Shown in pieces: positions 1 through 38,324 of a DNA stretch of 38,324 nt. The notes beneath the pieces are model-generated. The model saw only the letters and a program-made list of their open reading frames with translations. It ran no database searches and was not told the DNA's origin. A program made the position numbers and the translations under genes. The DNA is from a virus: the IMG/VR virus record IMGVR_UViG_3300025217_000024, positions 1-38,324 of that record; one strand, written 5' to 3'. The stretch's first letter is position 1. Each line of letters opens with the position of its first letter.

Positions 1-669
1 CTAGACCAGACGCCTGCCAGTCCAGACGACGCGACCGACAATATCCACCAGCGCCGGATCAATGTCAGTCCAGTCGGGATAATGGAGATTGTCGCTGACG
101 ACGCTGAAGCGGCCACGCAACGGCCCCATCGCGATCCGTTTGACCATCAGCACGCCGTCGAGCCGCAAGACGTACACGCCATCGCGCAACCGGGTGGCGT
201 CATCGTCATGATCGACCATGATGTCATCGCCATCGCTAAGCGTGGGCGCCATCGATTCGCCATCGACCCGGATGATCGAAACGCGCTGCGGCCGCACCCC
301 CAGATGACGCAGCCAATGCGCGTCGAACGCCATCACACCGGCTGTGCGCTCATCTTCGTCCAGCGTGCCGACGCCTGCCGACGCGCCCAGCGCCAGGCGC
401 GGCACTGCCACGACGGCAGGCATGCCGCGCGTGCGGGCGGGGACCGTCACCGGCGCGGCGCTGCCACCCAACATCTGTTCAGCGACACCGAAATAGCGGG
501 CCAGCACATGCCGGTCCGCCTCATCCAGTTTACGCGGTGTGCCACGTTTGATGAACTGCTGGATATAGGCGGGGTTGCGACCGATCAGCCGGGACAGATC
601 GGCATAATTTTCCCCCCGTTCGGCAATCAGCCGATCCAGCGCAATCCGGGCGTTCTGCGATTCATCCAT
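1..669 (-). CDS. LexA-like S24 family transcriptional regulator (probable host gene)
   Basis: The protein has 222 residues. An N-terminal helix-turn-helix (about residues 5-60, with the segment GRNPAYIQQF) is followed by a LexA/CI-type S24 peptidase fold. The nucleophile is Ser139 in GESMAPTL and the general base is Lys177 in LMVKRI. An ASAG sequence near residue 98 could be the self-cleavage site. Proteins of this family repress genes and cleave themselves when activated RecA is present. I chose ATG 669; a TTG at 675 is possible. Palindromes at 686-740, in the gap to the divergent gene at 785, look like its operators. The gene lies outside the phage end proposed near 1004, so I read it as host flank. 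It could instead be a regulator carried by the element. The fold is certain; the target genes are unknown. Confidence 0.85.
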   Translation of the reverse strand: MDESQNARIALDRLIAERGENYADLSRLIGRNPAYIQQFIKRGTPRKLDEADRHVLARYFGVAEQMLGGSAAPVTVPARTRGMPAVVAVPRLALGASAGVGTLDEDERTAGVMAFDAHWLRHLGVRPQRVSIIRVDGESMAPTLSDGDDIMVDHDDDATRLRDGVYVLRLDGVLMVKRIAMGPLRGRFSVVSDNLHYPDWTDIDPALVDIVGRVVWTGRRLV

Positions 670-685
670 ATCCAATCCATAATGA

Positions 686-740
686 TAGGAATTTTCCTAG
701 ACAAGTAGGAAAATGGCTTAGAGATAGGAATATGCCTATC
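686..740. promoter_or_regulatory. Divergent operator cluster of three palindromes
   Basis: Two clear dyads share the pattern TAGGAAT-n-CCTA: TAGGAATTTTCCTA at 686-699 and TAGGAATATGCCTA at 725-738, the latter extended to GATAGG...CCTATC at 723-740. A degraded third copy, TAGGAAAATGGCTTA, lies at 706-720. Their centres are about 20 bp apart, so three dimers would sit on one face of the helix. They lie between the divergent starts at 669 and 785. Autoregulation by the S24 protein is an inference. Confidence 0.6.
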
Positions 741-784
741 GACTTGCAGCGGGTGAGTCGGACCGAAAGAGGAGAAAGAAGCCG

Positions 785-970
785 ATGCTGTTGCACGCGA
801 TCGAACGATTCCTTCGCCAACATGACATGCCGCCAACCACCTTTGGTCGCGCCAGCACGCGCGATCCACGGCTGGTTTTCGACCTGCGCCAGGGGCGCGA
901 GCCGGGCGACCGCGTAAGGAGACGAGTAGAACATTTCATGAACACATATCGCAGGAGCATCAGCCAATGA
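785..970 (+). CDS. Small basic protein divergent from the S24 regulator
   Basis: This is a 61-residue, Arg-rich protein beginning MLLHAIERFLRQ. It has a strong Shine-Dalgarno sequence (GAGGAG) in front of ATG 785. The text resembles small conserved sphingomonad proteins of unknown function that pair a predicted helical start with an RDPR...LRQGREPG segment; that comparison is from memory. It is transcribed away from the S24 gene and probably shares its operators. It ends about 35 bp before the proposed phage end, so its natural downstream neighbour may be displaced by the insertion. I assign no function. Confidence 0.6.
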   Translation: MLLHAIERFLRQHDMPPTTFGRASTRDPRLVFDLRQGREPGDRVRRRVEHFMNTYRRSISQ

Positions 971-1003
971 CAAGCGTCCATCATGGATTTGGCATCAAGA
1001 ATC

Positions 1004-1050
1004 TGTGTAGCGGGCCAAAAATGCGGGCCAAAAATTCGGGCCAAAAATTA
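1004..1050. repeat. Probable phage left terminus with three 12-bp repeats
   Basis: Three exact copies of CGGGCCAAAAAT start at 1011, 1024 and 1037, a strict 13-bp period. They follow a TGTGTAG at 1004-1010. Mu-family elements begin with 5'-TG and carry several transposase-binding sites just inside the end. The block lies between a host-like gene (ends 970) and the last leftward phage gene (ends 1068). A near copy in inverse orientation (11 of 12 bases) lies at 26219-26230. The exact boundary (TG at 1004 or 1006) and the role of the repeats are inferred. The other end is not in the window. Confidence 0.5.
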
Positions 1051-1067
1051 AGTTGAGAAACCCGGTT

Positions 1068-1337
1068 TCAGGTCAGATGCACAGGCGCTTCATGCGCCTT
1101 TTTTGATGCCTGCTGTGGTTCGTCTGAAAAGCCAATGGCCTGCCCTTCGGCGTCCACGATCACAGTGCCCTGCGGTGTAGCAACGACTGCCCCGGCCTGA
1201 GCTGCTGGCGATGGGCTTGGCAATCTAGCTTGCGGCAATAGCTTCCCTTCCAACCATCCACGGCCAGCCTGGATCAATGCGCCGCCAACCTCCGTCAGGA
1301 GCGCCACCAGCAGAAATTTGCCGACGCGACCGAACAT
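1068..1337 (-). CDS. Small membrane-associated protein at the end of the lysis region
   Basis: The protein has 89 residues. One hydrophobic N-terminal segment (about residues 5-22, FLLVALLTEVGGALIQAG) is followed by a Pro/Ala-rich, probably soluble tail. ATG 1337 overlaps the stop of the endolysin gene by one base (TGATG), so translation is probably coupled. It is the last gene of the leftward late operon. The position next to the endolysin fits a lysis accessory protein such as a holin or spanin part. No Cys-containing lipobox and no coiled coil are visible, so I leave the function open. A longer open frame to 1502 exists but runs through the endolysin gene. Confidence 0.6.
   Translation of the reverse strand: MFGRVGKFLLVALLTEVGGALIQAGRGWLEGKLLPQARLPSPSPAAQAGAVVATPQGTVIVDAEGQAIGFSDEPQQASKKAHEAPVHLT
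1083..1104 (+). terminator. Inward-facing hairpin with T-tract near the left end
   Basis: AGGCGC (1083-1088) and GCGCCT (1094-1099) form a 6-bp stem with a 5-base loop, followed by further T residues to 1104. This is the form of a rightward intrinsic terminator. It lies inside the 3' end of the leftward gene 1068-1337. It could stop host transcription from entering the phage antisense to the late genes. It lacks a T-tract on the minus strand, so it does not obviously end the late operon. Confidence 0.5.
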
Positions 1338-1936
1338 CAGGCGATCCCCCGAATGCACTGGTCCATTTCCCAGACCCGCCTGTTGATAAGCCCCTGCACG
1401 GGCTGGAGCTTGCCGCTGATCCGCGCATTGATGAAGCCGCTCGTCACGACGGATGAGCCATCCTTGCGCTGCACGACGAAATAGGGACCGATGGCAAGGC
1501 ACCCGCCGATCCAGTCGCCAGCCTTAAACCGAGCAGCGGCGGTCGATCCGCAAAACCCACCGATGCCTATATTATAGGCCGTCGATCCAACGCCGCGAAG
1601 AATGCCGCCGCGACCCTTCAAGCCGGGTACACACTTCACGACGCCTTCGACATGCGTAAGTGCCTGTCGCTCTAGGCGCACCTGACACTCGGCGTCGTTG
1701 TAGAATTTGCCCACAACAACATCCTGCGTGTCGCCGTAACAAGCAGTCGGTATTTTCGCGATGTCGAGATAGCCGACATTCTCTTTACCCTCATGGGTGG
1801 AAATGCCGGTTACAAGCGCTGTTGCAGCAGCGGCTGATCCCATAAGAGCGATCAGTCGGGTTCGATAAGATGCCTGTGCCATGGGCACCGACATGACGGG
1901 GCGGATGCCCGTAAAACGGTATCCGCGAGCGGACAT
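1337..1936 (-). CDS. SAR endolysin, GH24 lysozyme (phage 21 R type)
   Basis: This muramidase cuts the glycan strands of peptidoglycan to release virions. The catalytic triad of the T4/R21 lysozyme family is seen as Glu49 (THEGKE), Asp58 (YLDIAK) and Thr64 (IPTACYG), with the usual E-x8-D-x5-T spacing. A weakly hydrophobic Ala/Gly-rich segment at about residues 28-45 looks like a signal-anchor-release domain, so export would use Sec without needing a holin to cross the membrane. The chosen ATG at 1936 overlaps the preceding stop by one base; starts at 1945, 1939 or an internal Met near residue 19 are also possible. Length 199 residues, somewhat longer than R21. It is followed directly by the small gene 1068-1337. 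Confidence 0.88.
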   Translation of the reverse strand: MSARGYRFTGIRPVMSVPMAQASYRTRLIALMGSAAAATALVTGISTHEGKENVGYLDIAKIPTACYGDTQDVVVGKFYNDAECQVRLERQALTHVEGVVKCVPGLKGRGGILRGVGSTAYNIGIGGFCGSTAAARFKAGDWIGGCLAIGPYFVVQRKDGSSVVTSGFINARISGKLQPVQGLINRRVWEMDQCIRGIA

Positions 1937-2685
1937 CATGCCCATTCTAGAACGGAGCCAGCCCAGCGGCTCACATCAGCATCTGCGCTTTCGCGCGCCT
2001 GGAACCGTTCGAATACGCCGTAGTGAATAGCCTCGTTTTGGCCGATGGCAAGGTCAGCATCTTCGATCAGCAGGACCGGCTTACGTAGGCCACAGTTTCG
2101 CTTTATCTGTTCAAGCCTGAATGTCTCAGCGTCCGTCAGATCGATGAAGGAGAAGGCGAACTGTGCCTTTAAGACACCTCCACCCATGTTGAAGCCGCCA
2201 CCCGGCAAATCCTGACGCTCGCCGGTATCGATGAGCGTCCGTCCCGCGCCCCGCTCACGATACTTCTCGAACGCGCGGCCCAGGACCAGCGCACCGGCAT
2301 AGAGGGGCACGGCTCCGCTCTGATAGACGGCGATCGAGAAATAGCGGGACGTAACCGGCGCTGCGATGCGCCGGAATGCATGATGACGCGGTCCCAGGCT
2401 GTCTGCCGCCCGCATCGGCCCTTGATAAAGCTGTGCATGCCCCGTGCCGGGCGCGGTATTGGAATAGATCGCCCAGAAGGCACCGGGTGCCGCGTTGGTG
2501 TAACCCAGAAAGAAACTGTCGATCGCGACGGGCGTACCCATGTCGATCTGAATTTCCACCGGATTGACGCTCGATGCTGCCCATATTTCCTTGGGGTCGA
2601 ACGTCAGAAGGTTGGACGCGCCAGATCCCGCTGCAACGGGCAAAGCGCCATGCGGCGCGGGAGCGATGATCAGGACGCCGCTCAT
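1936..2685 (-). CDS. Tail-associated protein with a possible discoidin-like N-terminal domain
   Basis: The protein has 249 residues. Residues about 25-130 (FDPKEIWAASS, then IQIDMGTPVAIDSFFLGY) read like an F5/8-type-C or galactose-binding beta-sandwich. The C-terminal half, rich in aromatic and charged residues, resembles small tail proteins next to tail-tip genes. It overlaps the upstream gene by 4 bases (ATGA) and the endolysin by one base. Its place in the tail block suggests a virion role, perhaps in surface binding. I do not recognise a named family, and the domain reading is inference. Confidence 0.6.
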   Translation of the reverse strand: MSGVLIIAPAPHGALPVAAGSGASNLLTFDPKEIWAASSVNPVEIQIDMGTPVAIDSFFLGYTNAAPGAFWAIYSNTAPGTGHAQLYQGPMRAADSLGPRHHAFRRIAAPVTSRYFSIAVYQSGAVPLYAGALVLGRAFEKYRERGAGRTLIDTGERQDLPGGGFNMGGGVLKAQFAFSFIDLTDAETFRLEQIKRNCGLRKPVLLIEDADLAIGQNEAIHYGVFERFQARESADADVSRWAGSVLEWA

Positions 2686-3044
2686 GATAGCCTCCGCAAA
2701 ACGGTCAACACGGTCGCTTCAACCTCGGCCTGCTCTTCGGCGGCCAGCACGAAAATATGCGCGCCCGCCGCATAGCCGCCATCGTCAGCGAAAAACTCAA
2801 TAACCTTGCCGACCAGATCGATGCGAAGGCCGGGCAGTTCGACAGTGTCGATGACGGTGGGTTTAAGCAGGAATCCGTGCTGTCGCGCCGCCTCGGCCAG
2901 GGCGTCCGCTTTATAAAGAAGCGGCGTCCCGATCTCACTGGTCACGGCCAGATCGCCCCAGGCCGCGCCGACCGGATCGGACGTCGTGCCTGCGTAGCGA
3001 TATGGGGACTGCAACCAGTTGGCCAAGGCGGCGTCAACAGCCAT
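2682..3044 (-). CDS. Hypothetical tail-region protein
   Basis: A 120-residue protein beginning MAVDAALANW, with mixed alpha/beta composition and no signal peptide, membrane segment or metal motif. It is packed between two other small leftward tail genes, 2 bases after the upstream stop and overlapping the downstream gene by 4 bases. That arrangement supports it as a real gene of the late operon. No function is assigned. Confidence 0.6.
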   Translation of the reverse strand: MAVDAALANWLQSPYRYAGTTSDPVGAAWGDLAVTSEIGTPLLYKADALAEAARQHGFLLKPTVIDTVELPGLRIDLVGKVIEFFADDGGYAAGAHIFVLAAEEQAEVEATVLTVLRRLS

Positions 3045-3046
3045 CG

Positions 3047-3472
3047 TTATTCAGACCCAACCGGTGCTGGCGGGACTGGGGTTGGCTCAGCCACGACGAC
3101 CGGAGCCTTGGGGGCAGGGTCGGTTTCGGGGTCTGGCCAGCTCATGCCGAACGGCGCGGTTTCACCCGCGTCTCGCTGCATCGCCTGGGCAATGCGGGGA
3201 CCGCGATTGTCTACGGACAGCCCGTGCCAACCGTTCATGGTGGCAAAGGTCATCAGTCCAGCACAAAGCAGCTTGCCGCCGTCGGAAAGATAGTCGGCAT
3301 GGCTGTAGAGCGACTCGCTGACTTCGACGATACGATCGACCGGTGACGGACGACCGCTCGACGTAACCAGTGCGTCGCGCAGATCGGGTGACAGCGTCGC
3401 ACCCTCCATGATGAGGAAGGTACTGATGGCGCTGAGCGCCGTCTGGATGCTGTCGATGGTAGGCATAGGCAT
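3047..3472 (-). CDS. Hypothetical tail-region protein with Pro-rich C-terminus
   Basis: The protein has 141 residues from ATG 3472. A GTG at 3478 would overlap the previous stop, but the Shine-Dalgarno AAGGAG lies only 2 bases from it and 8 bases from the ATG, so the ATG is preferred. The N-terminal half is helical and the last 40 residues are rich in Pro, Ala and Glu (PAPKAPVVVAEPTPVPPAP). It is part of the leftward tail operon. The function is unknown. Confidence 0.6.
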   Translation of the reverse strand: MPMPTIDSIQTALSAISTFLIMEGATLSPDLRDALVTSSGRPSPVDRIVEVSESLYSHADYLSDGGKLLCAGLMTFATMNGWHGLSVDNRGPRIAQAMQRDAGETAPFGMSWPDPETDPAPKAPVVVAEPTPVPPAPVGSE

Positions 3473-3474
3473 GT

Positions 3475-3954
3475 TCACGTCTCCTTGGGTTGAACAGGTT
3501 TAGGATGGCGGGATTTCACGTCGGCGATCGTGGCGCGCCACGCTTCGAAGCCGTCGTGATAAAGCTGGTCGAGTTGAGCCTCGATCGACGGATAGGCCGC
3601 AGCGCGATCCTCTGCGTAGGAGTTGACCGCCACGAACTTCATCATCCGATGCCGCCCGCGCAGCTCCACCAGCGCTTGACCAGGCTGGCCGAACACATGC
3701 GGGAAGGCGACCGGCTGGCCATCGACATAGACCCTCGTCCCGTCCAGCGCAGGGCTGTTCCAGACAAAGCCAACCGCCACGACATCGGGTACGACATCGA
3801 CATCCTGCCGCTCGACAATGATGCCGTCGCCATCGCGCCAGATGCCGTTTGGGAGGGTATGAGACGGCACGGGAAGCGCGTCGGTCAGGCCGCTCTTGAT
3901 GCCGGTAATGGACAGGCAATCGCCGTCCGCATTGAACGTCGCATAGCTGGTCAT
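3475..3954 (-). CDS. Small tail protein with a XkdW-like C-terminal segment
   Basis: The protein has 159 residues. The C-terminal stretch YPSIEAQLDQLYHDGFEAW, followed by an IADVKSRHPKP end, matches the YPPI-x-DQLD...VKxxYP pattern common in small phage tail-fibre and XkdW-like proteins. The N-terminal part is beta-rich. It overlaps the giant upstream gene by 4 bases (ATGA) and the gene downstream closely, so it is translated with the tail-tip block. A structural or fibre-associated role is likely. The family reading is from recalled patterns, not a search. Confidence 0.65.
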   Translation of the reverse strand: MTSYATFNADGDCLSITGIKSGLTDALPVPSHTLPNGIWRDGDGIIVERQDVDVVPDVVAVGFVWNSPALDGTRVYVDGQPVAFPHVFGQPGQALVELRGRHRMMKFVAVNSYAEDRAAAYPSIEAQLDQLYHDGFEAWRATIADVKSRHPKPVQPKET

Positions 3955-6900
3955 CGCTTGGCCCCCAGTATGGTGATGGTGGGCGCTTGGATCAGGAATG
4001 ACCCGCTGGCCGCCCCGTTATTATATTGTTCGCTGCGCGCCTGGACGAACACCTGCACGGTCGAGCCGGACGGGACCGCGTAGATGAGATTGACCGACAG
4101 CCGGTGCTTGGTCTGGCCGCTGCTCGTGTCGGTCCCGATCTTGGCCTGACGCACGAGGTCGAAGCTGCCGCCATTTACGGCGACATACATCTGATAGCTG
4201 ACCATCTTGTCGGTCTGCGACCCGCTGTCCTGGACGCAGGAGAACATCAGCATACAGCCGCCATCGACCCCGTCGCCGATCGTCGTACTGCCAACTTCCA
4301 CGATAGTCGCTGTCGTGGTGCCAATCGACTGATCAGCATAGGAAACGACGACCGGCACACCGACGCTGTTTGCCTCGATCTGGCTCTGGCCCACGGTCGC
4401 GCGGGTGGCGAGTGCCTGCTGTCCAGCAAACCCGGCAGAAATGCCCAACTGGGTGATGGACATCGACTCGGTGACGACCGTGGTGCCGTCCGACCGGGTG
4501 ATATTATAGTCCAGCCGCATCGCGCCGAGCGTGAAGTAGGACTGGATATTGCTATAGCCGATCTGTGACAGCGTCGCGAAGCTGCCTTGCCCTGCGAACC
4601 CGGCAGCGGTGCGGCCCTCCGTAACGTTCGCGCCGCCTTCCTGCGCCCAGAAGCTGCTCAGGAAGCCCGAACCACTTTTATAGATCGAGCTACTCTCGAT
4701 ATAGCCGTCTGATTGCAGGCGCTGCGTACGCTGCTCGACGGTCTGGGTCGAAAGTCCGCCATAGGTCGCCCAGGATGACTGACCCGCTATCGCCGATGCG
4801 GTTCCATAGGAGGTGATGACACTCGCGTCGCTCAGCCAGTTATTCTGAGCTTCGTTGACCATGCCGCCTTCATAGCCAAGACGGACATTATTTCTGGTGG
4901 CAAGCCCGCCCTGGCCGCTGATGGCAGCAGCGGTGCGACCTTCAGTGGCATTGGCTCCCATTTCGGCAGGCCAGACCGTATCCAGCCATGCCACCCCAGG
5001 CTTGTGAATATGCTGTGCCGCCAACGTCCCGTTATTATCAAGCAACGAAACCTTGCCTGTCGGTGCGCCATATGTGGCCCATTCGGACTGGCCTGTGATG
5101 GCTGCGGCTGTACCCAACGACGTGATGGTGTTGCCATCTGTCAGCCACATGGTGTTGGCTTGGTTTGCGATGCCACCGCCACTGCCCAAGTTTACGCGGT
5201 CGCGCGTAGCCAACGGTCCCTGTCCAGCAAATCCCGCCGAAATACCCTGAGAGGTAATGGCCATGGGTTCGGTGATGCGCGTCAGACCGTCCTCGCGCGT
5301 AACGAGACCGTCGCCCAGCGCAGCCACGCGGGTGATGCTGATCTGCATGGTCAGCGACCCGCCCGTGAAGCTACCAGTGAACCGGAATTGCCATTGCCGA
5401 TTGGCGTTATCGGGGACGCCGGACGGATTTCGGACGATATATTCCTGGATCAGCGTGTCGCTTGGCGAGGTGAAGCGGTCATTGATATTATTCACGCCCG
5501 ATTTGAGCGAAAACCATGCAACCCCTGGCATGTGGATGAACGCACCGACACTGCCGCTGAAGGCCGGGTCATTGCACCATAGCCGCACTCGAACCTTGTA
5601 GGATGCGCCCGGCTCGGCAGTAAAAAATCTGCTAAAGAAGTCGAAGTTCCCGGCAGGCACGACAAAAGCCTTTGGTCCCATGCTCCACCCGCCGTCCATA
5701 TCGACGCCGCCGATCGCTGGCGCTGTTCCGCCGCCGCCCCGCCACCAGTCCATGTCCTTGTAATCGGCGTCAGGGATGATGTTGTCGGGATTGCCTGCGG
5801 TGACACGGCTGGCACCGACCTGCGACATAGTCGCCAAGGCACCCTGGCCGCTGATCGCGGCAGCGGTGCGGGTTTCGGTCTTGTTGGAACCCGGCTCCTG
5901 GGGTTTATACGCCTGCACGGTGTCACCCTCGGCCCAGGCTAAACGCCCTGCCGACAGATAATTGCCGTCCCCCGCATAGGGAGTAAGCCGGGTTGGCATG
6001 CTGAACAGCGTGCTATTATCGATCGACACATAGCTTTGCGTCGCGAACGTGCCCTGTCCGGCGAACGCGGCAGCGGTGCGGCTCTCGGTGACGTTCGCGC
6101 CTCCTTCCTGTGCCCAGAAGCTATTCAGGAAGCCCCGACCACTTTTATAGATGGTGCTGCTCTCGATATAGCCATCCGATTGCAGGCGCTGCGTCCGGCC
6201 TTCGACGGTTTGGGTCGAAAGCCCCCCATAGGTCGCCCAGGATGACTGACCCGCTATCGCCGATGCGGTTCCATAGGAAGTGATGACACCGGCGTCGCTC
6301 AGCCACGTATTCTGAGCCTCGTTGAGCAAGCCGCCTTCATAGCCAAGGCGGAGATTGTTCTTGGTGGCTAGGCTGCCCTGGCCGCTGATCCCGGCAGCCG
6401 TGCGCGTTTCTGTCTTATTGGACCCCGCTTCCTGCGGCCAAGTTTGATCTAGCCATCCGACATTGCTCTTGAAAATTGCGCCGGACTCGATGTTACCGCC
6501 ATTGTCGATTTTGCTGACGCGATTGGTCGGCACCCCTAATGTGGCCCAAGGCGTCTGCCCCGCGATGGCTGCCGCTGTGCGGCCTTCGGTGACATTGGCC
6601 CCAGCCTCACCCGGCCAAAAGTTGGTCAGATCGCCCGCGCCAATCTTGAAAATATGAGCGCTGTCCATGCGCCCATCCGTCTGCAACTTCTGGACCTGAC
6701 CAGAGACATTCGAAGGGTTAAGTCCCCCGTAAGTTGCCCATGGCGACTGGCCTGCAACGGCGGATGCCGTGCCCAAGGCCGTGATGGTGTTACCATCCGT
6801 CAGCCACATATTATTGGCTTGGTTAGTGATACCGCCACCACTGCCCAGGCTTACCCGGTCGCGCGTCGCCAATGGCCCCTGACCCGCAATAGCCGCTGCC

Positions 6901-9900
6901 GTGCGTCCTTCGGTCGCGTTCGCGCCGAACTCCAAAGGATAAACGCTATGCAACTCTGGATAGCCTGGTCGATAAACATGGCTGGCCTGTATGTTGCCAT
7001 CGCCCTGCAAATGTTGGACCTGCCCTGCGACGCTGCCGGGGTTAAGCCCACCATAGGTTGCCCACGATGACTGGCCTGTGATCGCAGAAGCGGTTCCCAT
7101 GGCGGTGATGGTGTTGCCATCGGTCAACCAGAAGTTCTGCGCCTCATTGACCATACCACCTTCGACGCCCAGCCGAACGGCGTTCCTGGTGGCAAGTCCG
7201 CCCTGGCCGCTGATCGCAGCGGCGGTGCGCCCTTCAGTGGCGTTGGCACCCGGTTCCTGCGGCTTATACGCCTGAACGGTGTCACCCTCGGCCCAGGCCA
7301 TCCGTGAAGCCGTCAGATAGTTGCCGTCGGCCGCATAAGGGGTAAGCCGTGTCGGCATGTTGAACAGGGCACTGTTGTCGATCGACACATAACTCTGCGT
7401 CGCAAAAGTGCCTTGCCCTGCAAACGCGGCGGCAGTCCGGCTCTCCGTCCGGTTCGATCCAACATCCTGCGGCCAGAACACATCGAGCCAGCCGACATTG
7501 TTCTGAAAAATATTGTTGGTGGACAGATGACCGTTGTCATTGAGCGTGGAAATGCGCCCGGTCGATAAGCCCAGGGTCGCCCAGGGCGACTGACCGCTAA
7601 TCGCAGCAGCAGTCCCGGCGCTGGTGACGACCATGCCGTCCGACAACCAAGCGGTGCCGCCTTCGTTCAATAGCCCCTGCTCATAACCCAAACGCAGGTT
7701 GCTGCGCCCGGCCAGCGATCCGAAACCGCTCAGGAGGGGCGATCCTAGCGCCAGCCCGTTCAGTGTCGCGAACACGCCCTGACCCGCAAAGGCAGCGGAC
7801 GTGCGCCCTTCCGTGACGTTCGCGCCCAGTTCGGCGGGCCACACCGTATCCAGCCAGGCCACCCCCGGCTTATGAATATGCTGCGCGCCCAGCGTCCCGT
7901 TATTATCCAGTAACGCAACCTTGCCCGTGGGCGCACCAAACGTCGCCCAGGGCGACTGGCCACTGATCGCGGCAGCGGTGCCAGCACTGGTGACGACCAT
8001 CCCGTCCGACAACCAGGCGGTGCCGCCTTCATTGAGCAGACCCTGTTCATAGCCCAGGCGCAGATTGTTGCGCCCGGCCAGCGATCCAAAGCCGCTCAGC
8101 AGGGGCGATCCCAGCGCTAGGCCGTTGAGCGTCGCGAACATCCCTTGACCCGCGAAGGCCGCAGCCGTGCGGCCCTCTGTGACGTTCGCGCCGAACTCGC
8201 CGGGGAACACATTGCTCAGGAAATTGGCGCCGGGCAGATAGACGCCGGTCGCCTGCATATAGCCGTCGTTCTGGAGCCGGGAGACGACGCCGGTGCTGGT
8301 CGAAAAGGTCGCCCAGGGCGATTGCCCGGATATGGCCGCCGCCGTACCCAGCGCGGTCTTAAACGCGGGAAGGCTGGCTTGCGCGCCGCCCGCACCCTCC
8401 AGCAGATAAGGCGACCCAAAGAACAAGTTCCCAAGCCCAGCCAGTGAACCAAAACCGCTGAGCAGCGGCGATCCCAGCGCCAGACCGTTCAACGTCGCGA
8501 AAGCGCCTTGCCCCGCAAAAGCGGCAGCCGTGCGCCCTTCCGTGACATTCGCGCCATACTCGCCGGGGAACACGTTGTGCAGAAAGTTGACGTTCGGCAG
8601 ATATATGCTGTTCGCCTGCATATACCCGTCGCTCTGAAGCCGGGAGACAACGCCGGTGCTGGTAGCGAACGTCGCCCAGGGCGATTGCCCGAAAATTCCG
8701 CCCGCTATGCCCAGCGCCGTCTTGAACGCGGAAAGACTAGCCTGCGCGCCACCCGCGCCCTCCAGCAAATACGGCGACCCGAAGAACAGGTTGCCCAATC
8801 CGGCGAGCGATCCAAAGCCGCTCAGGAACGGCGATCCGAATGCCAGCCCGTTAAGCGTCGCGAGCGACCCTTGACCGGCAAACGCGGCGGCGGTGCGGCC
8901 CTCAGTGACGTTGGCATTGGCTTCGCCGGGGCGCAGCGCTTGCAGCGTGAGACCATCGAGATAACGACCAAAGCCCGCCGACAGATAATTGCCGTCGATC
9001 AGGTTGCCCGGCGCGATGGCGGCGGGAAGGCTGGTGACATGACTGCCGTAGATGACGTCGTTGCGCGTCGCCAGCGCGCCCTGACCCGAAAAGGCAGCGG
9101 ACGTGCGGGTTTCAGTCTTGTTCGACCCGGCCTCTGCGGGCTTGAGCTGCTCCAGCGTCGTCCCGTCTGCGTAGCTGACGCCCGCCGCCAATATGTCGGC
9201 TGCAATCTCCCCGTCGCTATGCTGGCGATGGTTGCGATTATAGCCCAGACGGCGCGTTTTGGTCGGCGCAAGCGTCTTGACACGTCCGATGTAACGGCCC
9301 TGCACAGGCTCTGCATCGCCGCTCCAGGACCAGGGCCGAATGTCGATCTGCCCGGTAGTTCCAAAGCGCCAAAGCAGGGACAGCGGCAGCAGCAAGCGAT
9401 CCAATGCGGTCGCTGTCGTCTCGCTGTCATCGCCGATATGCAGGCCGACGACCGCAGGCCGCAACGCGATGGCGTCGGTCAAGTTGACGATCGCCGGGCC
9501 ATTGGCCGCGCTCAGCAATCGCGCGGCGATCGCCGCCGCCGTCTCGACATAGCTGCCGCTGTTGTCTCCCTGGATATCGGCGGTCAGCGGCGCGCCGGTC
9601 GGGTCGGTCCACCATTTGGCGCAGTTGATCGACGGCGCGAGCATGCCGCCGCCCTGGGGCGGGCTGGACGCGATCAGCGCATCGAGCGTGGCAGCTATGC
9701 TGCCCTGCCAGCCTAGAACCGATTGATAGCCTTCACGGCCCATGTGGCGGATGATCGGGAACGACTGAGATGGCCGAGCCGGATCGCCAAATTCGTAGAT
9801 ATTATGGGCGGCTAGTAGCACCCGACCTTCGACATTCGCGCAATAGCCATAGCTGCGCCGCTTGACCCGCCCGTCGCAGACCGCATCGCCATCGATGCCG

Positions 9901-10343
9901 CCCGTGCCTGCGAACCAGGACTGGATGGCAGGCTTGCCCAACTTCACGCCGAAATCGGCAATCGTGATCAGCAGGCGACCATCTTTGACCGTCGCCTCAC
10001 CGATCGTGCCGGTCAGGATACGGCCCACGCCTGCATATTCCTCGCCCGCGTCCACCTCGATCGCGGCGTCTTTCCAATAGAGCGCGGCATAGGCCCGCAA
10101 CAGGGCCGGATCGGACGGGGCAAATTCGATCGTCGAAACGGTAGGCAGCGCCGCGCCGGTCCATCCCTTCTCATCAAAGCCCAGCGCCGACGCAAAGCGC
10201 GGCTCCCGCACGATCCCGGCACGATAATGGAGATTGTCCAGCCAGTAGGGCAGATGGCTACCGCCGCCCGCCATCGCGACCAGACCGGTCGCGCCGGTCG
10301 CCGGATCACGCGGCCACGCCCGAATATAGGCGACCCGGCTCAT
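3951..10343 (-). CDS. Giant tail-tip/fibre protein with 14 repeat modules (2130 aa)
   Basis: The first 400 or so residues look like a tail hub or tip-attachment domain and end in a YNRNHRQHSDGEIAADIL-type segment. From about residue 405 to 1905 the motif (A/S)-N-x-T-E-x-R-T-(A/S)-A recurs 14 times, each usually followed by GQG-x-x-AT. Modules are about 60-120 residues and mostly close with an aromatic-Pro-Glu junction such as FWPQE or VWPAE. Many carry a second GQS-x-WAT motif. One module (12) contains a long insert (about residues 1510-1680) that looks like a carbohydrate-binding or jelly-roll domain, and the C-terminal 220 residues are a different, beta-rich domain. It follows the tape-measure gene with a 4-base overlap. 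A receptor-contacting tail-tip role is inferred from size, repeats and position. Confidence 0.8.
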   Translation of the reverse strand: MSRVAYIRAWPRDPATGATGLVAMAGGGSHLPYWLDNLHYRAGIVREPRFASALGFDEKGWTGAALPTVSTIEFAPSDPALLRAYAALYWKDAAIEVDAGEEYAGVGRILTGTIGEATVKDGRLLITIADFGVKLGKPAIQSWFAGTGGIDGDAVCDGRVKRRSYGYCANVEGRVLLAAHNIYEFGDPARPSQSFPIIRHMGREGYQSVLGWQGSIAATLDALIASSPPQGGGMLAPSINCAKWWTDPTGAPLTADIQGDNSGSYVETAAAIAARLLSAANGPAIVNLTDAIALRPAVVGLHIGDDSETTATALDRLLLPLSLLWRFGTTGQIDIRPWSWSGDAEPVQGRYIGRVKTLAPTKTRRLGYNRNHRQHSDGEIAADILAAGVSYADGTTLEQLKPAEAGSNKTETRTSAAFSGQGALATRNDVIYGSHVTSLPAAIAPGNLIDGNYLSAGFGRYLDGLTLQALRPGEANANVTEGRTAAAFAGQGSLATLNGLAFGSPFLSGFGSLAGLGNLFFGSPYLLEGAGGAQASLSAFKTALGIAGGIFGQSPWATFATSTGVVSRLQSDGYMQANSIYLPNVNFLHNVFPGEYGANVTEGRTAAAFAGQGAFATLNGLALGSPLLSGFGSLAGLGNLFFGSPYLLEGAGGAQASLPAFKTALGTAAAISGQSPWATFSTSTGVVSRLQNDGYMQATGVYLPGANFLSNVFPGEFGANVTEGRTAAAFAGQGMFATLNGLALGSPLLSGFGSLAGRNNLRLGYEQGLLNEGGTAWLSDGMVVTSAGTAAAISGQSPWATFGAPTGKVALLDNNGTLGAQHIHKPGVAWLDTVWPAELGANVTEGRTSAAFAGQGVFATLNGLALGSPLLSGFGSLAGRSNLRLGYEQGLLNEGGTAWLSDGMVVTSAGTAAAISGQSPWATLGLSTGRISTLNDNGHLSTNNIFQNNVGWLDVFWPQDVGSNRTESRTAAAFAGQGTFATQSYVSIDNSALFNMPTRLTPYAADGNYLTASRMAWAEGDTVQAYKPQEPGANATEGRTAAAISGQGGLATRNAVRLGVEGGMVNEAQNFWLTDGNTITAMGTASAITGQSSWATYGGLNPGSVAGQVQHLQGDGNIQASHVYRPGYPELHSVYPLEFGANATEGRTAAAIAGQGPLATRDRVSLGSGGGITNQANNMWLTDGNTITALGTASAVAGQSPWATYGGLNPSNVSGQVQKLQTDGRMDSAHIFKIGAGDLTNFWPGEAGANVTEGRTAAAIAGQTPWATLGVPTNRVSKIDNGGNIESGAIFKSNVGWLDQTWPQEAGSNKTETRTAAGISGQGSLATKNNLRLGYEGGLLNEAQNTWLSDAGVITSYGTASAIAGQSSWATYGGLSTQTVEGRTQRLQSDGYIESSTIYKSGRGFLNSFWAQEGGANVTESRTAAAFAGQGTFATQSYVSIDNSTLFSMPTRLTPYAGDGNYLSAGRLAWAEGDTVQAYKPQEPGSNKTETRTAAAISGQGALATMSQVGASRVTAGNPDNIIPDADYKDMDWWRGGGGTAPAIGGVDMDGGWSMGPKAFVVPAGNFDFFSRFFTAEPGASYKVRVRLWCNDPAFSGSVGAFIHMPGVAWFSLKSGVNNINDRFTSPSDTLIQEYIVRNPSGVPDNANRQWQFRFTGSFTGGSLTMQISITRVAALGDGLVTREDGLTRITEPMAITSQGISAGFAGQGPLATRDRVNLGSGGGIANQANTMWLTDGNTITSLGTAAAITGQSEWATYGAPTGKVSLLDNNGTLAAQHIHKPGVAWLDTVWPAEMGANATEGRTAAAISGQGGLATRNNVRLGYEGGMVNEAQNNWLSDASVITSYGTASAIAGQSSWATYGGLSTQTVEQRTQRLQSDGYIESSSIYKSGSGFLSSFWAQEGGANVTEGRTAAGFAGQGSFATLSQIGYSNIQSYFTLGAMRLDYNITRSDGTTVVTESMSITQLGISAGFAGQQALATRATVGQSQIEANSVGVPVVVSYADQSIGTTTATIVEVGSTTIGDGVDGGCMLMFSCVQDSGSQTDKMVSYQMYVAVNGGSFDLVRQAKIGTDTSSGQTKHRLSVNLIYAVPSGSTVQVFVQARSEQYNNGAASGSFLIQAPTITILGAKR

Positions 10344-13300
10344 AGCTCTTGCGTCCGGTAGAAGTCGGCCATGCCGGACCCGCCGCCCGACTGCCCGGTG
10401 GAACCCTGGGCTGTCAGCGCCTGGAGCGCCGTGCTGATGTCCGAGAGATAATCGACCTGCTCGGCAGCAAGTTTGTTAGCTTCATCCAACTTCGCATTGG
10501 TTGCCGCCTGCTCACCCTGAGCCGCCTTGATCCGCTCATTTTCTGCCTTGATGACAGCTTCCGCAGCATCGATCGCGGTTGTCCGATCCGCACCATATTC
10601 GCTTCCTGCGGTGCCCAGATTGTCGCGGGACGAATCTACCAGTTGCCGGGTTAGAGAAGCCAGCTTGTCAGCCGCGCCGTCTTTGCCCGCCTCCGCATCG
10701 GCCCGCGTCGTCGCGATCTGTGCCAGTAGCGCAGTACGCTGATCCATCACCGAACCTTCAGCCAGATTGCCGAACTTCAGGTCGTCAAGCAGCGCTTGGA
10801 GCGACCCGACGCGATCGGTCAGGATTTGATCGACCAACGCAACACGATCGTCCGCGTTACGCTTCTCGATCGCCACGACGTCGAAGCCATATTGCGAAGC
10901 GATGCGGACACGCTCTTTGGCCTGGCTTTCAAAGGCCTGGAATTGCGCGGCCATTTCCGTGCCCAGGCCACCGAGCAGTTGCTCGACCTCCTGCACCTTC
11001 AACGCTTCGGCCAGCGCAGCTTCAATGTCAGGTGACGACCGAAGCGCCTGTTCCACCGCTGCCGACAGACCGGTGACCGCGCCTTGCGACACTGCAAGCT
11101 GGATCGCATAGGCAATCGCGCTCGCCTGATCGTCGTCAAATTCCGTCGCGCCCTTAGCGATCTTGAGCGAACCGGCCCCTTCGCGCACGCGCCAGTCGCC
11201 ATGCCGTTGGCCGATGGTGACGTTGAACGCGCCGATCGCGCCGCCCAACCGCTCGGCGATCTGCGACAAGCCGTCCTGTACGCTGTCCGCCGCACCGCTG
11301 GCCGCCTGCTTGAACGCGCCGCTATTGCCGCTCAGCGTGGCGTCCCCATCCACACTTGTGATTGTAGCCGCGCCGGACTTCGTTTTCTTGAGCAGACCGC
11401 CAACCACGCTGCCGACGATGCCACCAGCGATCGACCCGATCGGCCCTGCAAAGCTGCCCAATGTCTTGGACAGCAGTTCTTCAGCGGCATAGCCGCCCAG
11501 CGCGCCGCCGATCATGCCACCGGTGCCGCTGCCCCGGATGCCCAGCGCGCCGGTGACCAGGCTACCGGATGCGCCGCCCAGGGCGGCATTGCCGAACGTC
11601 CGCCCCAAAGTTTCGCTCAAGGATTTACCGAACAGCCCCTTGTCGCCAAATATGTCGGTAAACATCTTTTTCAGACCCGTGTTCAGATCATCAAAAACGC
11701 CTTCGAACCCGGCCTTGAAGCCCCACTGCTTGGTGGCTGTGACAATGATGTCCGCGATCGGCGGAACGCCCGGCTGGTCGCCCGGCATGATCCCGCGCGA
11801 TATGCCGCCAGCTAAGCCAGAAGCCGCAGAGGATGGATCAACCGGCGTAGCTGACGACCCGGATATCATACCGGTCGCAGCAGCAGCAGCCCTGCCCAAA
11901 TCGACGATCGCGCCCGACGTCTGCTTCATGTCCTTGGCCGCGCGACCTACTGCGTCAGCGAGTTCATCACCCATCTTGCTGATCTTGTCGCCACCCGTGA
12001 TCTGGTCCTCCAGATCACGGAACAGCCCACCGAACAGCTTTTCGGTCGCGACCTCAGAAAACAGCCGGTCGAACACGTCCAGGCTGCGCTTGGCGAAGTC
12101 GCCCAACGCCTTCGGGCCGTCCTTGCGAAGGCTCTCGACCGTCAGCCGCGTATTCTCGCGCATGTCTCCGACGGCGGAGAGGAATACCTGCTGCATTTGC
12201 TGCTGGACGCGCATTTCGCGCGTCTGCTGGCGCATCACGGCGAGATTGTCGTACAGACCGCGCACCTGATCTTCGGTAACGCCGCGCTTGGCCAGTTCGG
12301 TGGCAAGCTGATCCTCGCTCTCCACACCCATCTTGTCCATCAGCGCATAGCTGAACTGCAGCGCATCGCTTTCGGCCTGCCGACCGGCCAGCGTCAGCTT
12401 GTTCAATGCAATCTGGCGCTCTTGCCCCTGCGCCATATCGAGTAGGGGGCGAACCAGGCTGTTTTGGATGACCGGCTTTAATTTCTCAGCGCTGTCCCTG
12501 ATCTTCTCGAATTCGGCGCGTTGGGCGGCTGTCAGATTTTTGGAACTGGACAGGCGCTCGTTGACGTCACCGATGATAGCGTCGAGCGATCGGGTTGCCG
12601 TCCCTGCCCGATCGATATCACGCGGGGCGCTGTCATATTCGCTGGACATGCGCGCAACAGCTTCGGCTGCGCGATCACTGAATGTCGCAAGGCGTTCGGC
12701 TTCTCTCGCCGCCTTGTCTGCACTATTGTCCTTGGCTGGCTTTTTCGTACTAGGCTTTAGTAAAAGTCCCCGATCAGCCGTTGTGCCGTCACCTTGCAAC
12801 ATGCGAAGTGTGGCATCGGCAATCTTTACGTTTTCCAGTTCAACGCCAAGATTTGCCACCGATGCCGCTGCCTTCGCATAAGCATCATCCGTAAGCGCGC
12901 CCGCCTTACGAAGGTTATCAAGACGTTGAACGGCGTCCGCTGTACCTATCCCAGCCTTGCCGCTAGGATCGGACAGGCGCGTCAAAATGCCCTGCGCGAT
13001 GCTTTTTTGCGCGCCGGGTGCAACATCCTCAAACCATAGACCGCCGCCCATGCCTCCTCGCAATTTGCGGTCGGGTCGTTGCAGACTGGCCACTTCCGTG
13101 CGGAATTCCGCAGCCGCCTTTTGAGCATTGACACGGTTCAACTGTGCTTGGGCGAATGCTAAACCAAGCGCGGCATCGGTCTGTGCCTTCATCTTGCCTG
13201 TTGTGATGTCCATCACTGAGGCAAGGATCGACTGACTGTCGGCAACACCGCTGGTGCTGAGCTTTACCTTCTCTGAAGCGTCATCGACGTCCAGCAACAT

Positions 13301-13780
13301 CGAAACGATCGACGTTCCCGCTGAAACGGCAATGCCAAGCGCTATGCCCCAGCCACCACCAAGGAAGGACGCTAGCCCGCCTAATTTGCCTTTGGTTCCT
13401 TCAGCCGACTGAGCGATCATCGCAATCGCGGAAGCCAACTGCCCGGACTGCTGAGCAAAAATGACGCTCAACCTAGTACCGCTGGAATAACTGGCGAAAA
13501 AATCCTGAACCTGAAAGCCAGCAGACTGCCAACCGGCCCTTTGCAAGCCTAAATTCCTGGTCAGCTTAACCGAAGCATCAGAGGCTTCTCGCGCGCCCTG
13601 TGTTGCTCGTGCCTGTGATTTGGATGCCTGGTCAGTCGCCTGGGACAGATCGCGGGCCGCGTCGGTCGCGCCCTTCTCGGCAATACGCAGCCGATCCAAT
13701 TCAGCATTGGACAGTTTGAGCTGACCGACCAGACCAGACCCATCGGCATTGAGCCGGACGCCGACGACGATATCGTTCAT
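10340..13780 (-). CDS. Tail length tape-measure protein
   Basis: The protein has 1146 residues. A charged, Ala/Gln-rich helical N-terminus (residues 20-90) leads into the segment GFQVQDFFASYSSGTRLSVI, typical of lambda-type tape measures. Hydrophobic Gly-rich stretches follow near residues 130-160 and 780-830 (GSIAGGIVGSVVGGLL), and a long helical C-terminal half completes it. Tape measures set tail length and help move DNA across the membrane. It follows the G/GT chaperone genes, exactly where lambda-like tails have it. No sheath or baseplate-wedge genes are present, so the tail is non-contractile. Confidence 0.92.
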   Translation of the reverse strand: MNDIVVGVRLNADGSGLVGQLKLSNAELDRLRIAEKGATDAARDLSQATDQASKSQARATQGAREASDASVKLTRNLGLQRAGWQSAGFQVQDFFASYSSGTRLSVIFAQQSGQLASAIAMIAQSAEGTKGKLGGLASFLGGGWGIALGIAVSAGTSIVSMLLDVDDASEKVKLSTSGVADSQSILASVMDITTGKMKAQTDAALGLAFAQAQLNRVNAQKAAAEFRTEVASLQRPDRKLRGGMGGGLWFEDVAPGAQKSIAQGILTRLSDPSGKAGIGTADAVQRLDNLRKAGALTDDAYAKAAASVANLGVELENVKIADATLRMLQGDGTTADRGLLLKPSTKKPAKDNSADKAAREAERLATFSDRAAEAVARMSSEYDSAPRDIDRAGTATRSLDAIIGDVNERLSSSKNLTAAQRAEFEKIRDSAEKLKPVIQNSLVRPLLDMAQGQERQIALNKLTLAGRQAESDALQFSYALMDKMGVESEDQLATELAKRGVTEDQVRGLYDNLAVMRQQTREMRVQQQMQQVFLSAVGDMRENTRLTVESLRKDGPKALGDFAKRSLDVFDRLFSEVATEKLFGGLFRDLEDQITGGDKISKMGDELADAVGRAAKDMKQTSGAIVDLGRAAAAATGMISGSSATPVDPSSAASGLAGGISRGIMPGDQPGVPPIADIIVTATKQWGFKAGFEGVFDDLNTGLKKMFTDIFGDKGLFGKSLSETLGRTFGNAALGGASGSLVTGALGIRGSGTGGMIGGALGGYAAEELLSKTLGSFAGPIGSIAGGIVGSVVGGLLKKTKSGAATITSVDGDATLSGNSGAFKQAASGAADSVQDGLSQIAERLGGAIGAFNVTIGQRHGDWRVREGAGSLKIAKGATEFDDDQASAIAYAIQLAVSQGAVTGLSAAVEQALRSSPDIEAALAEALKVQEVEQLLGGLGTEMAAQFQAFESQAKERVRIASQYGFDVVAIEKRNADDRVALVDQILTDRVGSLQALLDDLKFGNLAEGSVMDQRTALLAQIATTRADAEAGKDGAADKLASLTRQLVDSSRDNLGTAGSEYGADRTTAIDAAEAVIKAENERIKAAQGEQAATNAKLDEANKLAAEQVDYLSDISTALQALTAQGSTGQSGGGSGMADFYRTQEL

Positions 13781-14552
13781 CGCGCAGCCCTCGCAAATTC
13801 GGCAAGAGCGGCACGTTCCATCAACTGGATGTCGGCAAACACAACAGGCGAAAAGGCGATACCCATATTGTCGGCAGTCGGTCTGATCACGTCATAGCGA
13901 ATGCCCAGCCGCATGCCCGTCATCGCATGGCGGTCCCACTGGGTGCCCAGCGCCGCGAACAGCGAGAAGGACAATGCTTCGTCTGGGCACAGGGTGATTT
14001 CGCCGGGTCGATCGACCGTCCCGGCAAGCCGATCCAGCATCCATTGCGGCATGATGGCGGCACGGGTCATGGGGTCGTCGTTCCTTCGGATCGCGCCGCC
14101 ACGCCCGCTCGCCCAGGCGCGCGCGGCGGCTTTCAGTTTCCCGCGCGGATCTCGGCGCGCCCGGCGCGGCAGGCAGCATAGGCGGCCAGAATGGCTTGAA
14201 AGACGTTCGGCACACGCAACAACGCACGGAAATTGCCCTCGTTGAAGGGCAGCAGCTCACCGTTGGCGGCGGCCACCATCCGCCAATCGCAAACGATCGG
14301 GGACAAGCCGCGCTGCATCTGCTCGCTGGGAATGCGCCGCTCTACCTCCCTCTCAACCCCACCATCAGGGGCATCAGGAGATTTCGGCGGGGAAAGGATT
14401 AGATTGGTAGAACGGACGAAATCGTCGATCGCATCCTCGTCGAGAATACGAAAGCGCATCTCGATCTTGTTCTCGACGACTTCCCCTTCTTCGGTGACAC
14501 CTGCAAACAGCACCGGCCACCAGACGAGTGTTTCCGAAATAACCTTGAACAT
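13777..14552 (-). CDS. Tail assembly chaperone GT, made by -1 frameshift (258 aa)
   Basis: The frame of the short chaperone 14133-14552 ends at TGA 14135-14133. A -1 shift at GGGAAAC (14142-14136) continues without a stop through 22 linker codons into the DUF1799-like segment ending at 13777. This gives a 258-residue fusion (139 + 22 + 97). In lambda and most long-tailed phages the same G/GT arrangement makes two chaperones in a fixed ratio; the GT form binds the tape measure. The downstream part, starting at ATG 14070 (MTRAAIMPQW, 97 residues), has no good Shine-Dalgarno sequence, which fits expression mainly by frameshifting. It overlaps the tape-measure gene by 4 bases. Confidence 0.85.
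14095..14142 (-). promoter_or_regulatory. Programmed -1 ribosomal frameshift signal
   Basis: On the minus strand the heptamer GGGAAAC (14142-14136) is read in the zero frame as G GGA AAC, directly before TGA. A 5-base spacer follows (14135-14131). Then a 10-bp stem of GCCGCCGCGC (14130-14121) and GCGTGGCGGC (14104-14095) encloses a 16-base loop, with one G-U pair. Heptamer, spacer and strong stem match the known requirements of -1 frameshifting; lambda uses GGGAAAG. The -1 frame stays open into the next coding segment. Confidence 0.85.
14133..14552 (-). CDS. Tail assembly chaperone G (short form)
   Basis: The protein has 139 residues. It begins MFKVISETLVWWPV and contains a beta-rich start with an acidic middle (ILDEDAIDDFV) and a helical C-terminus. 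Position between the tail tube and the tape measure, the length, and the frameshift signal at its last two sense codons identify it as the lambda gpG equivalent. The normal stop follows directly after the slippery heptamer. The unshifted product would be the more abundant form. Confidence 0.82.
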   Translation of the reverse strand: MFKVISETLVWWPVLFAGVTEEGEVVENKIEMRFRILDEDAIDDFVRSTNLILSPPKSPDAPDGGVEREVERRIPSEQMQRGLSPIVCDWRMVAAANGELLPFNEGNFRALLRVPNVFQAILAAYAACRAGRAEIRAGN

Positions 14553-14567
14553 GCGATGATCCCTGAA

Positions 14568-14601
14568 TTCGTGCTGGTTCGTGCTGGAGGGGCAAAGCCC
14601 C
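14568..14601. repeat. Tandem 10-bp repeat and GC hairpin between tube and chaperone genes
   Basis: TTCGTGCTGG occurs twice in tandem (14568-14587), followed by a hairpin of GGGGC (14589-14593) and GCCCC (14597-14601) with a 3-base loop. It fills the short gap between the tail tube and chaperone genes. Such a stem without a T-tract on the transcribed strand could protect mRNA 3' ends or attenuate transcription, lowering chaperone relative to tube protein. That role is inference. Confidence 0.35.
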
Positions 14602-14607
14602 CCGTTA

Positions 14608-15546
14608 TTATTTCGCAGTGATGGTGAAGTCCGCCGATCCGCCTTCGACGGTGTGGCGCAGAGCCAGCGTCCACATCAGCGTATCGTCCTCTTTGCTTTC
14701 GGTGATGTCCGTAATCTGGACCTTGGCCGACGCGGCGTGGAAGATATTGCCAGCGGCTACGCCATGCTCGATCGACCAGGACACAAGACCGCCTGTCCGC
14801 AACGACTGAATGAAATTCTTGGTGGCGATATCGGGTGCTTCGATCACAGCGGTAGATGTGAAGCTATGATTGCCACGACGAACATACCGTTTGCCGACCA
14901 AGTTTCGCATGGCGGTAGCTACGCCAGCATCGGCGCGCCAGGACCGCAGCGCCGGGGCATAACCATCCAGCAGGAACTCGGTATTGTCGATATTGACCTC
15001 GACCGGCTCTTTCCACCGGGTCAGGTCCACCGCTCCAGGCGCAGTCTTGTCGAAGGGGGAGGCAGGCGGGATAAGACCCATCCAGTTAAAGCCTATGAAG
15101 CCATAAGCGCCAGCCGTAAAATCCATCGTAAAGCTGCCGACCATGCCCACAGACTTGCGTCGCTGATCGCTCAAAAAATCATATTGGCTGAGCGACGTGG
15201 CGGACGCGCCTGGCGCAGCGAAATTCTGCACAGCATCCTGCCCCGCCGTCAGTACCGGCGCAGCCATGCCGCAGGCTTCTAGCAGCTCCATCCAGCCCGG
15301 CGCTTGCCCAGCCGTACCCGATCCTGCAATCTCCACCTCATAACTGCTCGTGCGCCGCTCATTGCTGGGCACCGACGCCAGCGCGCCGAACACCCGCGTG
15401 TCGAGATTGCGCTCGATCCGGTCCATATCGACCGGCTTGGCAGAATAGTTGCGGGTCAGGATGCCGTTAGCGGCACCGGTCGGCGCGCTATCGACGCCAT
15501 AGGTGCCTTCCTTCTTGGCAAGGACGACCGCTACCCAATCAACCAT
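14608..15546 (-). CDS. Major tail tube protein
   Basis: The protein has 312 residues and begins MVDWVAVVLAKKEGTYG, a start typical of tail tube proteins in B3-like and other siphophages. The rest is beta-rich (VEVNIDNTEFLLDGYAP, then VQITDITESKEDDTLMW). The tube is a stack of hexameric rings through which DNA passes. It sits between the tail terminator block and the G/GT chaperones, the standard position. It overlaps the upstream gene by 8 bases. The C-terminal part may include an Ig-like domain. Confidence 0.82.
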   Translation of the reverse strand: MVDWVAVVLAKKEGTYGVDSAPTGAANGILTRNYSAKPVDMDRIERNLDTRVFGALASVPSNERRTSSYEVEIAGSGTAGQAPGWMELLEACGMAAPVLTAGQDAVQNFAAPGASATSLSQYDFLSDQRRKSVGMVGSFTMDFTAGAYGFIGFNWMGLIPPASPFDKTAPGAVDLTRWKEPVEVNIDNTEFLLDGYAPALRSWRADAGVATAMRNLVGKRYVRRGNHSFTSTAVIEAPDIATKNFIQSLRTGGLVSWSIEHGVAAGNIFHAASAKVQITDITESKEDDTLMWTLALRHTVEGGSADFTITAK

Positions 15547-15826
15547 TTTGCTTCTCCGTTTCTGACGACCCCGGCGCGACGACAGGGCCGGGGGTCGCAG
15601 GGGTCGTTACGACCGGGGCGGACTCCGGCGTCCAGGCGTCCGGTTCCACATTCGGATCAGGCCTACCCATTCCCTCCAGCACACGGCGGCGCGCCGGGCC
15701 TGTAAGCGGCAAGCCGTAGCCGTCGAGTTCGCGACCGAAATCATCAACGGGGCGCGGCTGAGTTGGTTCTGCCTGGGTTGTTTCCACTGCTGGTTCCACC
15801 GTCGTTTTCGCTTTCCGCTGCCTCAT
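15539..15826 (-). CDS. Pro/Glu-rich small tail-region protein
   Basis: A 95-residue protein. The ends are low-complexity (Pro, Thr, Glu, Val), around a short conserved-looking core DDFGRELDGYGLPLTGPARRRVLEGM. It overlaps the upstream gene by 4 bases and the tube gene by 8 bases, so it is almost certainly translated. Small proteins at this place are common in sphingomonad Mu-like prophages but have no assigned function. It is probably a minor tail or assembly factor. Confidence 0.55.
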   Translation of the reverse strand: MRQRKAKTTVEPAVETTQAEPTQPRPVDDFGRELDGYGLPLTGPARRRVLEGMGRPDPNVEPDAWTPESAPVVTTPATPGPVVAPGSSETEKQNG

Positions 15827-16245
15827 TGACTTTGCTTTCGAATGTGAGATGACGTCTTAAAGGTGAGCATCCACGCGACACGGTATCCGTCGGCGGACAG
15901 CAGCCTGCCTCCGCCATATTCCGTAGGACGCCCGGCTTCGGGGTGGGTCCATCCGACCATCGCGTCGATGACACGATCAACTTCGCGCTTCAGGCCATCG
16001 TCCACTTCATCACCGGCACGGGGTCGTCCTTCGACGATGACGACGACGCCGAACGTCTCATCCACTTTCTGGTCAATGACACCGCTCATGCGATTGGGCT
16101 GGCCCGTGTCGCCCTGGGGCACGACGAACAGGGCCGGGACGGCGCGTGGCGATTCGGTCAGGCCCGCCCATTCCAGCACGCCCTTCACGGACCTGAAACC
16201 GGCATAGCCCATGAGCTGATTGACGATTGGCCCTTGCGCGATCAT
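15823..16245 (-). CDS. Probable tail terminator / tail completion protein
   Basis: The protein has 140 residues with an alpha/beta pattern. A VPALFVVPQ strand is followed by a long FGVVVIVEGRPR strand, a helix with VDRVIDAMVGW, and a final YRVAWMLTF strand. This order resembles lambda gpU-type and Mu gp37-type tail terminators, which cap the tube and join it to the head. It lies between the gpG-type morphogenesis protein and the tube gene, as expected. The assignment rests on position and secondary-structure pattern. Confidence 0.6.
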   Translation of the reverse strand: MIAQGPIVNQLMGYAGFRSVKGVLEWAGLTESPRAVPALFVVPQGDTGQPNRMSGVIDQKVDETFGVVVIVEGRPRAGDEVDDGLKREVDRVIDAMVGWTHPEAGRPTEYGGGRLLSADGYRVAWMLTFKTSSHIRKQSQ

Positions 16246-16751
16246 GCGCCGCCCTTTCCGAACAGGGTACGGACGAAGTCACCCATAATCTCTACCACCG
16301 TGCGCTGCTCATCAGGCCCGAAACCGATATATTGCCGCTTGGGCATGACTACCTGGGCGACGATCCTTCCACCAAAGGACAGCGCCTTCTTGCTACGCGG
16401 CTTGATCGTGCCGCCATCATTATGGATGCGGGCGTATCGGGCCGGGCCTGCCGTCCCGGTCACACCGACCTGCGCGAAATCAGACCCGAAATCGGGAACG
16501 ATCGCGTTGAGCAGGTGACGATCCAGTTGCAGCAACGGGCGACCCGGATCGACATTATCGCGACGCTTTTTCCAGGGAACACCAAAGGGATCGCGTTCCT
16601 GGGCGAAGCGATCACGGACGTGATCCATCCATTCCGCTGCTATCTCACCCATCGGGTGGCGCAGGTCCGCACCCTCTTTGATAGCGCGATCTAGCGCGGC
16701 ATTCAGTTCGGCGTCGTCGAGCTGGATGGCAACGTCAATGCCCGCACCCAT
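16242..16751 (-). CDS. Virion morphogenesis protein (Mu gpG / tail completion S family)
   Basis: The protein has 169 residues from ATG 16751; a TTG at 16757 would overlap the previous stop. The segment RDRFAQERDPFGVPWKKR followed by LLQLDRHLLNAI is characteristic of the phage virion morphogenesis family (Mu gpG, P2 gpS). These proteins act at the head-tail joining or tail completion step. Later residues IHNDGGTI and PKRQYIGF also fit the family. It overlaps neighbours on both sides in the leftward operon. Confidence 0.8.
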   Translation of the reverse strand: MGAGIDVAIQLDDAELNAALDRAIKEGADLRHPMGEIAAEWMDHVRDRFAQERDPFGVPWKKRRDNVDPGRPLLQLDRHLLNAIVPDFGSDFAQVGVTGTAGPARYARIHNDGGTIKPRSKKALSFGGRIVAQVVMPKRQYIGFGPDEQRTVVEIMGDFVRTLFGKGGA

Positions 16752-16753
16752 CG

Positions 16754-17476
16754 TCAATAGCCCCGCAGGCCGTCTGGATAGGCACGATAGCCCGGCGCGA
16801 TCAGGATCGGATTGTCGCTCACCGCTTCGACCGGCGCGGTAACAGCCGGGATCGGCATTGCGCCGGATGCGATACGCTCCAGCATCCGCATGGCGGATTT
16901 ACCTTGTTCGGCTGCGCCGTCCGGCGCACCTTGCGGATAGAGCCGCACCCGCGCCAGATCGCCAACCATCATTTTGACGATCAGGGGCGCTTGCGCCAAT
17001 GGCACCGTGTAACGGCTAGCGATATGAGCATCGACCGTGGCTTGCGCGTCGATCAGGGCGTTGACCAGCAAGGCCCGGTCGATTCGGCCTTCCCCCGTGT
17101 CGGTCATCATCATGACCTCCTTCAGGGTGAAGTGGTCGATAAATTCGGCAATGGAGAGGTAGGCCGTACCGCCGTCCGGCATGGTCCACGCCATGTCGAT
17201 GACAGTGATTTCCAGTTCGGTCTCTGCCCTCTGGCCGTCGGCGTCATCGGCAATTGCAGTCACAAGGTAACGCTCGCCATCCGTCCCCCCGGAGATGACG
17301 AGCGTCACCGCGCCTGCGAAAATCTGGGGCACGACTCCCAGTTCCGCCACGCCCGCGACCAGTCCCCTGGCCACGACATCTACCGAATGCAGCGCCGTGA
17401 CAGTCGATACACCATTGAAGGTGAGGGACCGACGCAGCTCTTCGGAAGGCTGTTTCAGGATTGTTTCAAATGCCAT
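16754..17476 (-). CDS. DUF1320 (gp36-type) connector protein with an extra N-terminal domain
   Basis: The protein has 240 residues from ATG 17476; an upstream frame to 17494 exists but would overlap the previous gene further. The C-terminal 140 residues (YLSIAEFIDHF, then NALIDAQATVDAHIASRY) are typical of the Mu gp36 / DUF1320 head-tail connector family. The first 95 or so residues form an added beta-rich domain with an Ig-like look (ITVIDMAWTMPDG at its end). The usual gp36 protein is about 140 residues, so this is a fusion. It is likely a neck or connector component. Confidence 0.78.
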   Translation of the reverse strand: MAFETILKQPSEELRRSLTFNGVSTVTALHSVDVVARGLVAGVAELGVVPQIFAGAVTLVISGGTDGERYLVTAIADDADGQRAETELEITVIDMAWTMPDGGTAYLSIAEFIDHFTLKEVMMMTDTGEGRIDRALLVNALIDAQATVDAHIASRYTVPLAQAPLIVKMMVGDLARVRLYPQGAPDGAAEQGKSAMRMLERIASGAMPIPAVTAPVEAVSDNPILIAPGYRAYPDGLRGY

Positions 17477-17681
17477 GCACCCTGGCTTCCGCAAAGAAGG
17501 CCAGCACTGAGACGATCAACCAGAACGTCAGGGCCAAGCAAAAGATGGCGTATCCCGCATCGAACACACGCGCTGGCCAGCGCACCTCCACGCGGGCAGG
17601 CATCAGCGCTGCAGCCAGAAGCATGACCAGCAGGCCGAGCGACGACAACGCCAGCGCCACGGCAATAAGGGACGGCATCAC
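17466..17681 (-). CDS. Small two-helix membrane protein, possible holin
   Basis: The protein has 71 residues and two clear membrane helices: about residues 5-27 (LIAVALALSSLGLLVMLLAAAL) and 43-65 (YAIFCLALTFWLIVSVLAFFAE). They are joined by a short Arg-containing loop. Two short helices in 71 residues is a holin-like shape. The gene lies in the connector block rather than next to the endolysin, and overlaps both neighbours. No recognisable family; holin is only a possibility. Confidence 0.6.
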   Translation of the reverse strand: MMPSLIAVALALSSLGLLVMLLAAALMPARVEVRWPARVFDAGYAIFCLALTFWLIVSVLAFFAEARVHGI

Positions 17682-18199
17682 TTGGCCGCGGCCTTGGGCT
17701 TGCGCGGGGGCGTAGCAACCGGTGCCGGTGCAATAATGGGGGGAACGGCGTCAGGCACGGGCGCTGCGATTGGTACCGCCAGACGGCCTTCAGCGCGCCG
17801 GATATCCAGTTCAGCCAGCAACTGCTCGTTCGGGAAGTCACCCAGAACCTGCTCGGCGTTATCCGGCAATCCTTCGCCGACGAAGAATACTACGCCGCCC
17901 AGATCCTCAATCGCGCCGACCAGAGCATAACGGTCTGTCACGGCAACGACCGCGATCGGCGGGAACAGAGCGGACGAAAGCGCATTGGCTACCTGCCCGG
18001 AAGATTGCACGAGAAAACTGACATGATCGATAGGGCAGGTTTCTTCAGCATCCGTCGGCACGATCGCTTCCAAATCCAATAGATCGGTTGTTGCTTTCGT
18101 GGATGGCAGGATCACCACCTGACCCACGCTAATCGGCGCGCTATCACGGTCGGCGCGCCGAAAGCCGCGAAGGGGCGTTTTAACTTCATAGGTTTGCAT
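17678..18199 (-). CDS. Capsid-proximal protein of unknown function
   Basis: The protein has 173 residues. An N-terminal region with strand pattern (SVGQVVILPSTKATTDLLDL) is followed by an acidic middle and a Pro/Ala/Lys-rich tail ending PRKPKAAAK. It has a good Shine-Dalgarno sequence (CGGAG) before ATG 18199. It is the first gene downstream of the major capsid gene, the place of head-completion genes in Mu-like phages. No family is recognised with certainty. Confidence 0.6.
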   Translation of the reverse strand: MQTYEVKTPLRGFRRADRDSAPISVGQVVILPSTKATTDLLDLEAIVPTDAEETCPIDHVSFLVQSSGQVANALSSALFPPIAVVAVTDRYALVGAIEDLGGVVFFVGEGLPDNAEQVLGDFPNEQLLAELDIRRAEGRLAVPIAAPVPDAVPPIIAPAPVATPPRKPKAAAK

Positions 18200-18271
18200 G
18201 ATGGAACTCCGGGTAAGGCGAAGTTGGCGGGAGCAGTGCAGCGCTCCCGCCAGCGCAGGGCTGGCTCAGGA

Positions 18272-19201
18272 TCAGAGCGCGCCCTGGAACAGGAAGCCTG
18301 CGTCCGCGCCGACCAGTTCAGCCGAAAATTCATCCAGCACGTCATTCTTCCAACTGCGGATGTCGCCATCCCAGCGGGCCGGTTCGACCAGCGGGTGGCC
18401 GCGCAACTGGTAGGTGTAGCCGTAGCTGGGCAGCGGCATCTGCCGCTGACCCTTGGGCGCGACCCAGGCGAGGATGGCGTCATTGCCCCAGATATCGACC
18501 GTCGCGCCAGCATCCGTGTCGTAAATGCCATCACCCGAAACGACATTTTCGATGTCGAAATAGGCGGCCAGCATGGCGATCGTGATCGATGCCGAATTGG
18601 TATGCTTATAATGGTCCAGCAGCCTGGGATGCTTGCCCAGCGAACTGGTCAAGCCACCCGTCAGAACCAGCGTATTAGGACGCCGCCCAATGCGCTTGCG
18701 GATGACCTCCTTTGCATCGAACACCTGCTCTTTGGGGTTGCTGTCCGGGTCGGACCATTTGAAGTCACCCGCCAGCGCCACCTTGTTCGACGCAGCATAG
18801 GACGCGGCATTGCGCGCCACTTCGGCACGCTGAATTTCCTTTTCCATGGCGATGACCGCCAGCACCGTGTCAACACCGACCTGCTGAAGGTCAATACCGG
18901 GCACCGCGCCCGCTTCCTGCTGATGCTCGATCGGCGTGACCGCCGAGAGTGCTTCCTGATGCAGCGCGACCGGCTTCCCTTCGAAGCCGAATTCCAGTGC
19001 AGCGATCTGCGAGCCAGGTGCGCGACGGGTGCGGCGACGGCGGAAACTGGACCGATCGAATTCGATCCGCTTTGCGGCACGGGTCGGCATTTCAACGAGC
19101 GGAAACAAGGCTTCGCCGACAAAATCGGCATTAACGTAGCCCCGCGCATGTTCGGTCAGGATAGGATCGACGACGCGGATTTGAGAGCCATTCATGGACA
19201 T
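18272..19201 (-). CDS. Major capsid protein
   Basis: The protein has 309 residues. Segments such as YVNADFVGEALFPLVEMPT near the N-terminus, LVLTGGLTSSLGKHPRLLDHYK in the middle, and MPLPSYGYTYQLRGHPLV near the C-terminus are typical of B3-like and lambda-E-like major capsid proteins with the HK97 fold. It follows the scaffold/protease and decoration genes, the usual head order. ATG 19201 has AAAGG upstream; an alternative ATG lies two codons later. It would form the icosahedral shell in many copies. Confidence 0.88.
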   Translation of the reverse strand: MSMNGSQIRVVDPILTEHARGYVNADFVGEALFPLVEMPTRAAKRIEFDRSSFRRRRTRRAPGSQIAALEFGFEGKPVALHQEALSAVTPIEHQQEAGAVPGIDLQQVGVDTVLAVIAMEKEIQRAEVARNAASYAASNKVALAGDFKWSDPDSNPKEQVFDAKEVIRKRIGRRPNTLVLTGGLTSSLGKHPRLLDHYKHTNSASITIAMLAAYFDIENVVSGDGIYDTDAGATVDIWGNDAILAWVAPKGQRQMPLPSYGYTYQLRGHPLVEPARWDGDIRSWKNDVLDEFSAELVGADAGFLFQGAL

Positions 19202-19309
19202 AAAACAGGCCTTTCAGTGAAAACAGGGTGGAAGGCCGTTGCGCCGCCTGGGCAAGATCAGGCCGCCTTCCTGGGCTATATTCGGGCGACCTTCATCGCC
19301 ACCCGACTT

Positions 19310-19651
19310 CTAGAGCTTGAGGAGTATCTCGATCTTTTGCCCGGCAGCGGCAGCAGCGGTGACCGCATAACCGTCAAGCGGACCTGCTCCGCCGCGCTCA
19401 ATGGCCCGGCCACTGCCGTCTGCAGCGGCTTTGACCTCAGCACCGGCAGCAATTGCGCCGCCTGCCTCAACGATCGTCGTGCCATGCACATCGACCGCGA
19501 AAGCCTCACCAACGGCAGCGGCATATTGCGTCACGCCAAGCGCCTTGGCACCCGAAGCACATTGCAGGCCGGTCATCAGACCTACGAAACGGGCTGCGCT
19601 GACCGCCGCTGCGGCGACTTGGCTCATTGTGAAAATGACAGTTTTCTGCAT
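19310..19651 (-). CDS. Capsid decoration protein (DUF2190)
   Basis: The protein has 113 residues, Ala/Gly-rich, with the pattern GVTQYAAAVGEAFAVDVHGT and DGYAVTAAAAAGQKIEILL. This fits the DUF2190 family of small capsid-stabilising proteins found beside the major capsid gene. It has a Shine-Dalgarno sequence (AGGA) at good spacing before ATG 19651. It probably binds the outer capsid surface. Confidence 0.78.
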   Translation of the reverse strand: MQKTVIFTMSQVAAAAVSAARFVGLMTGLQCASGAKALGVTQYAAAVGEAFAVDVHGTTIVEAGGAIAAGAEVKAAADGSGRAIERGGAGPLDGYAVTAAAAAGQKIEILLKL

Positions 19652-19688
19652 GGTTCAGTCCTGCTTGAAGATTGCGTAATGGGGTGGG

Positions 19689-20168
19689 TCAGCCAGCCGC
19701 CTGGGCGCGCTTGACCGCGTCGATCCACGACAAGCCTGCATTCTCCTGCTGGATCGCCTTTGCGCGGGCGTGCAGATCGGCCTGTTCGGGATCGACGTCG
19801 TATCCTTCGGGCGCAGCGAAGCTGACATAGGATTTGTCATCCTTCGGCTTCTTGCCCCGTTCGGTCAGGTCGATCAGCGGCGCGCCGGTGGACAGCAGCT
19901 TTTTCAATGCGGCGGCGGGGGACATTTCGCCCGCCTCGCCGAAGCTGACGACCGCGTTGGCGTCCAGATGATCCAGAACGCCGACGACCATATCCTTGGC
20001 GGCAGGAGCCAGGGTGGTGGCGGCAATCAGCCCTTCGGCAAAGCTGACATTACCTAGATGAATGGCGGCGGCGGCAGCGATCCGCGCCGCCTCTTCCTTG
20101 GCGGCGAGCACGGTTTCCCGCGCGTCGAGCGCGGACATGCGCTCGGCGAAGCTGGCTTCGTTTGACAT
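19689..20168 (-). CDS. Nested scaffold protein (Mu gpZ type)
   Basis: Inside the protease gene, ATG 20168 starts MSNEASFAERMSALDARE in the same frame. It has GAGGA four bases upstream on the minus strand, a better Shine-Dalgarno than the full-length gene has. The 159-residue product is the helical scaffold half only. Mu and other phages make protease and scaffold from nested starts in this way. That the internal start is used is inferred from the Shine-Dalgarno and the precedent. Confidence 0.72.
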   Translation of the reverse strand: MSNEASFAERMSALDARETVLAAKEEAARIAAAAAIHLGNVSFAEGLIAATTLAPAAKDMVVGVLDHLDANAVVSFGEAGEMSPAAALKKLLSTGAPLIDLTERGKKPKDDKSYVSFAAPEGYDVDPEQADLHARAKAIQQENAGLSWIDAVKRAQAAG

Positions 20169-20636
20169 ATGATCCTCAGTTGTTGAAAAATCGAAGGTGG
20201 CGACGCCCTGGTCATCGCCTTGCGAAAACTGGACGGTGCCCAGACCCTTGATGCCCGGCGCATGTGCGCCAAGAAAACCGATATGCTTCAGATACCAGCT
20301 ACCAGGCTTCGGATTGGCCGGACTGTCCGGGGCGTAAAAGCGCGCGGACACCTTGGCATAGCGCCGCGACCGCACCGCTTCGGCAAAGCTCGGTTCGATA
20401 TCGGTGGCGGGGATGGCCACCAGTTCGCCGTCCTGCACATCCAGCCGATCGACCCAGCCATAAGCGGGATGATCTAACTGCGGATGACCGATGACCAGCG
20501 GCGCGGGATCGGACGACCGATCATAGGCCGCCGCGCTGGCCGCAAGCATAGCTTCGCTGAACGATACTGCGACACCTTCGTTCGACGTGAAGGTGCCGGG
20601 CCGGGCGATGCGGATGGTGGGGAGCGTCTGATCCAT
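19689..20636 (-). CDS. Head maturation protease with fused scaffold (Mu gpI type)
   Basis: The protein has 315 residues. The N-terminal half matches Mu gpI-type proteases: PAPLVIGHPQLDHPAYGWVD, then YAKVSARFY and the LKHIGFLGAHAPGIKGL segment. The C-terminal half is a helical, Ala/Glu-rich scaffold (ALDARETVLAAKEEAARIAA), and an in-frame internal start would make that part alone. I chose ATG 20636; GTG 20642 is a poorer start. The protease cuts the scaffold out during procapsid maturation. It is the first large gene of the leftward late operon. Confidence 0.88.
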   Translation of the reverse strand: MDQTLPTIRIARPGTFTSNEGVAVSFSEAMLAASAAAYDRSSDPAPLVIGHPQLDHPAYGWVDRLDVQDGELVAIPATDIEPSFAEAVRSRRYAKVSARFYAPDSPANPKPGSWYLKHIGFLGAHAPGIKGLGTVQFSQGDDQGVATFDFSTTEDHMSNEASFAERMSALDARETVLAAKEEAARIAAAAAIHLGNVSFAEGLIAATTLAPAAKDMVVGVLDHLDANAVVSFGEAGEMSPAAALKKLLSTGAPLIDLTERGKKPKDDKSYVSFAAPEGYDVDPEQADLHARAKAIQQENAGLSWIDAVKRAQAAG

Positions 20637-20747
20637 GACCACCGGATAGGCGGCGGTCTATGGCGCGGTGGTTATCCGTGGGCGGAAACCAGCCCGAACG
20701 CTTGTGTGCCCCTCAAATTGCAGGGGCGGAACATTATTGCAAGAGGA

Positions 20748-20888
20748 TCAGAGGAAACGCGATACCAACTCAGCCACAAAGATCAGGGTGCCGATCGTGA
20801 CGATCGCCGCGACCGCGATATTCACGGAACGTGAAGCCAAGGATGGGGGAGCGTCATCCTCACTGCGATCCGACCATTCGTTGAGCAT
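20748..20888 (-). CDS. 46-residue single-pass membrane protein
   Basis: A short frame beginning MLNEWSDRSEDDAPP, with one membrane helix at about residues 22-40 (NIAVAAIVTIGTLIFVAEL). An excellent Shine-Dalgarno (AAGGAGA, 5 bases before ATG 20888) supports translation. It would be the first gene of the leftward late operon. Candidates are a holin-like or superinfection-related protein, but nothing identifies a family. Confidence 0.6.
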   Translation of the reverse strand: MLNEWSDRSEDDAPPSLASRSVNIAVAAIVTIGTLIFVAELVSRFL

Positions 20889-21052
20889 AATGTCTCCTTC
20901 GCCCCCTTAACGGCATAATGACCCCAACGTCGTGATTGGAATAGCCCCTATTTGGCGCGGGGCATTCTGCCCCGTAGGGTTATGGGCGCTTTTGGTAGTT
21001 GGATAGCACCAAGGATGCTTCGATGCCTGAGGGGGCTTAAAATGGCTGCGGG
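20889..21052 (-). promoter_or_regulatory. Probable late promoter region with strong hairpin
   Basis: This 164-bp gap separates the lysogeny genes (repressor and membrane protein) from the leftward late operon. It holds a perfect 7-bp stem, CGGGGCA/TGCCCCG (20958-20974), with a 3-base loop but no T-tract on either side. It is the natural place for the late promoter and for a stop to repressor-operon transcription. I could not identify convincing -35/-10 elements, as expected if an activator is needed. Function is inferred from position. Confidence 0.4.
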
Positions 21053-21463
21053 TTACTGATGGCCGTAAAAACTATAAAGGATCAATGCCGTAGCCGCCCC
21101 GATGCATGCCAAAATGATCCAGATTGTTGGGCCGCGCACATCGCTTGATATGTTTTCAGTCTCGGTATCCGAAGCAGGTTGATCTAGAAAAAGTGTTGGA
21201 TGAGAAGTGGTAAGCACGGCTTCATTACGACTTGGCAAAAAAGATATGGCTTGAATAATCCAGCCTGCAACAAACAAAATAAATGCAGCGCTTATCAAGC
21301 CTCCACCAGTGTAAAATAGCATCCACTTCGTGACCAAATCACCTGCGTCAACGCTACCATATCCCGTGGTATCCATTACCGCTCCCCATATCGAAACCAG
21401 CAGACCGAAAACCAATAATGTCCAGCCGCCCGCAAACTGCCCTGATCCATCTGGCCTATTCAT
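21053..21463 (-). CDS. Three-helix membrane protein downstream of the repressor
   Basis: The protein has 136 residues from ATG 21463, with GGAG upstream; an in-frame extension to 21508 would overlap the repressor gene. Three hydrophobic segments are visible: about residues 12-33 (WTLLVFGLLVSIWGAV), 52-72 (GGLISAAFILFVAGWII) and 115-132 (IWIILACIGAATALIL). The gene is visibly more A+T-rich than the late genes. Because it follows the repressor in the same direction it is probably expressed in lysogens, which suggests a conversion, exclusion or immunity role. No family is recognised. Confidence 0.65.
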   Translation of the reverse strand: MNRPDGSGQFAGGWTLLVFGLLVSIWGAVMDTTGYGSVDAGDLVTKWMLFYTGGGLISAAFILFVAGWIIQAISFLPSRNEAVLTTSHPTLFLDQPASDTETENISSDVRGPTIWIILACIGAATALILYSFYGHQ

Positions 21464-21473
21464 TTCCACTCCA

Positions 21474-22334
21474 TCAAACCGATTTGAAAATATAAACGAC
21501 TTTACCAATACCTCTGATACGATCTTCCTCCTTACTCAAGTCGATCGCGGTTGGCGCATACATTGGATTGCGACTGATCAGTTGCACAAAATGCCCCTCT
21601 CGCTGCAAACGCTTGATCATCAGGCACTCATCCAAGCGAATGACGGCAAGGCCGTTTTCCAGCTTGTTTTTGGAAGTGTCGATAATTGCCAAGTCACCAT
21701 CGTTAAGGTCAGGCAACTGACTATCGCCCTGAATTTGGATCAGCCGTAGGTTCGCAATCGTTCCAAACTCGCGACGTAGCCAATCCTCCATAAAGCGGAA
21801 TGGCCCGTCGCCTAATTCCTGCCCCCACAACAAGGAGCCGTCGCCCGCAGATGCCTTGGCTGTAAGTGCGGGGATCGCGATTGAACGCCCCGCCTCGTCA
21901 TCAAAAGAAGGCACCGCCAAGCTACGGCGCAATTGCTCAATACCAGACTGCAGGCCTGGGTCGTTGAGGGATACACTCCCCTCCTGCAATGGACTTAATT
22001 CAGAAAGAAACTGCGCGAAAATAGTGGCAGCGTCTGGAGCGCCAAGAATTTCACGCATCTTTCGAACTTGGTCACCAACATTATCGAGCAGAATTTCATC
22101 TCTGCTGGCACCCACTGCTTCGCAAAGACCTGTGAATGTTGCCTCCGTAGGGATGGAACGCCCCGCCAGAATTTCGACCAGAGCTTGTCGAGATATTCCG
22201 GCCATCTGCGCCGCGCCCTCTTGCTTCATGCCCTTACGCTTTATCGCCGCGCGCAAACGCATGGCGGCACCCGAAGTCCAGCCGGAAACCCTGGACTTGT
22301 CATTTTTCCCTTGACCTGACTGTTTACTTGTCAT
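21474..22334 (-). CDS. Phage repressor, HTH plus S24 domain (Mu c analogue)
   Basis: The protein has 286 residues. A Xre-type helix-turn-helix lies at about 25-60 (GAAQMAGISRQALVEILAG), and the C-terminal S24 domain has Ser205 in GDSQLPDL and Lys241 in CLMIKRL. An ASAGDG segment upstream may be the cleavage site. It would keep the lytic promoters off and could respond to DNA damage by self-cleavage, as lambda and LexA-type repressors do; Mu c itself works differently. ATG 22334 is chosen. An internal ATG at 22262, at the start of the HTH, would leave a longer leader. It is divergent from ner. Confidence 0.88.
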   Translation of the reverse strand: MTSKQSGQGKNDKSRVSGWTSGAAMRLRAAIKRKGMKQEGAAQMAGISRQALVEILAGRSIPTEATFTGLCEAVGASRDEILLDNVGDQVRKMREILGAPDAATIFAQFLSELSPLQEGSVSLNDPGLQSGIEQLRRSLAVPSFDDEAGRSIAIPALTAKASAGDGSLLWGQELGDGPFRFMEDWLRREFGTIANLRLIQIQGDSQLPDLNDGDLAIIDTSKNKLENGLAVIRLDECLMIKRLQREGHFVQLISRNPMYAPTAIDLSKEEDRIRGIGKVVYIFKSV

Positions 22335-22336
22335 TA

Positions 22337-22374
22337 TGCACGTCACCAGACAGTTGTGAGTAAAAAGACGTGCA
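22337..22374. promoter_or_regulatory. Switch operator: 8-bp inverted repeat between repressor and ner
   Basis: TGCACGTC (22337-22344) and GACGTGCA (22367-22374) are perfect inverted repeats with a 22-base spacer. They bracket the whole 35-bp gap between the divergent starts, and the right arm overlaps the GTG of ner. Binding here by repressor or Ner would block both promoters. No other strong palindrome was seen in the gap. The role as operator is inferred from position and symmetry. Confidence 0.55.
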
Positions 22375-22627
22375 AGCACACGACATACACCCTGAAGATA
22401 TCAAAGCTGAGATACGCAAGGCGGGGGCAACCTTGGCTTCACTAGGCAGGTCGCATGGGCTTTCAAGGCAGCAAATGTCGCTGGCACTCCACGCTCGCGT
22501 GTCTGCAAAGGCCGAGAAAGTCATTGCTGATTTCCTTCAAAAACAACCCAGGCAAATATGGCCTAGCCGCTACACAAAGACAGGCAAACGCTTGTCACTT
22601 ACGCCAGCGCAAAGCGACGCTGCATGA
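22370..22627 (+). CDS. ner: Ner-like winged-helix DNA-binding regulator
   Basis: The protein has 85 residues. DIHPEDIKAEIRKAGATLAS followed by LGRSHGLSRQQMSLAL and a PRQIWPSRY end matches the Ner/Nlp family. Mu Ner represses both the early and the repressor promoter at the start of lytic growth. The start is GTG 22370, with only a weak Shine-Dalgarno, and it falls in the operator repeat. It is the first rightward gene, followed 100 bp later by the transposase. Confidence 0.9.
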   Translation: MQAHDIHPEDIKAEIRKAGATLASLGRSHGLSRQQMSLALHARVSAKAEKVIADFLQKQPRQIWPSRYTKTGKRLSLTPAQSDAA

Positions 22628-22727
22628 CCGTCAGCATCATTAACATCAAAACGGGGGCGCGTTCACCCTTCGTTTACACAAATTGCACGCTGTGTGGAGT
22701 CAAAATGACACACATTGGAGCGGCGCT

Positions 22728-24542
22728 ATGAACGCCGCCGGGGGGAATGCCACACATCTAAACGCGCAGGAGATCGCCGATCTGCGCCTCGCCGGGCTGC
22801 CGACTACCAAGACCGGCGTTCGTGTCCGTGCGACCGGCGAAGGCTGGCCTTTCGAGACTCGCAAGGTGCGCGGGGGGGAAGCCAGCTTCTATGCTGTGGC
22901 AGGCTTACCTGACGCTGCGCGCGCAGACCTAATGGGTCGCCGCGCCGACATCATCCTGTCAGCCATGCGCCCAGTGGGACGCCCCAAGGGTGACTGGTTT
23001 GATCGCCATCCCGACGTCGCCGATGCTGTTCTCGTCATATTGGCCCGCCACAAACATGCATCCACAAGAGTGATGGAGTTGCTCAAGGCCGATTTCAGCA
23101 ATTTACCTTCGCTGCGAAGTCTAAAACGCTACATGCAGCGCATCGAAAAGGACCAGAAAGTCCTTCTCGCGGCAGAGCGTGATCCTGACAAATTCAAGTC
23201 GATGTATCGCCCGGCGCTTGGTCGGATGGATGCCACTGTCTCTTATGCCCACGAAATGTGGGAGATCGATACTACCAAGGCCGACATCATGTGCACGGAT
23301 GGTCGCAAGAACATCCTTGGCATCATCGACCGCTGGAGCCGCCGCACACGCTTTCTTGTAGTGGAAAGCGAAAGCGCCCAATCGGTGCGCGGGATGCTGG
23401 TCAGCACCATGTTGGCCTGGGGCGTCATGCCCGCGATCCTGAAAGTCGATAACGGTTCCGGCTTCATCAACGGATCGGTCATCGCATCCCTGGACGCGGT
23501 GGGTATCAAGCTGGACGCCTGCCTTCCGGGCCACCCGGAGGACAAGCCGCATGTGGAGCGCGTGTTCGGCACCTTCAACCGCGAACGCGCCTCGATGCTC
23601 AAGGGTTTTCTCGGCCACAATGTCGCCCAGGCGCAGCAGTTGCGCGCCCGCGCCAAGAAGCAGACGGGCCGCGCCGTCATAGAAGCGGGGATCGATAGCG
23701 CAGAACTGCAACGCATTCTCGATGCATGGGTCGATGGCACCTATCATCAGCGCAAGCACAGCATGATCGGTATGCCGCCGATGGAAAAGTGGCAGCGTTC
23801 GCCTCAACCGGCCCGCGCTGTCCCTTCGGCTGACGTCCTCAAGATCGCCTTTAGCGCAGTGATCGGTACAGGCACTGTGACGAAGCGCGGCGTTCGCTGG
23901 AAAAATGGCCGCTACTGGGCTGAAACCCTTGTTCCCCTTATGGGCAAGCAGGTCAGGCTGCGCTGGGACGAAGGCGACTATGGCGCGGTCTACGTCTTTG
24001 ATGAGGCGGGCAACTATGTCGATACCGCCCTGAATGTCCAAAGGCAGGGCTTCTCCCAACAGGCCGTCGCCATGGCGGCACGGCATGAAATGGCGCGCTA
24101 TGTCAACGACCAGCGCGCCGACCTGCGCCGCAAAAAGACAGCGTTCAACGTCGATAAAGCGATGGACAAGGTACTGCGGGACGAAGCCGAGCGCGCCGAC
24201 AAGCTGATCCACTTCCCCACTGCGACAACCGCGCGATCGACGTCTGCAATGGACAGCATCACCCACGCGCCCGCCCCAGCCGTGCCAAACATCGCCCAAC
24301 TGGACGAACATATGGCCGCGCCCCGAGCGCCGAAACCAGCGACGCGAACCCCAGCCGAAAAGATGGCGGAAGCCGACGCGGTCATTGCAGCGGCGGCACG
24401 TGGCGAAGCTGTCGATGCCGCCGATCTGCGCCGCGCGCAGCTCTACGCCACTACCGCCGAATATCGGGCGGAAAAGACGATGTTCCTCACCTTCGGCACC
24501 CCTGCCGCTCCCCCGGCTGAACGCTGCCAGGGCGCAGCATGA
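22728..24542 (+). CDS. Mu A-type DDE transposase
   Basis: The protein has 604 residues. The N-terminal Mu-type winged helix (HLNAQEIADLRLAGLPTTKT) binds the phage ends. The RNase-H-like core has Asp181 (WEIDTT), Asp241 (KVDNGSG) and Glu277 (PHVERVFG), a DD35E spacing rather than the longer spacing of Mu A itself. A beta-barrel domain follows (GKQVRLRWDEGDYGAVYVF), and the C-terminal helical, basic tail may bind the B ATPase. ATG 22728 has GGAG upstream; an in-frame TTG at 22683 has none. The enzyme inserts the phage and replicates it by transposition. Confidence 0.95.
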   Translation: MNAAGGNATHLNAQEIADLRLAGLPTTKTGVRVRATGEGWPFETRKVRGGEASFYAVAGLPDAARADLMGRRADIILSAMRPVGRPKGDWFDRHPDVADAVLVILARHKHASTRVMELLKADFSNLPSLRSLKRYMQRIEKDQKVLLAAERDPDKFKSMYRPALGRMDATVSYAHEMWEIDTTKADIMCTDGRKNILGIIDRWSRRTRFLVVESESAQSVRGMLVSTMLAWGVMPAILKVDNGSGFINGSVIASLDAVGIKLDACLPGHPEDKPHVERVFGTFNRERASMLKGFLGHNVAQAQQLRARAKKQTGRAVIEAGIDSAELQRILDAWVDGTYHQRKHSMIGMPPMEKWQRSPQPARAVPSADVLKIAFSAVIGTGTVTKRGVRWKNGRYWAETLVPLMGKQVRLRWDEGDYGAVYVFDEAGNYVDTALNVQRQGFSQQAVAMAARHEMARYVNDQRADLRRKKTAFNVDKAMDKVLRDEAERADKLIHFPTATTARSTSAMDSITHAPAPAVPNIAQLDEHMAAPRAPKPATRTPAEKMAEADAVIAAAARGEAVDAADLRRAQLYATTAEYRAEKTMFLTFGTPAAPPAERCQGAA

Positions 24543-24600
24543 CAGCCGTCTTTCAACTCCCCCACTCATTCAACTCCAATGCACGAACGGAGAAGATGCC

Positions 24601-25371
24601 ATGAACGACCTTGCCTACCAACCACAGCTAGATTTGGGAGAGCGGCCACGCGGCCATGCCCCGCTCACCAATATGAGCCTTTTCCTCCGCACCGCGATCG
24701 AATGTCAGGAAGCAGGCGCAGACTCTCCGCGCATGGGCCTGTTCTACGGCTATAGCGGCTACGGCAAAACGATCGCGGCGAGCTTCGTCACGGCCCGCAC
24801 CGGTGCAGTCTATGTCGCGGCGCAATCGGTATGGTCGCAGCGTTCATTGCTGGAAGCTATTGCCGAGGAACTTGGCATCACGCGGCTCGAAAAGACCGCG
24901 CCGAAAATCCTGCGCCAGATCGTCGATCAGCTCAACCATGAGCCGCGCACCCTGATCATCGACGAAACCGACCATCTGGTGAACAAGCGCTCGGTCGAAA
25001 TCATCCGCGATATTCATGACAGCACCCAGATCGCGATCCTGATGATCGGCGAAGAGGCGCTGCCCGCGAAGCTGAAGGAATGGGAGCGGTTTGACAACCG
25101 CATCCTGATCGCGACGCCCGCCCAGCCCGCATCGATCGCCGACGCCTATAAGCTGCGCGACCATTATTGCACCCGTGTGCGCGTGGCCGACGATCTGGCC
25201 GAACTGTTCCAGGCACGATGCAATGGGATCACCCGCCGTATCGTTACCAACCTGCGCGCCGCCCAGCGCGCGGCGGCGGAAGAAGGGCTGAGCGAAGTCA
25301 ATCGCGAATGGTGGGGCAACCGCTCGATCCTGAATGGCGATCTGCCGGTTCGCAGGAAGGCGGTAGCGTGA
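24601..25371 (+). CDS. Mu B-like AAA ATPase, transposition target selector
   Basis: The protein has 256 residues. The Walker A motif GYSGYGKT is at 50-57 and the Walker B TLIIDETDHL at 117-126, as in the MuB/TniB/IstB group of AAA ATPases. Such proteins coat target DNA, recruit and activate the transposase and give target immunity. ATG 24601 has GGAGAAG upstream. It follows the transposase after 58 bp and is followed by a TGATG overlap with the next gene. It lacks the extra N-terminal helix-turn-helix of Mu B itself. Confidence 0.92.
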   Translation: MNDLAYQPQLDLGERPRGHAPLTNMSLFLRTAIECQEAGADSPRMGLFYGYSGYGKTIAASFVTARTGAVYVAAQSVWSQRSLLEAIAEELGITRLEKTAPKILRQIVDQLNHEPRTLIIDETDHLVNKRSVEIIRDIHDSTQIAILMIGEEALPAKLKEWERFDNRILIATPAQPASIADAYKLRDHYCTRVRVADDLAELFQARCNGITRRIVTNLRAAQRAAAEEGLSEVNREWWGNRSILNGDLPVRRKAVA

Positions 25372-25643
25372 TGAGTGTCCGCAAATCTCTCCCTGCCTTT
25401 GAAGCCGACCTCGCCCCGGACACCCATGGTCCGCGCCTTCGCTTCAACTTCAGCAATGGCTGGACCGGCTCCCTCGCCTTGCGACCCCATCGGAATGGGA
25501 TGGATGCGTCGATGGCGTCGGTCGCCGCTTGGCCGACTGGCCAGCATGGCCAGGGGCTGACTGAACTCGGCCCAACCGAGGCAAGCGCGGACGAAGCCAT
25601 GAACTGGCTTGACGACATCCGTTGCCGGGACGCGCGGCCATGA
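25371..25643 (+). CDS. Small early protein
   Basis: A 90-residue protein beginning MSVRKSLPAFEADLAP. It is strand-rich in the middle (RLRFNFSNGWTGSLALRPH) with an acidic helix at the end. ATG 25371 overlaps the stop of the ATPase gene (TGATG) and the next gene overlaps by ATGA, so it belongs to the early operon. No family is recognised. Confidence 0.65.
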   Translation: MSVRKSLPAFEADLAPDTHGPRLRFNFSNGWTGSLALRPHRNGMDASMASVAAWPTGQHGQGLTELGPTEASADEAMNWLDDIRCRDARP

Positions 25644-26251
25644 ACTTCACCACCGCACCACGCATGCGCGACCCTGCGCTGTCGGCCTGGACCGTCCTGC
25701 GCTTCGCCAAGGCACCCATCCGCCTGAGCGAGATCATCTTTGCCAACGACAGCGACGCGAACCCGCGTCCGACCTTGGCCGACACCATCATCCTGCTCGA
25801 TCGCTGGCGCGGGGCCGGTCTGATCGCATGGGGGGACAAGCCGGAGACCTATACAATGCTTCAGGAGGCAAAAGCCCTCCGCGACCCGCCTGCGCTTGCC
25901 GCGCCGTCGCGGGAACCGACGCCGCGATCGACACGCCAACGCATCTGGTCAGCGATACGGGTGATGAAGTCGTTCGACCTGGTCGAACTCTGCTTCACCG
26001 CAACCGTCGAGCGCGGTGCCGCAAGCCGCGTCCTTAATCAGTTGACGCGCGCAGGATACCTGATCCGCACAGAACGGCGTGGGGATGATCATCCGCGCTG
26101 GCGCGTGGTCCGCCGATCCGGGCCGAACCATCCGCGCGTCGAATATGCCGGGCGTACCGTAGTCGCTCTGATCGACCGCAACAGTGGCCAGCGTTTCCCC
26201 CTGTCTCCGATCCAAAATTTTTTGGCCCGTGAGGTTAACCATGGCCAGTAA
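25640..26251 (+). CDS. Early DNA-binding protein with two winged-helix-like domains
   Basis: The protein has 203 residues. Two helix-turn-helix-like halves are separated by a Pro-rich linker near residue 90. The second (SFDLVELCFTATVERGAASR, then VLNQLTRAGYLIRTERRG) reads as a winged helix. ATG 25640 overlaps the previous stop. Its place between the ATPase and Gam genes suggests a role in early control or replication, but the target is unknown. Confidence 0.65.
   Translation: MNFTTAPRMRDPALSAWTVLRFAKAPIRLSEIIFANDSDANPRPTLADTIILLDRWRGAGLIAWGDKPETYTMLQEAKALRDPPALAAPSREPTPRSTRQRIWSAIRVMKSFDLVELCFTATVERGAASRVLNQLTRAGYLIRTERRGDDHPRWRVVRRSGPNHPRVEYAGRTVVALIDRNSGQRFPLSPIQNFLAREVNHGQ
26219..26230. 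repeat. Inverted near-copy of the terminal repeat
   Basis: TTTTTTGGCCCG on the + strand is the reverse complement of CGGGCCAAAAAA, differing from the left-end repeat CGGGCCAAAAAT only in the last base. It lies near the 3' end of gene 25640-26251. It may be an internal transposase site comparable to the Mu enhancer, or a chance match. Confidence 0.3.
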
Positions 26252-26621
26252 CCATAACATCACCAACCTGGAGCGGGCGCAGTCGGCCTGGGGCGATGAC
26301 ATGCCTGCATGGGTACGGCTTCTGGCCACGACATGCGACACGTCCAACCAGCGCGCCGCCAGCGACCGCCTCAACCTGTCGAGCGGTACGATCAGCAAGG
26401 TACTGAACCACAAATATCCAGGCAGCTATGAGGAAATGGAGCGGAAGGTCCGCGCCACCTTCGGCGGCGAGGATGTGAACTGCCCTCTGTTCGGGCCGAT
26501 ACCGCTAGCTAGCTGCATGCGCGCGCGCCGACGCAAGGGACCGCCGCGCAACCAGCTCCATCACCAATATGCGGCGGTCTGCCCGGATTGCCCCAACAAC
26601 AGCGATGGAGGCGAGGCATGA
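26241..26621 (+). CDS. Helix-turn-helix protein with C-terminal Cys residues
   Basis: The protein has 126 residues. The HTH lies at about 30-65 (TCDTSNQRAASDRLNLSSGT, then ISKVLNHKYPG) and the C-terminal region has paired cysteines (CPLFGPIPLASC and CPDC), possibly a metal site. ATG 26241 has GAGG upstream and overlaps the previous gene by 11 bases. A transcriptional regulator of the early operon is likely. The target is unknown. Confidence 0.72.
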   Translation: MASNHNITNLERAQSAWGDDMPAWVRLLATTCDTSNQRAASDRLNLSSGTISKVLNHKYPGSYEEMERKVRATFGGEDVNCPLFGPIPLASCMRARRRKGPPRNQLHHQYAAVCPDCPNNSDGGEA

Positions 26622-26839
26622 TAGCGCGCTTCACCCTCGCCGGTCGGCGCTTACTTTCCGATGCGGCGGACGCCGCTGCTGACCTGTCATCGACCCTCCT
26701 CGCATTTGGCCAGCGCTGCTTGTCGGACGCCCACGCTCAAGACGGAGAGGTCGAATTCTGGCTGGCATTCCGACAGGCGGCCTTCATCGGCCTGCCCATC
26801 GTCTTGATCGGCATTGGCCTGATGGCGGTGCTGCCATGA
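26618..26839 (+). CDS. Small protein with C-terminal membrane helix
   Basis: A 73-residue protein. An Ala-rich soluble start is followed by a hydrophobic stretch at about 52-71 (AAFIGLPIVLIGIGLMAV). It overlaps both neighbours by 4 bases in the early operon. A single-pass membrane protein made early in infection could affect host membrane functions or entry of competing phages, but there is no recognised family. Confidence 0.6.
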   Translation: MIARFTLAGRRLLSDAADAAADLSSTLLAFGQRCLSDAHAQDGEVEFWLAFRQAAFIGLPIVLIGIGLMAVLP

Positions 26840-27048
26840 AGCCCGGCCCCCATACTGACTATCGGGCCATGTCCGCAGAGCGTGGCTTCGTCGTCCTCTA
26901 CCGCCAGACCCAGACCAACCACTGCCCTGGTTGCGGCGGCAGCGCGTGGCACGTCGGCAGGCATAGCGCGGAATGCGCCCGCTGCTCGACCGCCATTCCC
27001 CTTTTCGCTCCGGTCGGCCCCGGCATCATCACGGAAGGACAATCATAA
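26836..27048 (+). CDS. Small zinc-ribbon protein
   Basis: A 70-residue protein with two CxxC pairs, CPGC and CARC, separated by 15 residues, so a single zinc ribbon is likely. The gene is coupled by overlap to both neighbours (ATGA upstream, TAATG downstream). Small zinc-binding proteins are common in the early region of this phage group. Function unknown. Confidence 0.62.
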   Translation: MKPGPHTDYRAMSAERGFVVLYRQTQTNHCPGCGGSAWHVGRHSAECARCSTAIPLFAPVGPGIITEGQS

Positions 27049-27611
27049 TGCCCGTTTCCAGGCGTAAAGCCCCCAAGCAAGAAGCCCCGCAGACGATCGA
27101 CGAAGCCGTCGCTTTGCTCGCCGAATATCGCGACACCGCCGACAAGATCGACGAATTGAAGGCGGACGCCGCCAGCGCCATCGCCAAAATCGAAGCGGCG
27201 CGGGATGAATTCGCCGCCCCGCTGGATCAGCGGCTCAAAGACGTGTTTCGCCAGCTCCGCGCATGGTGGGGCGTGGCCGCGCCATCATTGACCGACGGCA
27301 AACGCAAGTCCGTCCCCTTGGCAGGCTGCATCATCGGCGAACGCAAGACGCCGCCATCGCTCAAGCATGACGGCATGAAGGTTGGCGAACTGATCGAAGA
27401 ACTGGCGTCGCTGGGCATGGCTGAATTGGTGAAGCTCTCCCTGACCTTGGACAAGCAGGCATGCATCAAGGCGATCGGCGCTAGCGACGAGTTGGGCCAG
27501 CTCCTGATCTGGATCGGTGCGCGCAACCATCAGGCCGAAGAATTCTTCATCGACCGCCCCGACCGAAAAGATGCGCCAGAACAGGTGCCGGTTGAGGAGG
27601 CAGCGGCATGA
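27048..27611 (+). CDS. gam: Gam-like host-nuclease inhibitor
   Basis: The protein has 187 residues. A long helix with TADKIDELKADAASAIAKIE leads into a LKDVFRQLRAWWGVAAPSL segment and then the strand region KRKSVPLAGCIIGERKTPPS. This matches the Mu Gam family. Gam binds double-strand ends and protects phage DNA from RecBCD-type nucleases. ATG 27048 overlaps the previous stop (TAATG). The length is close to the usual 170-180 residues. Confidence 0.9.
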   Translation: MPVSRRKAPKQEAPQTIDEAVALLAEYRDTADKIDELKADAASAIAKIEAARDEFAAPLDQRLKDVFRQLRAWWGVAAPSLTDGKRKSVPLAGCIIGERKTPPSLKHDGMKVGELIEELASLGMAELVKLSLTLDKQACIKAIGASDELGQLLIWIGARNHQAEEFFIDRPDRKDAPEQVPVEEAAA

Positions 27612-27808
27612 CCAGGATCAACCGCTGCACATGCGGGCGGGTGCCGATCATTCGTGCGCGCGACACGCGCGACGGCACCGTCATCACCAACGCTGCCTGC
27701 CCCCGCTTGGAATGCAACGCCCAGGGACCGAGCGTAGAGGATTTCGAGCGCAACGACATTGCCGCGACGGACCTATGGAACCGTCGCGGCGGAAGGAAAG
27801 TCGCATGA
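27608..27808 (+). CDS. Lar-like zinc-ribbon protein, possible restriction alleviation
   Basis: A 66-residue protein with Cys at CTCG and at CPRLEC, and an IAATDLWNRRG ending. The A-x-x-x-WN-R end and paired cysteines resemble Lar-type restriction-alleviation proteins, small zinc ribbons that modulate type I restriction. It directly follows gam in the early operon. The family match is by pattern only, and antirestriction activity is an inference. Confidence 0.55.
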   Translation: MTRINRCTCGRVPIIRARDTRDGTVITNAACPRLECNAQGPSVEDFERNDIAATDLWNRRGGRKVA

Positions 27809-28140
27809 CTATTCTCCAGGAGATCGACGCTTTCCTCAAGCGATCAGGCATGAGCCAGTCCGCTTTCGGCAATTCGGTTGGGCAGAGCAGCAGCTTCCTT
27901 CCCAAATGGCGTCGGGGCGATGTGAGAGTTGGACCTAAGCTCCAGGCGAAAATTCGCCAATGGCTTGACGACAATCACGATTTCAAATGCCCGCAACCTC
28001 AGGCCCGTCGGTTCGAACGATCGCCAACCGGCGTCAATGTCGAGATCAACCCCGACCTTTGGAGCGAGGATGCCATCATAGCATCCGACATGCTGCTTGC
28101 CGCCCTGCGCCAACATCACCCGACGAGGTGTGCGGGATGA
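27805..28140 (+). CDS. Small HTH protein of the early operon
   Basis: A 111-residue protein. The first 60 residues contain a Xre-like helix-turn-helix (FLKRSGMSQSAFGNSVGQSS, then FLPKWRRGD). The rest is of mixed composition. ATG 27805 overlaps the preceding stop by ATGA. It is likely a DNA-binding regulator, the third of its kind in this early block. Confidence 0.7.
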   Translation: MTILQEIDAFLKRSGMSQSAFGNSVGQSSSFLPKWRRGDVRVGPKLQAKIRQWLDDNHDFKCPQPQARRFERSPTGVNVEINPDLWSEDAIIASDMLLAALRQHHPTRCAG

Positions 28141-28226
28141 CCCGCGACCTTGCCGATCCGGCCCGCTTGCGCGCCTTGGCCACCGACTTTCACCAACATT
28201 TCAAAAAGGATACGGGACGTGGGTAA
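28137..28226 (+). CDS. 29-residue open frame in the early operon
   Basis: This frame, MTRDLADPARLRALATDFHQ and so on, starts at ATG 28137 overlapping the previous stop (ATGA). It ends at 28226, overlapping the GTG start at 28219 of the next gene. The helical content and the coupling fit the operon style, but so short a frame could be a leader or relic. No function is proposed. Confidence 0.4.
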   Translation: MTRDLADPARLRALATDFHQHFKKDTGRG

Positions 28227-28470
28227 AACAATTCAATGCAGCGCCACCGGCCTTTTGACACGGGTCGGGCCAACATACTCGCCGGGAGGGCATACCGGCC
28301 TCAGCTTCAGCGTGGTTGGCGGGACGGTTGTCGTCTCGGTCTTGCTGGATGGTGAAGGCCATTCCGCCGAACTGCGCGGCGACGATATCGACCTTGCGGC
28401 AGGCTTCTTTGCCGATGCCGTCACCAAAGCAACGCTCCATGACGCGCCAAGCCTGAGAACAGAACAATGA
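28219..28470 (+). CDS. Small strand-rich early protein
   Basis: An 83-residue protein from GTG 28219. It has a Gly-rich, strand-like centre (SPGGHTGLSFSVVGGTVVVS) and an acidic C-terminal helix. A longer frame back to 28150 lacks a Shine-Dalgarno and would overlap the previous frame. It overlaps the next gene by 4 bases. Function unknown. Confidence 0.5.
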   Translation: MGKTIQCSATGLLTRVGPTYSPGGHTGLSFSVVGGTVVVSVLLDGEGHSAELRGDDIDLAAGFFADAVTKATLHDAPSLRTEQ

Positions 28471-28655
28471 GCGACAGCCATATCTTCATCTCTGCCGATC
28501 GCCGCCATGTGAAGGTCAAGGCTTTCGCAACCGCCTCCCGCCCCAAATGCACCAGCGTAAAGGTGGAATTTGAAGTGACCAACAGTTGGGCGCTCGAAGA
28601 TCTGTTGCGCCATCTGCACGCGGCCAAGAACCCAGAACAGGACAGCGTTTCATGA
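28467..28655 (+). CDS. Small early protein
   Basis: A 62-residue protein, MSDSHIFISADRRHVKVKAF at the start, basic in its first half with a helical end. It overlaps both neighbours by 4 bases, which supports real translation. No recognised family. Confidence 0.5.
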   Translation: MSDSHIFISADRRHVKVKAFATASRPKCTSVKVEFEVTNSWALEDLLRHLHAAKNPEQDSVS

Positions 28656-28924
28656 CGCCCGAAATGCGCGAAACCCTGACGCATATCCAGGGATATTTTG
28701 AACAGCACGGCGTTGCGCCAAGCTATCGCCAGTTGATGGAGATGGCAGGGGTAGCATCCACCACCAGCATACACCGTCGCGTCCATGCGTTGGTCGATCG
28801 CGGGCATCTTATTCGCGTGCAGGGGGGCGCTCGTTGCTATGTCCCGGCCAAAACCGACCTGACCAACGTCCCTTTGCCCGATCTGCTCTGCGAACTTGAA
28901 CGGCGGAGGGCGAACCATGGCTGA
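28652..28924 (+). CDS. LexA-type winged-helix DNA-binding protein without protease domain
   Basis: The protein has 90 residues. MTPEMRETLTHIQGYFEQHG followed by VAPSYRQLMEMAGVASTTSI and VHALVDRGHLI is the N-terminal DNA-binding domain of LexA. The S24 domain is absent, so it cannot self-cleave. It could bind SOS-type operators and compete with host LexA. It lies in the early operon just before gemA. Confidence 0.75.
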   Translation: MTPEMRETLTHIQGYFEQHGVAPSYRQLMEMAGVASTTSIHRRVHALVDRGHLIRVQGGARCYVPAKTDLTNVPLPDLLCELERRRANHG

Positions 28925-29624
28925 TGCCAGTCGCATCACCGCCCGATCTCCGCGCCAACAAGGCAAAGGCGATTATGGCCGCGTCCGCCTGATGACCGCG
29001 ATCCGCGCCGCCTGCAAACGGCAAGGCGTAGATGACGACATGCGGAAGGCCATTCAGGATAGCGTGATCGGCAAGGCCAGCATGTCCGACATGACCATTG
29101 CCGAGCTGGGCCAGATGCTCGACCATTTCAATAAAGGCTGGAAAGGCCCGATGGGTCACCGCGCCCATATCGGCAAGATCAAGGCGTTATGGTGGTCGCT
29201 GTACTGGCTTGGCGCGATTGACGAACCGGGCGATCACGCCATTTCGGCCTTTGTCGAACGGCAGACCGGCGTTTCCGCGCTCAAGTTTCTGGATCACCAA
29301 AAAGCATTTAGCGTCATTGAAGCCCTCAAAGGGTGGCTGGAACGGGTCGGTGTCCAATGGGCCGACGCGGAAACGGTTGCCAGAATAGCGGAAATCGCCC
29401 CCGCCTATTGCGACCAGCTTGCCGATCGCCACGCCGTCCTCGCCGCGATCGACGCTGCGCTGTACAAAGGTGGCGTCTTGCGGACGCATTATGCGCTTTA
29501 TCTCCAGACCGCCATGGGTCTGGCAGCCAACCATCATTTCTGGACGGCAGCAGAGCTAGATGCGGGCATCCGACTGCTTGGCCGCAAGTTGCGCCGGATG
29601 AAGGGTAAGGAGGCGCGAGACTGA
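28917..29624 (+). CDS. gemA: GemA-like regulatory protein
   Basis: The protein has 235 residues. The segments RVRLMTAIRAACKRQGVDDD, GKASMSDMTIAELGQMLDHF and IGKIKALWWSLYWLGAI match the GemA family. In Mu, GemA changes host gene expression and DNA gyrase-related topology. ATG 28917 overlaps the LexA-like gene by 8 bases. The GAID segment after the WW motif and the C-terminal region fit the usual length. Confidence 0.88.
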   Translation: MADASRITARSPRQQGKGDYGRVRLMTAIRAACKRQGVDDDMRKAIQDSVIGKASMSDMTIAELGQMLDHFNKGWKGPMGHRAHIGKIKALWWSLYWLGAIDEPGDHAISAFVERQTGVSALKFLDHQKAFSVIEALKGWLERVGVQWADAETVARIAEIAPAYCDQLADRHAVLAAIDAALYKGGVLRTHYALYLQTAMGLAANHHFWTAAELDAGIRLLGRKLRRMKGKEARD

Positions 29625-30100
29625 TGGCTCGACAATTCGCCTCCCGCCCCGAACAATTGCCGATCCCGGAGGATGCCAAGCCGCACCGGACGTGGCCGCC
29701 GCTGATGTTGGACATGGCGGCGCACATTGGTGCCTATGCTACCCTGCGCCTGATCGATGCTTTTGCCGGTCAATATATCTACGTGCCGTTGGACCCTGCA
29801 CGTAGCCCGTTCACGGATGTAGTAGGAACGGACAAGGCAGCCGTCCTTGCCCATGTCTATGGCCGCGAAAGGCTACCCATCCCCGCAGGCCGAAACGCTC
29901 TCGTTCGTGCGCGCCGCGCGGGAATGATTGCCCTGGTTAGAACCAACCGCATGACCGTAAGCGAAGCAGCCGCACGGCTCCGTATGCCCGTGCGCCATCT
30001 CTCCACCTTGATTAACAACAGCGACGAAGGCACAGATGCCGAACCGCTGCTCCTGTTGGAGCGACCGCGTGACGCGCGACAACTCGACATGTTCGAGTAA
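29624..30100 (+). CDS. mor: Mor-like middle transcription activator
   Basis: The protein has 158 residues. The N-terminal helical part (RLIDAFAGQYIYVP) is the Mor dimerisation region, and the C-terminal HTH (MTVSEAAARLRMPVRHLSTL) is the Mor/C DNA-binding domain. In Mu, Mor activates the middle promoter. ATG 29624 overlaps the gemA stop (TGATG), and the gene is directly followed by a 126-bp intergenic region that should hold its target promoter. Confidence 0.88.
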   Translation: MARQFASRPEQLPIPEDAKPHRTWPPLMLDMAAHIGAYATLRLIDAFAGQYIYVPLDPARSPFTDVVGTDKAAVLAHVYGRERLPIPAGRNALVRARRAGMIALVRTNRMTVSEAAARLRMPVRHLSTLINNSDEGTDAEPLLLLERPRDARQLDMFE

Positions 30101-30226
30101 ATCGCCAACTGTTTCCATGGACGGAAACCACCCCTGAACGTCGCCTGCGGGCATTTTGAAATGGCATTTTAACGCCGTTTCACCTGGGGGCATTGTGACC
30201 GTTCGACAATATGATCCATCGGGATC
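30101..30226 (+). promoter_or_regulatory. Probable Mor-activated promoter region
   Basis: This gap between the activator gene and the terminase arm holds an 18-bp dyad, GTTTCC...GGAAAC (30111-30128). It also holds three GGCATT elements at 30150, 30163 and 30189 (steps of 13 and 26), and a perfect dyad ATGATCC-ATCG-GGATCAT (30211-30228) that overlaps the next start. I see no good -35 element, which suits an activator-dependent promoter. Which element Mor binds is not decidable here. Confidence 0.5.
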
Positions 30227-30589
30227 ATGCTGATGCCTGACTGGGTATCTCTTATCATCGACCTGTGGCCGATCGCATCGACCATCACGCCAATCATCCT
30301 GCTGGCAGGATTTTTCTGGCTGCGGACGAAGTTCCCCCTGAAGGAAGATTTCGACAAGCTGGCCGTCATCGTGAAGCAGTTGGGCGATGAGCAGATATCC
30401 TGTTCCGCCCGCTTGAAGTCGGTGGAGGACGATCAGGTTAGCGAACCGACGCGCATCCAGCTATTAGCGCAAATGCAGGTAATGTCGAACAAAGTCAGTC
30501 GGGTCGAAGCCCAGACCGAAGGCGTCCAGTCGCAACTGGCGACCGCCAACGATTATCTGCAGCTAATTATAGAGCGGGGGATGAAGTGA
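30227..30589 (+). CDS. DUF2730 membrane protein (Mu gp25-type)
   Basis: The protein has 120 residues. One N-terminal membrane helix (about 12-32, ending ILLAGFFWLRTKFP) is followed by a coiled-coil-like region (VMSNKVSRVEAQTEGVQSQL). This matches DUF2730 proteins located before the terminase genes in Mu-like phages. ATG 30227 is within a palindrome; ATG 30233 is a possible start. The role is unknown. Confidence 0.75.
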   Translation: MLMPDWVSLIIDLWPIASTITPIILLAGFFWLRTKFPLKEDFDKLAVIVKQLGDEQISCSARLKSVEDDQVSEPTRIQLLAQMQVMSNKVSRVEAQTEGVQSQLATANDYLQLIIERGMK

Positions 30590-30885
30590 TGATCCCCGCC
30601 GCCATTCTCCCCCTTGTCCGTCGCGCAATCCTCGACCTCATCAATGATGTGGGCGGTGAAGAAAATGACGACGTCCTGACCATCATGCTGACCGGCCTCG
30701 GTCATCGCTTCCCACGCCCCGCCGTCGCGGAACAGATGCGCTGGCTTGCTGACCATGAGATGCGCCTTCTCGAAGTGACCGACTGCGGCCCTTATACGGT
30801 CGCTGCGATCTTGCCCAATGGTCGGGAAGTGGCCGAAGGTCGCCTGAAACTGGATGGCATCTGGCGTCATAAGACGGGGCGCTGA
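30589..30885 (+). CDS. Mu gp26-type winged-helix protein (VpaChn25_0724-like)
   Basis: The protein has 98 residues from ATG 30589; a GTG at 30586 adds one residue. The pattern RFPRPAVAEQMRWLADHEMRL followed by a small beta wing (YTVAAILPNGREVAEGR) is that of the VpaChn25_0724 family encoded between DUF2730 and DUF3486 genes. Its role is unclear, and DNA binding is likely. Confidence 0.7.
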   Translation: MIPAAILPLVRRAILDLINDVGGEENDDVLTIMLTGLGHRFPRPAVAEQMRWLADHEMRLLEVTDCGPYTVAAILPNGREVAEGRLKLDGIWRHKTGR

Positions 30886-30886
30886 C

Positions 30887-31432
30887 ATGGCCCCTAAATC
30901 GTCCATGAAAACCCTGCCGCCAAGCGTCCAGGCTGCCGTCATGCAGGCCATGGAAAGCGGGGCCACGATCAACGAAATCGTCACCCAATTGGGCACGATG
31001 GGCCATCATCGCTCACGCTCAGCCGTGGGTCGTTATGCCAAAGAATATGGCCAGATGGCGTCGCGCCAGCGCGACATGCGGTCGATGGCCGAAGCGTTCG
31101 CCGGTGAGTTTGGCGGTGCCGATAACGTCGAAGGCAAGCTGCTGGTCCAGATGCTGACCAGCATGGGCGCGCGCATGGTGCTGGCAAAGGTAAATGGGGA
31201 TGAAGACGAAGAGCCAGACGCTCTAGAATTTTCACGCCTAGCCAAAGCCACGAAGGATTTGATCGGCGCTGCCAAGACCGACTCGGAACGCGACGCGCGC
31301 ATCCGCGAAGAGGTTAGAAAGGAAGAGCGCCAGAAGGCGTCAGAAGACGCCGTGAGCGCCGCCCGCGCCGCTGGCGCATCCGATGCGACCATGGACGCGA
31401 TCAAGACCAAGCTGCTGGGTCTGACGACATGA
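30887..31432 (+). CDS. DUF3486 protein, probable small terminase-associated subunit (Mu gp27-type)
   Basis: The protein has 181 residues. A helix-turn-helix start (TLPPSVQAAVMQAMESGATI and SRSAVGRYAKEYG) is followed by a helical, charged C-terminus. This fits DUF3486, whose position directly before the large terminase suggests a small-subunit role in DNA recognition. ATG 30887 is one base after the previous stop. Confidence 0.82.
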   Translation: MAPKSSMKTLPPSVQAAVMQAMESGATINEIVTQLGTMGHHRSRSAVGRYAKEYGQMASRQRDMRSMAEAFAGEFGGADNVEGKLLVQMLTSMGARMVLAKVNGDEDEEPDALEFSRLAKATKDLIGAAKTDSERDARIREEVRKEERQKASEDAVSAARAAGASDATMDAIKTKLLGLTT

Positions 31433-31674
31433 GCGATTTGTTCGCCACCCTGCAATACCCTGTCGAACCGCCGATCGCGGGATATGCGATCGACGCCGTT
31501 CCCCAGCGCCGCCTGGATGCCGCCATCGCCTATCTCGCTCGGCGGGGTATCCGGGTTTCATCCTTCATGCTCGGCGATAGTCCGATCCCCCGCTATGTTG
31601 TGCCTGGTTACATCGGCTCGGCATTGGCCTGTCAGGTCGTCGGGATCGCGGGACTGAAAGGCATGGGCCTATGA
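31429..31674 (+). CDS. Small protein between DUF3486 and the large terminase
   Basis: An 81-residue protein, MSDLFATLQYPVEPPIAGYA at the start. It has alternating hydrophobic and polar segments without a clear membrane helix. It overlaps both neighbours by 4 bases. Its position between the two terminase genes hints at packaging, but I recognise no family. Confidence 0.55.
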   Translation: MSDLFATLQYPVEPPIAGYAIDAVPQRRLDAAIAYLARRGIRVSSFMLGDSPIPRYVVPGYIGSALACQVVGIAGLKGMGL

Positions 31675-33215
31675 GCCTGTCCGACGTTAAAATCCTGCTG
31701 CCATATCAGGCATCGGCTATAGCGCTCAGCCATGCGAACATGCTGCTGGTCATCGAGAAATCTCGACGCACCGGTATCACCTATGGTTTTGCGGCGGACG
31801 CGGTGTTGACCGCTGCGCCTGCCAAGCGCCCCGAAAACGTTTATTACATCGCGTACAATCTCGACATGACGCGGGAGTTCATCGGTTATGTCGGTGACTT
31901 TGCGAAGGCATTTGATGAGGTCGCCAGTTCAGCCTCAGAATTCCTGTTCGACGATGGATCGGAAAAGGGCGTCAAGGCGCTTCGGGTAGACTTCCCCTCC
32001 GGCAAGGCTGTTATCGCTCTATCGTCCAAGCCCCGATCGCTTCGCGGTATGCAGGGCAAGGTGCTGATCGACGAGGCGGCGTTCCACGATGAACTGGACG
32101 AACTGCTCAAGGCCGCCATGGCGCTCACCATGTGGGGTAGTCACGTTGTCGTCATTTCGACCCATGATGGCACCGACAATGCCTTCAACACCCTGATTGA
32201 GGAAATCCGCGAGGGTAAGAAGGAAGGTGCTGTTATGCGCCTCACACTGGCCGACGCGCTGGCGGACGGCCTTTACAAGCGCATTTGCCTCCGCACGGGC
32301 GTTACCTGGACGCCAGATGGTGAAAAGGCTTGGGAGGCATCGCTCCGCAAGCGCTATGGCGACGCGGCAGAGGAAGAACTGGACGTAATCCCATCGAAAG
32401 GCTCAGGCGTCTATCTATCGCGCGCAGTGATTAAGGCGGCAATGGCACCCGATCTGCCGGTCTTGCGACTAGCATGCCCATCCGGTTTCGAATTTGAGGA
32501 TAAAGAGTTCCGCCAAGACTTCGTACGCGAATTTCTGGAGGACAATGTTGCGCTGGGTAACAATGGTCGCTTGGGTTTTGATCCGCACCGGCGAACTTTC
32601 TTCGGCCAGGATTTCGCACGCAGCGGCGACGTATCGCCGATCGCCTTTGGCCAACATGATGAGCATCTGAACCTCATCTGCCGGTTCATCCTCGAAATGC
32701 GGAATGTGCCCTTTCGTGAACAGGAGTTTGTTCTCGACTGGATATTGAAGCGGGTCCCCAACTTCTGTGCCGGTAAGATGGACGCACGGGGCAATGGCTC
32801 ATCTCTTGCTGAAGCTATGCGCCAAGATTGGGGTGCGAACCGTGTCGAAGCCGTCATGGCAACAGACAAGACCTATCTGGCCTTCATGCCCAAACTCAAA
32901 GCCGGTCTGGAGGATCGGACATTCCAAATCCCGCTGGACGAAGGCGTGATGGAAGACCTGCGAATGGTCAAGAAGGTCAAGGGTGTCCCGAAAATTCCAG
33001 ACGCCTCGACCAACTCCAAGGCCGATGGCGACAAGGGCAAGCGGCATGGAGATAATGCTATTGCCCTGATGCATTTGATTGCGGCGGCTGATGAGGATGT
33101 CGGCCCAATGGAAGTCCATACGCTGGGCACCCACCGCGAAACGGCCCCTGAAACCGTCATCACCTCTACCGGCTTCGGCACTATCAGCCGCCGCTCCAAT
33201 GGATTATTCTTCTGA
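31671..33215 (+). CDS. Large terminase subunit (Mu gp28 type)
   Basis: The protein has 514 residues. The ATPase part has a Walker-A-like loop KSRRTG (30-35) and Walker B VLIDEAAF (131-138). The nuclease part has FFGQDFARSGD with Asp314, and a late conserved HGDNAIAL segment near residue 462. These motor proteins package DNA by headful after replicative transposition, cutting at the phage end and in host flank. It overlaps the portal gene by one base (TGATG). Confidence 0.93.
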   Translation: MSLSDVKILLPYQASAIALSHANMLLVIEKSRRTGITYGFAADAVLTAAPAKRPENVYYIAYNLDMTREFIGYVGDFAKAFDEVASSASEFLFDDGSEKGVKALRVDFPSGKAVIALSSKPRSLRGMQGKVLIDEAAFHDELDELLKAAMALTMWGSHVVVISTHDGTDNAFNTLIEEIREGKKEGAVMRLTLADALADGLYKRICLRTGVTWTPDGEKAWEASLRKRYGDAAEEELDVIPSKGSGVYLSRAVIKAAMAPDLPVLRLACPSGFEFEDKEFRQDFVREFLEDNVALGNNGRLGFDPHRRTFFGQDFARSGDVSPIAFGQHDEHLNLICRFILEMRNVPFREQEFVLDWILKRVPNFCAGKMDARGNGSSLAEAMRQDWGANRVEAVMATDKTYLAFMPKLKAGLEDRTFQIPLDEGVMEDLRMVKKVKGVPKIPDASTNSKADGDKGKRHGDNAIALMHLIAAADEDVGPMEVHTLGTHRETAPETVITSTGFGTISRRSNGLFF

Positions 33216-35296
33216 TGGCAAAGCGTCCTGCCCCCTACCGTACAGTCGGTCGCTCCGCTGTGCCCGCACCGTCACCCGAGTTGTTCAACGAGATTGCCAG
33301 CACTCGCGACGGTCGCGATATCACGCAGCCCTATGTACGCGGCCTGCGGGAGGCCAAAGACCCCAAGCTGGCGACGGCTGTCGACTGGGGTGCCTATGAT
33401 GTCGTGTTCAACGACGATCAGGTGTTTTCGACGATGCAGCAACGCATCGGCGCGGTCGTGGCGCGGGACTGGAACGTCATTGCGGGCGATGATAAAGACC
33501 CGCGCGCGGAAAAAGCCGCAGACGCATTCGACAAGACAATGAAGGCGCTGCCGTGGGACCGCACCACGCGCAAGATGCTAATGGCCAGCTTCAATGGCTA
33601 CAGCGTCGCCGAATTGATGTGGGGCTATCGCGGTGGCCTGTTCGACATCGTTGGCTTGAAGGTCCGTCATGCGCGCCGCTTCCGCTACGATGACGAAGAC
33701 CGTCTGCGGATGCTGACACCCACGAATATGCAGGGCATTATCATGCCTGAACGCAAATTCTGGGTCCATGCGGTTGGCGCTGCTGACGATGATCAGCCTT
33801 ATGGTCAGGGACTGGCGCATTGGCTGTATTGGCCCACCCTTTTCAAGCGCAACGGCATACGCTTCTGGAACATCTTTCTCGATAAATTCGGAACGCCCAC
33901 GGCTAAGGGCACCTATCCGCGCGGGTCGAGCAAGGAGGACATCAACAAGCTGCTACTCGCGCTTCAGGCGATTGCGACAGACAGCGGTTTCGTTGTGCCC
34001 GAGGGCATGGTGGTCGAACTTCTCGGCGCGGCCCGGTCTGGCACCGGCGATTATCACCAGCTCTGCCTCTACATGGATGCAGCCATCGCCAAGGTCGTCC
34101 TGTCGCAGACGATGACCACAGACAACGGTTCCTCCCGGTCCCAGGGTGAAGTCCATGCCGGTGTGAAGCTGGAAGTGGTCAAGACCGACGCTGATGATCT
34201 GACTGACAGCTTCACCACGCAGGTCGCCCGCTGGTGGACCGACTATAATTACGGTCCTGATGTCGCTGCACCGATTGTGCGGCGCATCGTCGAGGAAGAA
34301 GAGGACACGAAGGCCAACGCCGAGACCGACAAACTCCATGGCGAGAATGGCTGGGTCCGCACCGAGGACAGCTTCCGCAACACCTATGGCGAGGGCTTCG
34401 TTCGTCGAGACGACAAAGATGCACCGTCCGGGTCGCAGCCGCCAGCAAAGGTTGAAAAGTTCGGCCATGATGCGGTGCCACCCCCCGCAAATGACGATAC
34501 AGTGCCACCGGCAAAGATCGCCAGCTTCGCCGCCGACGATCCGCGCCCGCTCTATGTCTATCGTCAGCTCCTCAATGCCAGCGAGCTTTTGGATTGGGCA
34601 CGGACGCAGGGTTTCGCATCGACATTGTCTGCCGACGACCTTCATGTAACACAGGCCTATTCGAAGCGGCCCGTTAATTGGTTCGCCATGGGGCAGTCTG
34701 GCCCTGGTCCCAGCACCGGCACCGGAGACCTAATTGTTGGTCCCGGGGGACCGCGCCGGGTCGAACGTATGGGCGATGGCAACGCCATTGCATTGCTGTT
34801 TCAATCCTTAGACCTGCAATGGCGGCATCGCGAAATGCGCGATGCCGGAGCAAGCTGGGATCATCCTAGCTATCTCCCCCACGTTACCCTCACCTATGAT
34901 GCTGGGGACGTCGATCTGTCGAAAGTCCAGCCCTATCAAGGTCGCCTCATATTCGGCCCGGAGCGTTTCGAAGCGATCCAGTCCGACTGGAACGACAGCC
35001 TAGAGGAAGTCCCGACCGCCGCCAGCTTTGCCGAAGGTGACGACGATAACCACGACGACGCTGATAGCATCGTCGATCGCATGATCGCGGAGGATGGCTA
35101 TCGGGTCGCTAATGCGATGACTGGTACCATCGTTGATCGCCTTCTTGCCGCCGACAGTGAAACCGAAGCCCGCGCTATCCTCGCCGACGCGCTGGGCATG
35201 ATGGACGAGCAGCCCTTGATCCAGGCAATCGAGCGCGCGGGCTTCGCCGTACAGCTCGACGCCGCCACCCAGACCGCCCCACAGGGAGAAAACTAA
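33215..35296 (+). CDS. Portal protein (DUF935) with inserted 2H-phosphoesterase (Acb1-like) domain
   Basis: The protein has 693 residues, far above the 500 or so of Mu gp29. The DUF935 portal core covers about residues 1-420 ([32 protein letters not shown]-type segments). Residues about 443-588 ([20 protein letters not shown]) form a separate domain with two H-x-T motifs, His477-Val-Thr479 ([12 protein letters not shown]) and His556-Val-Thr558 ([10 protein letters not shown]). GASWDHPSY lies just before the second motif. This is the signature of 2H phosphoesterases and resembles Acb1, the anti-CBASS nuclease of T4. After it the usual DUF935 tail resumes ([19 protein letters not shown]), so the domain is inserted, not appended. 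The portal forms the channel ring at one vertex. The enzymatic activity is inferred from motifs. Confidence 0.9.
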
Positions 35297-35538
35297 TGAC
35301 GACTGACAATGTCGCTGGTGAACATTTGCGCCTGCTGATCGAGCGCATTGAGCGCTTGGAGGAAGAAAAGAAGGGCACGAACGATGACATCAAGGATGTT
35401 TATCTGGAGGGCAAGGCGACCGGCTATGATCCCAAGATGATGCGGGAAGTCGTGCGCCTGCGGAAAATGAAGCCCCATGACCGCCAGGAAATGGAAGCCA
35501 TCCTCCAGAGTTACCTTGCCGCGCTGGGCATGGAATGA
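35296..35538 (+). CDS. GapR/DUF2312 family DNA-binding protein
   Basis: The protein has 80 residues. [20 protein letters not shown], then [20 protein letters not shown] and the [12 protein letters not shown] ending, match the GapR family. In Caulobacter, GapR is a nucleoid-associated protein that clamps overtwisted DNA ahead of replication and transcription forks. The gene follows the portal gene with a one-base overlap, so it is translated with the head genes. It is full length and should dimerise through its coiled coil. Confidence 0.92.
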
Positions 35539-35543
35539 TGCAT

Positions 35544-35858
35544 TTACTCGAAATGCCACCCTATTTCCGTAGATCCCTTGTGCTGTGCAAACGTCAGCCA
35601 GATAGGGCCGATGCATTGTTCGCAGCTAAAGCGAATGGTCATGCCTTCCCGGCGAAGGCTCGGATTGCCCTCGTTCGAAACACCATGCTGCACCTTCACG
35701 TCCGCACCATCGACAGTGATGCGCGTGACTTCCTCAGCGTCTTCCTTTCGATCAAAAAAAACAGTCTCGCCATGATGCAGATTATCTGCGCCACAACGAG
35801 GACAGAGAAGGTCTGCCATGCTGCCTGCGTCTACGGTCTTAATCAGCTTCGAATTCAT
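35544..35858 (-). CDS. Zinc-ribbon moron gene on the opposite strand
   Basis: The protein has 104 residues. CPRCGADNLHHG near the N-terminus and FSCEQC toward the C-terminus form a zinc ribbon around a central beta region. ATG 35858 has a perfect Shine-Dalgarno (AAGGAGG) 6 bases upstream. Possible promoter elements on the minus strand, TTGAGG and TATTTA with 17-base spacing (about 35871-35899), suggest its own promoter. It sits between the GapR-like and F genes and breaks the rightward arm. A lysogen-expressed cargo gene (moron) is likely. A similar protein family occurs in bacteria and phages but has no known function to me. Confidence 0.75.
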   Translation of the reverse strand: MNSKLIKTVDAGSMADLLCPRCGADNLHHGETVFFDRKEDAEEVTRITVDGADVKVQHGVSNEGNPSLRREGMTIRFSCEQCIGPIWLTFAQHKGSTEIGWHFE

Positions 35859-35870
35859 ACCCGCCTCCTT

Positions 35871-35899
35871 AAATACTGCGCGGACTATTGCTCCTCAAT
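35871..35899 (-). promoter_or_regulatory. Possible promoter of the zinc-ribbon moron
   Basis: On the minus strand a TTGAGG and a TATTTA are separated by 17 bases, just upstream of the Shine-Dalgarno of gene 35544-35858. The match to the sigma-70 consensus is only moderate (four and three of six). Placement favours it. Confidence 0.35.
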
Positions 35900-35961
35900 C
35901 GCGCCTCGATCCACTGGCTTTTTGGCAACCGCCGACAACCAACTGACGAAAAGAGCCGATC

Positions 35962-37191
35962 GTGGCTGATCCGCTCGGCTCTTCCATTTTCCTGAAGCCA
36001 GACGACGTTGTCCGCGCCTTTGCGGCGCGTGGCGCGCTGCAACCGACGGTGCGTTGGTCGGAAATGATGCATGCCGACCATGCCGTTGCATTCACCGTGG
36101 CGAAGATCGCAAAACTGGACCTTCTCCGCACAATGCGCGCGTCGATCGCTGACGTTCTGGAAAATGGTGGCACCTACCAAGAGTGGAAGGCTAGCATCCT
36201 GCCCGAACTGAAAAAGGCGGGATGGTGGGGTGCAGTCACCAATGCGGAACTAACCGGCACGGATGAGACGATTATCGTTAACAACCGCCGCCTGCGTACC
36301 ATCTACAACACCAACGTCCGCATGAGCATGGCGAGCGGCCATTGGACACGCATTCAGCGTCAAAAGGACATACTGCCCTATCTCCGCTATTTGCCTTCGA
36401 CATCGGAGCATAAACGGCCCCTTCATATGGGCTGGTATGGCATCCTCCTGCCCGTCGATCATCCGTTCTGGCAGACACATTTCCCGCCCAATGGTTGGGG
36501 ATGCAAATGTCACTTTGAGCAGGTCTCGGAACGCAAGATGAAGCGGATGGGCTGGAGCGTGACGCCAGACGATCAGCTTCCCCAGGGCAGCACGATTTTC
36601 TTACCTGCAGCAGGCGATCCCATATCCGTGCCCAACGGCATCGACCCCGGGTTCAGCTATAACCCCGGCACTGCCCATCTGCGCGCGGTCGCTGCGAAGG
36701 CGGTCACGTCGCTTCGCGATGCCGCCGACGCCGGATTGAATGCCGCTGCCGATGCTACCCTTCGCGAAATCATCGCTGATCCCGCCTTCGATCAATTCCT
36801 TGGACTGCCAAAGGGCATCTTCCCCATAGCTATTCTCGACTCGTCGCAACGAGACGCGATCCAGGCGCGCGGTCGAGTCGTTGTCATGCCCGAAGGCGTC
36901 TATCGCAAACAACGGGGCGATCTCCCCCAAGTCTCCCGTGGCCATCCCGAACTGACGCCGGATGATTATCGCTTGCTGCCCGATATCATGGCGCGCGCTC
37001 TGGTCGTCGCCCAGCAGGGCATGAACAAGCTGATCTTTTTCTCTGATGCCGCTGGCAATGTGTGGAAGGCTGTAGTGCGGCAGGACGCCGGTGACGATCT
37101 GCCCGTGTTGGTCAGTTTTCACCGAAGTCGTCCACGCAACATAGCGGCGGAAACACGTAATCTCGCCATTCTGCTGGATCGGCGGCAATGA
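35962..37191 (+). CDS. Minor head protein F (Mu gpF) with C-terminal PBECR-like nuclease domain
   Basis: The protein has 409 residues from GTG 35962. Residues 1-200 are a Mu F-like head morphogenesis domain with TIYNTNVRMSMASGHW and the PPNGWGCKCHFEQVSE segment (about 173-188). Residues about 290-400 (ILDSSQRDAIQARGRVVVMP; RGHPELTPDDYRLLPDIM; VWKAVVRQD; LVSFHRSRPRN) resemble the phage Barnase-EndoU-ColicinE5/D-RelE-like nucleases (PBECR) that are found on gpF-type proteins. Mu F is packaged at the portal vertex, so the nuclease could be ejected into the cell. The nuclease reading is by pattern. Confidence 0.85.
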   Translation: MADPLGSSIFLKPDDVVRAFAARGALQPTVRWSEMMHADHAVAFTVAKIAKLDLLRTMRASIADVLENGGTYQEWKASILPELKKAGWWGAVTNAELTGTDETIIVNNRRLRTIYNTNVRMSMASGHWTRIQRQKDILPYLRYLPSTSEHKRPLHMGWYGILLPVDHPFWQTHFPPNGWGCKCHFEQVSERKMKRMGWSVTPDDQLPQGSTIFLPAAGDPISVPNGIDPGFSYNPGTAHLRAVAAKAVTSLRDAADAGLNAAADATLREIIADPAFDQFLGLPKGIFPIAILDSSQRDAIQARGRVVVMPEGVYRKQRGDLPQVSRGHPELTPDDYRLLPDIMARALVVAQQGMNKLIFFSDAAGNVWKAVVRQDAGDDLPVLVSFHRSRPRNIAAETRNLAILLDRRQ

Positions 37192-37466
37192 TGGAAAGGG
37201 CGATGCGCGGCAGGGACTTCCTGTCCCCTGCTATGCGGTCAACGGCCATTGGCCTGACGCAACGGAGGGAAGAATTCACCGCGTCGCGCGCATCGTCATA
37301 CACATATACGCCTAAACTAGGCGTTTTTCAATTCGCCGCCAGTTGGCGGGGGAAAGGGCGCGCCAACGCCCCAAGCCGACGGTCTCTACCCGCCATGATC
37401 CGACCGGCACCTGCCGGATGCATCCCGCCATCCAACGCTGGACGGCGCGAACACATAGAGAACATA
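37192..37466 (+). other. Intergenic region between gene F and the methylase
   Basis: This 275-bp stretch contains the terminator at 37308-37328 and otherwise no supported gene. An open frame continues upstream of the methylase start, but it contains the terminator, shows no domain-like residues, and its ATG codons have no convincing Shine-Dalgarno. The methylase promoter probably lies between 37330 and 37460; no clear consensus element was found. Confidence 0.6.
37308..37328 (+). terminator. Intrinsic terminator after gene F
   Basis: ACGCCTA (37308-37314) and TAGGCGT (37318-37324) form a perfect 7-bp stem with a 3-base AAC loop, followed by T residues to 37328. It lies 117 bp after the stop of the F gene and about 140 bp before the methylase start. 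It should end the rightward head transcript and isolate the methylase gene. Confidence 0.85.
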
Positions 37467-38324
37467 GTGAAAGAGTCGAGTCTGTTTTCATCGTCACTGC
37501 ATACGCCTGAAAATGCCGTTGCAACGTCCCTTCAACCCGTCGATCCTGTCCGGCCAGCCGCGCCTTATATCGGCGGCAAGCGCAATCTTGCTAAGCGGGT
37601 AATCGCCCGCATCAATGCCGTGCCTCACCACACCTATGCGGAGGTTTTCGTTGGCATGGGCGGCATATTCCTGCGCCGTGACCTCTGCCCAAAGGTCGAG
37701 GTGATCAACGACTGGTCGGAGGATGTATCGACCTTCTTCCGCGTTCTTCAGCACCACTATGTCGCCTTCCTCGACATGATCCGGTTTCAGATCGCATCGA
37801 GAGCGGGATTTGAAAAGCTGCTGGCCCTTGACCCTTCGTCACTTACCGACCTTCAGCGCTCTGCCCGCTTTCTTTACCTCCAACGCCTGAGCTTTGGCGG
37901 CAAGGTTGCTAGTCGGTCGTTCGGGATGTCACCGCTCAATGCCAGCCGTTTTGACATCACCAAGCTCGGCCCCATGCTGGAGGCATTGCACGAACGCATC
38001 GCACCTGTGACGATAGAACGCCTCCGGTGGCAGGATTTCCTGACCCGTTACGATCGCCCCGGCACACTGTTCTATCTCGACCCGCCCTACGTCAACTGCG
38101 AAGGAGACTATGGCGCAGGCATGTTCGGACAGGGCGAATTTGAAGAAATGGCGGCGCGGCTAGGGGCGCTGCAAGGCCGCTTCATCCTTAGCTTGAATGA
38201 CCATCCGATGGTGCGCCGCCTGTTCGCCAGCTTCGCGATTGAAGAAGTGAAAACGACCTATCAGGTAGGCGGGAACGGGAAGGCAAAATCCGCCCTCGAA
38301 CTTATCATCAGCAGCGCCACCTGA
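37467..38324 (+). CDS. dam: Dam-type DNA adenine N6-methyltransferase
   Basis: The protein has 285 residues from GTG 37467. The methyl-donor motif is APYIGGKRNLAKRVI (about residues 31-45), the family's FVGMGGIFLR segment follows, and the catalytic DPPY motif appears as FYLDPPYVNCEGDYG (about 206-220). The order matches the alpha-class Dam family. The sequence N-terminal of the GTG has no domain-like residues, so I reject the longer frame from 37188. It is the last gene before the unseen right end, the place where Mu keeps its DNA modification gene mom. A role in protection from restriction or in self-regulation is inferred. Confidence 0.9.
   Translation: MKESSLFSSSLHTPENAVATSLQPVDPVRPAAPYIGGKRNLAKRVIARINAVPHHTYAEVFVGMGGIFLRRDLCPKVEVINDWSEDVSTFFRVLQHHYVAFLDMIRFQIASRAGFEKLLALDPSSLTDLQRSARFLYLQRLSFGGKVASRSFGMSPLNASRFDITKLGPMLEALHERIAPVTIERLRWQDFLTRYDRPGTLFYLDPPYVNCEGDYGAGMFGQGEFEEMAARLGALQGRFILSLNDHPMVRRLFASFAIEEVKTTYQVGGNGKAKSALELIISSAT

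Follow-up and report, generated by a model that had tools for sequence, protein, structure and literature searches.

A predicted BECR-fold domain at the C terminus of minor head protein F in a temperate Mu-like phage that also carries a portal Acb1 domain

Our analysis indicates that the minor head protein F of a temperate Mu-like phage ends in a BECR-fold domain, which probably serves as an endoribonuclease or RNA-binding payload, with an Acb1 domain in the neighboring portal protein as a second payload. The F gene occupies positions 35962-37191 on the + strand of the window, i.e., the whole stretch of 38,324 nucleotides that was analyzed (IMG/VR record IMGVR_UViG_3300025217_000024). These coordinates, taken from the initial annotation, are correct and delimit a GTG-start ORF that encodes a gp30-like protein of 409 aa. 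A Pfam scan placed PF04233 (Phage_Mu_F) at residues 59-185 (6.5e-13), phrog_220 ("minor head protein and DNA pilot") matched at 2.5e-75 with an alignment that reaches residue 375, and Mu gp30 aligned with F from end to end at 29% identity. The MuF domain (36136-36516, +), defined by the Pfam stretch and by invariant columns, terminates in a conserved PPNGWGCKC motif and is encoded within the packaging module, where the portal gene lies upstream and two small genes lie in between. Residues 237-280 (36670-36801, +) form a predicted helical linker, with helices at positions 2-20, 24-36, and 38-45 of the AlphaFold2 (AF2) tail model and a helical conformation in the full-length model too. The linker leads to the PBECR/MuF_C-like tail domain, residues 285-409 (36814-37188, +), which was delineated with AF2, VIA-align, and hhalign with shuffled controls.

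The close relatives of F came from viral contigs and from one Sphingobium faniae contig. The phage has prophage relatives in Sphingobium, and the genome is Mu-like, with markers of a temperate lifestyle of this type (S24 repressor, GemA, Gp27, and Gp36). The tail was intact in all close relatives. Over residues 237-409 or 300-409, dN was about 0.08 to 0.29 against a dS of about 0.9 to 2.8, and the resulting dN/dS of about 0.1 was similar to that of the MuF domain. The tail of F is a separate, genuine domain under purifying selection.

The initial annotation had proposed that the C-terminal ∼120 residues of F are nuclease-like. Direct HMMER scans yielded no Pfam match for the tail of the window protein, which did not reach the curated Pfam cutoff of the PBECR or MuF_C models; scans of F against Pfam, PHROG, NCBIfam, and PADLOC returned MuF-type matches only, none of which names the tail domain, and phmmer gave no match in the PDB. 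Searches with PF18819 and PF18812 in the genomes and viral records behind the close relatives found nothing above the cutoff. Weaker matches were present among the relatives of F, all below the curated cutoff for PBECR3 and MuF_C: PBECR3 was matched by 13 of 73 MuF tails at an E value of ≤1 (best, 1.5e-7), including one (L091) at 2.8e-5 over 97 profile positions, and the Mu gp30 tail matched MuF_C (PF18819) at 7e-5. Of the same 73 tails, 6 matched PBECR2. We then compared profiles with hhalign, using as a query a profile built from 30 F tails. It matched the members of MuF_C (78%, 1.8e-5), those of PBECR3 (44%, 2.4e-4), and the F tails with an H-x4-H motif (98.5%, 3.3e-15), and each of these scores exceeded those of 40 column-shuffled controls and of the reversed profile. 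The proposed relationship to the nuclease clan is therefore borne out by these matches, and profile-level homology of the F tail to PBECR and MuF_C members of the BECR clan is present.

Folded alone, residues 237-409 gave an AF2 model of high confidence (pLDDT, 94.4; pTM, 0.90). In the full-length model, the confidence of the tail stayed high and the MuF part was weaker. In the order of the tail model, helices at positions 77-82, 97-100, and 103-108 are followed by strands at 112-116, 120-127, 130-137, and 146-153 and then by a helix and a strand at 166-170. Foldseek returned nothing from the PDB at an E value of ≤0.001, and structures were compared in a second look with VIA-align, applied to the ∼1,000 (999) PDB chains ranked top by Foldseek. 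The best match was the RNase toxin BrnT (Z, 6.1; 75 aligned residues; 3.0 Å), followed by a Salmonella toxin-antitoxin complex (7vd7; Z, 5.7); CdiA-CT from Kp342 (Z, 5.2; 91 aligned residues), a Serratia CDI complex (Z, 4.4), and several RelE structures (Z, 3.8 to 3.9) were also retrieved. Most of the leading matches are ribonucleases of the BECR fold class, at Z values of about 4 to 6, all below 8, a range for which the tool warns that a common arrangement may be the cause. Among the viral models nearest to the tail model are minor capsid proteins as well as large proteins with a nuclease annotation. Such Z values, and the absence of a direct Pfam match, would also be expected if the likeness to BECR were a chance small alpha/beta arrangement; we consider this very unlikely, as sequence profiles and structure independently indicate the BECR clan. 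Together, the profile-profile comparison, the subthreshold PBECR3 relatives, and the high-confidence fold model support the placement of residues ∼285-409 in the BECR ribonuclease fold, in the PBECR/MuF_C neighborhood, so the predicted nuclease-like character of the tail is upheld.

The tail shares its helix-plus-strands order with PBECR3 (PF18812) and with the H-x4-H F tails, from which it differs in its candidate active site. We ranked residue conservation over the 173 columns of an alignment of 39 tails. His328 (36943-36945, +), a second histidine and the candidate catalytic one, ranked 2 of 173, with H in 31/39 tails and Arg in 5/39. Candidate catalytic S/T and basic residues were found at Ser385 and His387-Arg388 (37114-37125, +) from the tail alignment and the model. 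Ser385 (S/T in 36/39 tails; rank 12 of 173) falls inside model strand 146-153, the fourth strand after the helix, which is where Iyer et al. (2017, PMC5512222) place a Ser/Thr in PBECR domains. The first PBECR-type histidine is replaced by Lys316, which precedes Gln317 on the N-terminal helix (36907-36912, +) in both the tail and the profile alignments. Position 316 is K in 29 of the 39 tails and aligns opposite the first H of the H-x4-H tails, and position 317 is Q, K, or H in all 39 (Gln317; rank 4 of 173). Across the tails, the PBECR-type pair of His328 and Ser385 is conserved, but the first histidine is not. The tail alignments also revealed a 7-residue insertion at 319-325 (GDLPQVS; 36916-36936, +) in the helix/loop preceding His328, and this insertion was limited to the closest clade of the window (6 sequences).

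The F tail therefore keeps a Lys/Gln-His...Ser/Thr-(His/Arg) residue set. The active residues of CdiA-CT from Kp342 are K157, Y160, H170, R252, and T255 (PMC9086364), and since this toxin uses Lys, His, Arg, and Thr, a combination of Lys, His, Thr/Ser, and Arg is a working BECR set. By analogy, it is plausible that the Lys/His/Ser/Arg set of the F tail is compatible with RNase activity. CdiA-CT Kp342 and the other best solved-structure matches (colicin D-like tRNases, BrnT, and RelE) share about 6 to 11% identity with the tail and differ in delivery. Catalysis is plausible but unproven because the first PBECR histidine is Lys316. The same replacement would fit a BECR domain that has lost catalysis and instead serves head assembly or DNA piloting, either structurally or by binding RNA or DNA, a role proposed for Mu gp30. 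Iyer et al. 2017 (PMC5512222) described the PBECR/MuF-C tail in Mu gp30, predicted its orthologues to be active, and judged Mu's own MuF_C inactive. The F tail is kept across highly divergent Mu-like phages and has no adjacent immunity gene, which would also suit a domain without activity. However, H328 and S/T385 are among the best-conserved columns, active BECR tRNases use Lys, His, and Thr, and many MuF proteins, in Pseudomonas and Desulfobacteraceae, are tail-less, showing that assembly in general can proceed without it. Mu gp30 is a homologous protein with its MuF_C domain in the same post-MuF position, but the window tail has no MuF_C match of its own and keeps H328 and S385, whereas the Mu residue aligned at 328 is not a histidine. 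Inactivation of the kind suggested for Mu is possible for the F tail but, in our judgment, somewhat unlikely.

The initial annotation had also described a separate effector domain in the adjacent portal, and we identified it as Acb1, a 2H phosphoesterase with anti-CBASS function. The Mu-type (gp29-like) portal has 693 aa (33215-35296, +; Portal_Mu, 2.1e-97, residues 61-392), and the inserted domain occupies residues 445-594 in its C-terminal region (34547-34996, +; PF23474, 2.4e-39) with both HxT motifs intact (HVT at His477 and His556). It matched the portal of cyanophage Pam3 (8hds; 5.1e-30) and Acb1 (7t26; 5.8e-8), and Acb1 of T4 cuts CBASS cyclic nucleotides (PMC9117128). The Pam3 portal also has Acb1 on its C-terminal side, at 39% identity, but the window portal keeps ∼100 further C-terminal residues after Acb1. 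Portal-Acb1 fusions were found in other phages besides Pam3. The cryo-EM model of Mu lacks the C-terminal 124 residues of gp29, whose removal was attributed to protease I (PMC11915804). The Acb1 insert is located in the portal segment corresponding to the one missing from the mature Mu portal, so Acb1 could be released inside the head, and by this analogy it may be cut loose in the head of our phage.

Portal Acb1 was present in 18 fetched loci of the clade, and its presence or absence differs among close relatives. Two loci (L004 and L008) keep the F tail with a portal without Acb1. Conversely, Pam3, Ssp-JY40, Erebus, and RHEph04 combine a portal Acb1 with a short tail-less MuF-type protein, in contrast to the tailed MuF protein of the window. 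We therefore rejected the idea that the F tail and portal Acb1 form an obligate pair; they are independent cassettes, and their pairing is common in the clade. This bears on the reading of the F tail as an injected anti-defense factor, acting against RNA-based or CBASS-linked immunity and paired with portal Acb1. The recurrence of Acb1 in the clade loci would agree with it, as would the suggestion of Iyer et al. (PMC5512222) that PBECR may cleave CRISPR RNAs, but the independent occurrence of the two domains in L004, L008, and the Pam3-type phages argues against it, and we regard it as unlikely.

The DNA around F bears on another reading, in which the tail is a MuF polymorphic toxin, a growth-inhibiting RNase sent to competitors from which an immunity protein shields lysogens. 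Temperate phages are known to encode MuF toxins that end in nuclease domains (Jamet et al. 2017, PMC5576092), and these toxins resemble F in joining a MuF head domain to an effector-like C-terminal extension. The fold relatives of the tail include CDI toxins, and the tail slot of MuF relatives also carries PBECR2 and an ADP-ribosyltransferase-like tail. However, 89% of MuF toxin genes have a small ORF after them (PMC5576092), whereas an immunity-like small ORF is absent directly 3' of F: we found 275 nt of conserved, apparently noncoding DNA (37192-37466, +) and then a D12-class adenine methylase gene with a likely GTG start at 37467 (37467-38324, +; PF02086, 1e-14; phrog_56, 3.6e-74). The noncoding stretch, defined by DNA alignment and a terminator scan, contains a terminator-like hairpin at 37308-37324 and had no Rfam match. 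The small genes between the portal and F also speak against this reading, being a GapR-like gene and a poorly conserved zinc-ribbon-like moron. Altogether, we consider a toxin sent to competitors to be quite unlikely.

The GapR-like gene (35296-35538, +; PF10073, 1.1e-32) encodes a small DNA-binding protein with relatives in L006, L008, L031, and L032, and its ATG overlaps the portal stop. The zinc-ribbon-like gene (104 aa) lies on the opposite strand (35544-35858, −) and looks like a moron; among the loci searched, L004 alone had a relative of it (52% identity). Downstream of F, the methylase ORF could be extended N-terminally over 37188-37466, but we rejected this extension as coding sequence, since the DNA alignment and the hairpin suggest a conserved noncoding stretch. 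L004 and L008 contain ∼0.8 to 0.9 kb of extra sequence between the two conserved blocks of this stretch, which suggests an insertion site.

Both types of fusion have been known since 2017, when Iyer et al. (PMC5512222) described fusions of 2H and PBECR domains to portal or MuF proteins; what is new here is the Lys variant, the active-site insertion, and their occurrence in a phage that has a portal Acb1 too. Jamet et al. 2017 (PMC5576092) left many proteobacterial MuF extensions, including Ct_MAD, unassigned. The model built from the cryo-EM data on Mu contains no MuF protein (PMC11915804), and the JBD30 structural model, in the parts of its description that were covered, does not include one either. 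In other phages (L069, L086, L073, and L100), the MuF tail slot is occupied by other effector-like domains, namely, ADP-ribosyltransferase-like tails (Treponema) and zincin-like tails with an HE..H motif (Spirochaetales and Methylomonas). In the relatives L017-L022, F is longer, at about 600 aa, and its C-terminal part is a different domain.

We thus favor the reading of the F tail as a BECR-fold payload, which would be either a metal-independent endoribonuclease or a derivative of one that binds RNA. From what is known of the Mu family, F would carry the tail into the head near the portal, and the tail would be delivered with the DNA or just ahead of it. It would then act on host or early-infection RNA and aid establishment rather than kill a rival. 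Portal Acb1 would be a second, independent payload, which maturation cleavage of the portal may free inside the head. At the vertex through which its DNA leaves, the phage may therefore carry two enzymes directed at defense or at the host. The view in the initial annotation that the vertex may carry weapons or tools acting at entry is plausible, and a weapon that kills loses support because no immunity-like small ORF lies directly 3' of F. A bolder version, which we hold to be doubtful, is that the virion preloads two enzymes at one vertex, a Lys-His-Ser BECR RNase on F and a portal Acb1 that maturation frees and that breaks down CBASS signals as soon as infection begins, and that structural genes would serve as exchangeable entry-stage counterdefense cassettes.

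The clade keeps candidate catalytic residues that were apparently lost in Mu and has portal Acb1 in addition. The parts worth testing are the pairing of the F tail with Acb1 and the idea that portal maturation may free Acb1, and the clade offers a natural system in which to ask if virions of the Mu type bring enzymes into the cell along with their DNA.
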